From the NCBI GenBank assembly GCA_017798125.1, contig CP059070.1:1860001-1924000 (forward strand): a stretch of DNA of 64,000 nt. Direction: 5' to 3'. This DNA comes from Cryomorphaceae bacterium (GTDB taxonomy: Bacteria > Bacteroidota > Bacteroidia > Flavobacteriales > ECT2AJA-044). Under the pieces are notes generated by a model. It was not told the origin of the DNA. It made no database searches and worked only from the letters and a program-made list of their open reading frames with translations. Made by a program: the position numbers and the translations under genes. Positions 1 to 64,000 of this stretch are shown here, piece by piece. Position 1 is the first letter of the stretch; each line of letters opens with the position of its first letter.

Positions 1-1
1 T

Positions 2-931
2 GACGTCATGGTTCAGATTACTGAAGGTGCCGAATTCATGTTGCTCGAAGGAGATGAATACCTCAGTTCGCCCGTCGATCGCAGGCCGAAGTTCCTGCAC
101 TACAAGCCCAATGTCGCCTTGCTTTCTGGAATTGCTTGGGACCACGTGAACGTCTTTCCCACATTCGAGGATTACCTCGATCAATTCCGCCAATTCTTGA
201 TGGCTATAGAGCCGGGCGGGGCAGTAGTCTACAACGAGGAAGACGAACACGTGAAGAGAGTTGTGGAAGAAACGCCCAACGAGATTAAGCGATTCCCGTA
301 TCGAACCCCAGCCTATCGGATGGAAAACGAACAGTGTGTCTTGGAAACCTTCATGGGTGATCTACCCTTGGAAGTCTTCGGAAAACACAATTTGAGCAAT
401 CTTGAGGGAGCTCGTTGGATCTGCAACCAAATGGGAGTGACCGATGAGCAATTCTACGAGGCTATTCCAAGCTTCGGGGGCGCCAGTCGTCGCATGGAGC
501 TCTTGGCTAAAAATGACGTGCTGTCCGTTTATCGTGACTTCGCCCATGCGCCATCCAAGGTTGCCGCTACAGTCAAAGCGGTGCGAGAGCTTTATCCTGA
601 AAGACGCTTCATCGCGGCTCTGGAACTCCACACTTATAGCAGCCTTCAAACGAAATTCATGCCGGAGTATGCCGGGTCTCTGGATGCAGCGGACGAGGCG
701 TATGTTTATTACAATCCCGAGGCTGTTCAGGCGAAGAGATTGCCTGAGCTTTCACCAGACCAGGTGCAATCCGCTTTCGGCAATGACCAGATTCGCGTTT
801 TTGACGACAGCACATCCCTCTTTGCCCGACTGGATGAACCCTTCGATGATCGGACGGTTGTACTGCTGATGAGCTCCGGGAATTTCAACAATATTGATCT
901 CAAGTCCTGGGCTGAACTCCGAACTGAATGA
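2..931 (+). CDS. mpl: Mpl-type Mur ligase (murein tripeptide ligase), 5' end cut by window
   Basis: C-terminal part of a cytoplasmic Mur ligase. The reading frame is open to the left edge, so the true start lies outside the window. The segment EGDEY followed by a DRRPKF-like stretch, and later the motif DFAHAP after an SRRMELL stretch, match Mpl, the UDP-MurNAc : L-Ala-gamma-D-Glu-meso-Dap ligase of peptidoglycan recycling. In MurC the last motif would be a DDYGHHP type. The central and C-terminal (substrate-domain) regions are present and the ATP-binding N-terminus is missing. The stop overlaps the bshC start by 4 bases (ATGA), so the two genes are probably co-translated. Function is inferred from family motifs; the exact substrate in Bacteroidota is less certain. 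Confidence 0.85.
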   Translation, partial: DVMVQITEGAEFMLLEGDEYLSSPVDRRPKFLHYKPNVALLSGIAWDHVNVFPTFEDYLDQFRQFLMAIEPGGAVVYNEEDEHVKRVVEETPNEIKRFPYRTPAYRMENEQCVLETFMGDLPLEVFGKHNLSNLEGARWICNQMGVTDEQFYEAIPSFGGASRRMELLAKNDVLSVYRDFAHAPSKVAATVKAVRELYPERRFIAALELHTYSSLQTKFMPEYAGSLDAADEAYVYYNPEAVQAKRLPELSPDQVQSAFGNDQIRVFDDSTSLFARLDEPFDDRTVVLLMSSGNFNNIDLKSWAELRTE

Positions 932-2541
932 GTCGATTTCACGGACACAAGATACCCATTGCCGATACACAGGCCTTTTCAAAGCTCGTGGTGGACTACG
1001 CCCATGGGGCGGAAGAGTTGTCTGATTTTTATGGCCTACGGCCCGATCTGCGCTCCTTCGAAGCGCAGATGAAGGCAAAGGCCAAGTTTGATTCCGAGCA
1101 TCGGTACACCTTGGTAAAAGCCCTGACCGAACAGTACAGTCGTTTGAAGTCTGTTCAAGTGGACTCTGAAAAAGTCGAGAAGAATGTCCTAGCCCTTGAG
1201 CATGCCAACACCTTTACGGTGACCACGGGTCATCAGCTGAATTTGTTTACCGGACCGCTTTACTTTTGGTTTAAGATCGTTCACGCGATTCGCCTCTCCA
1301 GATCTTTGAAGCGAGCATACCCCGATTATGACTTTGTTCCGGTTTATTGGATGGCCACAGAAGACCATGATTTCGCTGAGATTAACCATATCCACCTCTT
1401 CGGTGGTACTCCGAGATGGGATCGCCCTGACGGAGGAGCAGTAGGTCGAATGACCCTCGAAGGAATGGATCGCGTACTCACTGACCTAGGAGAAGTATTG
1501 GGGCCTGGGAACAACGCTGATCAATTGAGGGGTCTTTTCAAACGCGCTTACACAGAACAGCACACGTTGGCGGATGCCACGCGCTATCTGGTACATGAAT
1601 TCTTTGCCGAAGACGGGCTAGTCATTGTGGACGGGGATGATCCCAGTCTGAAGTCGCTCATGCATCGGGCCGTAGGCCTTGAAATGAAAGAGCAAGTGAC
1701 GCACAAGGCTTCAACACAGGCTGTTGCTGCTTTGGACTCGGCATACCACGTGCAAGTCAATCCGCGGGAAATCAATCTTTTCTACCTAGATGACGAAGGC
1801 CGTAATCGTCTTGAATTGCATGAGAAGGGGTGGCATGTCGTGGATCGCGATAAGCTCTTTACCCCGGAATCATTTGATGCGGAACGCGCCGCACATCCAG
1901 AGCGATTTAGTCCGAATGTATTGATGCGTCCGCTTTATCAAGAGATCATTCTTCCGAATCTGGCCTATATCGGAGGTGGGGCGGAAGTGGCTTACTGGAT
2001 GGAGCTCAAGGCCAGTTTTGAGGCTCAAGGAGTGCCCTTTCCCATACTGTTTTTGCGGAATTCGGCCATGCTGGTGAATGCCAAGGTGAATGAGAAAAGA
2101 GAAAAACTGGGCTTAAGCTGGACCGAGCTCTTCCAAAAGACGGAGGCTTTGGTTAACGCCTTAGTTTCCGAAGCGAGCAATGAAAATCTGGACTTCACTG
2201 AGCACGAAGCAACGCTGAATCGACTGTTCGATGAAATGGAGCAGGTAGCCGGTCGCACGGAGAAAAGCTTCGAAGGAGCAGTCCGCGCTCAGAAGCAAAA
2301 GCAGCTCAATGGCCTCGAGAAGTTACGGAAGCGTTTGCTCAAAGCCGAAAAGAGAAAGCACGATCAACTCGTCGATCGGATTCGTCAACTCAAGGACACC
2401 CTATTCCCAGCGGGGAAGCTTCAAGAGCGCTACGACAATTTCATTCCGTACTACCTTGAATACGGCTCCGACTACAAAAAGGCCTTACTCGACCACCTGG
2501 ACCCTTGGACTTTTGATTTTCATGTCATTGAGGAAAGCTGA
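928..2541 (+). CDS. bshC: BshC, putative cysteine-adding enzyme of bacillithiol synthesis
   Basis: 537 residues, the usual BshC length. BshC is thought to join cysteine to glucosaminyl-malate in the last step of bacillithiol synthesis, giving the low-molecular-weight thiol that replaces glutathione in many Bacteroidota and Firmicutes. Family hallmarks are visible: TGHQLNLFTGPLYFWFK at about residues 100-116, YWMATEDHDF at about 140-149, and a long charged coiled coil from about 410 to 500 followed by the conserved end (FIPYYLEYG, then DPWTFDFHVI). It starts inside the stop of the Mur ligase (4-base overlap), so the pair forms an operon. A copy of the dispersed mini-hairpin lies in the coding region at 1033-1047, encoding part of YGLRPD. 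Confidence 0.93.
   Translation: MSRFHGHKIPIADTQAFSKLVVDYAHGAEELSDFYGLRPDLRSFEAQMKAKAKFDSEHRYTLVKALTEQYSRLKSVQVDSEKVEKNVLALEHANTFTVTTGHQLNLFTGPLYFWFKIVHAIRLSRSLKRAYPDYDFVPVYWMATEDHDFAEINHIHLFGGTPRWDRPDGGAVGRMTLEGMDRVLTDLGEVLGPGNNADQLRGLFKRAYTEQHTLADATRYLVHEFFAEDGLVIVDGDDPSLKSLMHRAVGLEMKEQVTHKASTQAVAALDSAYHVQVNPREINLFYLDDEGRNRLELHEKGWHVVDRDKLFTPESFDAERAAHPERFSPNVLMRPLYQEIILPNLAYIGGGAEVAYWMELKASFEAQGVPFPILFLRNSAMLVNAKVNEKREKLGLSWTELFQKTEALVNALVSEASNENLDFTEHEATLNRLFDEMEQVAGRTEKSFEGAVRAQKQKQLNGLEKLRKRLLKAEKRKHDQLVDRIRQLKDTLFPAGKLQERYDNFIPYYLEYGSDYKKALLDHLDPWTFDFHVIEES
1033..1047 (+). repeat. Mini-hairpin, four-bp stem, followed by CGAT
   Basis: GGCC-TAC-GGCC then CGATC. In bshC, frame Y-G-L-R-P-D. 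Confidence 0.55.
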
Positions 2542-2625
2542 CAATTGTCACGCCTGAACCTGACGTTAGGCATAGGCTCCTCGACCTGATCTGACGACCT
2601 TTATATGGTCTAAAATTCGATCGAG

Positions 2626-2988
2626 ATGAAAGCCTTGATGTCCATAGTGTTGATACTGGCACTGGGTGCCCAGCTTCACGCACAAGAACACTACTATCAG
2701 ATATTTTCCATCGGAGAATGCCACCACGAGGAACTCGCTGTTTCTCTAACGCCGATGTTCGAGCCAACTCCGAACATTCTAGTCCTTGAGTTGGAGCCGT
2801 TTCAAGAAAACGTTTACGAGTATCATCTCTTTAATATGCACGGGGTAGCCATGCGCTCCGGGAAGGTGGCCTATAATGAAACCGAAATCATCATGAAGGA
2901 CTACCCTGCAGGTAACTACCATCTTTTGATTGCCACCGAAGAAGAAGACGTCCAGCTCTTCAGGATCAAAAAGAAAGTGATGGAGTAG
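2626..2988 (+). CDS. Short secreted protein resembling a stand-alone T9SS type A sorting domain
   Basis: 120 residues with a signal peptide (about 1-19, ending in HAQ). From about residue 45 the protein follows the pattern of a type A T9SS C-terminal sorting domain: beta strands with YEYHLFNMHGVAMRSG, then YPAGNYHLL, and a lysine-rich end (FRIKKK). Such domains normally sit at the end of large secreted proteins. Here there is almost no cargo, only about 25 residues before the domain. It could be a decayed remnant, a carrier or a periplasmic beta protein; no enzyme function can be assigned. It sits alone between bshC and the desaturase, with no clear promoter box. Confidence 0.65.
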   Translation: MKALMSIVLILALGAQLHAQEHYYQIFSIGECHHEELAVSLTPMFEPTPNILVLELEPFQENVYEYHLFNMHGVAMRSGKVAYNETEIIMKDYPAGNYHLLIATEEEDVQLFRIKKKVME

Positions 2989-3003
2989 GCCAAAGGCATT
3001 ACC

Positions 3004-3011
3004 TATCTTAG
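3004..3011 (+). promoter_or_regulatory. -7-like box four bases before the desaturase start
   Basis: TATCTTAG, GCGC spacer, ATG at 3016. Confidence 0.5.
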
Positions 3012-3015
3012 GCGC

Positions 3016-4053
3016 ATGCACCGCCCACCTAAACAATTCTTCTCGGGACTGAAAGACCTTGAAGAAGGAGCCTCACGGCTCGATGCTTCAGCTCAGTTAC
3101 TTCATTTAAAGAAGGTCGAGAGGTTCGGCCGCATCTGCACAGTCATGGGCTATGCAACTGCGTGGATAGCACCTAACCCGCTGAGCGCGTACCTCATTGC
3201 CCAGGGCAAATTCACGCGTTGGACCAGTGTAGCGCATCACGTGCTGCACGGAGGGTATGATGCCCTTGTTCCACCTGGCCATCGTTTTCATTCCAAAACC
3301 TTTGCTCAAAAGGGGAGAAGGTGGCTTGATTGGCCCGATTGGCTCTATCCAGAAGCTTGGAAATACGAACACAATACCCTGCATCACTATCGATTAGGAG
3401 AAGAGGCCGATCCAGACCTCGTAGAGCGAAATGTCGAATGGATTCGTCAATTGAATAGCCCCGCCATACTAAAGCTCCTCCTGATTGGGTACTTCATGTG
3501 TACCTGGAAATTCACGTACTACCTGGGTACGGTACTCCAGGCCAGCGAAGGAAAAGTGAAGCCGACGAGTAGGCTCCGCCAGGTAGCGCCCTATGCTTTG
3601 ATTCATTTCGTATTGATTCCCTTGTTGTTTTTACCCTTAGGGGCCTGGGCTTTTATGAGCATTCTGATCAATACCCTTCTGGCCGAATGTATCACCAACA
3701 TACATTCCTTTATAACCATTGTTACCAATCATGCAGGGGAAGACCTTTATCGCTTTGATGGCAAGCCCTCTGGGTTAGAAGAATTTCAATGGAGGCAAAT
3801 ACTGGGGAGTACCAATTACCGAACAGGTGGTTTTCTCAATGATGCACTGCACGGATATCTGAATTATCAGATTGAGCACCACCTATGGCCGGATAAGAGC
3901 ATGATGCAGTATCGGTGGTTGCAGCCCCGGGTCAAAGCTCTTTGTGCTGATTATCAGGTTCCCTATATTCAGGAGTCCGTTTGGATTCGACTTAGGAAGA
4001 CCCTTTCGATTATGTTGGGTCGGTCGGATATGAAAACGGCTTGGTCAAGCTAA
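3016..4053 (+). CDS. Membrane fatty acid desaturase (front-end type histidine boxes)
   Basis: 345 residues. Integral membrane di-iron desaturase that would introduce a double bond into an acyl chain of membrane lipids. The three histidine boxes are visible: HHVLH (74-78), HNTLHH (119-124) and QIEHH (285-289). The last box, with Gln in place of the first His and followed by LWP, is typical of delta-5/delta-6 'front-end' and related acyl-lipid desaturases. Hydrophobic segments lie at about 40-62 and 190-225. The start is set by a -7-like box (TATCTTAG, 3004-3011) exactly four bases before the ATG. A TauE/SafE permease follows after 10 bases and is probably co-transcribed. A mini-hairpin copy lies at 3068-3085. 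Regiospecificity cannot be read from the sequence. Confidence 0.88.
   Translation: MHRPPKQFFSGLKDLEEGASRLDASAQLLHLKKVERFGRICTVMGYATAWIAPNPLSAYLIAQGKFTRWTSVAHHVLHGGYDALVPPGHRFHSKTFAQKGRRWLDWPDWLYPEAWKYEHNTLHHYRLGEEADPDLVERNVEWIRQLNSPAILKLLLIGYFMCTWKFTYYLGTVLQASEGKVKPTSRLRQVAPYALIHFVLIPLLFLPLGAWAFMSILINTLLAECITNIHSFITIVTNHAGEDLYRFDGKPSGLEEFQWRQILGSTNYRTGGFLNDALHGYLNYQIEHHLWPDKSMMQYRWLQPRVKALCADYQVPYIQESVWIRLRKTLSIMLGRSDMKTAWSS
3068..3085 (+). repeat. Mini-hairpin copy (GAGCC stem, TCAC loop, GATG)
   Basis: GAGCC-TCAC-GGCTC-GATG, perfect five-bp stem. In the desaturase gene. It shares the downstream CTTC with the copy at 45437. Confidence 0.75.
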
Positions 4054-4063
4054 GCACCTCTAT

Positions 4064-4825
4064 ATGGATCTCGTAATCATCGCCTTGGCGGCCCTTTTGA
4101 CCTCTTGGTTGACCTTGATTAGCGGGTTCGGCCTTGGAACCCTGTTGTTGCCTGTTTTTGCCCTTTTCTTTGAGCTTGAGGTGGCCATTGCTTTAACGGC
4201 TGTAGTCCATGTGCTCAACAACATGTTCAAATTCGGCTTGCTAGCCCGTTGGGTAGATCGGACTACTGTTTTGTGGTTTGGCGTTCCCGGAATTCTGGGA
4301 GCTTTTTTTGGCGTGCGCTTGCTTCAGGGGCTCAGTGCACTGGAACCATGGTTTGCCAACGATTCCATTACCGTCGACCCACTGCAGGCAGTGATTGGTC
4401 TTCTCATGATCTTTTTTGCACTGACGGAGCTTTTTCCAAACCTTAAATCTTTCCGCTTTGAACGTCGTTACTTGGCTATCGGAGGAGTGCTTTCTGGTTT
4501 TTTTGGAGGACTCAGTGGACATCAGGGCGCCCTTCGAAGCATGTTCCTCATCAAAGCCGGTCTGTCCAAGGAAGGGTACATTGCCACGGGTGTGGCTATT
4601 GCCCTGTTGGTCGATTTTACGCGCATTCCGATGTATTTGACTAAAATGCCATCAAATTTGATGAGCGACAATTGGCTTCCCGTGTTATTGGCGACAGGTA
4701 GTGCCTTTGTTGGTGCGGTAGTAGGGAAGCGCATGATGAAAAAAATAACTCTGCGTTCGGTTCAAATACTCGTGGGCGTCATGATGATTGGGATCGGATT
4801 CGGGCTTATTCTGGGGCTGATTTAA
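4064..4825 (+). CDS. TauE/SafE family sulfite/anion exporter-like permease
   Basis: 253 residues, almost entirely hydrophobic with about eight membrane segments. The N-terminal [15 protein letters not shown] and the internal repeat [12 protein letters not shown] (about 150-165) match the two-fold repeat of the TauE/SafE (DUF81) family. Members export sulfite, sulfoacetate or other small anions across the inner membrane; the substrate here is unknown. It lies 10 bases after the desaturase stop, suggesting a two-gene transcription unit, and ends 13 bases before guaA, which has its own promoter-like box. Confidence 0.8.
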
Positions 4826-4826
4826 T

Positions 4827-4834
4827 TACCTTTG
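4827..4834 (+). promoter_or_regulatory. -7 box four bases before the guaA start
   Basis: TACCTTTG, exact TAnnTTTG, CGCC spacer, ATG at 4839. The box lies directly after the TauE/SafE stop. Confidence 0.6.
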
Positions 4835-4838
4835 CGCC

Positions 4839-6371
4839 ATGCAAGAAATGATCCTGATTCTCGATTTCGGTTCGCAGTATACGCAGTTGATTGCTCGACG
4901 TGTCCGCGAACTCAATGTCTACTGTGAAATCCATCCATTCAACAACTTTCCTGAGGTATCGGATAACGTCAAAGGCGTTATCCTGAGCGGGAGTCCGTTT
5001 TCTGTTCACTCAGAAGATGCGCCACACCCCAATTTAGCGGGAATTAAAGGAGAGTTACCGCTTTTGGGGGTATGTTACGGAGCTCAATGGTTGGCCCATA
5101 CCAACGGAGGGTCTGTAGAGCCATCTAAGATTAGAGAATACGGTCGAGCTAATTTGAGCTTTGTCAACAATGACAGCACGCTTTTTAAAGGCGTCAACGT
5201 CGGTTCACAGGTTTGGATGAGTCATGGAGATACCATCAAAGCGCTTCCCGAAGGATATGAGATTACGGCCAGCACGAGCGACGTCGAGGTGGCTGGATAT
5301 CGCGTTCCAGGTGAAGATACTTACGCGATTCAATTTCACCCAGAAGTCTATCACAGCACTGATGGAAAAACACTCTTGCAAAACTTCGTGGATGACATCT
5401 GCGGGTGCACGCGTGATTGGACGCCAAACAGCTTCATCGACGACACTGTAGCGGGATTAAAAGCCAAGCTCGGAAACGATAAAGTCGTTCTCGGTCTTTC
5501 CGGAGGGGTAGACTCAACAGTTGCTGCTGTTCTACTGGACAAAGCAATCGGAGAAAACCTCTACTGCATTTTTGTAGATAACGGTTTGCTTCGCAAGAAT
5601 GAGTTTGAAAGTGTACTGGATCAGTACAAGCATATGGGCCTGAATGTCCGCGGCGTGAATGCAAAGGATCAATTCCTCAGTGCGCTTGATGGCATTAGCG
5701 ACCCAGAAACCAAGCGTAAGGTCATCGGCCGTGTATTTATTGAGGTTTTTGATCAGGAAGCACATAAAATTGAAGACGTCAAATGGCTGGGTCAGGGCAC
5801 GATCTATCCGGACGTAATTGAGTCCGTAAGCGTAAAAGGACCGTCCGCAACCATTAAGAGCCACCACAATGTTGGAGGTCTTCCAGATTTCATGAAGCTC
5901 AAGGTAGTAGAGCCTTTGAATACCTTATTCAAAGACGAAGTCCGCAGAGTAGGGCGCACCCTGGGGATTGACGACGAACTGCTCGGCCGACATCCTTTCC
6001 CAGGCCCCGGATTGGCCATTCGTATCCTTGGGGAAATCACCGCGGAAAAAGTGGCAACGCTGCAAGAAGTGGATTACATCTTCATCCAAGGCCTTAAAGA
6101 CGATGGACTCTACGATGATGTCTGGCAAGCGGGAGCTATGCTCCTCAGTACGGTTAACAGTGTGGGAGTTATGGGAGATGAGCGTACCTACGAAAATGCG
6201 GTTGCTCTTCGCGCTGTGGAAAGCACAGACGGAATGACCGCCGACTGGGTACACCTTCCGTATGAATTCTTGGCACGAATTTCGAACCAAATCATTAACC
6301 GAGTCAAAGGTGTGAACCGCGTGGTTTACGATATTAGTTCTAAGCCGCCCGCTACCATTGAGTGGGAATAA
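4839..6371 (+). CDS. guaA: GMP synthase (glutamine-hydrolysing)
   Basis: 510 residues, full length. It converts XMP, ATP and glutamine to GMP in purine synthesis. The N-terminal class I glutamine amidotransferase has nucleophile Cys79 in GVCYGAQ and the partners His167 and Glu169 in FHPEV. The ATP-pyrophosphatase P-loop SGGVDS is at 221-226. The C-terminal dimerisation part carries [15 protein letters not shown] and ends in the family signature PPATIEWE. A -7-like box TACCTTTG (4827-4834) lies exactly four bases before the ATG, predicting a leaderless transcript. The next gene starts 16 bases after the stop. Confidence 0.97.
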
Positions 6372-6387
6372 ACCTGTTCCTTTGAGT

Positions 6388-7974
6388 ATGTCTACACTCC
6401 AAAAGTTCTGTTTCGTCCTTATTCTTTTTGTGTCGTTTTCGGCCTACGGCCAGATGGACACGACCGATCAGAAGTTCGTCACGCACGAGGTGCAGCCCAA
6501 AGAAACCATCTTTGGTATTTGCCAGGAATACGGCGTTGATCAAGAGACCTTGGTCAAATACAACCCACAACTGGTCGATGGCTTAAAAATTGGACAAAAC
6601 CTTCTGGTGCCAGTAGTAGAGCGTCAGCCCGTAGAAAACCTCTATCTCGCAAATGAGGCCTATTTACTCCATCGGGTGGTTAAGGGAAACACCGTTTACA
6701 GCATCACGGTGGAGTATGGCATTAGTGCACAGCAACTCTACGACTTGAATCCCGAGTTGGTTGAAACAGGCTTGCAGGTGGGTACCTTGGTCCGTATTCC
6801 CGTTCAAGTGGACATCAACGCTCCAGCAGACACCGTTCAGCGCACAGTAAAGCCCGGTCCGAAGCTCACCCCTTCATTGGCATTGAAGGAAATCCCAGAC
6901 AGTTTAAAAGGGGAGGTGTACCGCATAGGACTCATTTTGCCCTTCTATTTGCAAATCAATGACAGTATTGATTTGAACCGCGCATTGGAGGAGGACCCCA
7001 TTGTATATCCCCACTCCCAAATCGCCTTGGATTTCTACTACGGACTCCGGATTGCACTGGACACCCTTCAAAAACAAGGGCTCAATCTTGAGCTGTTCGT
7101 TGAAGACTCAGGAAACGACGCGTTCTGGTCTTGGGCGGCATATCAAACCATGTCGGACTATGACTTGGTTATTGGACCGCTCTACAGTCAAAATATTTTG
7201 GCGGTCGCAGAGCGAAGAAGAAATGAAGGGCCGCTCTTGATCTCGCCATTTAGTCGAAATCCGAGTATCGTGTATTCACACAGCAAGAACGTACAAGTCT
7301 TGCCCTCTGATCGTCAAATGCTTGATTTTATGGCCCAATCGGTCATTGAGCGATTCCGGGACGATCACCTGTTCATGGTGTATACGGACACCATGCAAGA
7401 CACTGTGAATGCAGCCTTGATGCGCGAGAAGTTTGACTATTATTTGGATTCAGGAAAGGTCCGAGAGATTATGGTATATGATGCCCAAATTGATGGTTTA
7501 GATTGGCTTAAAGATTACGACACCAATGTGGTCATCGTGCCCAGCACGGATAAGGTATTCATGACGGATCTTGTGACTCAACTCAATGCGGAGCGACTCG
7601 AGAATGTCATCGTAATAGGATTACCAGAGATGGAGCGGCTTGATGTAGACAAAGCGTACTTCAACAACTTGAACCTTCATTATCCGGCCACTCAGCACAT
7701 CAACTACAGCGACAGTCTGATGTATTCCTTCCTCTTGCAGTACCGTAACCGATTCCACGATGAGCCTTCACGATTCTCCATCCAAGGTTTTGATATCGGC
7801 TACTACTTTGGACGTATGCTTCTTGAAACCGGTAACACTTCCGAATTGACGTCCAGAAAGGAACGCCTTCTTCAAAACGGTTTTGATTTCCGTCAGAATT
7901 CAAAGGGAAGCTTCGTCAATAAGCATGTATTCCTCATGCGTTACGAGGAGTTCGAGAAAGTGGAGGTCGACTAA
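6388..7974 (+). CDS. LysM-repeat protein with a periplasmic-binding (type 1) fold domain
   Basis: About 528 residues from the preferred start at 6388, where the protein begins directly with a signal peptide (to about residue 22, SAYGQ); an upstream ATG at 6358 overlaps guaA and is less likely. Two LysM domains follow (about 30-80 and 88-137), which bind peptidoglycan glycan strands. The rest, from about 170, starts VYRIGLILPFY and resembles a type 1 periplasmic ligand-binding domain of the ABC/LivJ class. The protein is probably periplasmic and wall-bound. The architecture recurs in Bacteroidota, but the ligand is unknown. A mini-hairpin copy at 6441-6456 lies in the signal-peptide coding region. 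The stop overlaps the next start by one base (TAATG). Confidence 0.8.
   Translation: MSTLQKFCFVLILFVSFSAYGQMDTTDQKFVTHEVQPKETIFGICQEYGVDQETLVKYNPQLVDGLKIGQNLLVPVVERQPVENLYLANEAYLLHRVVKGNTVYSITVEYGISAQQLYDLNPELVETGLQVGTLVRIPVQVDINAPADTVQRTVKPGPKLTPSLALKEIPDSLKGEVYRIGLILPFYLQINDSIDLNRALEEDPIVYPHSQIALDFYYGLRIALDTLQKQGLNLELFVEDSGNDAFWSWAAYQTMSDYDLVIGPLYSQNILAVAERRRNEGPLLISPFSRNPSIVYSHSKNVQVLPSDRQMLDFMAQSVIERFRDDHLFMVYTDTMQDTVNAALMREKFDYYLDSGKVREIMVYDAQIDGLDWLKDYDTNVVIVPSTDKVFMTDLVTQLNAERLENVIVIGLPEMERLDVDKAYFNNLNLHYPATQHINYSDSLMYSFLLQYRNRFHDEPSRFSIQGFDIGYYFGRMLLETGNTSELTSRKERLLQNGFDFRQNSKGSFVNKHVFLMRYEEFEKVEVD
6441..6456 (+). repeat. Mini-hairpin, four-bp stem, followed by AGATG
   Basis: GGCC-TAC-GGCC then AGATG. 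In the signal-peptide region of the LysM gene. Confidence 0.5.
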
Positions 7975-8549
7975 TGGCCACCATGTTTATCGATGATCAG
8001 TCTTTTCAAGGAGTTCATTTTAATTTGGAGGACTGGAAAACAGCGACTTACGAGGATTGCACTTTTGAAGAATGCACCTTCCAAGGTTTAGATTTTACGG
8101 GCTGTCGCTTCATCAACTGCTTATTCCGAGATTGTGATCTCAGCAATGTCAAATTCTTGAACACTTCCTTCCAAGAGGTCGAGATGAGGAATTGCAAAGC
8201 CATGGGATTGATGTTTGAGCAGTGTTCGGACTTCTCCTTTGGAATCCAATTCCATCATTCTGCCCTGAATCACTCCAGCTTCTACCAGGTCAACTTACAG
8301 CGATCTTCCTTTCGTGAATGTTCACTGGCCGAGGTCGACTTTACAGAAGCCAACCTTAATGGCGTAGTGCTCTTAGCCTGTGATTTTGAAAACGCCACGT
8401 TTGACCAGACTAAACTGGAGCGTGCAAAGCTTTCGAATGCAAAAAAACTGCGATTGGATCCTGAGACGAACGCGATCCAAGGTGCAAGCCTTTCCGCCCA
8501 TTCTCTGCCAGGTTTGCTGACCAAGTACGGACTCCGGGTTACAGAGTAG
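7974..8549 (+). CDS. Pentapeptide-repeat protein
   Basis: 191 residues built of pentapeptide repeats (pattern A/C-D/N-L/F-x-x) over about residues 15-150, such as CTFEE CTFQG LDFTG CRFIN and later ADL-type repeats. It would form a right-handed quadrilateral beta-helix. Relatives include Qnr and MfpA, which mimic DNA and bind gyrase, but this gene is shorter and no gyrase-specific loop is recognisable, so no resistance role is claimed. The C-terminal 30 residues leave the repeat pattern. It is translationally coupled to the LysM gene (TAATG overlap) and ends one base before the convergent phosphatase gene. Confidence 0.82.
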   Translation: MATMFIDDQSFQGVHFNLEDWKTATYEDCTFEECTFQGLDFTGCRFINCLFRDCDLSNVKFLNTSFQEVEMRNCKAMGLMFEQCSDFSFGIQFHHSALNHSSFYQVNLQRSSFRECSLAEVDFTEANLNGVVLLACDFENATFDQTKLERAKLSNAKKLRLDPETNAIQGASLSAHSLPGLLTKYGLRVTE

Positions 8550-8550
8550 C

Positions 8551-9870
8551 TTAGTCGCGACTCAAGTCGAAGGTGTATAGCTCTTTCCCATTGGCATCAA
8601 TAACCCGAAGATTGAGCTTTCGCGCTTTTCGCTCTCCTGAAACCTCGAAAAGACCAAAACAGTGCTTGTTGATCCAAGTGTCTTTTACCCGAAGAGTGTT
8701 GCCTTCTTCAACGCTCTTGTCCCAAGCAGTTCCTGCGGTTAAAGGGGAGATAGTCACATCGTAAATGCGCGGTTTGCCTTCCTGTTCGAGGACACTGATC
8801 TCGCTGTGATGGCGATCTCCTGTAAGAAACACCACTCCTTCAATATCGTTGGCGTAAATGAAGTCAATAATGCGCTGACGCTCGGTTGGGCTCAGGGCGA
8901 TGAGGTTTTCATGGCTCGCGCTGGAATTCAAGAATTGTCCGCCCATCACGACGAACTTATAAGGGGCGTAACTATTGGTGAGGTGATCAAAAAGCCACTC
9001 CAACTGATCATCTCCAAACACGATGCGATCTGCTGTATCGATATCGTAGCGTCGGTTCCCGTTTCGAAACCAGCGGTTGTCCAACATGAAAAACTCCATA
9101 TCGGCCCACTGAAACATAGTGGTTACACCTTCGTCATTCAAACCGCTAGAAGGATTGGCCCAGAATAGGTCGAAGGCCTCTTTGGTGTCTTGCTTGTTCC
9201 GAAAACTGCGATCACTGTTGTTAGGACCGTAATCGTGATCATCCCAGGTGGCATAGTGATGCACATGGCCAAGAAAATCCTGCATTTCTGGAAGTGAGCG
9301 CGTATGCGTGTTTCGATGCATAATCCCGGTCCGCGTATACCAGTCGGCTTCCCTGAGATATACATTGTCTCCCATCCATATCATAAAATTGGGATCAGCT
9401 TCACTGAGCGCCTCAAAGATTTGGTAGTTGCTCCCATATCCTTTTCCCGGGCGATCATAAACCTCCTCATTAACATAGGCACAAGAACCGATAGCAAAAG
9501 TAAAGGCGGGTGGATCCTCTCGCCATTGCCAGAGCTTTTGGGTCTCAAAATTGAGTTCTCGATCAAGCGAGACTTCTTCACCGTTGATGAATAGGGCGTA
9601 AGTGTATTCCTTGCCCTGATCCACCGAATCCGCAATAACCTTCGCCGTAAATGCTTCATGGGCACTCGTGGTTACCGTTTGTGTGCGATAAATTTTCTCT
9701 GCGCCTACGGCGCGATAACGAAAATGGACCTCCGCTTCTTCCGTCGTCTGAACCCAAAGAGCCACCTCCATCATCTCAGAATAGCCCACCATTGGACCAG
9801 ATTGCAATAGATTTTGTCCAAAAATTTGCGCGCTCAAAAACAGTAAGAGGGATAGTACGGAAAGTCGCAT
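8551..9870 (-). CDS. PhoD-like alkaline phosphatase / phosphodiesterase
   Basis: 439 residues from the ATG at 9870, which begins a clean signal peptide (MRLSVLSLLLFLSAQIFGQ); an in-frame ATG 90 bases further upstream would bury it. PhoD-type metallophosphatase: an N-terminal beta domain (about 20-110), then metal-binding motifs MGDNVYL, TWDDHDYGPN and LTGDRHHSE in the expected order. Such enzymes release phosphate from phosphomono- or diesters outside the cytoplasm using calcium and iron. It stands alone on this strand, convergent with the pentapeptide gene (one-base gap). A mini-hairpin variant at 9701-9717 lies in the coding region, on the opposite strand to the gene. Confidence 0.88.
   Translation of the reverse strand: MRLSVLSLLLFLSAQIFGQNLLQSGPMVGYSEMMEVALWVQTTEEAEVHFRYRAVGAEKIYRTQTVTTSAHEAFTAKVIADSVDQGKEYTYALFINGEEVSLDRELNFETQKLWQWREDPPAFTFAIGSCAYVNEEVYDRPGKGYGSNYQIFEALSEADPNFMIWMGDNVYLREADWYTRTGIMHRNTHTRSLPEMQDFLGHVHHYATWDDHDYGPNNSDRSFRNKQDTKEAFDLFWANPSSGLNDEGVTTMFQWADMEFFMLDNRWFRNGNRRYDIDTADRIVFGDDQLEWLFDHLTNSYAPYKFVVMGGQFLNSSASHENLIALSPTERQRIIDFIYANDIEGVVFLTGDRHHSEISVLEQEGKPRIYDVTISPLTAGTAWDKSVEEGNTLRVKDTWINKHCFGLFEVSGERKARKLNLRVIDANGKELYTFDLSRD
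9701..9717 (+). repeat. Mini-hairpin variant ending GATA
   Basis: GCGCC-TAC-GGCGC-GATA, five-bp stem. Antisense to the phosphatase gene. Confidence 0.6.
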
Positions 9871-10066
9871 GAAATCAGGGTTTCCCGCAAAATAAGGAAA
9901 GGAATGTAACCGGGTCGTTAAACCGGAACTTTCATAATAAATTGTTAATTCTGAAAACAACCCAACCCATTAATGGTTATCCTCGTTACTTAAACAAAAC
10001 ACTCAAAAAAGTCTCTTTAACCAGATTCTTGTTTAATCATAGTTTGTAATAATTAAACAAAAAACC

Positions 10067-11056
10067 ATGCAAACCCTCAGATTAGTAAACGTAAAAAGTA
10101 TTTTGAAAATGGTCGCCATGTTGGCGCTGAGCATGTCCGTGTTCGTAGCGTGTGACGATGACGACGACGACATGGGTCCAGAACAGCAGTCTATTACAGA
10201 AACAGCTGCAGCCACTCCAAGGTTCAGTATTCTTGTAGCAGCATTGGAGCGTACTGGATTAGATGCCGTATTGAACGGATCCGATGAGTACACCGTATTT
10301 GCTCCAAACGACGAAGCCTTCGGAGACTTGTTGGAAGCGCTAGATGTAGCCAATTTGGATGAGTTGAGCGCCGCAGTAGGTGGAGATGACGCCTTGGCGA
10401 ACATCCTGCTCTACCACGTATTGGCAGGTGAAGTAAAAGCAGCGGACGTCACAACTGGATTCGTAGCAACAGCTGGAGTCTGGAATGATACAGAAGGAGC
10501 CAACCTCAGCGCCTTCATCAATGCCGACATGGGCGTACGTATCAATGACGAAGCCAATGTAATCGCAACCGACATCGATGCATCAAATGGAGTCATCCAC
10601 GAAATCAACGCTGTTATCTTGCCAAAGAACTTGGTAGAATTGGCTTCTTTGAGCCCAATGCACACTTCATTGGTCGCAGCAGTAGGTGCAGCAGATCCAG
10701 CAGTAGCCGCTCGTTTGAGCAGCGAGGACGATGTAACCACAGTATTTGCCCCAACTGATGAGGCGTTTGGAAACTTGTTGCAAGCCGCTCAAGTAGGTTC
10801 ACTCGCTGAATTGGTACAAGCACTCGGTGTCGATGGTTTGACTGGAGTTTTGTTGTACCACACCGTAAACGGAAACGTACGCTCTTCAGGAGTACCTAAC
10901 GGAGCGGTACCAACACTCCAAGGAAGTAACATCACCTTAGACAACAGCGCATTGACCATCACAGATGCGAATGGTACAGTGGCCATGATCGAAGGATTTG
11001 ATATCCAAGGAACCAACGGAGTCATCCATGTGATCGACGCAGTTATTCAGCCGTAA
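10067..11056 (+). CDS. Surface-type lipoprotein with two FAS1 (fasciclin) domains
   Basis: 329 residues. The signal peptide ends in VFVAC at about residue 35, a lipobox, followed at once by a run of six Asp. An acidic run right after the lipid cysteine matches the lipoprotein export signal known from Bacteroidota, so surface exposure is likely. Two FAS1 domains follow (about 45-190 and 200-329), each with the signatures TVFAP(N/T)DEAFG and NGVIH.I(N/D)AVI.P. FAS1 domains mediate adhesion. It is monocistronic: no near neighbour upstream and an intrinsic terminator just after the stop. Confidence 0.9.
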   Translation: MQTLRLVNVKSILKMVAMLALSMSVFVACDDDDDDMGPEQQSITETAAATPRFSILVAALERTGLDAVLNGSDEYTVFAPNDEAFGDLLEALDVANLDELSAAVGGDDALANILLYHVLAGEVKAADVTTGFVATAGVWNDTEGANLSAFINADMGVRINDEANVIATDIDASNGVIHEINAVILPKNLVELASLSPMHTSLVAAVGAADPAVAARLSSEDDVTTVFAPTDEAFGNLLQAAQVGSLAELVQALGVDGLTGVLLYHTVNGNVRSSGVPNGAVPTLQGSNITLDNSALTITDANGTVAMIEGFDIQGTNGVIHVIDAVIQP

Positions 11057-11078
11057 GGCCATCTCTATATCTTCAGAG

Positions 11079-11108
11079 AAGCCCTGCCTTTGTGCGGGGC
11101 TTTTTTTA
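11079..11108 (+). terminator. Rho-independent terminator of the FAS1 lipoprotein gene
   Basis: Stem AAGCCCTGC pairs with GCGGGGCTT (one G-T pair) around a short loop and is followed by a run of seven T. It lies 22 bases after the stop codon. Confidence 0.85.
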
Positions 11109-11190
11109 TGCGTTTATTCGGAACGATTGAAGGATAGAAGTGTTACCGATTGGAGTCCGAGAGCCGACATTTGAATGTAGCTACATTTAA

Positions 11191-11198
11191 TAATTTTG
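11191..11198 (+). promoter_or_regulatory. Promoter -7 box of the thioredoxin-like gene
   Basis: TAATTTTG matches the Bacteroidota -7 consensus TAnnTTTG. TTTG at 11170-11173 is a fitting -33 element with a 17-base spacer. The start codon is 19 bases downstream of the box. Confidence 0.7.
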
Positions 11199-11217
11199 TA
11201 GGGAAATTAGAATTGTC

Positions 11218-11829
11218 ATGAACTACCAAGATATAATCCGCAACGCCCAATCTTATTCTGATTATCGAGAAATGATCGATCAGTTGATGGCTGAAGGAAA
11301 GACTACAGGTGCGAACCAGAGTCAGAGCTACATCGATTTCACGAGCCTCAATATTCGCAGGATGAAGAGGCTGGATCATCGACCTGAACTACTTCAAGAA
11401 GCCCTTGAGATTGTTCAGTCCGTTGAAAAACCACAAGTATGGCTGTCTATAACAGAGGGATGGTGTGGAGATGCAGCTCAGATTCTTCCGATTGTTGAAC
11501 GACTGTCTGAGCACAATCCAAATGTACTAACCAAGTATGTACTTCGTGACGAGCAACCTGAACTGATGGACTTGTTCTTAACGAATGGAGCTCGAGCCAT
11601 TCCTAAGATTTTATTTATTGATGTCGAAACCTACGAGGTGTTGGGCTCATGGGGCCCAAGGCCAATCGAGGCTCAAGAAATAATGGAGGAGTGGAAGGCT
11701 TCAGACAGTGATGTTTACGCTGAAGTCAGCGAACGGATTCACGCTTGGTTCGCTAAGGACAAGACTCGATCGACACAATTGGAATTCACCAAAGCACTTA
11801 AGGAAGCTTTAGACTTGATTCCTTCTTAA
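11218..11829 (+). CDS. Thioredoxin-fold protein with a CGDA active-site variant
   Basis: 203 residues, no signal peptide. The C-terminal half is a thioredoxin fold (about 70-170) resembling the Thioredoxin_9 family, with the active-site region EGWCGDAAQ and the cis-proline stretch GARAIPKILF. The usual CxxC is reduced to CGDA, so the second cysteine is absent and a normal dithiol exchange is not possible. It may act as a monothiol reductase or thiol carrier. Its own promoter is clear. The stop overlaps the convergent HDAC-like gene by four bases. Confidence 0.75.
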   Translation: MNYQDIIRNAQSYSDYREMIDQLMAEGKTTGANQSQSYIDFTSLNIRRMKRLDHRPELLQEALEIVQSVEKPQVWLSITEGWCGDAAQILPIVERLSEHNPNVLTKYVLRDEQPELMDLFLTNGARAIPKILFIDVETYEVLGSWGPRPIEAQEIMEEWKASDSDVYAEVSERIHAWFAKDKTRSTQLEFTKALKEALDLIPS

Positions 11830-12731
11830 TCGTAATAGAACTTCGCTGTTCTGAACGTATTGGCATGTGCCTCTACAATATCTGCGATGCGCTCGGAATA
11901 ACCTCCGCCCATAGCAACGGTGCAGGGAAGTCCTAGCTGACTCAAGCGGGAAAGAACGATCTCATCACGCCGCTTGCAGCCTTGAAGGCTGAGTCCTAAA
12001 CGGCCTAACTTGTCTGTAGCCAAGACATCGACCCCGGAGAGATAAAACACAAAACTCGGCCGTACCTCTTCAAGTGTGCGATCGAGTTCTTTTTGTAGGG
12101 TGCTTAAGAATTCTTCATCGGAGGTGCCATCCGCAAGCGGGACATCCCGATCGCTCTGTTCTTTATGTAAGGGGTAGTTATTGGCCCCGTGCATGGAAAA
12201 GGTGTAAACATCCGATCGTCCCTGGAAGATTTCGGCCGTGCCATTTCCCTGATGCACGTCTACGTCGAAGATGAGGATTCGGCCCTTGATGCGCTCTGTT
12301 CGTAACAGCCAATTTGCAGCCATGGCCATATCGTTGAGCAGGCAAAATCCTTCGCCTCGGTCTGTATACGCATGGTGAGTCCCACCCGCGATATTTAAGC
12401 CGCATCCGCCCGTGAGGGCGTGTTCCGCCATATCGATGGTCCCACGACCGATGATGCGTTCTCGCTTGACCAAAGCAGGGGAGTGCGGAAACCCCGTTTT
12501 CCGCTGTTCCTTTCCCGTCAGTTCGCCATCGCGCAGTCGGCGCCAATACTCCGCATCGTGCGTCCAGAGAATGATCTCCTCCGAAAGTTCTTCTGGTGCG
12601 TGGATCTGCGAAGATTCAATGGTCCCTTCATACTGCAACTGCTCGGGCAGTAGCGTATACTTTTCCATGGGAAACCGATGCCCGTCGGGCAGGGGGTGAT
12701 GATATTCAGGCGACCAGGCAATCTTGATCAC
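11826..12731 (-). CDS. Histone-deacetylase-fold hydrolase (AcuC/HDAC-like)
   Basis: 301 residues starting with GTG. Arginase/deacetylase fold: tandem His119-His120 in GGTHHAY, zinc ligands in FDVDVHQGNGT (about Asp158, His160) and Asp235 in LSGVDVLATD, and a C-terminal glycine loop MGGGYS. It would remove acetyl or acyl groups from lysines, polyamines or other amides. It lies 10 bases downstream of the AAA+ ATPase gene on the same strand, so it is likely the third gene of that operon; the pairing is unexplained. A perfect copy of the mini-hairpin (12403-12420) lies in it. Confidence 0.85.
   Translation of the reverse strand: MIKIAWSPEYHHPLPDGHRFPMEKYTLLPEQLQYEGTIESSQIHAPEELSEEIILWTHDAEYWRRLRDGELTGKEQRKTGFPHSPALVKRERIIGRGTIDMAEHALTGGCGLNIAGGTHHAYTDRGEGFCLLNDMAMAANWLLRTERIKGRILIFDVDVHQGNGTAEIFQGRSDVYTFSMHGANNYPLHKEQSDRDVPLADGTSDEEFLSTLQKELDRTLEEVRPSFVFYLSGVDVLATDKLGRLGLSLQGCKRRDEIVLSRLSQLGLPCTVAMGGGYSERIADIVEAHANTFRTAKFYYD
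12403..12420 (-). repeat. Mini-hairpin copy (CGCCC stem, TCAC loop, GATG)
   Basis: On the minus strand CGCCC-TCAC-GGGCG-GATG. In the HDAC-like gene. Confidence 0.7.
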
Positions 12732-12741
12732 GGGAGCGCAG

Positions 12742-14199
12742 TTATCCGAGCATACTGCTGAACAGGTCGCTGAAATTGAACCCTCGGTCCAAGCGGTCCT
12801 TGTTGAGCTTGCTGAATTCAGCTAAAGAGTGAAGAACCAACTCCATGAAGAAGTAGCGCTCCTCTTTAGATGCTCGAGGCTGGTATTTATCGACTAGCGC
12901 CCCCAAGCCGCGAACATCGTCCAACTGCTTGTGGAATTCGGCATCATTATCGGCATCGAGTAGATCAACACTATTTCCCTCACCAAACCAGTTCACAATG
13001 GTCGTGTAGGGATTTTGGTCATCCTCTCTGCTCAGCTTATCGAGTTGTGGGAAATAGCCTGGGTGTAAGGTGCGCAGGGCACTTCCAATTAAGTTCTCCG
13101 CTACGATATAAGCGCCTTCTTGTTCGCCTTCATAGACCAGCTCAACTTTACCTGTGACGGCTGGGATCACCCCGACAAAGTCGATGAAACGCACGGTGGT
13201 TTGCTCTTCACCATTGAGGAGTGCGCGTCGTTCGGCCGCACTGATGAGGTTTTCGAATGCGGAAATGCTCAAACGCGCTGATACCCCGCTTTTCTCATCG
13301 ATATACTCACTTTCACGAGCTTCAAAACCGATCTGCTCCAACAAGTTCTCAGCGGCTTCCACCATCTGAACGCGTGCGGCCTGATCCTCACTCAGTCGTG
13401 CTTCTTGACGCGTGATTTCACGAGCCACTTGAATGCTCTCGGGATAGTGCGTTAAGATTTGAGAACCAATTCGGTCTTTCAAAGGAGTAACAATGCTTCC
13501 CCGGTTGGTATAGTCCTCTGGATTCGCGGTGAAGACGAACTGGATATCGAGCGGTAGGCGCAACTTGAAGCCGCGAATCTGGATATCACCTTCTTGCAGA
13601 ATGTTGAAGAGGGCTACTTGAATTCGGGCTTGTAAATCCGGGAGTTCATTGATCACGAAAATGCCTCGGTGACTCCGTGGAATGATTCCAAAATGAAGGG
13701 TGCGTTCGTCCGAGTAAGGGAGCTTGAGATTAGCGGCCTTGATCGGGTCCACATCGCCGATGAGATCCGCAATGCTCACGTCTGGGGTTGCCAGTTTTTC
13801 TCCATAGCGCTCTGACCTGTGCCACCAGTGGATGGGCGTTTCATCTCCTTTTTCCGCAATCAAGTCACGTGCGTAGCGCGAGAGCGGTTGCAGTGGGTCA
13901 TCGTTGAGTTCAGAGCCATCAACAACGGGTACATATTCGTCCAAGAGATTGACCATCAATCGAGCTAAGCGCGTTTTGGCTTGACCTCGAAGGCCCAATA
14001 GGTTGATGTTGTGCTTGCTCAGGATGGCTCGTTCGAGGTCAGGGATGACCGAGTTCTCGTATCCGATGATTCCTTCGAAAGGGTTTTCATCGGCCCGTAG
14101 GGCCTCAATCAAATTCTGACGAAGCTCCTCTTTGATGCTTTTGCTTTGGTATCCCGCAGCCTTCAACTGGCCCAGGGTTTTGATTTTTTGGATGTCCAT
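12742..14199 (-). CDS. MoxR/ChlI-type AAA+ ATPase
   Basis: 485 residues. AAA+ ATPase of the magnesium-chelatase I / MoxR branch: variant Walker A GLRGQAKT at 69-76, Walker B region GIFVINELPDL and sensor FTANPEDYTNRGSIVTPLKDRIG. ATPases of this kind work with a VWA-domain partner to remodel or insert cofactors into other proteins. The partner is directly upstream (VWA gene, one-base overlap TAATG), so the two form a unit as in MoxR-VWA or BchI-BchD pairs. Annotation as a sigma-54 activator would be wrong: the GAFTGA loop is absent. A mini-hairpin copy at 14088-14104 encodes part of EALRAD. Confidence 0.85.
   Translation of the reverse strand: MDIQKIKTLGQLKAAGYQSKSIKEELRQNLIEALRADENPFEGIIGYENSVIPDLERAILSKHNINLLGLRGQAKTRLARLMVNLLDEYVPVVDGSELNDDPLQPLSRYARDLIAEKGDETPIHWWHRSERYGEKLATPDVSIADLIGDVDPIKAANLKLPYSDERTLHFGIIPRSHRGIFVINELPDLQARIQVALFNILQEGDIQIRGFKLRLPLDIQFVFTANPEDYTNRGSIVTPLKDRIGSQILTHYPESIQVAREITRQEARLSEDQAARVQMVEAAENLLEQIGFEARESEYIDEKSGVSARLSISAFENLISAAERRALLNGEEQTTVRFIDFVGVIPAVTGKVELVYEGEQEGAYIVAENLIGSALRTLHPGYFPQLDKLSREDDQNPYTTIVNWFGEGNSVDLLDADNDAEFHKQLDDVRGLGALVDKYQPRASKEERYFFMELVLHSLAEFSKLNKDRLDRGFNFSDLFSSMLG
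14088..14104 (-). repeat. Mini-hairpin copy (GGCCC stem, TAC loop, GATG)
   Basis: On the minus strand GGCCC-TAC-GGGCC-GATG; identical to the intergenic copy at 59905-59921. In the AAA+ ATPase gene. Confidence 0.75.
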
Positions 14200-15299
14200 T
14201 AGATCTTTTTGCGTCGATTGCGTTCGTAATCTTCGAAAACTAGTTGTCCAAGGCCGCGTAGGCCGGTGTAAAAGGCTTTCCCCTGATTCGCTTCCGTGAA
14301 TTTCTGCACGAATTCCTGAAGGTAGGGGTCCCGAGCAATCATGAAGGTCGTGATCGGGATATTGAGACGGCGTAAGGCCGCTGCTTTATTGAGGCACTTG
14401 CCAACGATGTAGTCGTCTAGGCCCCAAGAGTTTTTGTAGTAGCCATCGGGCTCTTTCAGGCACGAGGGCTTACCGTCGGTGATCATAAAGATCTGTTTGT
14501 TGGAGTGCTTCTTGCGACGAAGCAGATCCATGGCCAGATCAAGGCCAGCGACCGTATTGGTGTGGTAAGGGCCCACCTGCAAGTAGGGAAGGTCCTTGAT
14601 TTCAATTTGCCAGCTGTCATCTCCAAATACGATGACGTCCAAGGTATCCTTGGGGTATCGGGACGTGATGAGTTCAGCCAAGGCCATGGCTACCTTCTTG
14701 GCTGGGGTAATACGATCCTCTCCATAAAGGATCATGGAGTGGGATATGTCGATCATCAACACCGTGCTCATTTGGGCCTTGAAGAACTGCTCGCGAACGA
14801 CGAGGTCATCCTCGGTCATCGAGAAGTCACCTCCAATGTTGTTCTTCTGCGCATTCTTAATGCTGTCGAACATGTTGATTTGATCCAGGGTGTCCCCAAA
14901 TTGAAAGGGCCGATGATCACTGCTCGGCTCGTCTCCTTTGCCTGTAGCCTTGGTCTTGTGATTTCCGGCTGCAGATTTCTTGATGTTCCCGAAGATCTGA
15001 TCCAGAGCGCTTTTGCGAATGGCCTGTTCGGTCTTGGCCGTAATGGCAAACCCTCCGCCTTGCGGATTGTCCGTATCGTCTTTGATGTATCCCCGTTTCT
15101 TGAGGTCCTCAATGAAATCATCCATCGTGTAGTCCTCGTCCGTCAGGTTGTACTGATCGTCGAGCTGTTGAAGCCAATCGAGCGCTTCATCGACATCCCC
15201 AGAGGTATGGGTGATCAGCTCCTTGAAGATGTCAAAGAGTTTGTCGAAGGTCGTCTGATTGGGGTCGGGTGTGTATTCGGAAAATCGAAATCCAAGCAT
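14199..15299 (-). CDS. VWA-domain partner protein of the AAA+ ATPase
   Basis: About 366 residues from the ATG at 15299; a TTG 18 bases upstream is possible but less likely. The N-terminal half is charged with helical stretches. The C-terminal half (about 185-360) is a von Willebrand A domain whose MIDAS motif DISHS follows TVLMI, with the later metal-site residues in MITDGKPS. It is cytoplasmic, with no signal or membrane segment. It overlaps the ATPase gene by one base. The box TACCTTCA (15304-15311) sits exactly four bases before the ATG and suggests a leaderless operon transcript. Confidence 0.83.
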   Translation of the reverse strand: MLGFRFSEYTPDPNQTTFDKLFDIFKELITHTSGDVDEALDWLQQLDDQYNLTDEDYTMDDFIEDLKKRGYIKDDTDNPQGGGFAITAKTEQAIRKSALDQIFGNIKKSAAGNHKTKATGKGDEPSSDHRPFQFGDTLDQINMFDSIKNAQKNNIGGDFSMTEDDLVVREQFFKAQMSTVLMIDISHSMILYGEDRITPAKKVAMALAELITSRYPKDTLDVIVFGDDSWQIEIKDLPYLQVGPYHTNTVAGLDLAMDLLRRKKHSNKQIFMITDGKPSCLKEPDGYYKNSWGLDDYIVGKCLNKAAALRRLNIPITTFMIARDPYLQEFVQKFTEANQGKAFYTGLRGLGQLVFEDYERNRRKKI

Positions 15300-15303
15300 A
15301 GGA

Positions 15304-15311
15304 TGAAGGTA
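15304..15311 (-). promoter_or_regulatory. -7-like box four bases before the VWA gene start
   Basis: TACCTTCA on the minus strand, then four bases, then ATG at 15299. One of eight start codons in the window with this exact spacing. No convincing -33 element. Confidence 0.5.
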
Positions 15312-15344
15312 ACTCAAAATATCGCTGGATAGTTCGCTACACCG

Positions 15345-15352
15345 TATCTTTG
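15345..15352 (+). promoter_or_regulatory. -7 box four bases before the GRAM-like gene start
   Basis: TATCTTTG is an exact TAnnTTTG match, followed by CGGC and the ATG at 15357. Divergent from the VWA box 34 bases away, which has the same spacing. Confidence 0.6.
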
Positions 15353-15356
15353 CGGC

Positions 15357-15845
15357 ATGGATGAACGGATTAGACGCGCCCTCATTGGCGGACTCGTTTT
15401 CGGAGCTGGTTTCACACTCTTTTTGCTGACACGCGTACCTGCGGACAAGGCTCTTTTGCTCGGTTTTACCTCGGCCATTCTCATTGGAGGTACCGTTTAC
15501 TTCTTTTACTTACCGCCTAAACGGCGCGATGCCTCCGGCAAAACAACACCCGGAGCGCTTCCCAATGGAGACAAGATATTCATGCAAGAAGGGGCCAGTC
15601 ACCTCTGGAAAGGAGATACGGTAGGAGGGATCCTTTACCTTACCCATGAATACCTCCTGTTTCAATCGCACAGCTACAGCCTAAGGAAACATCAGATGCA
15701 GATTCCCCTGGATGAAATTCACGAGGTTGAAGAGGATGCTATGCTCGGCGTTCACGCTACGGGTATAAAGTTGACCCTAGCCAGTGGCCAGATCGTCAAG
15801 TTTCAGGTGAAAAGTCGCGAGCGCTGGATCGAGCGTTTAAGTTGA
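15357..15845 (+). CDS. Small membrane protein with a GRAM/PH-like domain
   Basis: 162 residues. Two membrane segments at about 8-27 and 33-52, then a cytoplasmic domain of about 90 residues. The stretch ILYLTHEYLLFQSHS, followed by IPLDEIHEVEE and KLTLASGQIVKFQV, follows the strand pattern of GRAM or bacterial PH domains that bind lipids or the membrane surface. No enzyme motif. It is monocistronic and convergent with the MFS gene (nine-base overlap of the 3' ends). A mini-hairpin variant with a five-base loop lies at 15514-15531. Confidence 0.65.
   Translation: MDERIRRALIGGLVFGAGFTLFLLTRVPADKALLLGFTSAILIGGTVYFFYLPPKRRDASGKTTPGALPNGDKIFMQEGASHLWKGDTVGGILYLTHEYLLFQSHSYSLRKHQMQIPLDEIHEVEEDAMLGVHATGIKLTLASGQIVKFQVKSRERWIERLS
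15514..15531 (+). repeat. Mini-hairpin, four-bp stem, five-base loop, CGATG
   Basis: CGCC-TAAAC-GGCG then CGATG. In the GRAM-like gene. Confidence 0.6.
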
Positions 15846-17039
15846 ACGAGGCATTCTGAATTGGACCACTACGGCGCTTAGTAGGGTGAGGACGCCGATA
15901 GCCATGATAGCCGCGGGAATGCCGAATCGATCCGCAATTATTCCAGAGAGCACGGCGCCAATAGCGTAGCCCAAATCCCGCCACAATCGGAATGCACCAA
16001 TACTCTCCGCTCGTTGCTCGGGATGAGCGAACTGAGCAATTCCCGTTAAAAAAGTCGGATAGACCAAAGCTGTTCCCAAGCCCAAGCAGATGGACAATGC
16101 GGCAATAGTATAAAACTCAGTGACTCGGGTTAAGCCTAGAATGACAAGCCCTTGCACGATCATGCCGGTCAACAGAATCGGTTTGATCCGATAGCGATCC
16201 GCGAGTCGCCCGGTAAAGAGCTGTCCCATTCCCCAAACAGCAGGATAGAGGGCGACCAGTAGGCCAATCTGTGCATTGTCAAAATGCAGGCTTACTAGTA
16301 GCATGGGCAACAGGCCCCAGATCATGCCGTCATTGAGGTTGTTGACCAGACCCGCTTGAGTGATGGAGCTGAGGTTGGGGTTCTTCAAAGTCGTGTTCCA
16401 AAAGACGTTGTCGGCCTGATCGTGACCTGAACGCTCCAGCTGAATTAGGTCTCGCGTTTCACGCGCGGCAAATAAGGATAGAAGTAACCCGAGCCAGCTG
16501 ATCGCCATGCCCAAATAAAAGGGATAGGGGCGAAGTCCATAGTGCTCCGCCAGCCAGCCGGTGCCAAAAGCCGCCAAGCCCACAGCCAGATATCCTGCAA
16601 ACTCATTGATGCCCATGGCGAGGCCGCGTTTGCGTTCTCCCACCAGGTCGATCTTCATAATGACCGTGCTGCTCCAGGCCAAGCCCTGGTTTATGCCAAG
16701 TAGTACGTTGGCGGTGATGACCCAAGACCATGAGGGGGCGTTCAAGAGCAAGAAGGGAACAGGCAATGCAAAAATCCACCCCAGCAGTAAGGTTCTACGG
16801 CGGCCGTATCGATTGGCCCATCGTCCTGCAAAGTAGTTGGCCGCAGCTTTGGTTATTCCAAAGGCTGTGATGAATGCGAGGATGGCCGAGGCGGAGCTGA
16901 TGCCAAAAAACTCCTGGGCGTATTGAGGGAAGATGGATCGTTCCAAGCCAATCATGGCGCCTACAAAGGCGTTGACCAAGACCAATACGCTGAACTGGCC
17001 TAGGTTTTCTCGAAGCCCTTGGGTGCGATTAGCGCTCAC
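15837..17039 (-). CDS. MFS permease
   Basis: 400 residues, GTG start, about 12 hydrophobic segments. Major facilitator pattern with the loop 2-3 motif GRWANRYGRRR and its second-half equivalent GRLADRYRIKP. Substrate not deducible. Last gene of a tightly packed minus-strand operon: its GTG overlaps the tag stop by four bases. The company of a DNA alkylation-repair enzyme and a hydrolase-OsmC protein suggests export of a toxic compound, which is inference only. Confidence 0.8.
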   Translation of the reverse strand: MSANRTQGLRENLGQFSVLVLVNAFVGAMIGLERSIFPQYAQEFFGISSASAILAFITAFGITKAAANYFAGRWANRYGRRRTLLLGWIFALPVPFLLLNAPSWSWVITANVLLGINQGLAWSSTVIMKIDLVGERKRGLAMGINEFAGYLAVGLAAFGTGWLAEHYGLRPYPFYLGMAISWLGLLLSLFAARETRDLIQLERSGHDQADNVFWNTTLKNPNLSSITQAGLVNNLNDGMIWGLLPMLLVSLHFDNAQIGLLVALYPAVWGMGQLFTGRLADRYRIKPILLTGMIVQGLVILGLTRVTEFYTIAALSICLGLGTALVYPTFLTGIAQFAHPEQRAESIGAFRLWRDLGYAIGAVLSGIIADRFGIPAAIMAIGVLTLLSAVVVQFRMPRST

Positions 17040-17578
17040 TTCAAGGCGTCTATTTTGTGCTGAATGGGGCAGTTAGGATCATGTGCGCCAGGTAAATATC
17101 CGGTACTCATGAGGAACTCGCCGGTGATCTCGCCCCCTGTGAACTTGAAGGTCTTTTTAAAAAGCTTCACCCATGATTCCTTATCCATAGGGTGATGGTG
17201 GTCCAGCCATGCTTTGAATGATCCATACTCGTTCTGCAGTCCTAGAATCTGATTGGCGTTGTGAATAGCGGCATTGACCTTGAGTTTATTCCGGATGATG
17301 CCGGCATCACTCAACAGTCGCTCGCGGTCCGATTCTCCGTAGGCCGCGATTGTTGCGATGTCAAAGTTGTCATAGGCTTTCCTAAAATTCTCCTGTTTGT
17401 TGAGGATGGTGGTCCAGTTCAATCCGGCTTGATTGATTTCCAAAATCAGGCGCCCAAAGAATTCATTGTCTTCGTCAATCGGAAAGCCGTACTGAGTGTC
17501 GTGATAGATTCGATGAACGTTATGGGGTTCCACACCAGCCACAAAATGACAATAGGTATTGGTAGCTACTTCGCTCAT
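17036..17578 (-). CDS. tag: DNA-3-methyladenine glycosylase I
   Basis: 180 residues from the ATG at 17578, which overlaps the upstream stop (ATGA); the longer reading from 17632 lies inside the upstream gene. Tag removes 3-methyladenine from alkylated DNA. The YHDTQYGFP motif and LEINQAGLNW, containing the conserved Glu, match the family. The zinc-site residues seen in E. coli Tag have counterparts here: an N-terminal Cys in TYCHF, a His in the HNVHR region and the C-terminal HDPNC pair. Second gene of the operon hydrolase-OsmC, tag, MFS. Confidence 0.93.
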   Translation of the reverse strand: MSEVATNTYCHFVAGVEPHNVHRIYHDTQYGFPIDEDNEFFGRLILEINQAGLNWTTILNKQENFRKAYDNFDIATIAAYGESDRERLLSDAGIIRNKLKVNAAIHNANQILGLQNEYGSFKAWLDHHHPMDKESWVKLFKKTFKFTGGEITGEFLMSTGYLPGAHDPNCPIQHKIDALK

Positions 17579-18783
17579 AACAACTGGGTGTTGACCACGA
17601 CTTCTTCGTGAAGGGTTTTGTGAACGGGACATTTATCCGCGATTTGCAAGAGCCGTTTTCTTTGGCTTTCGTCCAAGTCTCCCTCCAATTCGATGAACCG
17701 ATCAAAGTGATCGATTTTCTTCCCGCCTTCATCTACGGCGGCACAATCTTCGGCGTGCCGTTTTCCGTGATCCACGTGAACGGTTACACCCGTTAAGGGC
17801 CATCCTTTGTGATCCGCGTACATACGGAGAGTCATGGACGTACATGCGACCAATCCAGCGCTGACCAAGTCATATGGTGTAGGGCCGAAGTCTTGTCCAC
17901 CTGCGTCTTTGGGCTCATCAGCTATAATGTTGTGCCCGTCAATCTGAATATCCGTGGTGTACTTCTGCGTACCGATACGACCGACAACGTCGTGCTTGGA
18001 CTTAAGGGTCTTTTCTTCTTTTCGCGGCAAGTAGCGCGAGGCCCATGAAGCAATGACCTCTCCAACGTAGAAGGAGTCTTCGCCGTTGCTCAATAAATGA
18101 TCAGCCCCGTCTAGAGAGACAAAGCTCTTGGGGTGGTGTGCCGCATTGTAGAGTAATCGCGCATTCTCTACTTCAACTGTTTCATCCTGAGGGGAGTGCA
18201 TGATGAGGATGGACTTTCGCATATAGGGCAGAATGGCCTCAAGCTTTCGGGACTCTAGGTCTTCTAGAAAGTGCTTTTGAATCGTAAAGGCTCTTCCTCC
18301 GATGTTCACTTCGGCCTCCCCGGCCTCCAGGATTTCTTCCTCCTTGTTTTGCACGAGATGTCGCACGTGCTCGGGCTCTGAGGGAGCCCCGATGGACACA
18401 ACGGCCTCGACAGATTCCAATTCATTTGCGGCAAAGTACACGGCGGCCCCACCCAATGAATGTCCGACCAAAATCGAAGGTGCTCTGTGGTTTTGACGCA
18501 GGTATTCCGCGGCATCTAGTAGATCGTCCACATTGCTGCTGAAATTCGTTTCAGCGAAATCCCCTTCGCTGTTCCCAAGACCCGTGAAATCGAAGCGCAA
18601 TACACCAAATCCCTTTCTGCTCAAGGCATGGGAGATGTTCTTTACGGCACTCAAGTTCTTGGAACAGGTGAAGCAGTGGGCGAAGATGGCAAAGTGCTCC
18701 GGGTGTTGGTCAATGGGCAGCTCTAATCGCGCCGCAAGGCGCTGTCCGCTCCGGTTTTCGAATTTTATATTGACAAATCGCAT
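17575..18783 (-). CDS. Alpha/beta hydrolase fused to an OsmC-like domain
   Basis: About 402 residues from the ATG at 18783; a TTG nine bases upstream is an alternative. The N-terminal alpha/beta hydrolase (about 1-255) has nucleophile elbow GHSLGG and a late DGADHLLS histidine region. The C-terminal OsmC domain (about 265-402) has both peroxidatic-type cysteines, in VACTSMTLRMYA and KCPVHKTL. OsmC/Ohr proteins reduce organic hydroperoxides; in this known fusion the hydrolase may first release the substrate. First gene of a three-gene operon with four-base overlaps. A mini-hairpin variant lies at 18725-18742. Confidence 0.9.
   Translation of the reverse strand: MRFVNIKFENRSGQRLAARLELPIDQHPEHFAIFAHCFTCSKNLSAVKNISHALSRKGFGVLRFDFTGLGNSEGDFAETNFSSNVDDLLDAAEYLRQNHRAPSILVGHSLGGAAVYFAANELESVEAVVSIGAPSEPEHVRHLVQNKEEEILEAGEAEVNIGGRAFTIQKHFLEDLESRKLEAILPYMRKSILIMHSPQDETVEVENARLLYNAAHHPKSFVSLDGADHLLSNGEDSFYVGEVIASWASRYLPRKEEKTLKSKHDVVGRIGTQKYTTDIQIDGHNIIADEPKDAGGQDFGPTPYDLVSAGLVACTSMTLRMYADHKGWPLTGVTVHVDHGKRHAEDCAAVDEGGKKIDHFDRFIELEGDLDESQRKRLLQIADKCPVHKTLHEEVVVNTQLL
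18725..18742 (-). repeat. Mini-hairpin variant ending GATT
   Basis: On the minus strand GCGCC-TTGC-GGCGC-GATT. In the hydrolase-OsmC gene. Confidence 0.6.
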
Positions 18784-18848
18784 GATGCTCAAAATTTGAG
18801 CAAGAAGGTAAGAAATGCACGACTCCTAGAAGTCGCTTTGCCGACGAT

Positions 18849-19268
18849 TTATAGAAAGGATTTGATCACGCCGGTCACGACGCCCCAAATGCGGAAATCC
18901 ATGTATTCATCGATTTCCAATGCGGTGAAGGCCTTGTTCTCGGGTTGAAGAACAACGCGGCCAGCATTTTTCAGCAAGCGCTTTACCGTGAAGTCTCCAT
19001 TCACTACAGCAAGTACGATGCGACCGTCTTCAGGAGCAAGTTTCTTGTCTACGACCAGCAGGTCACCGTCATCAATACCCGCGTCCACCATGCTTTGACC
19101 GTTCACGCGGACGCAAAAGCTATCTCGCGGATTGAGCACGAGCTCGCGATTCAGATCGATGGTTCGGTCTACCGTGCCCGTAACATAGGAAGGAGTTCCT
19201 GCCGACACGCTGTAGTCGAATAGGGGAAGGGATATGGTTGGCCCGTTATGTAGAGGAGTGATTTGCAT
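18849..19268 (-). CDS. umuD: UmuD-like self-cleaving SOS protein, no umuC nearby
   Basis: 139 residues from the ATG at 19268, or 140 from a GTG three bases upstream. S24/LexA-type protease: cleavage site Ala-Gly in SAGTPSY, catalytic Ser in GQSMVDAGI and Lys in FTVKRLL. Counted from the GTG these are A24-G25, S60 and K97, the same positions as in E. coli UmuD. No DNA-binding domain, so it is not LexA. UmuD normally pairs with the polymerase subunit UmuC, but the flanking genes on this strand are a small TPR-like membrane protein and the hydrolase-OsmC gene, so it is an orphan here. A TATCTTCG box at 19274-19281 lies five bases before the ATG. Confidence 0.85.
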   Translation of the reverse strand: MQITPLHNGPTISLPLFDYSVSAGTPSYVTGTVDRTIDLNRELVLNPRDSFCVRVNGQSMVDAGIDDGDLLVVDKKLAPEDGRIVLAVVNGDFTVKRLLKNAGRVVLQPENKAFTALEIDEYMDFRIWGVVTGVIKSFL

Positions 19269-19273
19269 CACCT

Positions 19274-19281
19274 CGAAGATA
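19274..19281 (-). promoter_or_regulatory. -7-like box five bases before the umuD ATG
   Basis: TATCTTCG on the minus strand, then AGGTG, then ATG at 19268. The AGGTG could also act as a weak ribosome binding site. No LexA-type palindrome was recognised. Confidence 0.45.
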
Positions 19282-19301
19282 CGGAAATCTAGCCAGTGCG
19301 A

Positions 19302-19817
19302 TTAAACGCGCTTCATCTGCTCTTTCATGAGCTTGATTTGCTCGTCGAGCAGACCGTGCTTGTCCAGTTTCTTCGCTTCGGTGATGAGGTTCTGAGCTTC
19401 GCGCTTACGGCGGCGACTCATCGCTGCTCCGGCCAAGGAAAGCTTGGCCATAGCTCGGTCGTGCGACATGCGCAAACCCGTGTTGAGGGCCTTCTTGAAG
19501 AACTTCTCCGCTTCAAAGACACCACCCTTTTGACTGGTGGTCAATCCGCGCATGAAGTAGTAGTATGCCTCTTGAGCGCGAATCAAGTGTTGAGGCTGCT
19601 TGATGCGATCCAAGTACTTTTCCGCTTTCTCTAAATCTCCTTTGCGGACAAACCAAAAGGCGATGAGTAGCATTTCGTGACGGAAAATCAACAGGACCAC
19701 CAATGCGGCCAAAAGGACCAAGAGGATTCCGTTTCCGATATTCCCTTCGATGAATTGGAAGACCGACCAGGCAAGCAAACCCGCAGTCAAGACGATCTTT
19801 ATGATTTTATTGAGCAT
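19302..19817 (-). CDS. Small membrane protein with a TPR-like helical tail
   Basis: 171 residues from the ATG at 19817; a longer reading to 19895 has no sensible N-terminus. Two hydrophobic segments at about 5-22 and 27-48, then a charged helical region (about 55-171) with TPR-like spacing: GDLEKAEKYLDRI, FEAEKFFKKALNTGL and EAQNLITEAKKLD. Probably an inner membrane protein with a cytoplasmic scaffold. No catalytic motif. It ends 33 bases upstream of umuD on the same strand and may share its context. Confidence 0.65.
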   Translation of the reverse strand: MLNKIIKIVLTAGLLAWSVFQFIEGNIGNGILLVLLAALVVLLIFRHEMLLIAFWFVRKGDLEKAEKYLDRIKQPQHLIRAQEAYYYFMRGLTTSQKGGVFEAEKFFKKALNTGLRMSHDRAMAKLSLAGAAMSRRRKREAQNLITEAKKLDKHGLLDEQIKLMKEQMKRV

Positions 19818-19908
19818 AGTTCCCTTCGTTAGCGAGCGGCAAAAATAAGGCTTCCCGTTGGAAATCGTCCCGTCGCCCCTTATTTTTAGGCTCAAACTCC
19901 TTTGCTGA

Positions 19909-21582
19909 ATGTCCTTAAAACAACTCTTTTCGGTTTTCCTCTTTTTCTGTGCCTACGGCACGATGGCCCAATCCCTCATCCAGGGCCGTCTCTTAGATGC
20001 CCAGGATGATTTTCCCATTCCTTACGCGGTTCTGCAGCGCAGCACCGATACACGTGCGGTGATGACTAATGCGGATGGCGCCTTCTCTTTAGAATTGGCA
20101 CCTGGGGAGCAATTGATCCTACGCCACATAGGATACAACCAAGAAACCTTCACGTTTGAGGGCGGAAGTGAATTCATTATTCGGGCTACGGCCAAAACCG
20201 AAGAGCTTCCCACCGTAGAACTCCAGGGAGAAAATGCAGCTTTAGATCTCTTCTGGGATATGGTAAAGATTGGTCGAAAACAGGCTACCGAGGCCCAAGG
20301 AATGAAGTCCTTTTATCGCTTGCTCACCAAGGAGGCTTCTGGAGAACCTTATGAGTATTTAGAGGCCTTTTATCAAACCGAAACCGGGGCTAATGGTATC
20401 GAAAGCATGGTTCCCAAAAGCGGACGCTTCGCCTTTGTCACCCGAGATGAGGACTTTTTCTCGGCCGACCTCAGCCGCTTGCTCCCGCAATTTCGCTTCT
20501 TCAGAACCTTCGGGGAAGTAGACAATCTGCCGGTATTCCCATCGGCGATGAACCGGAAGAAAATAGAGTCCACCTACAGTATAGAAGTTGAGCGATTGCT
20601 CTACAGCGCTGAGGGAACCACCGCCGAAATACACTTGATTTCCACAGACCCCAAGCACAAAGAGCATTACGTCTATTTCATCGATACCAAAACCAAGCTC
20701 CCGGTGCGTATTGAAATGCGGAAACACAAGTTGAACACACGGCCCTTCGAGGCTCTGGACGAGAACGATAAAGTAGGAGAGGTGCTCCTTACCAGTACGG
20801 TAGACTTTGGGCATGAAGACGGGAAGTTCTTTGTGGAGCAGTATCGATTGAACTTCGAGTACACCTACTTCAAATTGGGCTATGCTCCGCGGACCTTTTT
20901 GACAGACATGAGCTGGTTTGGTTATCGGAAGGGTCGATTCACCCTTCCGGTGTTGTACAGCCTAGCCGATTACCACACGGACTATCACTACTACGGTCGC
21001 TTACCCGATCTTCCGGAATTGTGGGAAGCCGATTATGCTGTACTGGCCACCTCCGAGCAGGAAAAGACTGTGGAATTGCTGAAAACGCTTGATACACGTG
21101 GAAATTTCTTTGGAGACAGCCTGAATCATAAAAAAACTTTTTGGCGAGATCGAGATCTCCCGATGGTTTGGAAGCGCATAGAAGACAAGAAGCCCGATCA
21201 AGACATTCGCTCTTTTAGCTACATCAATGAGCAGGCGAACCATCTTGTTTTTGACTTTTCGGTCAACTCGTTTTGTCAAGACGGTTCAGCGCAATGGTAT
21301 GTGGAGCCTGAATTCTTGGGTGAAGAGTCTTATTTCCGAGAAAATCGAACAGAAACAGCTCTTCGCTATGTGCAGTTGGCTTGGAAGATTACCATGCTGC
21401 GGGCCGATGAGTTTCAGCGGGACCTCAATGAAACCTCCAAGTGCTATTCAGACGACGAGCTTCGCCAACTGGTCGCCAATCGAGTAAACGCTCTGAATGA
21501 CGAGCTCTTTTCCCTATCCAGCCAAACGGCCGATGGAAAGTATGATGAGAAACTCGCAGAGTGGGAGTCCCGCTATGAATGA
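19909..21582 (+). CDS. Secreted/outer-membrane protein with a CarboxypepD-reg-like domain
   Basis: 557 residues with a signal peptide (about 1-21, TMAQ). Residues about 23-105 are a carboxypeptidase-regulatory-like beta domain (GRLLDAQDDFPIPYAVL, later LRHIGY) as found at the N-terminus of Bacteroidota outer membrane proteins. The remaining 450 residues are unrecognised, rich in aromatic and charged beta-like segments and ending in a helical region. There is no TonB plug or clear barrel signature. Function unknown. A perfect mini-hairpin copy overlaps the signal-peptide coding region (19949-19965). Confidence 0.7.
   Translation: MSLKQLFSVFLFFCAYGTMAQSLIQGRLLDAQDDFPIPYAVLQRSTDTRAVMTNADGAFSLELAPGEQLILRHIGYNQETFTFEGGSEFIIRATAKTEELPTVELQGENAALDLFWDMVKIGRKQATEAQGMKSFYRLLTKEASGEPYEYLEAFYQTETGANGIESMVPKSGRFAFVTRDEDFFSADLSRLLPQFRFFRTFGEVDNLPVFPSAMNRKKIESTYSIEVERLLYSAEGTTAEIHLISTDPKHKEHYVYFIDTKTKLPVRIEMRKHKLNTRPFEALDENDKVGEVLLTSTVDFGHEDGKFFVEQYRLNFEYTYFKLGYAPRTFLTDMSWFGYRKGRFTLPVLYSLADYHTDYHYYGRLPDLPELWEADYAVLATSEQEKTVELLKTLDTRGNFFGDSLNHKKTFWRDRDLPMVWKRIEDKKPDQDIRSFSYINEQANHLVFDFSVNSFCQDGSAQWYVEPEFLGEESYFRENRTETALRYVQLAWKITMLRADEFQRDLNETSKCYSDDELRQLVANRVNALNDELFSLSSQTADGKYDEKLAEWESRYE
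19949..19965 (+). repeat. Mini-hairpin copy (GTGCC stem, TAC loop, GATG)
   Basis: GTGCC-TAC-GGCAC-GATG. In the signal-peptide region of the CarboxypepD-reg protein gene. Confidence 0.75.
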
Positions 21583-21584
21583 GC

Positions 21585-21592
21585 TATATTTG
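21585..21592 (+). promoter_or_regulatory. Promoter -7 box of pepD
   Basis: TATATTTG, an exact match to TAnnTTTG, 23 bases before the pepD ATG, just past the stop of the preceding gene. Confidence 0.6.
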
Positions 21593-21615
21593 CCGTCCAA
21601 ATAAACTACTGCGCT

Positions 21616-23073
21616 ATGAGCCAAGATGTGCGTTCACTAGAACCTAAAGTACTCTGGAACTATTTTGAAGACCTCAATGCTGTACCTCGTCCTTCCAAGA
21701 AAGAAGAACGAGTCATTCAGTTTATGGTTGATTTTGGAAACTCTTTAGGCCTGGAAACCGTCACAGATGCTGTGGGTAACGTTCGCATCCGCAAAGGGGC
21801 AACCGAAGGCATGGAAGACCGCCAAATGGTCACGCTTCAGAGCCATTTGGATATGGTGCATCAAAAGAATGCCGCCACCGACTTTGATTTCGATACCGAA
21901 GGGATCCGGAGTTTCGTTGACGGCGATTGGGTCAAGGCAGAAGGAACTACACTTGGAGCGGACAATGGAATGGGGGTTGCGTCTATCATGACCCTACTTG
22001 CTTCAACAGATATTGCACATCCCGCTTTAGAAGCACTTTTTACCATTGACGAAGAAACGGGAATGACAGGTGCCAAAGGTTTGGAGCCTGGATTTTTAGA
22101 AGGCGATATTTTGCTCAACCTCGATACAGAGGATGATGATGAGTTGAGCATCGGCTGTGCCGGAGGAATCGATACCATTGTAGAAATGGACTACTCAGAA
22201 GAGGCATTGCCGGCCGGATCTTCAGGGGTTCGTATTGCTGTGAACGGTCTCAAAGGCGGTCACAGTGGTATGGACATTCACCTCGGACGTGGAAACGCCA
22301 ACAAAATTATGAACCGCTTGCTCTTCGAAACCCAAGAGCGCTTTGGACTGCGCATCTCCGAAGTAGACGGGGGAGGACTTCGCAATGCGATTCCTCGTGA
22401 AAGCTTTGCCAGCGTTGTGGTTTCTGATGTAGAGGGCTTTTTGCAACATGTAAAAGAGCTCGGCGAAACCATCAAAACTGAACTGCGATCTACAGAGCCG
22501 AATCTAGCCATTGAGGCTACTCGGGCCGACGTATCGGGCAAGGTGATGAGTACAGAAGCTCAAGATCAAATTCTCCGAGCATTGTACAGTATGGTGAATG
22601 GCGTTTACCGTATGAGTGCCGATATCCCAGACTTGGTAGAGACGAGTAGCAACTTGGCTCGAGTGATCATCAAAGAAGGCCACTTCAACATGCAAAGTCT
22701 TCAGCGCAGTTCTGTTGATACCGCAAAAGATGACATTGCCGCCAGCATTCGAGCTACCTTCCAGATGATTGGAGCCCAAGTGCGCCACGAAGGATCGTAT
22801 CCGGGATGGACACCTGATCCAGATTCGTCCATCTTGAACATTATGGGAGATCTATATCGTGAGCTAAATAACGAAGAGCCCAATATTTTGGCTTGCCACG
22901 CCGGTCTCGAGTGCGGATTATTAGGAACGCATTATCCCGAAATGGATATGATCAGCTTTGGTCCGAACATCCGAAATCCACACTCACCGGATGAAATGGT
23001 TCAAATCTCCTCGGTTCAGAAATACTGGAACTTTTTGCTCGAGACCCTTCAGCGCATTCCAGTAAAGGCGTGA
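21616..23073 (+). CDS. pepD: Aminoacyl-histidine dipeptidase (cytosolic PepD)
   Basis: 485 residues, the usual length of this M20 metallopeptidase, which cleaves Xaa-His and other dipeptides. Metal and catalytic motifs appear in order: SHLDMV, GADNGMGVA, IDEETGMTGA, LDTED and CHAGLECGLL. The lid/dimerisation domain spans about 210-390 (GHSGMDIHLGRGNA). No signal peptide, so cytoplasmic. The trmH GTG start overlaps the pepD stop by four bases (GTGA), so the two are translationally coupled. Confidence 0.94.
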   Translation: MSQDVRSLEPKVLWNYFEDLNAVPRPSKKEERVIQFMVDFGNSLGLETVTDAVGNVRIRKGATEGMEDRQMVTLQSHLDMVHQKNAATDFDFDTEGIRSFVDGDWVKAEGTTLGADNGMGVASIMTLLASTDIAHPALEALFTIDEETGMTGAKGLEPGFLEGDILLNLDTEDDDELSIGCAGGIDTIVEMDYSEEALPAGSSGVRIAVNGLKGGHSGMDIHLGRGNANKIMNRLLFETQERFGLRISEVDGGGLRNAIPRESFASVVVSDVEGFLQHVKELGETIKTELRSTEPNLAIEATRADVSGKVMSTEAQDQILRALYSMVNGVYRMSADIPDLVETSSNLARVIIKEGHFNMQSLQRSSVDTAKDDIAASIRATFQMIGAQVRHEGSYPGWTPDPDSSILNIMGDLYRELNNEEPNILACHAGLECGLLGTHYPEMDMISFGPNIRNPHSPDEMVQISSVQKYWNFLLETLQRIPVKA

Positions 23074-23771
23074 CGGGCTCGTACAGCGATCCGGCCTCGT
23101 TATCGCGTGATGAATTGCGCGAGCTCCTCTTATCGCTCGTCACGGAGCAACGGAGAGAGCGATTTGAGGAAGTCCTTCGCTGGCGTACGAGACATCTTAC
23201 CGTCGTAGTGGAAAATCTATACCAGCCACACAATGCCAGTGCGGTCATCAGGAGCTGTGATTGCTTCGGTATTCAAGACATCCATATCATCGAAAACGAG
23301 CATGTTTTTGACCCCTCCGAGAACATCTCCTTGGGTTCGCAAAAGTGGGTGACCCAGCGTCGACATAACCAGCTAGAGCACAATACAAAGGCGTGTATTC
23401 AAGCCCTGCGGGCCGATGGTTATCGCATCGTGGCCACCACTCCACACACCAACGATCAAGAACTGCATGAGCTCTCTTTGGACCAGCCTTTGGCTTTATT
23501 TTTCGGTTCGGAAAAGCCGGGGTTAACCGAGCACGTTCTTGAAGAAGCAGATGATTTTGTTCGAATCCCGATGTACGGCTTTACGGAGAGCTTTAATATC
23601 TCTGTATCGGCGGCTCTCACCTTGTACGACCTCACTACTCGGTTGCATCAGTCTGAGCTCAATTGGGCATTAACCGAGAACGAGAAAAACGAACTAAGAC
23701 TCGAGTGGGCCATGAAAAGTGCTCCGCGAGGAGCCGATATCCATGCTCGCTGGTTAGAAGGTCAGCGTTGA
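23070..23771 (+). CDS. trmH: SpoU-family tRNA (guanosine-2'-O-)-methyltransferase, TrmH-like
   Basis: 233 residues with a GTG start overlapping the pepD stop. Knotted SPOUT methyltransferase that would methylate the ribose of G18 in tRNA using SAM. Motif 1 ENLYQPHNASAVIRSCD, motif 2 FFGSEKPGL and motif 3 IPMYGFTESFNISVSAAL are all present, the last with the knot Asn. Length and the C-terminal charged extension suit TrmH. A mini-hairpin copy with a three-base loop lies at 23403-23418, encoding part of ALRADG. Confidence 0.9.
   Translation: MTGSYSDPASLSRDELRELLLSLVTEQRRERFEEVLRWRTRHLTVVVENLYQPHNASAVIRSCDCFGIQDIHIIENEHVFDPSENISLGSQKWVTQRRHNQLEHNTKACIQALRADGYRIVATTPHTNDQELHELSLDQPLALFFGSEKPGLTEHVLEEADDFVRIPMYGFTESFNISVSAALTLYDLTTRLHQSELNWALTENEKNELRLEWAMKSAPRGADIHARWLEGQR
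23403..23418 (+). repeat. Mini-hairpin, four-bp stem, CGATG
   Basis: GCCC-TGC-GGGC then CGATG. In trmH. Confidence 0.6.
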
Positions 23772-23778
23772 GTAGCTC

Positions 23779-23940
23779 TTAGTAGTAGAGTCTGCGCAAC
23801 TCCATTACCTCTTCTGGACTGTATCCATCTAGGATCATTGAACAATCAAAATCGTCCCAGGCATTCACCCAATCTGGGTGTACGCCCCAATGATGGGCTA
23901 GATGATCCAGGCGCTCTTCGGTGGGTTTGGGAAGAATCAT
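23779..23940 (-). CDS. 53-residue protein, paralogue A of a tandem pair
   Basis: Begins MILPKPTEE and ends LRRLYY. It aligns without gaps over all 53 residues with the next upstream gene on the same strand; shared positions include Trp28, Asp29, Phe31, Asp32, Asp38, Gly39, Tyr40, Glu43 and Glu44 (core W-D-x-F-D, then DGY-x-x-EE). Equal length, the same strand and a protein-level rather than DNA-level resemblance support real coding. I know no family for it. It might be a small cytoplasmic adaptor or toxin/antitoxin-sized protein; function unknown. It ends seven bases after the convergent trmH gene. Confidence 0.7.
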   Translation of the reverse strand: MILPKPTEERLDHLAHHWGVHPDWVNAWDDFDCSMILDGYSPEEVMELRRLYY

Positions 23941-24039
23941 TTGGGTCTAATTCTCAGGTGCTTTCACCTAACTGTACCCAAAAAATAAGAAAAAAGGAGA
24001 TTGCTTCGACGGTGTCGATTGGAAGAAGAGTAGGGATAC
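23941..24039. other. Spacer between the two 53-residue paralogue genes
   Basis: 99 bases without coding signal. It holds a small inverted repeat GGTGCTTTCACC (about 23958-23969) and an A-rich run, on the upstream side of paralogue A. No exact -7 box was recognised. Together with 24202-24333, which is AT-rich and holds no feature I can support, this is the remainder of the only stretch over 300 bases lacking a large gene. Confidence 0.5.
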
Positions 24040-24201
24040 TCAGTCTATATGTCGCTTCACGAACTCAAGTTCTTCAGCAGCATAGCCATCCATGAGCAGG
24101 GCCCAATCAAATAGATCCCAATTCCGAATTTGCTTTCGCTGAATTCCTCGTTTTTCGAGTTCGTTACCTGCGGCTTCCAATAGAGTGTCCGTGTTGTGCA
24201 T
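24040..24201 (-). CDS. 53-residue protein, paralogue B of a tandem pair
   Basis: Begins MHNTDTLLEAAG and ends FVKRHID. Gap-free match over 53 residues with the downstream gene 99 bases away, with the core N-W-D-L-F-D-W and MDGY-x-x-EE. The N-terminal half is helical and charged; the aromatic-acidic core follows. No signal peptide, cysteine pair or known motif. The divergent DUF4136 lipoprotein gene lies upstream. The pair fills most of the otherwise gene-free stretch 23772-24363. Confidence 0.7.
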   Translation of the reverse strand: MHNTDTLLEAAGNELEKRGIQRKQIRNWDLFDWALLMDGYAAEELEFVKRHID

Positions 24202-24333
24202 TCTGTTCTTTTAGTAATTAGTGCAAAGGTCGCTTTTCTACAACGACTTTTCTGTTAAGGTGTTGTTAACCAACACACAAAAGTACATAATTTATGCATG
24301 CATAGTAAATACGAAAAGGGCGCTCAAATTGTT

Positions 24334-24341
24334 TATTTTTG
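24334..24341 (+). promoter_or_regulatory. Promoter -7 box of the DUF4136-like lipoprotein gene
   Basis: TATTTTTG, exact TAnnTTTG, 22 bases before the ATG at 24364. It lies downstream of an alternative ATG at 24298 and so argues against that start. Confidence 0.55.
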
Positions 24342-24363
24342 TGTTTCAATCAATCAAACGAAT

Positions 24364-25011
24364 ATGCGAGAAATGAATACCAACTTCCGCCTGCGCAAAT
24401 TCTTCTTTGTAGCAGTGTTGGCGGGGGCAATGGGATCCTTGCTTTCTAGCTGTTATCCAGAAGAGGTAAACAGCTATTCGGAGCTGGATCTGGTCTTTAC
24501 CAACTACGATGAAACATATGATTTCGGTAGTGTTATGACGTACCACTTACCCGATACCGTGATTCCTATTTTAGACGAAGACGATGATCCGGATGACGTG
24601 AACACAACAAACGATGCTTTCATCCTTCAAGAAATTCGCAAACAGCTCGGTGAGGCGGGATTGGTGTATGAAGCCGATACGTCTGCCGATTTCGACGTCG
24701 TTTTCATTGCGACGAAAATGAAGACGACGACCTTGGTGTACTGGTATGACTACTGGTACGGCTACTGGGGATGGTACCCAGGTTATTATCCAGGTTGGGG
24801 ATGGGGATATCCATCTGTTTCAAGTTACACCACTGGAACCCTTCACATCAGTATGTACGATCCGGACAACTTCGATGATGAATCTGAAATTGTCCCTGTG
24901 GAGTGGAATGGTTTCGCCAACGGTCTGCTTAATGTGACCGGAACGCAAACTACACGCAACCGAATCTCGATTGCTTTGGAAAAGATGTTCAACGAATTCC
25001 CAAATGAATAA
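24364..25011 (+). CDS. DUF4136-like lipoprotein with a Trp/Tyr/Gly-rich stretch
   Basis: About 215 residues from the ATG at 24364 (24373 is also possible). The signal peptide ends in LLSSC, a lipobox. The body resembles DUF4136 lipoproteins: YSELDLVFTNYDETYDFG near the start, then LREI-type helix with a C-terminal region NRISIALEKMF. An unusual central insert is almost entirely Trp, Tyr, Gly and Pro (about 24 residues around positions 140-165). Followed directly by an outer-membrane beta-barrel-like gene, so the two probably act together in the outer membrane. Confidence 0.75.
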   Translation: MREMNTNFRLRKFFFVAVLAGAMGSLLSSCYPEEVNSYSELDLVFTNYDETYDFGSVMTYHLPDTVIPILDEDDDPDDVNTTNDAFILQEIRKQLGEAGLVYEADTSADFDVVFIATKMKTTTLVYWYDYWYGYWGWYPGYYPGWGWGYPSVSSYTTGTLHISMYDPDNFDDESEIVPVEWNGFANGLLNVTGTQTTRNRISIALEKMFNEFPNE

Positions 25012-25015
25012 GACC

Positions 25016-25630
25016 ATGAAAGTATTGAAGACGACCTTGGCCGTTTTGGCCTTAAGTTTGGGGATTACCGCACATGGACAATCCTATACGGATGTATATT
25101 ACACCGTAGGTTTCCCAGTTGGAGAAACGGGCGATAAGATCGATGATGTAAGTTGGCGAAGCTTTGGATTTGAGTGGGGTCAAGAACTTGAAGAGGATCG
25201 ATCCATTGGATTTGAGCTTGGGTGGTATGTATATAGCGGGCAAGAGCGAAATGCTCGAATTGAGCTCAACGATGAAGGAACGGCTATTCTCCAAGGAACG
25301 AAGATTACCTATTACAACGTTTTCCCGATGCAGGCGAACTATCGCTACTTCTTGGGAGAAGGTGACTTCAGACCATTCGTTGGATTGGCCTTGGGAACCA
25401 CCTTTATTTCAGAGCGAATCGACATGGGAATCTACTCGGTTTCTTCAGATCGCTTCCGATTCTCCGGAACTCCGGAAGTAGGAGGGGAGTACTGGGTACA
25501 TTCAAGAATGCGAGTGTTCTTAAGCGCAAGATACTTCTATGCCTTTGCCAATCGCAAAGACAACATCGATGCCTTGGGAGATCCGTTCAGTTCCATCATG
25601 CTTCGATTCGGAATCCGATCAAGACTGTAA
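25016..25630 (+). CDS. Outer-membrane beta-barrel-like protein (porin family)
   Basis: About 204 residues from 25016; an ATG at 25004 overlapping the preceding stop adds four residues. Signal peptide to about residue 21 (TAHGQ). The rest alternates short beta strands with turns (YYNVFPMQANYRYFLGEG, then FRPFVGLALGTTF) and ends in a barrel-type strand (SSIMLRFGIRSRL), as in small eight-stranded porin-like proteins. Operon with the DUF4136-like lipoprotein. Its 3' end overlaps the convergent AlbA_2 gene by 12 bases. No ligand can be named. Confidence 0.7.
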   Translation: MKVLKTTLAVLALSLGITAHGQSYTDVYYTVGFPVGETGDKIDDVSWRSFGFEWGQELEEDRSIGFELGWYVYSGQERNARIELNDEGTAILQGTKITYYNVFPMQANYRYFLGEGDFRPFVGLALGTTFISERIDMGIYSVSSDRFRFSGTPEVGGEYWVHSRMRVFLSARYFYAFANRKDNIDALGDPFSSIMLRFGIRSRL

Positions 25631-26263
25631 TGACTGGATGAGTTGGAAGCGCCACTGATGAGGTCGTTCTCCTTCAAAATCCAACTCGATTAATTCCCAT
25701 CTCATCAGATGGGCGAGGTAAGTAACTAAAGCGCGCCGTGGCATCCCCACGGCGCGTTGTATTTCATTCAAGGCGCGAGGTTCTTCACGCAGCAGTTCAA
25801 GCACTTTCTTCTCCTCGGGCAGTAGTTCAATAAGAGAGCCTCGTGACTCAATCTTCTCTTGCCATAAGGCCATTTGTACAATATGAGCCTTCAGGTTGCG
25901 GTCTCCTTTCCGGAAAAATGCCCACCAGCGACCTTCCGAATCTTGAGCCTTATGGACTTTGCGTCCTCTCGGGTTAACGAGCACTTCTAAGACTTCTTTT
26001 CCTTCGACTTCCCAGCGATGCGCCTCTACATCCACGGGAGGGTCACAATACAGGTCCGCAGCACCTTCAATCACATGCCATTCTTCCGACGTGCGTACTC
26101 CGGCTATCTTTCCGTTATCCTTGACACCCACCAATAATCGACCGCCATCAGTATTGGCAAAGGCTGCTAGTGTGATCGCTATTTTTCGGGCATCGTCGAC
26201 GCGAAACTTAAAGTCTTGCTGTTGATGCTCTCCTTCTCGAATCATATGGACTACTGGATGCAT
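25619..26263 (-). CDS. AlbA_2 (Schlafen-like) domain protein with a winged-helix-like tail
   Basis: 214 residues; 26245 is an alternative ATG. The AlbA_2 / divergent AAA-4 domain (about 8-125) is recognisable by EGEHQQQDFKFRV, ITLAAFANTDGGRLLVGVKDNG and the strand KVHKAQD. It is a putative nucleic-acid-binding or Schlafen-type fold. The C-terminal 75 residues look like a winged helix (LNEIQRAVGMPRRALVTYLAHL), suggesting a DNA-binding regulator. The coding region contains a perfect 10-bp inverted repeat (25732-25756). Divergent from the SMUG2-like gene. Confidence 0.75.
   Translation of the reverse strand: MHPVVHMIREGEHQQQDFKFRVDDARKIAITLAAFANTDGGRLLVGVKDNGKIAGVRTSEEWHVIEGAADLYCDPPVDVEAHRWEVEGKEVLEVLVNPRGRKVHKAQDSEGRWWAFFRKGDRNLKAHIVQMALWQEKIESRGSLIELLPEEKKVLELLREEPRALNEIQRAVGMPRRALVTYLAHLMRWELIELDFEGERPHQWRFQLIQSLQS
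25732..25756. repeat. Perfect 10-bp inverted repeat inside the AlbA_2 gene
   Basis: Arms CGCGCCGTGG (25732-25741) and CCACGGCGCG (25747-25756) around a five-base loop. Strong GC stem in coding sequence, with no T run on either side. It contains GATG only in the loop, so it is not a standard copy of the mini-hairpin family. Confidence 0.7.
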
Positions 26264-26278
26264 GTGCAGGAGGAGTAG

Positions 26279-26286
26279 TATGTTTG
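26279..26286 (+). promoter_or_regulatory. -7 box four bases before the SMUG2-like gene start
   Basis: TATGTTTG matches TAnnTTTG exactly; CCCT separates it from the ATG at 26291. Confidence 0.6.
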
Positions 26287-26290
26287 CCCT

Positions 26291-26992
26291 ATGACCACAT
26301 GGGCCCAGCGCATATTAAACGCAAATGAACAATTTGAACCGGAAACTTGGAAGCTGCCAAATGGGATTCACGCTCTAGATCCTTTTGGAGGATCTGAATC
26401 CGATTCGGTTCGAAAAATAAACGAGGCCTTTTATCAAAAGTTCTACAACGACGAACATCCTCGAAAACTCATCTTGGGAATTAACCCAGGTCGCTTGGGA
26501 GCTGGGGCTACCGGAGTTCCATTCACCGACACCAAGCGAATGGAAGCCGTTTGTGGTATTTCAACTGAAGGGATGAGAACACATGAGCCTTCATCCGTCT
26601 TTGTTTACGAAGTCATCGAAGCATATGGAGGACCAGAGCTCTTTTACAAGGACTTATTTATTCATTCAGTATGTCCATTGGGATTTGTAAAAGACAAACC
26701 GGGTGGAGGAAAGGCAGTAAACTACAACTACTACGATGATCGGCAACTAGAAGAAGCGGTAACCCCATACATCACCAAATGGCTGAATGAACTCGCTTCT
26801 TGGCCCGTACGGTTGGAACAGATTTACTGCCTTGGGTCAGGAAAGAATTTCAAGTACCTTCAGCGTTGGAATAAAAAATATCAAATTTTTGGTGAAATTA
26901 TTCCCTTGGATCACCCTCGGTTCGTCATGCAATATCGGGCGAAGCGGAAACAAGAGTATCTCGATAAATACCTCTATTACTTACAAGCTTAG
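26291..26992 (+). CDS. SMUG2-like uracil-DNA glycosylase
   Basis: 233 residues. Uracil-DNA glycosylase superfamily, close to the SMUG2 (DUF4918) group first characterised in Bacteroidota. The active-site loop GINPGRLGAGATGVPF (about 64-79) and the late DNA-intercalating motif HPRFVMQYR (about 211-219) are visible. It would excise uracil from DNA in base-excision repair. Predicted leaderless start (box at 26279-26286, four-base gap). The TMTC-like gene starts five bases after its stop, so the two share a transcript. Confidence 0.82.
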   Translation: MTTWAQRILNANEQFEPETWKLPNGIHALDPFGGSESDSVRKINEAFYQKFYNDEHPRKLILGINPGRLGAGATGVPFTDTKRMEAVCGISTEGMRTHEPSSVFVYEVIEAYGGPELFYKDLFIHSVCPLGFVKDKPGGGKAVNYNYYDDRQLEEAVTPYITKWLNELASWPVRLEQIYCLGSGKNFKYLQRWNKKYQIFGEIIPLDHPRFVMQYRAKRKQEYLDKYLYYLQA

Positions 26993-26996
26993 CATC

Positions 26997-28970
26997 ATGG
27001 CTAAAAAGAGAAAGAAGGCGATTAAGACACGAAAAAATTGGGATGAGTTCGGTAGTATTAGGTATCTAGACATGCTCATTTTCGTTTTTTTGATCGCAGC
27101 TGTTTTTTTGACGTACACCACTAGCGAAAAAAGGGAGTTTGTGCACTGGGATGACAATGAATACGTTTTCGAAAACTCCATGATCCTAAATAGCGAAACG
27201 AGGGCTCCGGAATTCTTCGAGGCTGATTTTACGGGTCTTCTTTCCGTTGCTTTTGGTTCCAAGGAGCGCAACGAAATAGATACGAGGACCATTGTTGTGG
27301 CCAATTATCATCCTTTGACGATGGTTACGCTGTTTTGGAATTGGAATTCTGGAGCAGGACAATTTGGCCCATTTTTCAATACCAACCTCTGGCTCCATAT
27401 TCTGAATTCAGTATTGGTCTATTTATTCGTTGTTCGACTCTATCCAAGCAGGTGGGTAGGATTCTTTGCGGCCGCACTTTTTGCACTTCATCCTATGCAC
27501 GTTGAATCCGTGGCGTGGATTTCTGAAAGAAAAGATGTGCTTTACACTGCATTTTTCTTGCTCGGATTATTAGCCTACCATCAGCATATCAAAAGACGAG
27601 GATGGATTTGGTATTCGGCTACTTTTGTGGCTATGGTATTGTCTTGTTTGAGTAAACCGGCAGCCGTCGTTTTTCCCTTAGTACTTATCCTTTTGGAATT
27701 ATTGAGAGCTCAGCGATTAGCTTGGTCAAGGATCGCAAAGGTTCTCCCATTTTTCGCGGTTGCCTTCTTTTTTGGACTCGTGACCTTAGGTGCGCAATCA
27801 GAGGCGATCAACGATGGAGACGCGTTTACTTTTTTTGACCGTTTGACCCTAGGGTTTTGGGCGAATTCAAGATATCTTTTCAGTTTTCTGTTTCCATCAG
27901 GCTTTTCCACCATGCACCCATTGCCGAGTGAAATTATTCCACAGTACTATACCGGTTGGGTGGTTTCGCTCCTGTTTTTTGGCGGAATAATATTCGCGTT
28001 TTACTCGGGCAAAAAACTGCTTTCTTTCGGGCTGGCCTTTTATTTTGTCACGATCGTTCTGGTGTTGCAATTTCTAGGTGTGGGTTCCGCTATAGTAGCT
28101 GAACGATATACATACCTACCTTATGTAGGACTGTCCATCACTCTTTTGGTTGCCCTTCACGAATGGCTAAACCGAAACTCATTGGTCAAGGGGAAGGGAC
28201 TTGCCGTTTCCGGGATTCTTGCCGTGATGATCTTTGTTTTTGGCACACAGACGAAGGCACAATCCTCGGTTTGGGCAAATAGCAATCTTCTATGGTCCCA
28301 AGTTATTGACGAATATCCAGATGCGTACTTAGGATACAAGAGCAGGGGGTATTATTTAAGTATTCTAGCAAAGGAGCAATCAAATTCAGACTTATTTAGA
28401 CAAGCTATAGAGGACTATGACCGAGCAATTGCGCGCGAATCCAAGGCTGAGAATCTGACCGAAGTTTATACCATTCGCGGATACGCCGAATTTGTATTAG
28501 GCAACGATTCTAAGGCTGTGGAAGATTACAATTCTGCCTTGGGCTACGACAGCGAGAATGACCAAGCTCTTTCTAATCGCGGAGTTGCTTTGGTCCGTTT
28601 ACAGCGTTATTCTGAAGCCTTGCCCGATTTGAATGCTACGGTCGATAGCCCGGAATATCGAGCCCAGTCCCTAAAAGCTAGGAGTGTTCTATACTTCTAT
28701 ACAGGAGATTATTCGCGATGCATCTCAGATGTAAATGCATATTTGATCCTCGTGCCTGATGAATACGACATGATGAATCAAAAAGCCGTCGCCCAAATAA
28801 ATTTGGGCCAAAATAATGATGCTACTGAAACTCTATCTCAGGCTATACAACTGGCCGGAAGCAATCACCCCTCGTTAAAGAGTTTCTACAGCAACAGAGC
28901 CTTGGCCTACGATCGATTGGGCAGATCGGACCTCGCTCAAAGTGATCGTCTAAAGGCAAGTCAGCTTTAG
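26997..28970 (+). CDS. TMTC-like membrane protein with C-terminal TPRs (putative GT-C glycosyltransferase)
   Basis: About 657 residues from the ATG at 26997; an in-frame ATG 210 bases upstream lies inside the glycosylase gene and is rejected. N-terminal basic stretch, then about 10-12 membrane segments (30-430) with a DDNEYVF acidic motif after the first helix and ALHPMHVESVAWISERKDVLY, as in the TMTC/DUF1736 family. The C-terminal 190 residues are TPR repeats (AIEDYDRAIA, AVEDYNSALGYD). Eukaryotic TMTCs O-mannosylate cadherins; bacterial members are uncharacterised. Its 3' end overlaps the convergent antiporter gene by four bases. Confidence 0.8.
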   Translation: MAKKRKKAIKTRKNWDEFGSIRYLDMLIFVFLIAAVFLTYTTSEKREFVHWDDNEYVFENSMILNSETRAPEFFEADFTGLLSVAFGSKERNEIDTRTIVVANYHPLTMVTLFWNWNSGAGQFGPFFNTNLWLHILNSVLVYLFVVRLYPSRWVGFFAAALFALHPMHVESVAWISERKDVLYTAFFLLGLLAYHQHIKRRGWIWYSATFVAMVLSCLSKPAAVVFPLVLILLELLRAQRLAWSRIAKVLPFFAVAFFFGLVTLGAQSEAINDGDAFTFFDRLTLGFWANSRYLFSFLFPSGFSTMHPLPSEIIPQYYTGWVVSLLFFGGIIFAFYSGKKLLSFGLAFYFVTIVLVLQFLGVGSAIVAERYTYLPYVGLSITLLVALHEWLNRNSLVKGKGLAVSGILAVMIFVFGTQTKAQSSVWANSNLLWSQVIDEYPDAYLGYKSRGYYLSILAKEQSNSDLFRQAIEDYDRAIARESKAENLTEVYTIRGYAEFVLGNDSKAVEDYNSALGYDSENDQALSNRGVALVRLQRYSEALPDLNATVDSPEYRAQSLKARSVLYFYTGDYSRCISDVNAYLILVPDEYDMMNQKAVAQINLGQNNDATETLSQAIQLAGSNHPSLKSFYSNRALAYDRLGRSDLAQSDRLKASQL

Positions 28971-30823
28971 ATCGACCTCGATTCTGGCCGCGCGTCTAAA
29001 TCATCTTCGTCTCCCTTGAGTGCAATGAGAACGTCGCCCTTTGAAATGACTATTTCTTCCTCTTGGGTGTGAAGGAGTTCGTAACGCCCGTTTTCCTTCA
29101 GAATAAAGGCAGGTAGCTGCTTGTTTCGTTCTTTTTTAATCCAGTCCTCAAACTCCTCTTGAGACTCCAGGGGATGTTCTGTCCAGGTGGGCTTGGTTCT
29201 AATAAGAGAGGCCAAGTACAGGTAGTCAGCCTGTTGTGAAAACAAGACATTGCTGTTGGGGTGAAAGTCTTCAAGCTCTGTTTCTCGCCGCGTGGCAATT
29301 CGAAAAACATGATCTTCTCCGAACTCCTCTTGGTACTGCTGAGTGGCGAGCTGATTGATCTCCGAGTTGGATGTCATGGCCATGATTCGGCCTATTTGTG
29401 TCAAATCCATCTCGTCCCGAACGCCGCCGGCGAGCACATCGCCTCGGAAGGTGTCAAGCCCTTCAGCCTGGGCCTTTTCTATGTTGTTAGCTGAGACATC
29501 TGCTACGAGTACCGGAACTCCTTCGCGCTGTAGGTACCGGGCAAAGAAGCGCGGTACATCACTAGCACCGACGATGAGTATTCCTATGGGCTCAGCTCGT
29601 TCTACGCGGAGCAAACGGGCGACAAATTTCGCCGAGGAACCCTGCAGTACTACGGTCCCAACAATCATGAGGAAAGTAAGGGGTAGAATGAATTCGGCTT
29701 GACGCGCCGTGATTTCGTCTGGTGCATTGGCGATCAATTGAATTGAGAAAAGGGAGGCCACAGCGGCGGCAACAATCCCTTTTGGGCCAATCCAACTCAG
29801 AAAGAATCGTTCGTTCCATTTTAAGGATGAGCCAAGGGTAGACAGGAAAACGACCAAAGGCCGAACCACCAAGACTACAACTCCAAAAAGTGCTACGCTT
29901 TTCCATCCAAGCTTTTCGATCTGTTCCATATTGATCCTGGAGCTCAAGAGAATAAAGAGCACGGAGATCAAGATGAGGCTCACATCTTCTTTGAACGAAA
30001 GAATCTTCTTGAGGTCAGGCACATTCATATTGGCCAGCATGATTCCCATGAACGTGGCGGCCATCAAACCCGCCTCCTTTTGCACCATTTCAGAGAGGGT
30101 AAAGGCGAAGATTACCAAGCCTAGAGTGAAGACATTCTTAAGGTATTCGGGTAGCCGGTTCCGACGAAGTACCCACCTGAGGAAGAGTGCTGCTAAACCT
30201 CCGACAAAAACACCCGTAGCAATGGTGATGACGAACTCCTTAAGGGCCTCAGTGGTGATCTCTTCTCCAAAGTGGCCGCTTTGTATAAACTCGTAAATCA
30301 ATACTGCAATCAAGGCGCCGAGCGGATCGATCAAGATTCCTTCCCACTTAAGAATGGTGTTGATCCTTTGATTGGGCCGAACATTGCGAAGGATGGGCAT
30401 GATGACGGTAGGGCCACTGACAATAATGAGTGCCCCGAATAAAGCGGCAATACCCCAATTGGCACCTAGGAGGTAATGCGCACCGAGTGCTCCACCAACT
30501 AAGGTAATGATAGGGCCAAAGATGAGTAGGTTTCGGACTGTTCTCGCCTGTCCCCGAATCTCACTGACCTTAAGGGTTAGTCCTCCTTCAAAAAGGATAA
30601 CTCCAACGGAAATACTGACAAAGGAAAAGAGCAAGTCCCCGGTGAAAATAGCGTCACCATCGAGAAGTTTGTTTCCATCTGGTGTGAAGAGGCTGGCAAT
30701 GGGACCAACAGCTAAACCAATGACAATCAAAGGCAAAATCGCAGGTTGTTTGATTCTCCAAGCCAACCACTGCGCAAATACACCGAGTATCAAGACACTC
30801 GCCAGTTCCAGCATTCCTTCCAT
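28967..30823 (-). CDS. Cation/proton antiporter with TrkA-N and TrkA-C domains
   Basis: About 618 residues from the ATG at 30823. CPA1-type antiporter: about 12-13 membrane segments over residues 1-385 (ILPLIVIGLAVGP, ALFGALIIVSGPTVIMPIL, FFLSWIGPKGIVAAAVASL), then a TrkA-N nucleotide-binding domain (about 400-520, GILIVGASDVPRFFARYL) and a TrkA-C end (GDVLIALKGDEDDLD). It probably exchanges Na+ or K+ for H+ under nucleotide control. The box TATCTTTT at 30829-30836 lies five bases before the ATG. Confidence 0.88.
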   Translation of the reverse strand: MEGMLELASVLILGVFAQWLAWRIKQPAILPLIVIGLAVGPIASLFTPDGNKLLDGDAIFTGDLLFSFVSISVGVILFEGGLTLKVSEIRGQARTVRNLLIFGPIITLVGGALGAHYLLGANWGIAALFGALIIVSGPTVIMPILRNVRPNQRINTILKWEGILIDPLGALIAVLIYEFIQSGHFGEEITTEALKEFVITIATGVFVGGLAALFLRWVLRRNRLPEYLKNVFTLGLVIFAFTLSEMVQKEAGLMAATFMGIMLANMNVPDLKKILSFKEDVSLILISVLFILLSSRINMEQIEKLGWKSVALFGVVVLVVRPLVVFLSTLGSSLKWNERFFLSWIGPKGIVAAAVASLFSIQLIANAPDEITARQAEFILPLTFLMIVGTVVLQGSSAKFVARLLRVERAEPIGILIVGASDVPRFFARYLQREGVPVLVADVSANNIEKAQAEGLDTFRGDVLAGGVRDEMDLTQIGRIMAMTSNSEINQLATQQYQEEFGEDHVFRIATRRETELEDFHPNSNVLFSQQADYLYLASLIRTKPTWTEHPLESQEEFEDWIKKERNKQLPAFILKENGRYELLHTQEEEIVISKGDVLIALKGDEDDLDARPESRSI

Positions 30824-30828
30824 ATCGG

Positions 30829-30836
30829 AAAAGATA
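30829..30836 (-). promoter_or_regulatory. -7-like box five bases before the antiporter gene start
   Basis: TATCTTTT on the minus strand, then CCGAT, then ATG at 30823. One base off the TAnnTTTG consensus. It lies inside the spacer after the upstream membrane-protein gene's coding end. Confidence 0.4.
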
Positions 30837-30849
30837 AGGGTTTTAGTCC

Positions 30850-31194
30850 TTAAGGGAGAAGGGGTAGCCAAGGTTCATGCTCCCAAAGGACTTGCCAGAG
30901 AAGAGTGAAGGCCATCAATAGAACATAGAGGTATCCTCGAACAAAACGACGTAGTTTTTTTCGATTGGGTTTGAACCCTAAGCGTTCTAGAAGGTCAGAA
31001 TAGAAGGTTTCGTCCTCATTTTCGCTGAGGTCATGACCGTCATTCATCAGACAGCGACCAAAAAAAAGGAACTGCAAAAGAACCACCGAATACGCGGAAA
31101 CCACTAAAGGCCAGTCGAATAGGAATGGTATGAAATAGGCGCCAACAGTGAGTGTTAAGTGTACGCTAAACCAAAAAACAGCTCGTCCATTCAT
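30850..31194 (-). CDS. Small integral membrane protein, function unknown
   Basis: 114 residues with about three hydrophobic segments (8-24, 30-47, 88-104). A short soluble loop between them carries RCLMNDGHDLSE and is followed by LGFKPNRKKLRRFVRGY. I do not recognise the family. Predicted leaderless start: TAAATTGG at 31199-31206 is four bases before the ATG. The antiporter gene follows 26 bases downstream on the same strand. Divergent from ppc. Confidence 0.65.
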   Translation of the reverse strand: MNGRAVFWFSVHLTLTVGAYFIPFLFDWPLVVSAYSVVLLQFLFFGRCLMNDGHDLSENEDETFYSDLLERLGFKPNRKKLRRFVRGYLYVLLMAFTLLWQVLWEHEPWLPLLP

Positions 31195-31198
31195 GCCG

Positions 31199-31206
31199 CC
31201 AATTTA
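31199..31206 (-). promoter_or_regulatory. -7-like box four bases before the small membrane protein gene
   Basis: TAAATTGG on the minus strand, CGGC spacer, ATG at 31194. Next to the divergent ppc box. Confidence 0.45.
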
Positions 31207-31207
31207 A

Positions 31208-31215
31208 TACCTTAG
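31208..31215 (+). promoter_or_regulatory. -7-like box upstream of ppc
   Basis: TACCTTAG, one base off TAnnTTTG, 13 bases before the ppc GTG. Back to back with the divergent box of the membrane-protein gene. Confidence 0.45.
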
Positions 31216-31228
31216 AAAAAAACGAAAC

Positions 31229-33754
31229 GTGGATCGAATTTTTGAAGAAGAGGTCGCTCTTAAGTACCGCTTGTACAACTCAATTTTCTTAACACTTCCC
31301 TTTGCTGGCATCAGCGATACGGGTCATTTATTGCCCTTACTGCACGATGCTTGTGATGCAGGTCTCAAGGAACGAAAAGCCCCGACCGAGATCTTAGATA
31401 CCTTCTTTAAGGAACATGCTCATCAGCTTTCGGAAGAAGAACGAATCAGCTTGCTCTTTCGCTTTGTCCAATACATCGAGCGCCAAGTCGTGCTTTTTGA
31501 CGCATTAGAAGATGCGGCTTATGAAAAGATTCACGGTGTTGCCGATCAATATTCGCTGGCGGCTCTGTTCCGTGAGCGCAATAATCCAACGGAACAACGC
31601 CAACTGAGGGCATACCTCAACAATTACGGGGTACGTGTAGTGTTGACCGCTCACCCAACACAATTTTATCCGGGTCGCGTGCTTTCAATTATCACCGATT
31701 TGGAGCAATCCATCCGGGACAACAACGTCCACGACGTTCAGGAGCTGCTTCGCCAATTAGGCCGGACACCCTTTTACAATCGAGAAAAGCCCACTCCATT
31801 GGAGGAGGCTGTGTCGTTGATTTGGTATTTGGAGAATGTCTTTTACCACAGTATTGGCGAACTACTGAGCGAAATCCAAGAGCAAATGGGTTCTGGGTTT
31901 AACAACCACAACTTACTCCAGCTAGGGTTTTGGCCCGGCGGGGATCGTGACGGAAACCCCTTTGTAGGTGCGGCCACAACGAAGAGTACAGGAGCTTTAC
32001 TTCGTAAGGCGGTGCTCCGTTCGTACTTGAACCATTTACATCGATTAAAGCGTCGTTTGACCTTTCCGGAAACAGAAGAACGCATCCGCCAACTCGAACG
32101 ACAACTGGAATCCATGATTCAAGGAGAACCTGGAATGTCCTTAGAGGCGTTTACCGAAGAGTTGGAGGCCATCAAAGAGGCCCTGGTCGAAGGCTACGAC
32201 GGTCTGTTCGTGGATCGCGTCGAAGACCTCTTACGAAGGGTTAAGGCCTTCGGCTTTTACTTTGCTTCACTCGATCTACGCCAAGACAGCCGCGTCCATC
32301 ACAGCGTAGTATTGGATATTCTCAGTGCCTGCGGCACGATGCAAGAGTACGAGGCGATGACTGAAGAGGAGGCCATGGACTTTCTCCTTGAGACCCCCTT
32401 AGATTATGCTCGTGAAGATTTGAACGAGATGAGTCAAAAAACCCTGGAGTCTATCCGGGTGATGAAACAGCTCCAGGAGGAAAATGGGGAGCGGGCCGCC
32501 CATCGATACATCATATCGAATACGCAATCCGCCTTGAACCTGGCCGAACTGATGTTCTTATTCCGTGCGGCAGGATATGTCGGAACCGATATTCCCGTGG
32601 ATTGGGTGCCGCTTTTCGAAACCGTAGACGATCTCGAAGCTGCGCCAGCCATCATGAACCGACTGTGGGATTGGGAACCTTGGGCAAAGCATACATCGGC
32701 CCGTAAGGGCCAGCAACCGATCATGCTCGGATTTAGTGATGGAACCAAGGACGGAGGCTACCTCATGGCAAATTGGGGAATTTACCGGGCCAAGGAAGAA
32801 CTGACTGCAGCGGCCCGCGATCGCGGTCATACCTTAATCTTCTTTGACGGACGTGGAGGCCCTCCCGCGCGTGGGGGTGGCAAGACGCATCAGTTTTACG
32901 CGAGCTTGGGGAACACTGTTGAGAATAGTGAAATCCACTTGACCATTCAGGGGCAGACGATTAGTTCAAACTTTGGAACGGTTCGGGCTGCGAAGCACAA
33001 CCTGGGGCAATTGCTTACGGCCGGGATGCGAGGTAAACTGGCATCCGACCAAAGCGTTTGGACCCCCGAGAACCGGGCTCTGATGGAGGAGTTGAGTTCC
33101 AAGACTTATCAGGCCTATGTCGATTTAAAGGATCATCCCGATTTCCTGGATTACCTGTCGGAAATGACCGTCCTGAAGTATTACGGAGCAACGAACATCG
33201 GTTCACGACCAAGTAAGCGGGGTGGAGGAGATAAGAAACTGAATTTGGGCGACCTACGAGCTATTCCTTATGTAGGCTCTTGGAGCCAGATGAAGCAAAA
33301 TGTTCCGGGATTCTACGGCTTGGGTCAAATATTTCAAGAAATGAAGGACGCGGGGCGTCAAGCCGAGGTGAGAGACCTGTATTTGCAGGTTCCCTTTTTT
33401 AGGGCTTTGCTCAATAACTCCATGCAATCGCTGACCAAGGCGAACTATCCGCTATCTGCTTACATCGAAAAAGATCAGCAGTTTGGATCGTTTTGGAAGG
33501 GGCTTGAGGAGGAGTACGAGCGTTCGAAAGAGCGAATTCTGGACTTGACTAATATGAATGAACTCATGGATGATGCCCCTCTGGGGAGAGCGAGTATTCG
33601 ATTGAGGGAGGAGATAATCACGCCATTGCTGGTCATCCAGCAGGCGGCCCTGCTTTGGTTGCGAGAAGGTTCCTCATCCCAGCAAGAGGCCTTGACTAAG
33701 CTGGTCATTCGCTGCTTTTTTGGCAATATCAACGCGACGCGAAACGCCGCATAA
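31229..33754 (+). CDS. ppc: Phosphoenolpyruvate carboxylase
   Basis: 841 residues, GTG start. It carboxylates PEP with bicarbonate to oxaloacetate, feeding the TCA cycle. Motifs in order: VLTAHPTQFYPGR with catalytic His142, GFWPGGDRDGNPFV, LGFSDGTKDGGYL, FFDGRGGPPARGGG and QGQTISSNFGT. The C-terminus ends RNAA, where the canonical enzyme ends RNTG; that tail is near the active site and allosteric site, so the change is worth noting. Two mini-hairpin copies lie in it on opposite strands (32325-32341 and 32694-32711). No other TCA gene is adjacent. Confidence 0.95.
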   Translation: MDRIFEEEVALKYRLYNSIFLTLPFAGISDTGHLLPLLHDACDAGLKERKAPTEILDTFFKEHAHQLSEEERISLLFRFVQYIERQVVLFDALEDAAYEKIHGVADQYSLAALFRERNNPTEQRQLRAYLNNYGVRVVLTAHPTQFYPGRVLSIITDLEQSIRDNNVHDVQELLRQLGRTPFYNREKPTPLEEAVSLIWYLENVFYHSIGELLSEIQEQMGSGFNNHNLLQLGFWPGGDRDGNPFVGAATTKSTGALLRKAVLRSYLNHLHRLKRRLTFPETEERIRQLERQLESMIQGEPGMSLEAFTEELEAIKEALVEGYDGLFVDRVEDLLRRVKAFGFYFASLDLRQDSRVHHSVVLDILSACGTMQEYEAMTEEEAMDFLLETPLDYAREDLNEMSQKTLESIRVMKQLQEENGERAAHRYIISNTQSALNLAELMFLFRAAGYVGTDIPVDWVPLFETVDDLEAAPAIMNRLWDWEPWAKHTSARKGQQPIMLGFSDGTKDGGYLMANWGIYRAKEELTAAARDRGHTLIFFDGRGGPPARGGGKTHQFYASLGNTVENSEIHLTIQGQTISSNFGTVRAAKHNLGQLLTAGMRGKLASDQSVWTPENRALMEELSSKTYQAYVDLKDHPDFLDYLSEMTVLKYYGATNIGSRPSKRGGGDKKLNLGDLRAIPYVGSWSQMKQNVPGFYGLGQIFQEMKDAGRQAEVRDLYLQVPFFRALLNNSMQSLTKANYPLSAYIEKDQQFGSFWKGLEEEYERSKERILDLTNMNELMDDAPLGRASIRLREEIITPLLVIQQAALLWLREGSSSQQEALTKLVIRCFFGNINATRNAA
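32325..32341 (+). repeat. Mini-hairpin copy (GTGCC stem, TGC loop, GATG)
   Basis: GTGCC-TGC-GGCAC-GATG. In ppc, sense strand. Confidence 0.75.
32694..32711 (-). repeat. Mini-hairpin copy (GGCCC stem, TTAC loop, GATG)
   Basis: On the minus strand GGCCC-TTAC-GGGCC-GATG. In ppc, antisense, 352 bases from the sense copy. Confidence 0.75.
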
Positions 33755-33763
33755 GGCAATAAA

Positions 33764-33789
33764 AAAGCCGCTCCTTAAAGGGAGCGGCT
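33764..33789 (-). terminator. Rho-independent terminator of the RRM gene, possibly bidirectional
   Basis: Nine-base stem AGCCGCTCC / GGAGCGGCT (33766-33774 and 33781-33789). On the minus strand it is followed by a T run; on the plus strand, after ppc, there is no good T run. Confidence 0.8.
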
Positions 33790-33816
33790 GAAATATCCTA
33801 ATTAAAGAACGGCAGC

Positions 33817-34086
33817 TTAGTAGCGAGGACGCTGCGGACGGCGAGCGCGTTCTTCTGCTTGATTCACTCGGATGTTACGGCCTTGAACTTCAGCCTCGTT
33901 AAGGCCTTCGATTGCCGCATTCGCTTCGTCGTCATTGGTCATTTCAACAAAACCGAAGCCACGTGAGCGACCGGTTTCGCGGTCCATAATGATTTTAGCC
34001 GAAGCTACTTCCCCGTACTCCTCGAACAACCCGCGAAAATCAGATTCGTCCAGGCGAAAAGGAAGGTTTCCTACAAAAATATTCAT
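33817..34086 (-). CDS. Single-RRM RNA-binding protein
   Basis: 89 residues from the ATG at 34086; longer readings lack a plausible N-terminus. One RNA recognition motif fills the protein: RNP2 IFVGNLPF (residues 3-10) and RNP1 RGFGFVEM (about 43-50), with a short Arg-rich tail. Such small RRM proteins are common in Bacteroidota and cyanobacteria and are thought to bind mRNA, often in cold or stress response. Own promoter (TACCTTTG) and own terminator. Confidence 0.93.
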   Translation of the reverse strand: MNIFVGNLPFRLDESDFRGLFEEYGEVASAKIIMDRETGRSRGFGFVEMTNDDEANAAIEGLNEAEVQGRNIRVNQAEERARRPQRPRY

Positions 34087-34112
34087 AATAATAAGACAAA
34101 AATTATACGGCC

Positions 34113-34120
34113 CAAAGGTA
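34113..34120 (-). promoter_or_regulatory. Promoter -7 box of the RRM gene
   Basis: TACCTTTG on the minus strand, exact TAnnTTTG; TTTG (34143-34146, minus) upstream is a possible -33 element with a 22-base spacer. Leader of about 20-25 bases. Confidence 0.6.
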
Positions 34121-34213
34121 GTCTTTTGCCTTGTACGCCCGACAAAATGCGGATTTCTCCTCATTATCCTTCTGTTGCCTTCGTGATTCTTTAAGGTTAA
34201 GGATGGTTTGCAT

Positions 34214-34221
34214 TACCTTGG
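34214..34221 (+). promoter_or_regulatory. -7-like box four bases before the DUF2490 gene start
   Basis: TACCTTGG, GGTC spacer, ATG at 34226. An upstream ATG at 34208 would overlap the box. Confidence 0.5.
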
Positions 34222-34225
34222 GGTC

Positions 34226-34942
34226 ATGAAGAAAATCACAGCGATCGCACTCATCATGACCCTCGCTTTAGGTGTTCGGTCTCAGGACGTGAACCCCTCT
34301 GTTTGGGGGCTATACAACGGGAGATACGATCTCAATGATCAGTGGTTTCTCAATACGGAGGTCCATCTTCGCTTCACCGATGGCGTATCCACCTTTCAGC
34401 AATTCCTCTTTCGACCCCAGGTCAGTTATGTCTTGAGTTCCCACTTTATTTTTTCCGCGGGATACACCTATATCCACAGTTATCCGTATGGTGCGCAACC
34501 CATTGCGACCGATTTTGCGGAGAATAACCTCTGGGAAGAGGTCATGATCAACCACACCTGGAATCGTCTTAAATTCTCTCATCGCCTTCGTATGGAACAT
34601 CGTTGGCAACAGCGAATTGTGCTGGATGAAATGGGAGGAGTGGGGAAAGATGGCTACACCTATGGCAACCGTTTTCGGTACCGGTTGACTCTTGAGCATC
34701 CAATAGGATCCGGACCTTGGAGTGTTGTGGTCTACGATGAGGTCTTTTTTGGAACGAATCAGTTCTTGGTTCCGCAAGGTGTCAACCAAAATTGGCTGTA
34801 CATCAGCGCCAAGTACAAAGTTTCGGACCGATTGGCCGTTCAAACGGGCTGGCAACAGCAGTATTTAGAGCTCGCCGGTGGGGGAACTCAGCAGAATCCG
34901 ACTTGGTTAACTGCGGTTCACTTGCGTATTCCTGCTCGCTGA
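34226..34942 (+). CDS. DUF2490 outer-membrane beta-barrel-like protein
   Basis: 238 residues with a signal peptide (about 1-19, GVRSQ). The body matches the DUF2490 pattern: WGLYNGRYDLNDQW, then NTEVHLRFTDG and the strand NHTWNRLKFSHRLRMEHRW, ending in a barrel strand WLTAVHLRIP. Probably a small outer-membrane barrel of unknown role. It ends six bases before the convergent outer-membrane protein gene. Confidence 0.75.
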   Translation: MKKITAIALIMTLALGVRSQDVNPSVWGLYNGRYDLNDQWFLNTEVHLRFTDGVSTFQQFLFRPQVSYVLSSHFIFSAGYTYIHSYPYGAQPIATDFAENNLWEEVMINHTWNRLKFSHRLRMEHRWQQRIVLDEMGGVGKDGYTYGNRFRYRLTLEHPIGSGPWSVVVYDEVFFGTNQFLVPQGVNQNWLYISAKYKVSDRLAVQTGWQQQYLELAGGGTQQNPTWLTAVHLRIPAR

Positions 34943-34948
34943 GTCCTA

Positions 34949-35980
34949 CTACTTTTCCGCGAACAAGTTTTGGCCCGGTAGGCCGAATCGCCAATTGATA
35001 CTGAGCAGCCCAATGGTTCGATCTCCTAAAATTTGCATCTCTCCGCGCAACTGCCATTCTGGGCTGATTTGCCATTGTCCACCGATGATCAGGTTGATTG
35101 GGCGGACAATCTTCTTCTCCATTTGGTAGGCAATCGTGCTATTGTCCACGTTTTCTTGAACTTCATCCAGACCGTCCTGAAGGCGATTGTAGATATTCTC
35201 GTACGCCTGTTGCTTCCAGTCGGGAAGTGAGGTATACCAATCCTCTAGCCTTGTTTGAATCTCTTCGACACGTCCTCCAGGAAAGACTTCAGACCAACCG
35301 ATACGGCCAACTGTTTCGCTATTGAGATGGGAGTAGAGGAAACCTCCCCATAGCACGAGGTTTTGCTGAGGTTTGTTTTTGATACGCCAGATGGGGCCAG
35401 CGCGAGCACCCATCGTCAGGAGGGTGGCCGGTTTCTCTAGTTTGTCGGAAAAGGTCCAGACATGATTACCATCAAAAGACCAAAACATAGGACCCGTTCC
35501 TCCAGCGAGTGTAGCCCCAAGTCCTAAATAGGCACCGTCCGTGGTGGGATTCGTTTCGATTTGAATGGGGTCTAGGATGCGCACGTCAATATTGCTGAAG
35601 TTGTATCCGGCCAGACCGTAGATATCGAGAAAAGGAAGGACCCAAGTATCGAACCGTAGGTTCACGGTAGTCGCGTAAACATTCACCTGGTCAAAGGATA
35701 TGATGCTGTCCAGATTGAACATCTCGGAGTTGTTAAAGCCCACTTCAAGATTCTGAAGTTCAAGCTTTTGCGTCCCGGTGATCGTGTTTAGCATGATCCC
35801 GTGTGGTAGGGGTAGGTTGAAGCCCATATTCTGGACGCGCTGACCCATAATAGGGAAAACGTAAGGGTAGGTCGTGATTTGTGAGCTGTCGATGACGACT
35901 ACAGGCCGATCCGCGACTACTTGTGCACGGGTATGACTAAAAAGACCCACTGCTAAGGCCAGGAGTAGCAATTTCCTCAT
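34949..35980 (-). CDS. Secreted outer-membrane-type protein, function unknown
   Basis: 343 residues with a signal peptide (about 1-19, HTRAQ). Beta-strand-rich with glycine/aromatic turns (LDIYGLAGYNFSNIDVRI, YLGLGATLAGGTGPMFW) and a C-terminal stretch ending GLLSINWRFGLPG, typical of a barrel closing strand. A helical hairpin of about 60 residues (around 235-285, LQDGLDEVQENV) interrupts the barrel, perhaps as a periplasmic arm. I know no family name with certainty. The start is preceded by TTTG at a four-base gap, a degenerate form of the recurring box. Confidence 0.65.
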   Translation of the reverse strand: MRKLLLLALAVGLFSHTRAQVVADRPVVVIDSSQITTYPYVFPIMGQRVQNMGFNLPLPHGIMLNTITGTQKLELQNLEVGFNNSEMFNLDSIISFDQVNVYATTVNLRFDTWVLPFLDIYGLAGYNFSNIDVRILDPIQIETNPTTDGAYLGLGATLAGGTGPMFWSFDGNHVWTFSDKLEKPATLLTMGARAGPIWRIKNKPQQNLVLWGGFLYSHLNSETVGRIGWSEVFPGGRVEEIQTRLEDWYTSLPDWKQQAYENIYNRLQDGLDEVQENVDNSTIAYQMEKKIVRPINLIIGGQWQISPEWQLRGEMQILGDRTIGLLSINWRFGLPGQNLFAEK

Positions 35981-36018
35981 GAAGCAAATGACTTGGTTAC
36001 CCGGCCAAGATAGTGAAC

Positions 36019-38790
36019 TTACTGGTCTACGTTAAAATCACGTATGCGGTAACGAAAGGTAAGCATGACGTAGGTCTGCAGGACTTCGGTGGTGCTGTCT
36101 TCGTAATAGGCGTCACTCACGGTTCTGGAAATGCTGGTGTTTTGACCAAGCAAGTCGTACATGCTCAACTGCAATTCGCCCTGGTTTTGGTCGAAGAGTT
36201 TCCAGCCAATACTCGCGTTCCACAGCATGAATTGATCATCGAATCCGTCTGTAAGTCCCGCGTAGAGCTGATGACTGAGTTCTGTTCGGAAAACCAACCG
36301 ATCGGTAGGCTGATAGTAGATTCGCGCCTTAGTGTTTTGGTTCCAGTATTGGTCGTTAAGACCTGTGTTTAGGGTGTTTTGAACGTCGTTGAAGCTCGTG
36401 ATACTCGTCACGGAAAAATCCACGCGCTCACTGATGTTGCTGCTCAGGGCTAGTGTAAACTCGGCGCTGGTGCTGCGCGCTAGGTTGAGCTCTCCATCGA
36501 TCAGACCGGGTGTTTGCGCCCAATCCGCTCCAATACTCCAATTCAGGTTGGACCTCAGGGGTTTGAACGGCATTCCATAGGTGTACAGAACCTTGGCGGT
36601 GTAGCGATCGTCGAGATTCACCGCTGTGGTGAGCTGCGTTCCGCGATCCAGAATGATCCCATTCGGCAGGGTTGTATCGGCAGACGCGTAAATAGTGCTG
36701 TTCCCGACATAGTCATTAACCGCTGTAGCGCGCACAAGTAAATAGGTAATTCGATTTTTGTCGGGATTGTTGAGGTTCCATCGGGCCGAAAGACTGTGGG
36801 TATACTGCTGGTCCAAATCTGGATTACCCACCGATAGCTGAATGGGGTTGGAGTTGTCCACTACATTTTGAAGCTGTGAAACACTTGGCGCCGAGGTATT
36901 GGCCCTATAGAATACGCGAAGGGTGTTATTTCTGCTCTTGCGGTAACGCCACATAGCGAAAGGAACAAAAGCCGTAAAGTTTTTATCCAGGCTGCCTACG
37001 GCAGGAAAAGTCTGCTCGCTTGCCAGGCTCGCCCATTGGTAATTCAATGACGTTATAAGAAAATGTCGGCGACCGCGAAGCATAATTCCTCCTCCAACTT
37101 CGTCTTGAACATAGCGACTGTCAAAGACATTGCTCAAGGCAGTGTCGAGATCGCTGTAATCATCGTCTATGTCGATAAAATTATACGTGCGCGTGTCGCT
37201 CGTCCCGTATTCTTCGCTGTGCCGGGCATTAAGTTGAAGCAGGGCACTTGTGCCCATAATAGGTTCAGTATACCGAATGTTGACATTCCATGAGGCATCG
37301 CTTTCATCCATTAGACTTCTCTGGTCCAGGGAATCGGATCGATTGCTGAGTTCGTAATTGGTTGCCGTCTCCAGAAAGCTTTCTCCGTCCGTTGGCTTGT
37401 ACTGCTGCCGTGAACTGATCATGAGAGAGCGCCCGAGCTTTTCAAATCGACGGCGATAAAGGAGGAAGTTATTTATACTCCACGCGGTATAGTCGGAATC
37501 GAAGTTGTTCAGCGTGCTATTGATGGGCGTTTCAGGCGTATAGGTTTGCCCTTCCAAATCTGAAAAGCCAAAGTTTTGCTGGAGGGTGATGGAGGGACTA
37601 ATCAGTACAAAGTCCTTCGTTTCTCGACCCCCGTATTCGATCCGAGCGTTGAAGCGGTGATTGATGTTGGTGCTTTCACTCCTAGAGGATTCTTCGTAAA
37701 CCTGGCCCGAATCCCCGGGAAGGACATATATCCGTCGTAAATCCGTGGTATTACTGTTGTCGGCACGATTGAAGAAGTAGCTCATGGTGGATTGCCATTT
37801 GTCGCCCCAATCGTCGGTATAGTTGATGGCCAGGGCATTGGTGGAGGTGATTCCACCCTGTTGAGGCACGGTGAAGCTGGACTCGCCGCCCCGAGCACCG
37901 CCCCCTGGCGGACCTCTTCGCTGCCCTCCAGTAGAAACCCCGGCTAAATCCTCTTCGCTGAAGTTCTGATTATTGATGTTGTTACTCTGAGCCACAACAG
38001 TAATGCGTTGATCCTCATTAAAGCGGTTTAGAACCCCTCCAAGTTGATATCTTCCGTCCGTTCCATAACCTCCATATACGTTCCCAAAGTTCCCGTTTCG
38101 AAAGCCTTCTCGGGTCACGATGTTCATGGTTTTCGTGGTGTTTCCATCATCGAATCCCGTGGCTTGTGATTGCTCGCTTTGCTGGTCAAAGACTTCGATC
38201 TTCTTCACCATTTCTGCAGGAATGTTCTGCAAAGCTGCATTAGGGTCATTACCAAAGAAGGGCTTTCCATCCACCAGGACTTTTTGAACCGTTTCTCCCT
38301 GGGCTTGAACCTGACCATTCTTCACCACAACTCCGGGCATTTTTTCTACCAAATCTTGAGCATTTGCATCAGGATTGGTCTTGTAGGCGTCCGCGTTGTA
38401 CGCGACGGTGTCTCCATTTTGCTCAGCTCGTTGTATTTCGTCCGTTAGACTCACTTCATCGAGCTCAGCAGATGTGCGGGGTGAGGAGAGGATGAGGGTA
38501 TCTTGTCGATCTATTTGGACCGTGCGCTTGTCAGACAGATAACCGACAAAAGAGGTCTCAAGGCGATATTCACCGTCCGGTAGCTCTAGAGTTAACCAAC
38601 CGTCTGAATTGGAAGACTTGCCAAAAATGAGGTTTGTGGAAGAGTCTTGATAAACTAGGGTATTCGCTCCGGTAAGAGGTTCCGAAGAGGAGCCATCAAC
38701 AACTCGGACCGTAAAGTTGTGATTGGCTTGCCCAAAGAGGGAAGCGGATAGGATGATCGCCGCAAAAGCCAAAAGGTGTTTTGTCTTCAT
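36019..38790 (-). CDS. TonB-dependent-receptor-like outer membrane protein with CarboxypepD-reg domain
   Basis: 923 residues with a signal peptide (about 1-20). Residues about 25-105 form a carboxypeptidase-regulatory-like domain. The plug domain follows (about 120-225; KMPGVVVKNGQVQAQG, VLVDGKPFFGNDP, IPAEMVKKIEVFD). The remaining 690 residues are a large outer-membrane barrel ending MLTFRYRIRDF. It matches the Bacteroidota group of outer membrane beta-barrel proteins rather than siderophore receptors with known ligands. A glycine-rich loop near 290-305 (RRGPPGGGARGG) is exposed. Monocistronic, 38 bases upstream of the next gene. Confidence 0.85.
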   Translation of the reverse strand: MKTKHLLAFAAIILSASLFGQANHNFTVRVVDGSSSEPLTGANTLVYQDSSTNLIFGKSSNSDGWLTLELPDGEYRLETSFVGYLSDKRTVQIDRQDTLILSSPRTSAELDEVSLTDEIQRAEQNGDTVAYNADAYKTNPDANAQDLVEKMPGVVVKNGQVQAQGETVQKVLVDGKPFFGNDPNAALQNIPAEMVKKIEVFDQQSEQSQATGFDDGNTTKTMNIVTREGFRNGNFGNVYGGYGTDGRYQLGGVLNRFNEDQRITVVAQSNNINNQNFSEEDLAGVSTGGQRRGPPGGGARGGESSFTVPQQGGITSTNALAINYTDDWGDKWQSTMSYFFNRADNSNTTDLRRIYVLPGDSGQVYEESSRSESTNINHRFNARIEYGGRETKDFVLISPSITLQQNFGFSDLEGQTYTPETPINSTLNNFDSDYTAWSINNFLLYRRRFEKLGRSLMISSRQQYKPTDGESFLETATNYELSNRSDSLDQRSLMDESDASWNVNIRYTEPIMGTSALLQLNARHSEEYGTSDTRTYNFIDIDDDYSDLDTALSNVFDSRYVQDEVGGGIMLRGRRHFLITSLNYQWASLASEQTFPAVGSLDKNFTAFVPFAMWRYRKSRNNTLRVFYRANTSAPSVSQLQNVVDNSNPIQLSVGNPDLDQQYTHSLSARWNLNNPDKNRITYLLVRATAVNDYVGNSTIYASADTTLPNGIILDRGTQLTTAVNLDDRYTAKVLYTYGMPFKPLRSNLNWSIGADWAQTPGLIDGELNLARSTSAEFTLALSSNISERVDFSVTSITSFNDVQNTLNTGLNDQYWNQNTKARIYYQPTDRLVFRTELSHQLYAGLTDGFDDQFMLWNASIGWKLFDQNQGELQLSMYDLLGQNTSISRTVSDAYYEDSTTEVLQTYVMLTFRYRIRDFNVDQ
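36992..37004 (+). repeat. Mini-hairpin variant without GATG
   Basis: CTGCC-TAC-GGCAG, with the same CC-TAC-GG core, followed by GAAAA. In the TonB-receptor-like gene, on the strand opposite to it. Confidence 0.4.
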
Positions 38791-38823
38791 ACGCGTGGTA
38801 AGATGCCCCGAAGTTCAAGGGGT

Positions 38824-40284
38824 TTAAGGCATGCGCTGAAGTAACGTCCAGTCCTCGTGTGTTTCGGTTACCTGGAATGACCCAACCGACTCACTCATAG
38901 TCAGTTCTGAAGGGTCGCGGAAATCGCCAAATTCATCTTGGTTGTAGTCAATGTGATCCAAAATGATGTAATCGGGCGCAGTGTCGTCCAAGAAGTTGAC
39001 TAGGCCCTCATAGGTGTCGGGATAGTCGGGATAGTTGCGAACCAAGAACTTAAAGGACTTGAAACTGCGGATTTCGTAACCTTCATCAAGAGCGTTAAAT
39101 AAAAGGCTGGTAGGTCCGACGATGCTGGACCCTTGTGGAATGGAGGCCACCATTTCCGTTGTTCTAGCCACAGTATTTGTTCGCCGACTGATCAGTTCCC
39201 AAGAAAAGGATGAATTGATCAAAAGGAAGCCGGCCAAGAAGAATAAGGTAGCTCCTTTCCAAATGTTGCTCAAGCTAGTCCATCGATGTAGGTGCACGGA
39301 GACTATGACGACAATGAAAGGGAGGTAGATCATATAGTATATCGGCGTTTGACGAGAAAGAGCTCCGAGGATGAGTATCGTAAACAAGAAATAGCGAAGT
39401 AAGGAAGAACACTCTTCCTTTAGGATCTTCCACGACCCAATCAGGGCGGTGAGTAAGAGTAGGGAAGTGGAGACTTCACGTGCGCTGTGGAAAAAGCGAA
39501 GATGCTCGCTTAAAGCTTTAACCATAGGGCTGTACCAGTGCCAATCGGCTTCACTCAAATTCGGGTTTTGTCGGTATTGCGCAAGGAACTCTTCAAATTG
39601 ACCTGGTCCCAACATGTTGTGGAGGTACAAGGACCCGAAAGCGATGCCGAGAATGCCGTAGGCGACAGAAGGCCCGATTTTTTTTCGACTCCATAGAAGA
39701 AGCCCTCCGGCCCCGGCATAGGCAGCTCCGTTCAAATGGGTAAACAGTCCGAGGCCAGCGCAAATCCCAGCTAGAACAACATATTTGAACTTGCCTGTTT
39801 TGAAATATGAATCCAAAAGCCAAAAGTTGAGAAACCCAAAAGTCATAAGCATGGTTTCTGGACGAAAGCGGTAGGCAGCCGTGAAAAACATGGCTTGAAA
39901 AAGAAAAAGGGTAACTGGCCAATACAAATATTCACGGTCGTTTTCGAATTCTGTGCGCAAGTATTTCTGCACAAGAAAAATGACGACAATCCCAAAAAAT
40001 AGAGGTATTCCCCGAAGCGCTGTCAATGACCATCCAAAAATGGAGATGGATGCCGATCCAAGAAGCACAAAAGCCTTGTGTGTGGAATAGAGGAGTTGGT
40101 CCCAGCCATTTGGAAGTCCATAATGCAAAACAGATCGGTATTGCCCCGTTTTCCACCACCAATAGGCATGCTCGCCAAGAACCGCTTCATCATGATCCAG
40201 CCACCTGTAAGGCAGAGAAACTACAAAGAATAGCACGCCTAAGAAAGCGAGTAAAGGCGCCCATTTATTCAAATCCCACTTCAT
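38824..40284 (-). CDS. GT39/PMT-type membrane glycosyltransferase
   Basis: 486 residues with about 11-12 membrane segments. The first loop carries the acidic motif LDHDEAVLGEHA (Asp30-Glu33), the hallmark of GT-C/PMT_2 (ArnT-like) glycosyltransferases that use lipid-linked sugars. The soluble C-terminal domain of about 110 residues faces the periplasm. It overlaps the upstream aminotransferase gene by four bases, so it belongs to the same surface-sugar unit; acceptor unknown. Confidence 0.78.
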   Translation of the reverse strand: MKWDLNKWAPLLAFLGVLFFVVSLPYRWLDHDEAVLGEHAYWWWKTGQYRSVLHYGLPNGWDQLLYSTHKAFVLLGSASISIFGWSLTALRGIPLFFGIVVIFLVQKYLRTEFENDREYLYWPVTLFLFQAMFFTAAYRFRPETMLMTFGFLNFWLLDSYFKTGKFKYVVLAGICAGLGLFTHLNGAAYAGAGGLLLWSRKKIGPSVAYGILGIAFGSLYLHNMLGPGQFEEFLAQYRQNPNLSEADWHWYSPMVKALSEHLRFFHSAREVSTSLLLLTALIGSWKILKEECSSLLRYFLFTILILGALSRQTPIYYMIYLPFIVVIVSVHLHRWTSLSNIWKGATLFFLAGFLLINSSFSWELISRRTNTVARTTEMVASIPQGSSIVGPTSLLFNALDEGYEIRSFKSFKFLVRNYPDYPDTYEGLVNFLDDTAPDYIILDHIDYNQDEFGDFRDPSELTMSESVGSFQVTETHEDWTLLQRMP

Positions 40285-41414
40285 GAGAATTCACTGGTCA
40301 AGGCCTTTGCCGCGGTAGCCGCTGCTGATTCAGGGAGTTCGTAATAGAGAGGTAGCCGAAGAAGTCCATCGGTGAAATGGTCGCTGTTGGGCAATTCGCG
40401 TCCGTCGTGTTTAGGACTGAAGAATGGGCTTCGGTGCAGGGAAATATAGTGAAAGACACTGTGCATATTGACACTGCGAAGTGCCCGAATGGCCCGATCT
40501 CTCCATTGCACGTCAGGTCCTACGATGTAGAACATATGAGCGTTGTTGGTTGCCTTTTTTGGCAGTGTAGGAAGGGTAAATCCGAGTTTTTTGGAAAGAG
40601 GAGATAGTGCCTCGTAGTAGCGCTCCCAGTGTTCCTTGCGCTGTTTTTGAATATCGTCCAGCTGCTCAAGTTGCGCGAACAAGATTGCTGCAATGATGTC
40701 TGACGGAAGAAAGGAGGAGCCTACATCGACCCAATTGTACTTATCCACTTCACCCCTAAAAAAGGCACTTCGATTGGTTCCTTTTTCGCGAATGATTTCC
40801 GCACGTTTAGTGTATTGTGGATCGTTGATCACCAACATTCCACCTTCGCCAGACATGATGTTCTTGGTTTCGTGAAAGCTGAAGGTGGCCAAATGCCCAA
40901 TACTTCCGAGTGCCTGATTGCCATAAAAGCTATCTACGGCTTGGGCAGCGTCTTCGATCAAGCATAAATTGTGTTCATCACAAAGACCTTTTATGGCTTC
41001 CATATCGCAGGCCATTCCGGCGTAATGAACGACCACAATGGCCTTGGTTCGCGACGTAATTAGGGCTTCTAACCCTTCGTGATTCAAGTTTGGTTGCTCT
41101 TTTTGGGAATCTGCAAAAACGATTTGTGCGCCGCGTAGTACAAAAGCATTGGCGGTTGAAACGAAGGTGTAAGAGGGCATAATGACCTCGTCTCCAGGTT
41201 CCAGATTCAGCAATAGTGCGCACATTTCAAGAGCGTCCGTACAGCTGGTCGTCAATAGACATTTTCCAAACCCATATCTTTCTTCGAACCAGGTTTGGCA
41301 TCGCGCCGTAAAGGCGCCGTCTCCACTAATTTTACCATTGGCTACAGCCTCTTCAATATAGGCCGTTTCAGCTCCCGTGAAGTAGGGTTTGTTGAATGGA
41401 ATTCGTTCGCTCAT
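40281..41414 (-). CDS. rffA: dTDP-4-amino-4,6-dideoxygalactose transaminase (RffA/WecE-like)
   Basis: 377 residues from the ATG at 41414. DegT/DnrJ/EryC1/StrS-type PLP aminotransferase: PLP lysine Lys184 in FSFHETKN, Asp155 in CLIEDAAQAV and HYAGMACDM. The N-terminus IPFNKPYFTGAE and the region around NNAHMFYI are typical of RffA/WecE, which aminates dTDP-4-keto-6-deoxyglucose. The divergent acetyltransferase next door is the expected following enzyme, which supports this specificity. A TACTTTTG box (41421-41428) sits six bases before the start. A mini-hairpin copy lies at 41299-41317. Confidence 0.88.
   Translation of the reverse strand: MSERIPFNKPYFTGAETAYIEEAVANGKISGDGAFTARCQTWFEERYGFGKCLLTTSCTDALEMCALLLNLEPGDEVIMPSYTFVSTANAFVLRGAQIVFADSQKEQPNLNHEGLEALITSRTKAIVVVHYAGMACDMEAIKGLCDEHNLCLIEDAAQAVDSFYGNQALGSIGHLATFSFHETKNIMSGEGGMLVINDPQYTKRAEIIREKGTNRSAFFRGEVDKYNWVDVGSSFLPSDIIAAILFAQLEQLDDIQKQRKEHWERYYEALSPLSKKLGFTLPTLPKKATNNAHMFYIVGPDVQWRDRAIRALRSVNMHSVFHYISLHRSPFFSPKHDGRELPNSDHFTDGLLRLPLYYELPESAAATAAKALTSEFS
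41299..41317 (-). repeat. Mini-hairpin copy (GCGCC stem, TTTAC loop, GATG)
   Basis: On the minus strand GCGCC-TTTAC-GGCGC-GATG. In the rffA-like gene. Confidence 0.72.
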
Positions 41415-41420
41415 GAAGTC

Positions 41421-41428
41421 CAAAAGTA
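41421..41428 (-). promoter_or_regulatory. -7 box six bases before the rffA start
   Basis: TACTTTTG on the minus strand is an exact TAnnTTTG; six bases separate it from the ATG at 41414. Confidence 0.5.
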
Positions 41429-41479
41429 ATTCTAATTTTGAGGACCGCCGAGAGCAGTGAAAATCCAAGGACAAGTCAG

Positions 41480-42250
41480 ATGAAAATTGTAAAAAAGGAG
41501 TGGGAAAGTAATTTCTTTGATCGCGCCATGTGGTCTTTGGATCTTGAAAGAAGGAAATGGTCGTATGAGGACATCCCGGACTTTGCCTCGCGGCTCGACG
41601 AGCTCTTCGAGGAAACAGGACAGGGATTGTACGATTGTGAGCTAGACGCGCGCTACTTGTTCTTAGCTCCGGCCTTGGAGGATCGGGGATTTAGATTGTG
41701 GGATTCGCGTTTTCAGTTCATTACTCGATTTAAGCGAGAGGAGCTGCCTCACTACCCCTATGATTTGCCGGAGGAAATCGAACTAAGGAGCTACAGCCCG
41801 TCGGATAAAGCTCAAATTCACGAGCTTAACAAGAAGTACTTGATTCAGGCCAAGCAGCTGGTCACAAAATTTCGGAGCTCCTTTTTCCCAGCCGACGCTT
41901 CCGAACGGTGGTTCACCGCTTGGATTGATAATTCCCTTGAAGAAGGCGGCTATTGTTCGGTGTTGGATCGGGATGGAGTGCTCGAAGGCTTCTTCATTTA
42001 CTTGAGAAGGGAGTACGGTGATGGATTGCCCTTGTTTAAAGGAGTCTTGACGAGCATAACGCCCGAGTATAGAGGAAAGAACCTTCATTTGGCGATGCAA
42101 GAGCAGATATTGAGAGATCAAATTAGTGATCCGGAGTACTACTTGGATAATTCTACCCAAATCGGAAACATCCCCGTGGTCAAGAATCACTTCAATAGCC
42201 ATAGAAAACCCACCGCTATGAATTTGATCTTTTTGATGGAACGGAAATAA
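41480..42250 (+). CDS. GNAT acetyltransferase, RffC/WecD-like (dTDP-fucosamine N-acetyltransferase)
   Basis: 256 residues from the ATG at 41480. The N-terminus WESNFFDRAMWSLDLE resembles the WecD/RffC start, and the C-terminal half is a GNAT fold with acetyl-CoA motif TPEYRGKNLHLAMQE (about 190-204). WecD acetylates dTDP-4-amino-4,6-dideoxygalactose, the product of RffA; the rffA-like gene is divergent 66 bases away, so the two genes would give a dTDP-4-acetamido sugar for lipopolysaccharide or capsule. Confidence rests mostly on this pairing. Confidence 0.72.
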   Translation: MKIVKKEWESNFFDRAMWSLDLERRKWSYEDIPDFASRLDELFEETGQGLYDCELDARYLFLAPALEDRGFRLWDSRFQFITRFKREELPHYPYDLPEEIELRSYSPSDKAQIHELNKKYLIQAKQLVTKFRSSFFPADASERWFTAWIDNSLEEGGYCSVLDRDGVLEGFFIYLRREYGDGLPLFKGVLTSITPEYRGKNLHLAMQEQILRDQISDPEYYLDNSTQIGNIPVVKNHFNSHRKPTAMNLIFLMERK

Positions 42251-42252
42251 AA

Positions 42253-42283
42253 AAGCCCCGCCAAAGGCGAGGCTTTATCAGTA
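42253..42283. terminator. Intrinsic terminator between the acetyltransferase and trxA genes
   Basis: Stem AAGCCCCGCC / GGCGAGGCTT (one A-C mismatch) around AAA at 42253-42275. A rich run (minus-strand T run) precedes it, so it serves the convergent thioredoxin gene best and may work both ways. Confidence 0.7.
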
Positions 42284-42295
42284 GTGTCGTCCTTT

Positions 42296-42667
42296 TTAAG
42301 CTTCTGTTGAAGCGGAAAGGAGTTCTTTTTCGATCACTTCTTCCAGCACATTCTCCGGAAGAGCTCCAGGCTGCATCATGGGTTGCTTGCCCATAGGGAT
42401 GAACAGCATGGTCGGGATGCTACGGATTCCAAATACTTGAGACAGCTCCATCTCCTTTTCAGTATCCACCTTGTAGATCACAAGATCATCTCCGTATTTG
42501 TCGCTGAGCTTTTCTAGAATTGGGGCAATCATTTGACAAGGCCCGCACCAATCGGCGTAAAAATCGATCACGGCCGGCTTGTCTCCTTTAAATTCCCATT
42601 CTTTGCTCGCAGTATAATCAAAGACCTTATCCTTAAAGTCTTGAGTGGTCATTTGTACAGTAGGCAT
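42296..42667 (-). CDS. trxA: Thioredoxin
   Basis: 123 residues. Classic thioredoxin with active site WCGPCQM at about 41-47 and cis-proline SIPTMLFI. It reduces protein disulfides in the cytoplasm. The N-terminal 12 and C-terminal 8 residues extend beyond the E. coli protein. Monocistronic with a likely shared terminator. Confidence 0.94.
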   Translation of the reverse strand: MPTVQMTTQDFKDKVFDYTASKEWEFKGDKPAVIDFYADWCGPCQMIAPILEKLSDKYGDDLVIYKVDTEKEMELSQVFGIRSIPTMLFIPMGKQPMMQPGALPENVLEEVIEKELLSASTEA

Positions 42668-42771
42668 AAAATATGCTTTTTAATTCCCTGCAAAGATCGG
42701 GCTTTTTTCCGGGATTGAAGCGTGACCAAAGTCGCACAGCCGACATATTGTGTATTCTGTACACTTAGTCG

Positions 42772-42779
42772 TATATTTG
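42772..42779 (+). promoter_or_regulatory. Promoter -7 box of the amylase gene
   Basis: TATATTTG exact match; TTG at 42748-42750 is a suitable -33 element (21-base spacer). The ATG is 25 bases after the box. Confidence 0.65.
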
Positions 42780-42804
42780 TGGTCTTCTACACTTTACACG
42801 GACT

Positions 42805-45570
42805 ATGAAACGACTAATTCTCCTAGGAGGTGTCTTCATGACATCTCTTCTCACGGTTACGGGTCAAATTCTAAACATTGATCCTGCCTTTCCTACTCAG
42901 AACGATACGGTAACTATTGTCTACGACGCCAGCGAAGGAAATGGCGCGCTGGTCGGAGTGGTTCCCATTTACGCTCATGCGGGTTTGATTACGAATGCTT
43001 CTACGTCTCCGACGGACTGGCAGAACGTTCAAGGTAATTGGGGTACTGCGGACCCCAACACATTGATGACCCCCCTGGGCAATAATCTGCACGAGATCAG
43101 CTATCACATTCCTACCTACTACGGATTTTCACCCGGGACGGTAGTTCAGCAATTGGCCTTTGTCTTCCGCGACCAAGCGGGTAATGCCGTTGGCCGCGCC
43201 AGTGATGGATCGGATATCTACTACGATATTTACCCGGCCAATGCAGGCTTCTTGGCGAAGTTCTTTACTCCTGAATCTGTACAGACTCTTGGCCAAGGTC
43301 AGACTATAGATTTCGTTGCCAAATCCAACGAAAGTGCAACGCTGACCATATTCGACAATGGAGTTCAAGTGGCTCAAGTCACCGGTGCACAGGAAATCAA
43401 TCATACACAAACCGTAAGTGGTTCGGGCCAGCACATGGTAGAGTTGGTCGCAGATAACGGGACAAGCACCGTAACGGACACGGTCTATTACGTAGCGAAT
43501 CCTGCCGTTCAGATCATCCCTGCTCCAGCGGGTATTGTCGACGGGATCAACTACGTCAATGACTCCACCGTCATTCTGCAATTGCACGCTCCATTCAAAA
43601 ACAATATTTACGTCATCGGAGATTTCAACGGCTGGTTGCCCGATTCTCTTTTCTACATGCACAAAGACCCAAGTGGTCAGAAGTGGTGGATTCAAATAGA
43701 CGGCTTAACGCCTGGCCAGGAATACGGCTTCCAGTATCTCATTGACGGAAACCTGCGCATTGCGGATCCTTATTCAGAGGTGGTTTTGGATCCGTTCAAC
43801 GACCCTTGGATCCCTTCAAGTGTCTATCCTAACCTTCACCCTTATCCAACAGGTTTGACGACGGGTATCGCGACCTTGATGTTCCCTGGAAAGACGCCTT
43901 ATTCTTGGCAGAATACGAGCTATTCCAAACCGGATCAAACGGAACTCAACATATACGAACTGCTGATTCGCGACTTCGCCGATGAGCACAGCTATCAAGT
44001 CCTGATTGATACTCTTGATTACATTCAAAATCTGGGAATTAATGCTATTGAGTTGATGCCCAATAGTGAGTTCGAAGGGAACGAGAGCTGGGGATATAAC
44101 CCGAGTTTCCACATGGCCCTAGACAAGTACTACGGTACCATCGACGCGTACAAGGCCTTTATTGACAGTTGCCACGGTCGAGGGATTGCGGTCATCATGG
44201 ACTTTGTATTCAACCACAGTTTTGGACAGAGTCCACTGGCTCAAATGTATTGGGACGAAGCCGGGAACAAACCTGCAAGCAACAACCCTTGGTACAACAC
44301 GGATTGTCCGCATCCACCCAATTGTTGGGGTAATGATTTTGACCATACGGCTCAGGCCACGCAGGACTTTATTGACCGCGTAAATACATACTGGTTCGAG
44401 GAATTCAAGATTGATGGAGTACGGTATGACTTCACCAAAGGGTTCACCAATACCGGTGATGTGAGCTATGACAATACACGCATTCAACTGCTGAAGCGAA
44501 TGGCCGACACCGTCTGGGCGGTAAACCCAGAGGCCTATATCATTCTAGAGCACTGGGCGGACAACAACGAGGAATCTCAATTGAGCGACTACGGCATGAT
44601 GCTTTGGGGACAAGCGACCCATCAGTATCAAGAAGCGGCTATGGGTTGGGTGAGTTCCAGCAATTTCAACGGTGCAGTCTATCAGTTCCGAGGTTGGAAT
44701 GATGCACACTTGGTGACCTTCCCAGAATCGCATGATGAAGAGCGTATCATGTTCAAGAACCTCACCTTCGGGAATTCTAATAACGTGGACCACGATGTTA
44801 AAGATCTCAATACAGCACTGGGAAGAACGACCTTGACGCACATTTTTGGTTTGGCGCATCCGGGCCCGAAAATGATGTGGATGTTTGGCGAGCTCGGATA
44901 CGATATCAGTATTGACGACCCCTGCCGCGTGTGCAACAAGCCAATTCTATGGCAGTACTACGATGAGCCGGCACGCAAAGCGGTATACAACAACATTGCC
45001 GCCTTACTCAAGCTCCGCAATGAGCAGTCTATCATGCACACCACCGATTTCGGCTACAACTTTAATGGAGCTGTGAAAAAGCTCCACCTGAACGGCCCAT
45101 CGATCAATGGAGTGCTTTTGGGGAACTTTGCGGTAACCGCGTCCACGACCAACCCGCAATTCCAACATGCCGGAACTTGGTACGAGTACTTCACGGGTGA
45201 TAGCATCGTGGTAAGCGATCCAACCGCGGATGTGAATTTGGCTCCTGGTCAGTACGTGTTGTACTTTGACCAGCCGATCGAGTCGCCAACCATCGGGCTA
45301 GAAGAGGAGCTCAGCAGCACGGATGCCCGCTTGACGGTGTTCCCGAATCCTGCCGTAGGCAGCATCTTCATTCATTCGGACGGAACGGAAGAGGAGTTGC
45401 GCTTGGAGTGGTTGGATATGCAGGGAAGAGTTTTGAGTGCCTCACGGCACGATGCTTCATCCGGTCGGACGGGTCCGGTCTCCACGGAGGCACTTCCGAA
45501 CGGTCTATACATGCTCCGCATTGCCGGTGACCACACCTACGAAACCCATAAAATTTTGGTTCAGCACTAA
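42805..45570 (+). CDS. GH13 alpha-amylase-family enzyme exported by T9SS
   Basis: 921 residues. Signal peptide about 1-21. Beta-sandwich domains follow: one at about 22-135, and a CBM48/E-set-type domain at about 245-350 (YVIGDFNGWLPD, DPYSEVVLDP). The (beta/alpha)8 domain spans about 380-740: nucleophile Asp542 in GVRYDFTKG, acid/base Glu582 in IILEHW and Asp644 in ESHDEER. The C-terminal 75 residues are a T9SS type A sorting domain (TVFPNPAVGSIFIH, LPNGLYMLRI). It would degrade alpha-glucans such as starch or glycogen at the cell surface. Strong terminator downstream. A mini-hairpin copy lies at 45437-45454 in the sorting-domain region. Confidence 0.93.
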   Translation: MKRLILLGGVFMTSLLTVTGQILNIDPAFPTQNDTVTIVYDASEGNGALVGVVPIYAHAGLITNASTSPTDWQNVQGNWGTADPNTLMTPLGNNLHEISYHIPTYYGFSPGTVVQQLAFVFRDQAGNAVGRASDGSDIYYDIYPANAGFLAKFFTPESVQTLGQGQTIDFVAKSNESATLTIFDNGVQVAQVTGAQEINHTQTVSGSGQHMVELVADNGTSTVTDTVYYVANPAVQIIPAPAGIVDGINYVNDSTVILQLHAPFKNNIYVIGDFNGWLPDSLFYMHKDPSGQKWWIQIDGLTPGQEYGFQYLIDGNLRIADPYSEVVLDPFNDPWIPSSVYPNLHPYPTGLTTGIATLMFPGKTPYSWQNTSYSKPDQTELNIYELLIRDFADEHSYQVLIDTLDYIQNLGINAIELMPNSEFEGNESWGYNPSFHMALDKYYGTIDAYKAFIDSCHGRGIAVIMDFVFNHSFGQSPLAQMYWDEAGNKPASNNPWYNTDCPHPPNCWGNDFDHTAQATQDFIDRVNTYWFEEFKIDGVRYDFTKGFTNTGDVSYDNTRIQLLKRMADTVWAVNPEAYIILEHWADNNEESQLSDYGMMLWGQATHQYQEAAMGWVSSSNFNGAVYQFRGWNDAHLVTFPESHDEERIMFKNLTFGNSNNVDHDVKDLNTALGRTTLTHIFGLAHPGPKMMWMFGELGYDISIDDPCRVCNKPILWQYYDEPARKAVYNNIAALLKLRNEQSIMHTTDFGYNFNGAVKKLHLNGPSINGVLLGNFAVTASTTNPQFQHAGTWYEYFTGDSIVVSDPTADVNLAPGQYVLYFDQPIESPTIGLEEELSSTDARLTVFPNPAVGSIFIHSDGTEEELRLEWLDMQGRVLSASRHDASSGRTGPVSTEALPNGLYMLRIAGDHTYETHKILVQH
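45350..45362 (-). repeat. Mini-hairpin variant followed by GATT
   Basis: On the minus strand CTGCC-TAC-GGCAG then GATTC. Same core as the copy at 36992-37004. In the amylase gene, opposite strand. Confidence 0.45.
45437..45454 (+). repeat. Mini-hairpin copy (GTGCC stem, TCAC loop, GATG)
   Basis: GTGCC-TCAC-GGCAC-GATG followed by CTTC as at 3068. In the amylase sorting-domain region. Confidence 0.75.
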
Positions 45571-45574
45571 GGAG

Positions 45575-45601
45575 AAGCCCCGATTCGTCGGGGCTTTTTT
45601 T
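45575..45601 (+). terminator. Rho-independent terminator of the amylase gene
   Basis: Nine-base stem AAGCCCCGA / TCGGGGCTT with a TTCG tetraloop, followed by a T run. Five bases after the stop. Confidence 0.92.
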
Positions 45602-45626
45602 ATTTTAGCGTCAAACAACCCAACTC

Positions 45627-46142
45627 ATGAAGAAAGTATTGGTACTCGCAGCGATCCTTTTGGGATCCATGGTTTATGCTCAAAGCAACGCTTACGGGGA
45701 TGATCGTCCCGCGATTGATCGCTTGTTCGAGTTCTACGAAGGAAAGGACAGCGTTTTAGTGAAGAATGAAAAAGGTCAGTTCTGGGTAGAGCTCCACCGT
45801 CAGTATAACCGCGAAGGGCAGCCCCTGTCCATGACGGCGGATTTGGAATCCGAGAATATCCCAGCACTTGCGGAGCTGGTGGTTGACTTGTACCACAAGC
45901 GTATTTCCGAAGGCTTTGAAGCCGAAATGAACCACCCGTACACCGAGAAGATGCTCGAGCGCGAAATGATGGACGGCTGGATCACCGAAATTACCTTCAA
46001 TCGAGGATCCGAACATTATGTGGTCAAAGGGCAGCGCGACTGGAATGAGCCCTCTACCATGATGTCGATCTACGAGATCCACATCACCTTTATCGACTGG
46101 GATCGTCGCAGCGGTGAACGCGTCACCGAGTTTGATTTCTGA
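45627..46142 (+). CDS. Small secreted protein, function unknown
   Basis: 171 residues with a signal peptide (about 1-19, MVYAQ). The mature part is mixed alpha/beta and acidic, with no cysteines and no known motif; a TEKMLEREMMDGWITEITF stretch and the C-terminal strands HITFIDWDRR are its clearest features. A TATTTTAG box lies 18 bases upstream, just past the amylase terminator. The GT2 gene follows after 14 bases with a TTG start. Confidence 0.65.
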   Translation: MKKVLVLAAILLGSMVYAQSNAYGDDRPAIDRLFEFYEGKDSVLVKNEKGQFWVELHRQYNREGQPLSMTADLESENIPALAELVVDLYHKRISEGFEAEMNHPYTEKMLEREMMDGWITEITFNRGSEHYVVKGQRDWNEPSTMMSIYEIHITFIDWDRRSGERVTEFDF

Positions 46143-46156
46143 TAGGGAATCTTCTC

Positions 46157-47083
46157 TTGCCTCAGTATTCCGTTGTCATACCCGTTTACAATAGCCTGAA
46201 TAGTTTAGGTGATTTGACGGATCGCCTTACAGCGGTCTTTAGCGGTCTTGACGCGTCCTTTGAGTTGGTCTACGTCGATGATTGCAGTCCAAACCCTAAG
46301 ACTTGGCCTAAGCTCCTAGAATTAAGTGCTCAGCCCAATGTCCGTGCTATTCGCCTGACACGCAATTTTGGACAACAGGCTGCAACTATTTGTGGCCTGG
46401 AGCACGCTCTTGGTGACTGGGTCATTACCATGGATGACGACGGTCAGCACGCACCAGAGGACATCCCGAAGTTGATTCAAGAGCGCAATCACGATGTGGT
46501 GATTGGCCAACTTCAGGAAAAAAAACATACCCTGAGCAAAAGATTCTTCAGTTGGGTGAAGGCTCGATTTGATCGAATTATTCTGGATAAGCCAAAAGGG
46601 CTTCGCCTTTCTGCGTTCCGGCTGATTCGTAGAGAAACCGTGGAGAATATGCTTCAATTGGTTCGAACTCCGTACCCGTTTCTACCGGCCATGATGTTTT
46701 ACGTCACTAAGGATATTGTCGGGGTTCCCGTGGGTCACTTTGACCGTTCCGAGGGAAAGACAGGGTATACGCTCCGGAGCATGTTCCGGTTGTTCAAGAA
46801 CTTGCTTATCAACAACTCAAGCCTGCTCTTAAGGTATATCGGTAACCTAGGTATCACCATAGCACTCTTTAGCTTTGTGCTTGGGATTTACTTCATCTAT
46901 AAAAAGCTATTCTTTGACATCGAGACTGTGGGATGGACCTCGGTCATTGTCAGCGTTCTCTTTATCGGAGGGCTTGTGTTGTTTACTTTGGGCGTTCTCG
47001 GCGAGTACCTCATTCGCATTATTAACACCGTTGAACGGCGTCCCTTGTATATCGTGCGCGAAGAAGTTGGCAAAAACGCCTAG
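46157..47083 (+). CDS. GtrB/Dpm1-like polyprenyl-phosphate glycosyltransferase (GT2)
   Basis: 308 residues, TTG start; no in-frame ATG fits. GT-A domain of family 2: YSVVIPVYNS at the N-terminus and TMDDDGQHAPEDIP with the metal-binding DDD. Two C-terminal membrane segments at about 235-258 and 270-290 follow an amphipathic link. This is the form of GtrB and ArnC, which load a sugar onto undecaprenyl phosphate; such lipid sugars feed GT-C enzymes like those at 26997 and 38824. Convergent with the next gene, two-base gap. Confidence 0.85.
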   Translation: MPQYSVVIPVYNSLNSLGDLTDRLTAVFSGLDASFELVYVDDCSPNPKTWPKLLELSAQPNVRAIRLTRNFGQQAATICGLEHALGDWVITMDDDGQHAPEDIPKLIQERNHDVVIGQLQEKKHTLSKRFFSWVKARFDRIILDKPKGLRLSAFRLIRRETVENMLQLVRTPYPFLPAMMFYVTKDIVGVPVGHFDRSEGKTGYTLRSMFRLFKNLLINNSSLLLRYIGNLGITIALFSFVLGIYFIYKKLFFDIETVGWTSVIVSVLFIGGLVLFTLGVLGEYLIRIINTVERRPLYIVREEVGKNA

Positions 47084-47085
47084 TT

Positions 47086-47451
47086 CTACTTTTTCCCCTT
47101 CATTTTGTCGAGTAATGCGCCTGTAGTCTGTTTGGTGACCTCCTTGTATTTGACAAAATCAGCTTTTCCCAATACCCCTTGAACCTTTTTGTCATTGTCC
47201 CCCAATAGGCTGTTCATTTGATCCATGGTTCCACTGTCGATAATCTTGTCTGCGGCCTTAAAAAAGTCGGTGTGGATATTGGTCAACTTCGTGACTTGCT
47301 CGTCCGACATTTCGATTTTAGCCGCCAGCTGTTCCATCAGCATGTCGGTCTGTTTGGCTGGATCAAGTCCCATGCTTTTCAAACTGGGCATTTGCGCGAA
47401 TAGGGCGGTAGAGGCAAGGGCAAAACTAAGGGTGAGTAGTAATTTTTTCAT
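47086..47451 (-). CDS. Small secreted helical protein, function unknown
   Basis: 121 residues from the ATG at 47451, with signal peptide to about residue 20 (ALFAQ). The mature part is all helical and charged: AKQTDMLMEQLAAKIEMSDEQVTKLTNIH, ending KMKGKK. The spacing resembles periplasmic chaperone-like Spy/CpxP or DUF4168 proteins, but no motif is decisive. Single gene. Confidence 0.6.
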   Translation of the reverse strand: MKKLLLTLSFALASTALFAQMPSLKSMGLDPAKQTDMLMEQLAAKIEMSDEQVTKLTNIHTDFFKAADKIIDSGTMDQMNSLLGDNDKKVQGVLGKADFVKYKEVTKQTTGALLDKMKGKK

Positions 47452-47563
47452 GATCATATTGATTTATACCGGGTAAAATACACATTCGTATCCAGCATGT
47501 CCACTGCTGTTCTTCTTTTTTAGTTACCTTCGGCCGCCAGGAGAAACTTAATTTATTTAGACC

Positions 47564-47878
47564 ATGAAAAAAGTACTTTTCACTCGCGCGTTTACGCTTG
47601 CTGTTTTTGCTCTCGGATTTTTGACCACTTTGACTTTGACTTCTTGCGGCGGTGGCGCTGCTGAGGCCGATGCTGAAGGAGATCAAGTTGAAGAAGTAAT
47701 GGAAGAAGCTGAGGCGGCTACAGAAGACCACGCTGAAGGACATGCTGAAGAGCATGCTGAGGAGCATGGAGAAGAGCACGCAGAAGAGGCCGGTGACGAG
47801 CACCCAGCTGCTGAAGAAGCAGGAGAAGGTGAAGGAGCTGAGGCTGAAGCTGAAGAAGCTAACGAGCACCCGGAGTAA
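47564..47878 (+). CDS. Lipoprotein with a low-complexity His/Glu/Ala-rich tail
   Basis: 104 residues. Signal peptide with lipobox LTSC (Cys at about 28), followed by three Gly. The rest is almost only Glu, Ala, His, Gly and Asp, with repeats of the type HAEEHAEEHGEEH, extremely acidic, with about nine His in regular spacing. The tail may be a metal-binding (zinc, nickel or copper) or buffering extension; it could also be simple-sequence drift. Single gene, no partner visible. Confidence 0.7.
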   Translation: MKKVLFTRAFTLAVFALGFLTTLTLTSCGGGAAEADAEGDQVEEVMEEAEAATEDHAEGHAEEHAEEHGEEHAEEAGDEHPAAEEAGEGEGAEAEAEEANEHPE

Positions 47879-47899
47879 TCTAGGGCTCGACTCGAGTAA

Positions 47900-49234
47900 C
47901 TAGGATTCCCTTTTTCGCCTATAGGTAAAGGTTGTTGCAATCTTTACTTCCTGTTCGTTCATCTCGAACACAGGGTAAGCGAAGAAGGGAATTTTTCCGT
48001 TTGTAGGTCCTGGGTTGAAGACTAAATCTCTCCCTCGTGAAAACTCGATCCGATTCGCTGGATGGTGTCCAAAGTAATAGGTTGAGAGGGCACTGTACTT
48101 GTTTCCTTCACTGATGTCCACGGGCCACCACTGTTCCTCTGCATAGAATTCAGCCCAACAGTGATAGCCATCTACACCACCTTCGTCCCTATTTGAGGGT
48201 ATCGCAGCTCCAATGGCAAAACGCGCAGGTATTCCCGCGGTCCTAGCAAGCGATATAAATAGGGAGTGGAACTCTGTGCAGTTCCCCGATTTGGAGTCGC
48301 AAGCGTAAACGGCATCCCCTGTTCCGTATTTTCCTTGTTTGGCGTATCGAACGTTGTCCACCACGTAGTCGTAGAGCGCTCTGCCTTGGACCAGTTTGCT
48401 TTCTTCCCAGTGGTCTTCCAATACGGAATCGACAATTGCCGCAAACTGTCCTCCGGTCGGAAGGAGTAGGCTGCTATTTAAAAAGGGTGAGAAATCAGTT
48501 TCGCTCGCGGCATATGGTCCTTTTTCTTTGCGCTGAACGTCGTACACGATCGTTACGGTGTCTTCACTTTGATCTGGGCCAAGCGTAAAGTAAAAGGCTC
48601 TGCTATCCGATTCTGAGGCCTCAAGAATTTGCTCCTTCACCGGGCTTGAGATTTGCTCCAAGCTTATGTTTTGATAGGGATCATTATTGGGCAATGGAAT
48701 CCAGAGTTCTGCCTCATCTTCTATAACGGGAAGAACGACCCGATACTCGAACGTGAAGTGGTCTGCCCCTTCAACAACCCCCATGAGCGCAGAGGATGCG
48801 CCTTGAGTAGGAACTCGGCCCCATGTTTTGTCTTCATTTTGTTTCCACGCGTAATAGGGCTTTCCGTTTAGCTTGTGAACGGTGGTTTCGGTGACATCCA
48901 TCTGCTCCGGATTTCCTGAAAGAAAGAAATCAACGTCGTAAACGTCACCATGCTCATCGGCAAGATCGACACAGGCGAAGTACTGGCCTTTACTCAATAC
49001 AGATAAGTACTCGGTATGTACACGAACGAGTCGTAGTGAGAGATCTGTGCTGTCGTTTTTCAGTGCAAAAAAGCCATTATTCTTCTCCGTTTCACGCTTG
49101 ATATGCTGGCGTATTCCACGCTCCACATCAACGACCGTAGCTTTGCGTTGTGGCTTTTCTATTGATTGGGTCGGGGATTTGGGTGTGCAGGCGAAAGCGC
49201 ACGCTAAGAGTAGGGGGATGAAAAATCGGATCAC
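47900..49234 (-). CDS. Transglutaminase-like lipoprotein
   Basis: 444 residues, GTG start. Signal peptide with lipobox ACAFAC at about residue 16. The transglutaminase/protease-like core (about 285-390) has the triad Cys in SGNCTEFHSLF, His in DGYHCWAEFY and Asp in WWPVDIS. N-terminal half is beta-rich. Bacterial members of this superfamily are often peptidases or amide-cleaving enzymes. Outer-membrane or periplasmic location is likely. Single gene. Confidence 0.78.
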   Translation of the reverse strand: MIRFFIPLLLACAFACTPKSPTQSIEKPQRKATVVDVERGIRQHIKRETEKNNGFFALKNDSTDLSLRLVRVHTEYLSVLSKGQYFACVDLADEHGDVYDVDFFLSGNPEQMDVTETTVHKLNGKPYYAWKQNEDKTWGRVPTQGASSALMGVVEGADHFTFEYRVVLPVIEDEAELWIPLPNNDPYQNISLEQISSPVKEQILEASESDSRAFYFTLGPDQSEDTVTIVYDVQRKEKGPYAASETDFSPFLNSSLLLPTGGQFAAIVDSVLEDHWEESKLVQGRALYDYVVDNVRYAKQGKYGTGDAVYACDSKSGNCTEFHSLFISLARTAGIPARFAIGAAIPSNRDEGGVDGYHCWAEFYAEEQWWPVDISEGNKYSALSTYYFGHHPANRIEFSRGRDLVFNPGPTNGKIPFFAYPVFEMNEQEVKIATTFTYRRKRES

Positions 49235-49286
49235 GTTTGTAAGATTCAGTTCCGCAGGAAAAGTACGGAAAGGAACTCAAGCTAAC

Positions 49287-49664
49287 CTATTCCACCAGAC
49301 GCTGAAAAACTTCAACCATTCTGTTCTTGAGTCCTGGTTTACTCAAACAAGCGTTAAATCCCTGCTCCTCAATATATTGCATTTCGTCTGAGTCAAAAGC
49401 GTATGCCGTGAAGGCCACTTTGGGCACGACCCGAGTGCATTCAAGCTCATTGAGTTTATCCAAGATCTCTTTGCCGCTCATTCGCCCACGCCCAAGATTG
49501 AGGTCTAAGAAATAGATGATGGGTAAATCGGCACATTCATTGCCCATCTCCTTGAAATAGGATTCCCCGCTTTCGTATAGGCGAACAGGGTAGAGAGGGG
49601 ACATCAGATGCTTGAATACGGTAGCGTTGATTTCGTTGTCTTCGATGTATACGATGTGCGGCAT
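49287..49664 (-). CDS. Single-domain response regulator
   Basis: 125 residues, one receiver domain and nothing else. Acid pocket Glu8-Asp9 in IYIEDNE-type strand, phospho-acceptor Asp54 in YFLDLNLG, Thr86 in VAFTAYAF and Lys109 in CLSKPG. It has no output domain, so it probably works by protein contact or in a phosphorelay. Its start overlaps the kinase stop by one base (TAATG type), so it is the kinase's partner. Confidence 0.88.
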   Translation of the reverse strand: MPHIVYIEDNEINATVFKHLMSPLYPVRLYESGESYFKEMGNECADLPIIYFLDLNLGRGRMSGKEILDKLNELECTRVVPKVAFTAYAFDSDEMQYIEEQGFNACLSKPGLKNRMVEVFQRLVE

Positions 49665-50950
49665 TAAGAGTTGCTTGCTTTTAGCGTAGGAAAGAGCATG
49701 GTGAAACTCGTTCCTTGATTTTTACGGGAGTGGAACTCCAGTTTCCCAAACATGAGTTCCGTGATCTTCTTGGTGATGGTCAGTCCGAGGCCAACACCTT
49801 CATACCGGCCATTACTTTCCACAATTTCACGGGCGAAGGGCTCGTAGATCTCATCCTTAAAAGAATCGGATATACCCACACCTGAATCGCAAACCGAGAT
49901 GGATAGCTCTCGCGTATTGTCGTGGAATTGAACCACAGTATACACATGACCTTTGGTCGTGAATTTTAGAGCATTTGAATACAAGTTTCCCAATGATTCT
50001 TCGAAGAGCTCCTCATTTCCAGCGATTCGCACCGGGTTAGGTGGGAGTTTGATGAAGTACAGCAAGCCTTTCTTTTTGGCCTTCCGCTCAAAACGTAAGT
50101 AAACGCGCTCAACTATAGGAATCGGATCAAACTCAACCGCCTGGTACTCCTCCTCAAGGGCATCAATTTTGGCGATTCGCATTAAGGATTCTAGGGATTG
50201 CGTAAGTCTTTCGATGCTCTTGCCCTGGACCTGAATCATATCTTCGACATATCCGGCGCTCGGATTCTCTGCTATAGCTTGACTGGTCCCAACGATACCG
50301 TTCAACGGTGTTCTTATTTCATGCGATAGATTCATCAAGAATTCCGATTTCGCCTTGCTGGCGCGCTCTGCTCGATTCTTAGCCGATTGAAGGTCGTATA
50401 CTAAAGAGTTATTAAGCCTCACCTGAGTTAGGCTGGTTCCTGCGATAATGGCCAAGGTGGTGAAGAGGTTGATGAGTTGTCCATAAGGACTGAAATCCGC
50501 CTTGGGCAAGGAAAGAATATTGTAGTTCGTGTATAGGATCGTGGTTCCTATAAAGAAGGAGAGCATCACGAAGAACCATCGTTTGCTTCGGTCCGATGGT
50601 GAAGCGTAAATGGCCAATGCGTAAGCCATAGCTCCCGCTAGAAGCATAATGGAGCCGTCTTTGGGCATCATGGCCGATGTGCCGATAAGAATGACAAGAT
50701 TGAACCAAAAGGCTAGGAAGAATTTCCCAGTTCGCACATGCCCCTTGAGAAAGAGTAGAAAGATGACGATGTATCCAAGAACTTCTAGGCATACGAGGGA
50801 GAGAAGGAGGTAGGCTTCATAGAAATAGCAGAGCGGAATCCAAGTGGCTGAGAAAAAGACCATCATGGCCGCAATTCTCTGTCCGAGTTTGTTGCTACTT
50901 TCTTCTACTAGGGTAATATTCTGAAGCCTCTTCACCATCATTTCTTTCAT
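49664..50950 (-). CDS. Membrane sensor histidine kinase
   Basis: 428 residues. About six membrane segments in residues 20-185 with no obvious extracellular domain. HisKA with phospho-accepting His in [12 protein letters not shown] (about 210-221), then HATPase motifs: N box [14 protein letters not shown]1 DSGVGIS and G2 GVGLGLTI. The receiver is encoded separately downstream, giving a split hybrid-like pair. Signal unknown. Confidence 0.9.
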
Positions 50951-51095
50951 TTTGATGTGAAAGCTTCAAAGTTGATTCCAAAATCATGGATTTGCGTGAA
51001 CCCCTTGATATAAGGGCAATAGGTGAGAGTCGGCTAGAATCAAAAGACTCTATAAATGAGAATAATTCTAATAAAGAGACAAATTCTCTAATAGG

Positions 51096-52478
51096 TCACT
51101 TTCCGATGCAAAACTTACTGAAGATGTTCCCCAACAAGTCGTCGGTTGTGATTTCTCCGGTGATTTCTCCTAGGTGAAAGAGTGCTTGGCGGATATCCTG
51201 CGCCATGAGGTCTCCGCTGAGTCCTTGATGCATGGCGCCTTCGGCGCGATGAATACTCTCCAAGGCGCTGACTAGTGCTCGATGATGACGACGGTTGGTC
51301 ACCACTGTATCTCCCGAGCTCAAGGCACCCGTATTGACCAGACCAATAAGGTGGTCTTGAAGCTCATCGATTCCAGTTCTATTCAAAGCGCTGATGGGAA
51401 AGAAGTGAGGTCTGTTTTCGAATTCCTCTTTGAGCGCTTGTTCATTGGCAAGGTCTACCTTATTGCCTAAAACGAGCAACTCTTTGTCTCCAATGCGCTC
51501 TTTTATAGTGTCTAGTTCCTGATGTACTTCTCCGTGTTCACGGGCCGCGTCAAATAGGTAGATGACAGCTCTAGCTTGATCTATTTTTTCAAACGTTCTC
51601 TTGATACCAATGGACTCAACAACATCCTTGGTCTCACGAATCCCTGCGGTGTCAATGAATCGGAACGAAATCCCACCCAGCACGATTTCGTCCTCTATCG
51701 TGTCTCGCGTTGTTCCGGCAACCTCACTGACAATAGCGCGTTCCTCATTCAACAAAGCGTTGAGCAAAGTAGATTTACCCGCATTGGGCGCCCCGGCGAT
51801 AGCAATCGGAATCCCGTTTTTAATCACATTCCCCAGAGCGAAAGAGTCGATCAGCTTGACGAGCACGGATTTGATTCGCTCAATCAATTCCTGTAGCTGC
51901 TCGCGATTGGCAAACTCTACTTCTTCTTCTGCGAAGTCCAATTCGAGCTCAATCATGCTGGCGAAGTGAATCAGCTCCTCACGGAGCGATGCGAGCTCAG
52001 AGCTAAAGCCACCCCTCATTTGCTGCATGGCCACTTGATGTGCTGCTGCACTCTCTGAAGAAATCAAGTCCGACACAGCTTCGGCCTGACTAAGGTCCAT
52101 CTTTCCGTTGCGAAAGGCGCGGAGCGTGAACTCTCCTGGATCCGCCATTCGAGCACCTCGGTCGAGAAAAAGGTCAATGAGCCTCCCTTGGATATAGGTG
52201 GATCCGTGACAAGAAACCTCTATAACATCTTCACCCGTGTAGCTCTTTGGGCCTCGGAAAACACCGACCATGACTTCATCGATGATTTCTTCACCATCGC
52301 GAATCTTGCCGAATACCATGCTGTACCCTGGAGCGTCGCTGAGGTCTTTCATCGGCCCGTGAGGGCCAAATACTGAAGAAGTCAATTCAATAACATCCTT
52401 TCCGGATAAGCGAATCAGCGCGATAGCGCCCATGCCAGGGGGAGAGGAGAGGGCTACAATGGGTTCGAGGATTTCCAA
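51096..52478 (-). CDS. mnmE: tRNA modification GTPase MnmE
   Basis: About 460 residues from a TTG at 52478, which gives MEILEPIVALSSPPG, the usual family N-terminus; an ATG at 52526 would add 16 residues and overlap the upstream gene by 47 bases. MnmE with MnmG places the cmnm5 group on wobble uridine 34. The folate-binding N-domain (about 1-118) and helical domain are present, then the G domain with G1 GAPNAGKS, switch GTTRDTIED and NKVD, and the C-terminal CIGK with its catalytic Cys. Three mini-hairpin copies lie in this gene (51235, 51974, 52350). Confidence 0.95.
   Translation of the reverse strand: MEILEPIVALSSPPGMGAIALIRLSGKDVIELTSSVFGPHGPMKDLSDAPGYSMVFGKIRDGEEIIDEVMVGVFRGPKSYTGEDVIEVSCHGSTYIQGRLIDLFLDRGARMADPGEFTLRAFRNGKMDLSQAEAVSDLISSESAAAHQVAMQQMRGGFSSELASLREELIHFASMIELELDFAEEEVEFANREQLQELIERIKSVLVKLIDSFALGNVIKNGIPIAIAGAPNAGKSTLLNALLNEERAIVSEVAGTTRDTIEDEIVLGGISFRFIDTAGIRETKDVVESIGIKRTFEKIDQARAVIYLFDAAREHGEVHQELDTIKERIGDKELLVLGNKVDLANEQALKEEFENRPHFFPISALNRTGIDELQDHLIGLVNTGALSSGDTVVTNRRHHRALVSALESIHRAEGAMHQGLSGDLMAQDIRQALFHLGEITGEITTDDLLGNIFSKFCIGK
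51235..51251 (+). repeat. Mini-hairpin copy (GCGCC stem, TTC loop, GATG)
   Basis: GCGCC-TTC-GGCGC-GATG. Antisense within mnmE. Confidence 0.72.
51974..51991 (+). repeat. Mini-hairpin copy (GCTCC stem, TCAC loop, GATG)
   Basis: GCTCC-TCAC-GGAGC-GATG. The stem has a T-A pair where others have G-C, a compensatory change. Antisense within mnmE. Confidence 0.7.
52350..52367 (-). repeat. Mini-hairpin copy (GGCCC stem, TCAC loop, GATG)
   Basis: On the minus strand GGCCC-TCAC-GGGCC-GATG. Sense strand of mnmE. Confidence 0.75.
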
Positions 52479-52479
52479 A

Positions 52480-52857
52480 TCAGGCTTCTGAGCTTTTGCC
52501 TTTGTAGAAGAAGATGTACAAAGCACACAGCAAATTTACGATGAGCATGGCTTCTTTCCCATAGGTATTCACCCATCGCAAGGTGAAAAAGTCAGAATCT
52601 TTAAGAGAAAAGTACACGATGATTCCAACGACGATACCCAAGGCGCCGCTTATGGTGTACTTGTACTTCATCTGGTCAATGTCGATCCGGTGAAATAATT
52701 CCGAAGAGGCGAAAGCCACAATGATGGTCGCAAACAGGCAAATGACAAAGGCGACCATGGTCGGATTGATTTCAGCCACGGGCAAAATGTAAAGCACGAT
52801 GAGGGAGAAAAGGAGTAGGAGCAGGGCAGAAAGTCGCGAGCGTTGTAGCATCCACAT
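52480..52857 (-). CDS. Small four-segment membrane protein
   Basis: 125 residues from 52857 (52851 also possible). About four hydrophobic helices (8-23, 32-48, 68-84, 102-118) with short loops. No recognised motif. Just upstream of mnmE: its stop is one base before the mnmE TTG, so they are likely co-transcribed. Confidence 0.65.
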   Translation of the reverse strand: MWMLQRSRLSALLLLLFSLIVLYILPVAEINPTMVAFVICLFATIIVAFASSELFHRIDIDQMKYKYTISGALGIVVGIIVYFSLKDSDFFTLRWVNTYGKEAMLIVNLLCALYIFFYKGKSSEA

Positions 52858-52943
52858 AGGGTATGGGTTTTTGGTTTCCTGAAAAATAACAAAACTCCGC
52901 AAGTTCGCACTCACGGAGTTCTGAATAATGAATATCAACGGTT

Positions 52944-53696
52944 TTAGAACTTACCGAAGCCGTCAAAGGAGTCGTTCATTTTGTCGTTCCATGAGGGATA
53001 GGGAAGGATGTACATCAAGCAAATGGTCAGGGTTTTTGCGTCGAAATCAAATCCACCCCACCGGCTGTAGTCTTGAACTTCCTCACCCGTGCTGATATCG
53101 TCGTAGGTTGTTCTGCGGCTCGTATAGCCCAAGAAGCCGTATTGAAGTTCCAGCATGATGTGATCGGTAGGGTACAAAACGATTCCGGGCACAACACCTA
53201 TACGAAAGTCGTTTAGTCCATCAATGGTCTCGTCTCCGGAATTGTCGGTGAATTTCTGATTTCCGAATCCGAAGCCAACTTCTCCTTGAAGGTATCCATT
53301 GACATTTGGAGCACAAGGATTGCTGTATGCACGACCGAATACCCCAACGTTAAAAAGATTGTCGCTGGAAGTGGTCTCTAAGTCCGTGTCGGGTAAAGAA
53401 GTGAAGCTGTTGTACTGGTATCCCACATTCAATCCATAAGCCAATCGATTGGTGGCAAATTTACCAACGTATGCATCAATACCAACTCCGAAACCGTTGT
53501 TGTTGGGATTGTCTGCTCCGACCATTCCAATCTGTCGGGTCCCTAGATTCAAACTTCCACCAGTGAAGTATTTACCTTCGAGGTCTTCTAGATTAATGGT
53601 TGAAACGGGTACGCCCTGCGCAGCGGACTGGGGTGCAGAAATACTCATAACGAGGAAGGCAGCCAAGGCGAGTTGAAGAACTTTTTTTAAACACAT
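52944..53696 (-). CDS. Outer-membrane beta-barrel-like protein
   Basis: 250 residues from the ATG at 53696. Signal peptide to about residue 27 (QSAAQG). Repeating glycine/aromatic strands (GFGVGIDAYVGKFATNRLAYGLNVGYQY) and a putative extracellular loop with one Cys pair (PCAPN and the later ICLMY). Resembles small OmpA-like barrels without the peptidoglycan-binding domain. Single gene, divergent from sucD. Confidence 0.65.
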   Translation of the reverse strand: MCLKKVLQLALAAFLVMSISAPQSAAQGVPVSTINLEDLEGKYFTGGSLNLGTRQIGMVGADNPNNNGFGVGIDAYVGKFATNRLAYGLNVGYQYNSFTSLPDTDLETTSSDNLFNVGVFGRAYSNPCAPNVNGYLQGEVGFGFGNQKFTDNSGDETIDGLNDFRIGVVPGIVLYPTDHIMLELQYGFLGYTSRRTTYDDISTGEEVQDYSRWGGFDFDAKTLTICLMYILPYPSWNDKMNDSFDGFGKF

Positions 53697-53808
53697 GATA
53701 AGGAGGATATTTTGGTTAGGACCAATAAGATAAGGATTCCGAGCAACGAGCCATTTACCGTTCGAAAGAACCTTGGTCAAAAAACTTTGTAATACCTCTG
53801 CTATGGTC

Positions 53809-53816
53809 TATTTTTG
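53809..53816 (+). promoter_or_regulatory. Promoter -7 box upstream of sucD
   Basis: TATTTTTG, exact TAnnTTTG, 38 bases before the sucD ATG at 53855. Confidence 0.55.
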
Positions 53817-53854
53817 CCGTGGCTATTGAGCACACAATAAAAAACTACACAAAA

Positions 53855-54724
53855 ATGAGCGTACTCGTTAACAGCGATTCCAAAATCATCGTACAAGGAT
53901 TTACCGGGAGTGAAGGGACCTTTCACGCCGGACAAATGATCGAATTCGGAACCAATGTCGTCGGAGGAGTGACTCCGGGGAAAGGAGGGCAAAGCCACCT
54001 AGATCGTCCGGTATATAACACGGTTTCAGATGCTGTTGAGGCTACGGGAGCGGACGTGTCCATCATTTTTGTGCCGCCCGCATTTGCCGCTGACGCCATC
54101 ATGGAGGCTGCTGATGCAGGCATTAAGGTTATCGTGACCATTACCGAGGGTATTCCTGTTCAGGATATGTCAAAGGTAAAGCAGTACATCTCGGATAAAG
54201 ACTGTCGCTTGATTGGGCCAAACTGTCCTGGAGTGATTAGCGCAGGTCAGGCAAAGGTTGGGATCATGCCCGGATTTGTTTTCAAGACGGGGCGCATTGG
54301 AATTGTGTCTAAGTCTGGAACTTTGACCTACGAAGCTGCTGATCAGATTGTCAAAGCAGGTTTGGGTATTTCAACGGCTATCGGTATTGGAGGGGACCCA
54401 ATCATCGGAACCACCACAAAAGAGGCTGTTGAACTGCTGATGAACGATCCTGATACCGACGGAATCGTGATGATCGGTGAGATTGGTGGAAACCTGGAAG
54501 CTATGGCAGCTCAGTGGATTCAAGAAAATGGGAACAAGCCCGTAGTTGGATTCATTGCTGGAGAAACAGCTCCTGCGGGACGTACTATGGGGCATGCCGG
54601 GGCCATCGTCGGTGGAGCCGAAGACACGGCGCAAGCCAAAAAGGCCATTATGCGTGACTGCGGAATTCACGTGGTGGATTCTCCGGCTCACATCGGTCAA
54701 AAAATGGCCGAAGTAATTGGCTAA
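53855..54724 (+). CDS. sucD: Succinyl-CoA synthetase alpha subunit
   Basis: 289 residues from the ATG at 53855; a GTG 36 bases upstream adds an untypical N-terminus. It makes succinate and ATP or GTP from succinyl-CoA in the TCA cycle with the beta subunit SucC, which is not in the window. CoA-binding domain with [10 protein letters not shown] and PNCPGVIS, then the phosphohistidine His247 in TMGHAGAIV. Length is normal. The separation from sucC is common in Bacteroidota. Confidence 0.95.
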
Positions 54725-54803
54725 GGCTCAGTCCATTCAACCTAACATATCTCATATTTTAACTGCTGATGATGTCTTAACTTCAGGGTAAATACCTGTT
54801 GTT

Positions 54804-55205
54804 ATGAAAACTCGAATCACAAACATCGTTGGCTGGATCCTATCGATCCTCCTTTTCGCTCTATTCGCTTTTTCTGGAGCTTCAAAGATTTTCCCCATTG
54901 AAGTCAGTGGAGAGTTGACTAATGTCTTTTGGGATGGACGCTTCGCGAGCTGGGAACTTCCCATCTGGCTCCAGTACTTTGTGGGCTCACTTGAAATCCT
55001 AGGAGCTGTTGCGCTCTTGATTAAAGGCTTGCGTCCATACGCCGGTATAGGCTTTACGGCATTAATGATTGGCGCTATCGGCGTTTATCTTATGAATTTG
55101 GAACCCGGAATGGTGGTTCGCCCGGTGATTCTCGCTGGTTCTGCTGCTATTTTGACCTGGATTCGCCGCTACGAACTATTCTACTTCACTCGCCCTCGGG
55201 CATAG
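54804..55205 (+). CDS. DoxX/MauE-family membrane protein
   Basis: 133 residues with about four membrane segments (10-28, 52-72, 79-97, 106-124). The motif FAFSGASKI in the first helix and the helix arrangement suggest the DoxX family. These are often linked to thiol/redox or respiratory functions, but none is certain here. The 3' end overlaps the convergent MFS gene by 20 bases. Confidence 0.7.
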   Translation: MKTRITNIVGWILSILLFALFAFSGASKIFPIEVSGELTNVFWDGRFASWELPIWLQYFVGSLEILGAVALLIKGLRPYAGIGFTALMIGAIGVYLMNLEPGMVVRPVILAGSAAILTWIRRYELFYFTRPRA

Positions 55206-56475
55206 AGGTAATCGGCTTGGTGTATCGTCCAAAGAAGAGGCTTGTTATGAAGCCGAGCAAGCCTACGGTTCCGAGTAAACCGAAAATCATTTCGTGACCC
55301 CTAGCTCCAGGATATGTGTCGAGCAAGTAGCCCATAATGGGGCTGAGGAATATATCGGGCGTATATCCGAGCAGTGAAACGAGGCCTACTGCGGTTCCGG
55401 TCAATCCGAACGGAATCGCTCCTCGGTTCATAATGGCAAAATAAACGCCGCGAAGACCGTAAATTCCAACGAGCGCGGTGGCCAAAAAGGTGTAGGCGAT
55501 CCAAGCTGCGTCGGAATACCAGCCCATGAAGATGAATCCTCCACTGAGGGCCATAAGAGCAAAACCCCAGCTAATGACGCGGTCCGGTAGCCATCGATCG
55601 GCCAATAAACCGGCTGAGACGGCGAATATGGGTCGGAGCCAGAGCGAAATGGTGGCGATTCCTGCCGATTCAATTTGATTCAACTCCAGTACTTGATTGG
55701 CAAATAAGGAGTAGTCATCCGTAATCTTGTAGCCGACATATGCGCAGAGAATAATCAGTGCTTGAAGCCAAACCGAGGGTATTTTACTGACGCGAATAAG
55801 GCTCTGAATGGAGAGTTTTGAAGCTCCGGGATCGGATCCAAGCGGTTTCGATTTGGGTAAGCCGTAGTACGTCAATAAGCCGGTGCTGAAAACGAGGACA
55901 GACGTGAGTATTAATATAATTTGAAAGCTTTCTCTCCTTTGAATGGGCTCAAAGGTGTCTTTCTCTCCCATAAACCACGTGAAGAACAACAAGGCGATTC
56001 CACTGACTATAGCCGCGACCAAGCCGCGTCCACCTTCCAAAAATCCAAAGGCCTTTCCTTGATTCTCTACACCTCCCCATTCACGGGTGGCGCGAATCAT
56101 GGCCGCCCAGAAGAGAAAGATGGTGGTAATCCCCCAGTAGCCGTAAAGGACGAGCAAACCGGTAAAGGACGGAATGCTCGCAGCGTAGAACCCTCCGAAG
56201 CTGGTTGTCCACAAGGCCAATGCAATCAATTTTCTCGACTCAAATTGATCGGCGATTATCCCGCCAAAGAGATATGAAGTTAGTGCTGCAAAACCGTACA
56301 CGGAAAAACAGGCGCCCAGTTCGAGATTGGTTAAGTCGTAGACTTCCAATAGAGTAGGTCGAAAAACTCGAGCCAGAACAAAAGGCAGAAAGAAAATAAT
56401 CTCTCCGGTAATGATCAGAATGATCAAAGGCCTCAATTTTGGATTGAGCCATGCGTTACGGTATTGTGCCGACAT
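55186..56475 (-). CDS. MFS permease
   Basis: 429 residues with about 12 membrane segments. Features include FGGIIADQFESRK between helices 2 and 3, as in MFS. The second half has LLADRWLPDRVISWG. An anion or organophosphate substrate is possible (OPA-like), but this is inference. The box TACCTTCG (56481-56488) is five bases before the ATG. Divergent from the small membrane protein gene at 56525. Confidence 0.75.
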   Translation of the reverse strand: MSAQYRNAWLNPKLRPLIILIITGEIIFFLPFVLARVFRPTLLEVYDLTNLELGACFSVYGFAALTSYLFGGIIADQFESRKLIALALWTTSFGGFYAASIPSFTGLLVLYGYWGITTIFLFWAAMIRATREWGGVENQGKAFGFLEGGRGLVAAIVSGIALLFFTWFMGEKDTFEPIQRRESFQIILILTSVLVFSTGLLTYYGLPKSKPLGSDPGASKLSIQSLIRVSKIPSVWLQALIILCAYVGYKITDDYSLFANQVLELNQIESAGIATISLWLRPIFAVSAGLLADRWLPDRVISWGFALMALSGGFIFMGWYSDAAWIAYTFLATALVGIYGLRGVYFAIMNRGAIPFGLTGTAVGLVSLLGYTPDIFLSPIMGYLLDTYPGARGHEMIFGLLGTVGLLGFITSLFFGRYTKPITSMPEGE

Positions 56476-56480
56476 GCGGT

Positions 56481-56488
56481 CGAAGGTA
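56481..56488 (-). promoter_or_regulatory. -7-like box five bases before the MFS gene start
   Basis: TACCTTCG on the minus strand, then ACCGC, ATG at 56475. Confidence 0.45.
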
Positions 56489-56512
56489 CATAAATTCCTC
56501 CGCGCACTTTAC

Positions 56513-56520
56513 TACCTTGA
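56513..56520 (+). promoter_or_regulatory. -7-like box four bases before the gene at 56525
   Basis: TACCTTGA, ACCC spacer, ATG at 56525. The divergent MFS box lies only 24 bases away. Confidence 0.45.
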
Positions 56521-56524
56521 ACCC

Positions 56525-57019
56525 ATGATCAGAAGACTCTTGTTTGTCCTCTTTATGCTGACTTCAACCTTGTGTTACAGTCAATCTGCATTGCTATTGG
56601 TCAAGAAGAAGCAGAGCGCCAAGACGGGACGATTTAAGGCTGGTGACGATATCAAAGTGTTTACTCATGGAGACCGGGAGATCGCGGGGGTCCTGGGTGT
56701 GATTACCCCAAAAGCGATCTACATCAGTGGTAGCCGTGTGGCCTTGGATTCCATTTACAAGATTAGAAAGTACAATAAGGCCGTTATCGCCAATGGATTT
56801 ACAGTCTCGGCTGCAGGTGTCGTTTTTGCCGGGATTCTGACCGTAAACCAATTGATCAATAATGAACCGCTTGGCTTAGAGCAGAATAGTTACATCGTAG
56901 CTTCGGGTTTTGTGGTAGCCGGTCTACTCATCGCTCGAATGGGTTATAAAACCTATAAACTAGATGAAAAGCACTACTTCGATGTCATTGACTTTACTAG
57001 GTTCGCGGAACCTCCATAG
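56525..57019 (+). CDS. Secreted/membrane protein of unknown function
   Basis: 164 residues from the ATG at 56525, where a signal peptide begins (to about 20, LCYSQ). The soluble part (about 20-80) is beta-like, FKAGDDIKVFTHGDREIAGVLG, with two later membrane segments at about 85-103 and 118-136. No known family recognised. Predicted leaderless. fabG follows 33 bases later with its own box. Confidence 0.6.
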   Translation: MIRRLLFVLFMLTSTLCYSQSALLLVKKKQSAKTGRFKAGDDIKVFTHGDREIAGVLGVITPKAIYISGSRVALDSIYKIRKYNKAVIANGFTVSAAGVVFAGILTVNQLINNEPLGLEQNSYIVASGFVVAGLLIARMGYKTYKLDEKHYFDVIDFTRFAEPP

Positions 57020-57024
57020 AATAC

Positions 57025-57032
57025 TATCTTTG
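57025..57032 (+). promoter_or_regulatory. Promoter -7 box of fabG
   Basis: TATCTTTG, exact TAnnTTTG, 20 bases before the ATG at 57053. Confidence 0.55.
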
Positions 57033-57052
57033 TGCCTTCAAAACCCACATCT

Positions 57053-57799
57053 ATGAAATTGCTCGAAGGAAAAACAGCATTGATCACGGGAGCTTCTCGT
57101 GGAATTGGAAATGGAATTGCTCACGCGTATGCCAAGCACGGTTGCAACGTAGCGTTCACCTATTTAAGCTCCGTTGAAGCAGGAGAGGCTCTTGCGGCAG
57201 AACTGTCTGAATACGGTGTTCAAGCGAAAGGATACCGTTCGGATGCATCTCAATTTGATCAAGCAGAAGAATTGATCAAAAACATGCTTGAAGACTTTGG
57301 AGCCATCGATATTCTCATCAACAATGCTGGAATTACCAAAGACGGTTTGTTGATGCGCATGAGCGAGGAAGACTTCGATCGTGTGATTGAAGTGAATTTG
57401 AAGTCTGTATTCAATTTGACGAAGGCAGTTCAACGCACGATGCTCAAGGCGAGAAGTGGGTCTATCATTAACATGAGCTCCGTTGTAGGGGTTAAAGGAA
57501 ATGCAGGTCAGGCCAACTACGCCGCCTCCAAGGCAGGAATCATTGGGTTTAGTAAATCTGTCGCCCTAGAACTAGGATCGCGCAGTATCCGTTGTAATGT
57601 AATTGCTCCGGGATTCATTGAAACAGAAATGACCGCGAAACTGGACGAGGCCACCGTTCAAGGATGGAGAGACGCCATTCCATTGAAGCGTGGCGGAACG
57701 CCAGAAGACATCGCGAATGCCTGTGTCTACCTGGGATCTGACCTGAGTACGTATGTGACCGGTCAGGTGCTCAACGTAGACGGTGGTATGTTGACGTAA
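57053..57799 (+). CDS. fabG: 3-oxoacyl-[acyl-carrier-protein] reductase
   Basis: 248 residues from the ATG at 57053. Short-chain dehydrogenase: cofactor loop TGASRGIG at about 11-18, NNAG at about 87-90, catalytic Ser in NMSSVVG, and YAASK. C-terminal VLNVDGGM is typical for FabG, which reduces beta-ketoacyl-ACP with NADPH in fatty acid elongation. Some paralogues have other substrates, so the symbol is probable rather than proven. Confidence 0.9.
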   Translation: MKLLEGKTALITGASRGIGNGIAHAYAKHGCNVAFTYLSSVEAGEALAAELSEYGVQAKGYRSDASQFDQAEELIKNMLEDFGAIDILINNAGITKDGLLMRMSEEDFDRVIEVNLKSVFNLTKAVQRTMLKARSGSIINMSSVVGVKGNAGQANYAASKAGIIGFSKSVALELGSRSIRCNVIAPGFIETEMTAKLDEATVQGWRDAIPLKRGGTPEDIANACVYLGSDLSTYVTGQVLNVDGGMLT

Positions 57800-57828
57800 T
57801 AATGACCCCAAAAACGGGTTGAAGCTAT

Positions 57829-59904
57829 ATGCAGTTAACGCTTGGCGCCCCAGCGGTTGCCGTCCTTGCTTGTATTGGATTAGGTGTGCTCTATGCCGCA
57901 CTCTTGTATTTCCGCGATCGCCGGTTCAAAGAAGTCGCAGCACCCGTGCGCTATTTGATGGCCGGATTACGCGGTCTCTTCGTTGCTGCCCTGGCCTTTT
58001 TTCTTTTAGAGCCCTTCTTGCGGTTTACGGAAGTGACCAAGGAAACGCCCCTTATTCTGATTGCTCAAGATGTTTCCAGAAGTATTGAGGAAGGGGACGC
58101 CAATTTCGACTATGCGGCTCATCTAGATCAGCTTTCAGGCTTATCTTCTTCCTTGGAAGAGGATTATGAAGTCCGGTTCTACAGTTTTGGAACCCAAGCT
58201 TCGGAGGGGCTTCAAGACAGTTTGAATGAGCCCCTTACGGACTACAGTGCATTACTCCGAGAGTGGACAGATCGGTACACGCATCGAAACGTAGGTGCCC
58301 TGATTATCGCCTCTGATGGTCGGTTCAACCGAGGATCAGATCCGAGATACCGAAACAGGAGCTTCGATGCACCTACCTTTACCATTGCCTTGGGAGATAC
58401 CGCGCAACGGCGCGATGCTTTCTTCGCCGAGGTACGTCACAACGATCTCGCGTTCTTGGGAAATCGATTCCCGATTCAAGCTGTGCTCCGGGCAAATGCC
58501 CTGAATAATCGTGAGCTAACCGTTCGGCTTTTAAGTGGTGATCGTGTTTTAGAAGAACGAACCATTACACCAGATCAAAACCGGTATACAGAAACACTGG
58601 ACTTTGAGCTTGCGGCAGACCGCATCGGGCTGCGGCGTTATACCTTGAGCATCGAAGCTGCCGAAGGGGAGCAAAATACGGGGAACAACCGCAGCGAGTT
58701 TTACATTGAGGTTATCGATTCCCGCCAACAGATTCTGCTTTTGGCCTCTGCGCCTCACCCTGATTTAGCTGCTCTACGGTCTGCCCTTGAACAGAACGAG
58801 CGCTATGAAGTACGCCAAGCGTTCATTGGTGCGGAACCCATTGATATGGACGAATTCAACCTGATGGTCCTGCACCGTCCGGACTTCAAGGGGAATGAGG
58901 CACTATGGAGTCGAATTCAGCAGAGCGAAATTCCCGTTTGGACGTTTACGGGTGCACAGGTAAACGGTAAGCCCTTGGCCTCATGGCAGCCGCTTATTTC
59001 CATTGCGCAACAGGGAGATGAGCAGGATGAAGTTCTTCCAGAAGTGGTGGATGGATTCGCTTCATTCCAACTCGCGAATGAGACCTATGATTGGTTCCGA
59101 AATGTACCACCTTTAAAGAGTCCCTTTGGTGAGTATCTGGTCAACCCGGGTACAGAAGTGCTCTTGCAACAGCGCGTGGGGTCGGTTGCAACAGATCGGC
59201 CAATGGTGGCGTACGGGGATCGAAGTGGCCGTCGGTGGGCCGCAGTCATGGGAGAGGGGATCTGGCGTTGGCGCTTGGCCGATTATCAGGTCAACCAAAG
59301 CCATGAGCATTTCGACGATTGGATTCTGCGGAGCGCTCAGTATCTAGCCTCATCGAGCAACCGAAGTCGTTTCCGCGTTTCGGGTGATCGCCTGTTTGAT
59401 GAAAACCAGAATGTGGCCCTACGGGCCGAAGTGTACAACGCCGCGTTCCAGCCCATCACTGATCCGGAGGTGCGCATCGAGCTTACCGATGAGGATGAAA
59501 AGAGCTATGCGTTCACGCTGTCGCGCAGAAATTCAGACTATGTTCTGAACGCCGGAGTGCTTCCGGTGGGGAATTATACTTGGGAGGCCCGCACAGATTG
59601 GAACGGAGCATCTTATGTCCAACGCGGTGCCTTTACCGTTCGCGCGTTGGAGTGGGAGCAACGAGACTTGCAGGCGGATCATGCGCTTCTACAGCAGTGG
59701 GCAGAAGAATCAGGCGGTGTCATGGTGTCGCCATCCGACATAATGGCACTTGAAGAGCTTATTCGGGCCGATGCCTCAGTAAAACCAGTGCTTTACGAGC
59801 AAAGCGTGCTCGAGGAACTTATCGAACAGAGGGCTCTTTTCTTCATTTTATTGGCTTTGATTGCCTTGGAGTGGTTTTTGCGTAAAAGGAATGGAGGGTA
59901 TTAA
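57829..59904 (+). CDS. BatA-like VWA-domain membrane protein
   Basis: 691 residues. Two membrane segments near the N-terminus (about 8-26 and 44-63) and one at about 667-684, with the rest presumably periplasmic. A VWA-like region at about 80-230 (ILIAQDVSRSIEEGD, GALIIASDGRFNRGSDP) follows; the MIDAS is degenerate (DVSRS). Beta domains make up the remainder. The layout resembles the large VWA/glutamine-amidotransferase-like proteins of Bacteroidota rather than classical BatA. A mini-hairpin variant lies at 59415-59431 and another copy just after the stop. Confidence 0.7.
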   Translation: MQLTLGAPAVAVLACIGLGVLYAALLYFRDRRFKEVAAPVRYLMAGLRGLFVAALAFFLLEPFLRFTEVTKETPLILIAQDVSRSIEEGDANFDYAAHLDQLSGLSSSLEEDYEVRFYSFGTQASEGLQDSLNEPLTDYSALLREWTDRYTHRNVGALIIASDGRFNRGSDPRYRNRSFDAPTFTIALGDTAQRRDAFFAEVRHNDLAFLGNRFPIQAVLRANALNNRELTVRLLSGDRVLEERTITPDQNRYTETLDFELAADRIGLRRYTLSIEAAEGEQNTGNNRSEFYIEVIDSRQQILLLASAPHPDLAALRSALEQNERYEVRQAFIGAEPIDMDEFNLMVLHRPDFKGNEALWSRIQQSEIPVWTFTGAQVNGKPLASWQPLISIAQQGDEQDEVLPEVVDGFASFQLANETYDWFRNVPPLKSPFGEYLVNPGTEVLLQQRVGSVATDRPMVAYGDRSGRRWAAVMGEGIWRWRLADYQVNQSHEHFDDWILRSAQYLASSSNRSRFRVSGDRLFDENQNVALRAEVYNAAFQPITDPEVRIELTDEDEKSYAFTLSRRNSDYVLNAGVLPVGNYTWEARTDWNGASYVQRGAFTVRALEWEQRDLQADHALLQQWAEESGGVMVSPSDIMALEELIRADASVKPVLYEQSVLEELIEQRALFFILLALIALEWFLRKRNGGY
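59415..59431 (+). repeat. Mini-hairpin variant ending GAAG
   Basis: GGCCC-TAC-GGGCC-GAAG. In the BatA-like gene, encoding part of ALRAE. Confidence 0.5.
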
Positions 59905-59921
59905 CATCGGCCCGTAGGGCC
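59905..59921 (-). repeat. Intergenic mini-hairpin copy (GGCCC stem, TAC loop, GATG)
   Basis: On the minus strand GGCCC-TAC-GGGCC-GATG. The only clear copy outside coding sequence, one base after the BatA-like gene stop (TAA at 59902-59904). Confidence 0.75.
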
Positions 59922-59966
59922 AAACCCTTATCTTTATTAACCGCACATTTAAATCACTGCAATCAT

Positions 59967-60782
59967 ATGGACCCAAGACTCAGAAGCTTAGTTATTGTTG
60001 TCGGGATTGGCGTGTTTGCCCTCGTCCTCTTGTGGTCGAGCATCACGGTGACCATCAATCCTGGAGAAAAAGGTGTCTTGTTCCGCCGTTTCGCCGGAGG
60101 ACTCGACAAGGAGAATGTATTTGAACAAGGATTTCACTTCATTGCGCCGTGGAATACCATTTACATCTACAACGTCAAGGTACAGGAAGACAAATCCATC
60201 ATGCAGGTACTGTCCAAAAACGGTCTGACCATTAAGGCCGAGATCAGTTACCGCTACAATCCGGACCCTACGAAAATTGGATACCTCCACGACGAGGTAG
60301 GTAAAAACTACCTGGAGACCATTATTATTCCAGAAATCCGTTCTGCGACCCGTGAGGTGATCGGGGAATACTTGCCCGAAGAACTCTACAGCACCAAGCG
60401 CGAGGCCATTCAGGTGGAAATCTTCAACCGCACCTATGCGGCCATGGAGAAGAAGAACCTGTACCTCGATGCTGTTTTGATTCGCGAGGTAGAGCTTCCG
60501 CCAAAACTCCAACAAGCCATCGAGCGTAAATTGGAACAGGAGCAGGCCGCACTCGAATACGAGTTTAAGCTGGAGCGCGCTAAGAAAGAAGCCGAGCGTT
60601 TGCGTATTGAAGCGCAGGGTAAGGCCGATGCGAACGTGATCTTGAACCGCTCTTTGACGGAGAACATCCTACGAGAAAAGGGAATCGAAGCTACGGTTCA
60701 GCTCGCCTCTTCACCGAACGCCAAAGTTGTGGTCGTGGGAAGTGGAGAAGATGGGCTTCCGCTAATCCTCGGGAATAATTAA
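59967..60782 (+). CDS. Prohibitin / SPFH-family membrane protein
   Basis: 271 residues. N-terminal membrane anchor at about 8-28, then an SPFH/Band 7 domain (about 30-195; NPGEKGVLFRRFAGG, FIAPWNTIYIY, IRSATREVIGEY) and a coiled-coil tail rich in KLEQEQAALEYEFKLE. Prohibitins form ring-like membrane scaffolds. A TATCTTTA box lies 30 bases upstream. Its 3' end overlaps the convergent DnaJ gene by four bases. Confidence 0.9.
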   Translation: MDPRLRSLVIVVGIGVFALVLLWSSITVTINPGEKGVLFRRFAGGLDKENVFEQGFHFIAPWNTIYIYNVKVQEDKSIMQVLSKNGLTIKAEISYRYNPDPTKIGYLHDEVGKNYLETIIIPEIRSATREVIGEYLPEELYSTKREAIQVEIFNRTYAAMEKKNLYLDAVLIREVELPPKLQQAIERKLEQEQAALEYEFKLERAKKEAERLRIEAQGKADANVILNRSLTENILREKGIEATVQLASSPNAKVVVVGSGEDGLPLILGNN

Positions 60783-61645
60783 TTCATTAAGCTCAAGGTG
60801 AGCATCAAAGCGTTGATCGCCAGCAGTAGCAAGTTGATCAGCGTGAGGTTCACGGCCCATTCATTCCGATCTTTAAAGAAAAATGTGAGCAGGGCCACCC
60901 CAAAGAGCAGACTGAAGAACTTGAATCCGGCCTCTACGGCCGGATTTTTTGTTCGGATAAGTTGATTCTCGCGAATGATGTCGATACCGAGGGTCATCCC
61001 GTACACCGGGCTTTGCTTTAGGCTGATTTGATCACCACGCTGAATCTCGTCCACGAGCTCATAGAAAATCCGATGTTCTTCCTTGTCCGTAATGATGGTA
61101 TAGTATTCACGATCGGCTGGATCTTGTGAGATGGGGAAGAGGTAGAACTTCTCCATGACCACTTCAACCGGTCCTGTGCGCGTCATGGCATAATCCGCGA
61201 AGAAACTGACCGCAAGCAAGAGACTCCCTAGGGAAACAATGAGCGCGTAGGTCTTGAACTTCTTGAAGTAGGCGTTGTCCTCTTGCATCCGTCGAATGTG
61301 CTTCATCCAGGCACGCTGACGGTTTAGTTCGTAGTTTCGATTGCGTTCTGCTTCTGTTTTGTATCGCTGCTGCGGATTGGCTTTGGCCTTTTGAAACTGT
61401 TCAAAGCCGGAACTCCCGTTCGCCTTTTTGGTGCGGATGTATTTGAGCCCTCGATCGTAATGCGCTCTGCGCTTATCATCTGAAAGGGTATTGTACGCCT
61501 TCTTGACCGCAATGAATTGATCATGGGCCTTGGCCGAAGGGTTCCGGTCAGGGTGGTATTTCTTTGCGAGTGTCCGGTACTGCTGCTTGATTTCGTCTTG
61601 GCTGCAGTCCTCTTGGACCTTAAGTATATCGTAGTACGTTCTCAC
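60779..61645 (-). CDS. J-domain membrane protein (DnaJ-like)
   Basis: 288 residues, GTG start. J domain at residues 1-65 with the HPD motif in KKYHPDRNPS, so it stimulates an Hsp70 ATPase. A basic linker follows, then membrane segments near 132-150, 235-252 and 262-282, with a soluble domain between (about 155-230). It lacks the G/F and zinc-finger parts of DnaJ proper. It lies six bases downstream of the DUF819 gene, so they are probably one operon. A mini-hairpin variant lies in its 3' part (60928-60946). Confidence 0.82.
   Translation of the reverse strand: MRTYYDILKVQEDCSQDEIKQQYRTLAKKYHPDRNPSAKAHDQFIAVKKAYNTLSDDKRRAHYDRGLKYIRTKKANGSSGFEQFQKAKANPQQRYKTEAERNRNYELNRQRAWMKHIRRMQEDNAYFKKFKTYALIVSLGSLLLAVSFFADYAMTRTGPVEVVMEKFYLFPISQDPADREYYTIITDKEEHRIFYELVDEIQRGDQISLKQSPVYGMTLGIDIIRENQLIRTKNPAVEAGFKFFSLLFGVALLTFFFKDRNEWAVNLTLINLLLLAINALMLTLSLMN
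60928..60946 (+). repeat. Mini-hairpin variant ending GATT, with extended stem
   Basis: CGGCC-TCTAC-GGCCG-GATT; the pairing extends to nine bp (60924-60946) and a T run follows, so it also resembles an intrinsic terminator. In the DnaJ-like gene, antisense, downstream of the prohibitin gene. Confidence 0.55.
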
Positions 61646-61651
61646 CGTGCA

Positions 61652-62914
61652 CTAGGGCGACACCAGCTCCATAAGCTGGGCGCAAAACAAGGCGCCGTAG
61701 GTTCCCAACGCGTATCCCAACACGGCCAATAGTACACCGACGGGCGCTAAAGAAGGGTGGAAGGCCGCAGCCACAACTGGTGCACTTGCTGCACCGCCAA
61801 TGTTTGCTTTACTTCCAACGGCCAAGAAGAAATAAGGAGCCCGGATTAACTTGGCAACGAGGAATAATAAGGCCACGTGAAAGGCCATCCAGATCAGTCC
61901 AACCGCCAACAGTCCAGGGTTGTCGAAAATCTTCAGGATATCCATCTTCATACCAATCGTCGCCACCAACACATAGATGAATACGCTCCCGAATTTTGAA
62001 GCTCCCGCTCCTTCAAGTTCCCTTGCTTTAGTAAACGAGAGGGCCAATCCTATTGTTGTGGCCAATACGACCAACCAAAAGAACCCAGAGTTCAAAACTG
62101 ACTTTGCCAAAGCCGGAACACTCGTTGTGATAAAGCCCGTAATCAAGCTGCTTCCCCAGTGTGACATGGCTGTAGCCATAAAGCCGACGCCCAATATGAT
62201 CATGAAATCCTTAAGGGTTGGCATCTTGGCAATGCTGTTCGAATAAGCCTCTACCTTGTTCTTCAATTCCTCAATGGCTGAGCTATCTGCTTTGAGCCAC
62301 TTGTCGATTTGCACTTGTTTGCCCACGCCGTAGAGCAGGAAAGCCATCCATATGTTGGCCACAATGATGTCTACAAGCACCATAGCGCCGTATTTTTCTG
62401 GATTGTATTGGTAAATCTCGAGCATAGCTGCTTGATTGGCTCCGCCACCAATCCAGCTTCCAGCAAGGGTTGAAAGCCCTCTCCAGACCGCATCTGGCCC
62501 AGCACCTCCAACGACTTCAGGAGAAATCATGCTCACGATCCAAACGGCAAAAGGCCCACCTAATACAATACCGACCGTAGCAGTGAAGAACATGATAAGA
62601 CTCTTTGGACCGAGGTTGACAATGCCCTTGAAATCGATGCTCAGGGTCATGAGGATCAGGGCCGTAGGAAGCAAATAATTCTTGGCCATGGTGTACAGTC
62701 CGCTGATTTCTGTGCTAATGATGTTGAAGGAATTCAACAAGGCCGGGATCATGTAACACATCAAAAGAGGAGGGAAGAAGGTGTAGAATTTCTTCCAGCC
62801 TTTTCCCTTGAGCTCCGCTGTATAAAAGACAAGGCCGAGCGCGGCCATCAAGAGACCAAAGACAATGGCGTCGTTACTAAATAGGGGTGGGTTTACGGCT
62901 ACTTCGGCTTCCAT
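61652..62914 (-). CDS. DUF819-family membrane protein
   Basis: 420 residues from the ATG at 62914 (a TTG nine bases upstream is also in frame). About 11 membrane segments. Family features include the glycine-rich re-entrant stretch GSWIGGGANQAAM at about 155-167 and KANIGGAASAPVVAAAF at about 370-386. DUF819 proteins belong to a transporter-like fold of unknown substrate. A TATTTTAG box at 62932-62939 lies 17 bases upstream. Confidence 0.85.
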   Translation of the reverse strand: MEAEVAVNPPLFSNDAIVFGLLMAALGLVFYTAELKGKGWKKFYTFFPPLLMCYMIPALLNSFNIISTEISGLYTMAKNYLLPTALILMTLSIDFKGIVNLGPKSLIMFFTATVGIVLGGPFAVWIVSMISPEVVGGAGPDAVWRGLSTLAGSWIGGGANQAAMLEIYQYNPEKYGAMVLVDIIVANIWMAFLLYGVGKQVQIDKWLKADSSAIEELKNKVEAYSNSIAKMPTLKDFMIILGVGFMATAMSHWGSSLITGFITTSVPALAKSVLNSGFFWLVVLATTIGLALSFTKARELEGAGASKFGSVFIYVLVATIGMKMDILKIFDNPGLLAVGLIWMAFHVALLFLVAKLIRAPYFFLAVGSKANIGGAASAPVVAAAFHPSLAPVGVLLAVLGYALGTYGALFCAQLMELVSP

Positions 62915-62956
62915 TTGGTTCAAATTTCCGCCTAAAATAGGGAAAAGTATGGGCGC

Positions 62957-64000
62957 TTAGACTTCGGCGTCCATGAGGTCCGTTACCACGTGGTATCGAG
63001 GGTCGTCAATGGCTGTTTCAATCACGGAGCCATCAAAAAGAGGACTGGCTTTTCGCAGCAATACTTGACACTCAGGGCTCAAGTGCGTCAAATGCACGTT
63101 CTTTCCTTGGGCTCGATATTTATTGACCAAGTTCCAAATGGCTTCAATTCCGGAATGATCGCTGACGCGTGATTCCATGAAATCAATCTCTACCTGTTCC
63201 GGATCCTCAGATACCGTGAACTTGCTGTTGAAGGATTGAATGGATCCGAAGAATAGTGGCCCCCATATCTCGTAGACCTTGGTTCCGTCGGCTTTCGTGC
63301 GCTTGCGAGCTCGAATCATCGTCGCGTTTTGCCAAGCAAAAACCAAAGCGCTCATGACTACACCGGTCAGTACAGCAATCGCTAAGTCTTGCCACACGGT
63401 GATGGCCGAAACGGCTATAAGAATCAGGGCGTCAGCCAATGGGATTTTATTGAGAATGCGGAAGCTACTCCACGCAAAGGTACCAATGACCACCATAAAC
63501 ATAACGCCCACCAATGCGGCAATGGGAATCTGCTCAATCAGTCCTGAGCCGAACAGAATGAACGACAGTAAGCCAATCGCGGCGACTACACCGGAGAGTC
63601 GTCCCCGACCCCCAGAATTCACATTGATCAAAGATTGACCGATCATGGCACATCCTCCCATTCCTCCAAAGAGTCCGTTGAGCAGGTTGGCTGAACCTTG
63701 AGCGACGCATTCACGGTTTCCAGAACCTCTCGTTTCGGTGAGGTCATCGATGAGGTTAAGGGTCATCAAAGACTCAATAAGGCCCACGGCGGCCAAAATA
63801 AACGCTGTAGATAGAATCAATCCCCAATGTCCCTTCATGGTGTCGAAGAGACTAAAGATTTGAATTTGGAAGGTAGGTAGTCCTCCTTTAAGCCCTTCAC
63901 CACCGCCTTCGCGAATAAAGGAACCCACAGTCGGGACATCCATACCAGAAGCAATCGCAATACCAGCTACCACAATAATCCCGACCAGCGCAGAGGGAAC
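62957..64000 (-). CDS. SulP-family anion transporter, N-terminus beyond window
   Basis: At least 347 residues; the frame stays open to the right edge. Membrane part of a SulP (SLC26-like) carrier with segments such as SRGSGNRECVAQGSANL-type loop GLFGGMGGCAMIGQS, which is a family signature. A C-terminal STAS domain follows at about 245-340 (FFGSIQSFNSKF, SRVSDHSGIEAI). It could move sulfate or bicarbonate; the substrate cannot be told. A gap of 42 bases separates it from the DUF819 gene on the same strand. Confidence 0.9.
   Translation of the reverse strand, partial: VPSALVGIIVVAGIAIASGMDVPTVGSFIREGGGEGLKGGLPTFQIQIFSLFDTMKGHWGLILSTAFILAAVGLIESLMTLNLIDDLTETRGSGNRECVAQGSANLLNGLFGGMGGCAMIGQSLINVNSGGRGRLSGVVAAIGLLSFILFGSGLIEQIPIAALVGVMFMVVIGTFAWSSFRILNKIPLADALILIAVSAITVWQDLAIAVLTGVVMSALVFAWQNATMIRARKRTKADGTKVYEIWGPLFFGSIQSFNSKFTVSEDPEQVEIDFMESRVSDHSGIEAIWNLVNKYRAQGKNVHLTHLSPECQVLLRKASPLFDGSVIETAIDDPRYHVVTDLMDAEV

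Follow-up and report, generated by a model that had tools for sequence, protein, structure and literature searches.

Comparable small-protein families and helix-turn-helix domains

The GMSC global smORF catalogue holds 96.7 million small-protein families with at least three members, over half of which are genus-specific, and a conserved domain is assigned in only 6.1% of the families (PMC11364881). Narrow small-protein families without an explained function are common. The family described here is represented by two adjacent genes, named A and B, in the 64,000-nucleotide stretch of Cryomorphaceae bacterium contig CP059070.1 that was analysed (the window). Judged by its relatives, the bacterium belongs to the order Flavobacteriales. 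It resembles the uncharacterised GMSC families in consisting of short intergenic genes with a narrow taxonomic range and no domain assignment, and it may already be present in that catalogue without a name.

A GYS-x-E-E corner between two helices is presumably a feature of helix-turn-helix (HTH) domains, with region 4 of the ECF sigma factors as one instance, and was taken as a lead only. The A/B family is predicted to form a similar corner between two helices but has no significant Pfam or NCBIfam HTH match, is acidic, and terminates immediately behind the second of these helices. A weak match to HTH_72 (PF23739) was obtained with residues 15-28 of B (E 0.12), but at 12.8 bits it lies under the family cutoff of 27.0, the matched part misses the conserved core, and only one of the six family members matches at all. 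Searches of Pfam, NCBIfam, PADLOC and PHROGs (the last with A and B only) gave no match above cutoff or with E <=0.001, the best having an E value of 0.078. PDB sequences returned sub-threshold matches only, and no Rfam or tRNA match was found in the window. A and B fit no named family and constitute a new one, ordinary in kind.

Genes A and B

Genes A (23779..23940) and B (24040..24201) are both located on the minus strand, begin with ATG and have 53 codons (162 nt) apiece, as the preliminary description had reported. Gene A encodes an acidic A-type protein with a pI of 4.66 and the C-terminal end DDFDCSMILDGYSPEEVMELRRLYY; its paralogue B is also acidic (pI 4.97) and carries a basic cluster, KRGIQRKQIR, at residues 17-26. 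A SpoU/TrmH-type rRNA methylase gene (23070..23771, plus strand; PF00588, E 9.9e-34) is convergent with A, and a DUF4136 lipoprotein gene (24364..25011, plus strand; PF13590, E 8.4e-25) is divergent from B; neither belongs to the family. The start of the latter was set at the ATG at 24364 to fit a signal peptide and lipobox, the longest ORF call beginning at 24298. The pair was correctly said to occupy the only larger gap of the window, since 23772-24297 is the sole stretch of more than 200 nt between ORFs of at least 100 aa. It had also been placed below the usual annotation cutoff; common gene callers take genes of 90 nt and up, and a length of 162 nt is thus not automatically under it.

Comparison of A and B by BLASTP gave an ungapped alignment covering residues 19-50 of both proteins, in which 11 of 32 residues are identical and 21 of 32 positive (E 2e-8 for this single comparison). 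The Smith-Waterman score of 68 was reached by none of 20,000 shuffles, the shuffle maximum being 54. An ungapped alignment of all 53 residues had been claimed; this holds for residues 19-50, to which significant similarity is confined, whereas the first 18 residues show no significant similarity and the match there is partly a coincidence of equal length. The check for further copies that had been called for revealed no third copy in the organism's own genome (2.84 Mb, one contig), which holds A and B only.

Compared with pieces of 53 codons from long genes of the window, B lies at the 82nd percentile in codon use; of the non-coding frames free of stop codons, 0.2% score as high. The codon use of A is intermediate (28th percentile, with 9% of non-coding frames reaching its score), and its reality therefore rests on its homologues.

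Homologues and distribution

One other genome of the genus (G001) encodes an orthologue of B of equal length, with 91% protein and 76% DNA identity. The 31 base changes are distributed with 19 at third positions versus 8 and 4 at the other positions, and the Nei-Gojobori estimates are dN 0.085, dS 1.28 and dN/dS 0.066, far below the value near one that would have spoken against a functional gene. The basic cluster of B is kept in this congener. The congener's contig (C43; L053, position 12390) ends 133 bases past B, so that the place of A is unreadable there; no DNA match to the window sequence from 19250 to 24000, about 5 kb beside B, was obtained in G001.

Three homologues of A, 33-45% identical to it, were identified in another family of the order (here f8): L056 (CAMCXO010000022.1), L057 (JAFMBM010000013.1) and L058 (WGMI01000030.1). 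They are intact, similar in length to A and have their C-terminus at the matching place, with LDGYSxxExxxLRKL directly ahead of the stop; together with A they share DxF...LDGYSxxE...LRKL, and they keep D29, F31, D38, G39, Y40 and E44. Homologues with a conserved core, the absence of which had been named as grounds for dismissing the family, do thus exist. Their Smith-Waterman scores against A are 98, 89 and 78, in each case reached by none of 20,000 shuffles, and all are above the 68 obtained for A against B, which indicates either that B is a divergent copy or that the duplication predates the split. From these alignments A appears to be the copy of the more conserved type and B the divergent one; an origin of B within the genus and an earlier origin with loss elsewhere are both compatible with so few short sequences. 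Taken together, A and B are shown to be related, protein-coding genes, with B directly under purifying selection. The proposal of a small undescribed family with a tandem duplicate is borne out by the B orthologue of the congener, the three A-type homologues and the lack of family-library matches above cutoff.

A profile of the six sequences was searched against a sample of the order comprising 396 genomes from 108 genera, where matches above noise were confined to the own genus and the three f8 genomes; in a separate search of f8, three of 88 genomes carried the family. Scanning 84,980 genomes with one degenerate pattern, which members with an altered core would escape, confirmed the same three carriers. 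Among 395 sampled genomes of the phylum none beyond the own genome was found, apart from a weak match in two frames of 308-309 aa that was judged to be chance. Weak matches were rejected as chance in G391 (DGY core absent), G605 (frames of 309 aa and 308 aa) and G006 (long frames). Phage records and viral contigs contained no homologue. In a plasmid collection B had no match and A only two (E 0.5 and 0.7), both rejected as chance.

Within one f8 genus two genomes, G081 and G222, carry the small ORF and a third, G252, is without it. The latter has an "empty site" in which the fasciclin gene has a gene for a 171-residue protein as its immediate successor, about 150 nt away, versus about 310 nt in carriers. 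This clean absence indicates that the gene is dispensable and is gained or lost as a unit. The family is narrow and dispensable.

Conserved signature and predicted fold

The best-conserved signature, near the C-terminus, is DxF-x6-DGY-x3-E. All six members (A, B, the B orthologue of G001, L056, L057 and L058) have this core about 10 residues before the C-terminus in an ORF of less than about 70 codons, and all are acidic, with pI values of 4.09-4.97. Of the core W-D-x-F-D / DGY-x-x-EE that had been read from A and B, the DxF, DGY and E are conserved, while the W and the second D of WDxFD are not invariant.

AlphaFold2 models, built on an alignment of six sequences only (pTM 0.53-0.57), contain helices at residues 8-18, 22-26, 30-37 and 42-52 of A (pLDDT 80) and at 2-17, 22-26, 30-37 and 42-51 of B (pLDDT 83). 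The invariant D38-G39-Y40 and E44 fall in the turn that joins the last two predicted helices. Judging from the sequence and the predicted helix limits, the D-G pair would end one helix, the Tyr would pack into the core, and Ser/Ala41 together with Glu44 would cap the next helix. The DGY-xxx-E core is therefore, in these models, probably mainly a signature of the fold, forming a capped corner where two helices meet, and not an active site. Searches against solved structures yielded no significant match: the best Foldseek result with A was of the homeodomain type over 25-28 residues (E 1.7, not significant), and VIA-align gave a best Z of 3.0, with HTH entries at Z 2.1-2.2.

Candidate transcriptional signals at the locus

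Based on the -7 box consensus of Bacteroidota sigma-A promoters, TAnnTTTG (PMC6847099, PMC9723704), a candidate box for B, TACTTTTG, was identified on the minus strand at 24278..24285, 84 nt upstream of the gene; no exact box was found at the corresponding position in the congener. A match for the DUF4136 gene, TATTTTTG, is present on the plus strand at 24334..24341, assuming a start at the ATG at 24364. A perfect 12-bp palindrome, TATGCATGCATA, which is a candidate operator, lies between B and this divergent gene (24293..24304) and falls inside a run of 16 bases identical in the congener. It occurs as a single copy in each of the two congeneric genomes, both times at the B-DUF4136 intergenic site. 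One copy of a 12-base site per 2.8 Mb is unsurprising as a count; what is notable is that the sole copy lies at the corresponding place in both genomes. The 16-kb regions surrounding the outside homologues lack the palindrome.

An inverted repeat upstream of B (24225..24250, minus strand; AAGTCG...CGACCTT, in the congener AAAGTCG...CGACTTT) is a possible leader hairpin, the folding energy of which was no stronger than that of shuffled sequences (z -0.8 and -1.3). Located 3' of B is a TCGACAC-CGTCGA hairpin with a T-run (23990..24018, minus strand), a possible B/A terminator that is kept in the congener and was not called by a consensus terminator scan. The conserved hairpin and T-run suggest that B forms its own transcript. 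On these sequence features, B is likely to have its own promoter.

Neighbouring genes in family f8

The gene order in all three f8 carriers is fasciclin, small ORF, 171-residue protein (171-aa gene) and a further gene, which in L056 encodes an alpha/beta hydrolase. A strong hairpin and T-rich stretch is located 3' of the fasciclin gene in the carriers. In two of the three (L062, L063) a TAnnTTTG box (TACCTTTG) follows the small ORF and precedes the start of the 171-aa gene by 25-36 nt. Most loci that lack the small ORF have such a box too, and in all it precedes the 171-aa gene in 19 of the 28 f8 loci examined, versus about 0.03 expected per 70 nt. With a -7 box of its own, the 171-aa gene is probably a transcription unit separate from the small ORF; the latter most likely stands by itself, flanked by two other units, and does not head their operon.

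The 171-aa gene is present in 80 of the 88 f8 genomes, nearly all of them without the small ORF. The window contains a homologue (19302..19895, minus strand; 46-60% identity), 4 kb from A and B and on the same strand. A fixed neighbour gene had been proposed as a point to check, and none is shared by every member. An operon or fixed-neighbour link to the 171-aa gene, present beside the small ORF in three of three outside carriers, was considered and rejected: the gene carries a separate -7 box and in most genomes occurs without the small ORF.

Proposed function

A and B are tentatively regarded as previously unlisted, lineage-restricted, small soluble helical proteins that act by binding a partner protein, a reading to which we assign slightly less than an even chance. 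Each would fold as a short helix bundle, with the signature DxF...LDGYSxxE forming the corner between the last two helices, and would act in the cytoplasm by binding another protein, as a small adaptor, inhibitor or modulator. The net negative charge, the lack of an evident membrane or export signal, the lack of catalytic-looking residues and the helical fold lead us to infer a protein-binding role; the preference for a protein target over DNA, RNA or a small ligand is deduced from composition only. The function would be an accessory one, cleanly gained or lost by genomes. B, which is more divergent, has its own likely promoter and keeps its basic patch in the congener, probably took its own partner or role.

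The exact -7 boxes on both sides of the divergent layout, and a palindrome whose sole copy in each of the two congeneric genomes lies at this site, as expected for a dedicated operator, would fit B as a minimal local transcription regulator that binds the palindrome and controls the promoters of its own gene and of the DUF4136 lipoprotein/outer-membrane gene pair. The conserved basic cluster of B, a Foldseek result in which part of A weakly resembles homeodomain helices, and the sub-threshold matches that B gives with HTH_72 and with a family of phage repressors point the same way. This is nevertheless unlikely: none of the fold and family matches reaches significance (E 0.08 to 2 or worse), the protein as a whole is acidic, basic residues are scarce in A and L057, the palindrome is missing around the outside homologues, and an unrelated regulator could bind it. 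A narrower version, in which B alone would be dedicated to the once-per-genome palindrome through a very small helical DNA-binding fold unlike the listed HTH families, with A and the outside homologues using the fold otherwise, is quite improbable. If the palindrome is the target of B, the protein would be among the smallest dedicated regulators in Bacteroidota; otherwise the family joins the great number of narrow small-protein families that have no assigned function. In either case it is now defined by six sequences, a searchable signature and a clean present/absent comparison.

It is likewise unlikely that the family acts as a partner or regulator of the 171-residue membrane protein, with the window copies later separated from its gene. 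The constant order in the three outside carriers and the 4-kb distance on the same strand in the window agree with such a role, but most f8 genomes have the 171-aa gene alone and the intervening -7 box in two of three carriers makes separate transcription units probable. Many toxin-antitoxin, anti-sigma and anti-phage proteins are small, acidic, tandem and patchy in distribution, as A and B are. Membership in such a system is very unlikely, however, as no toxin, sigma factor or defence gene was recognised beside A and B, there is no PADLOC or phage match, viral contigs lack the family and plasmid matches have E values of at least 0.5. Chance ORFs or decayed remnants without a product would accord with the intermediate codon score of A and with the end of the congener's contig at its place, yet are hardly credible given the dN/dS of B and three intact outside homologues of A with similar length and matching end. 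Of these readings, the protein-binding one is the best supported.

Additional observations

L056, from genome G081, is titled Chryseobacterium gleum yet grouped in f8, and the title looks wrong; the other two f8 carriers are labelled Cryomorphaceae bacterium (L057 being labelled Cryomorphaceae) or just bacterium. The 171-residue membrane protein (window 19302-19895; L056:8138-8653) has repeat-like helices and no Pfam match above cutoff. Its gene often faces a gene for a SpoU/TrmH-like methylase.
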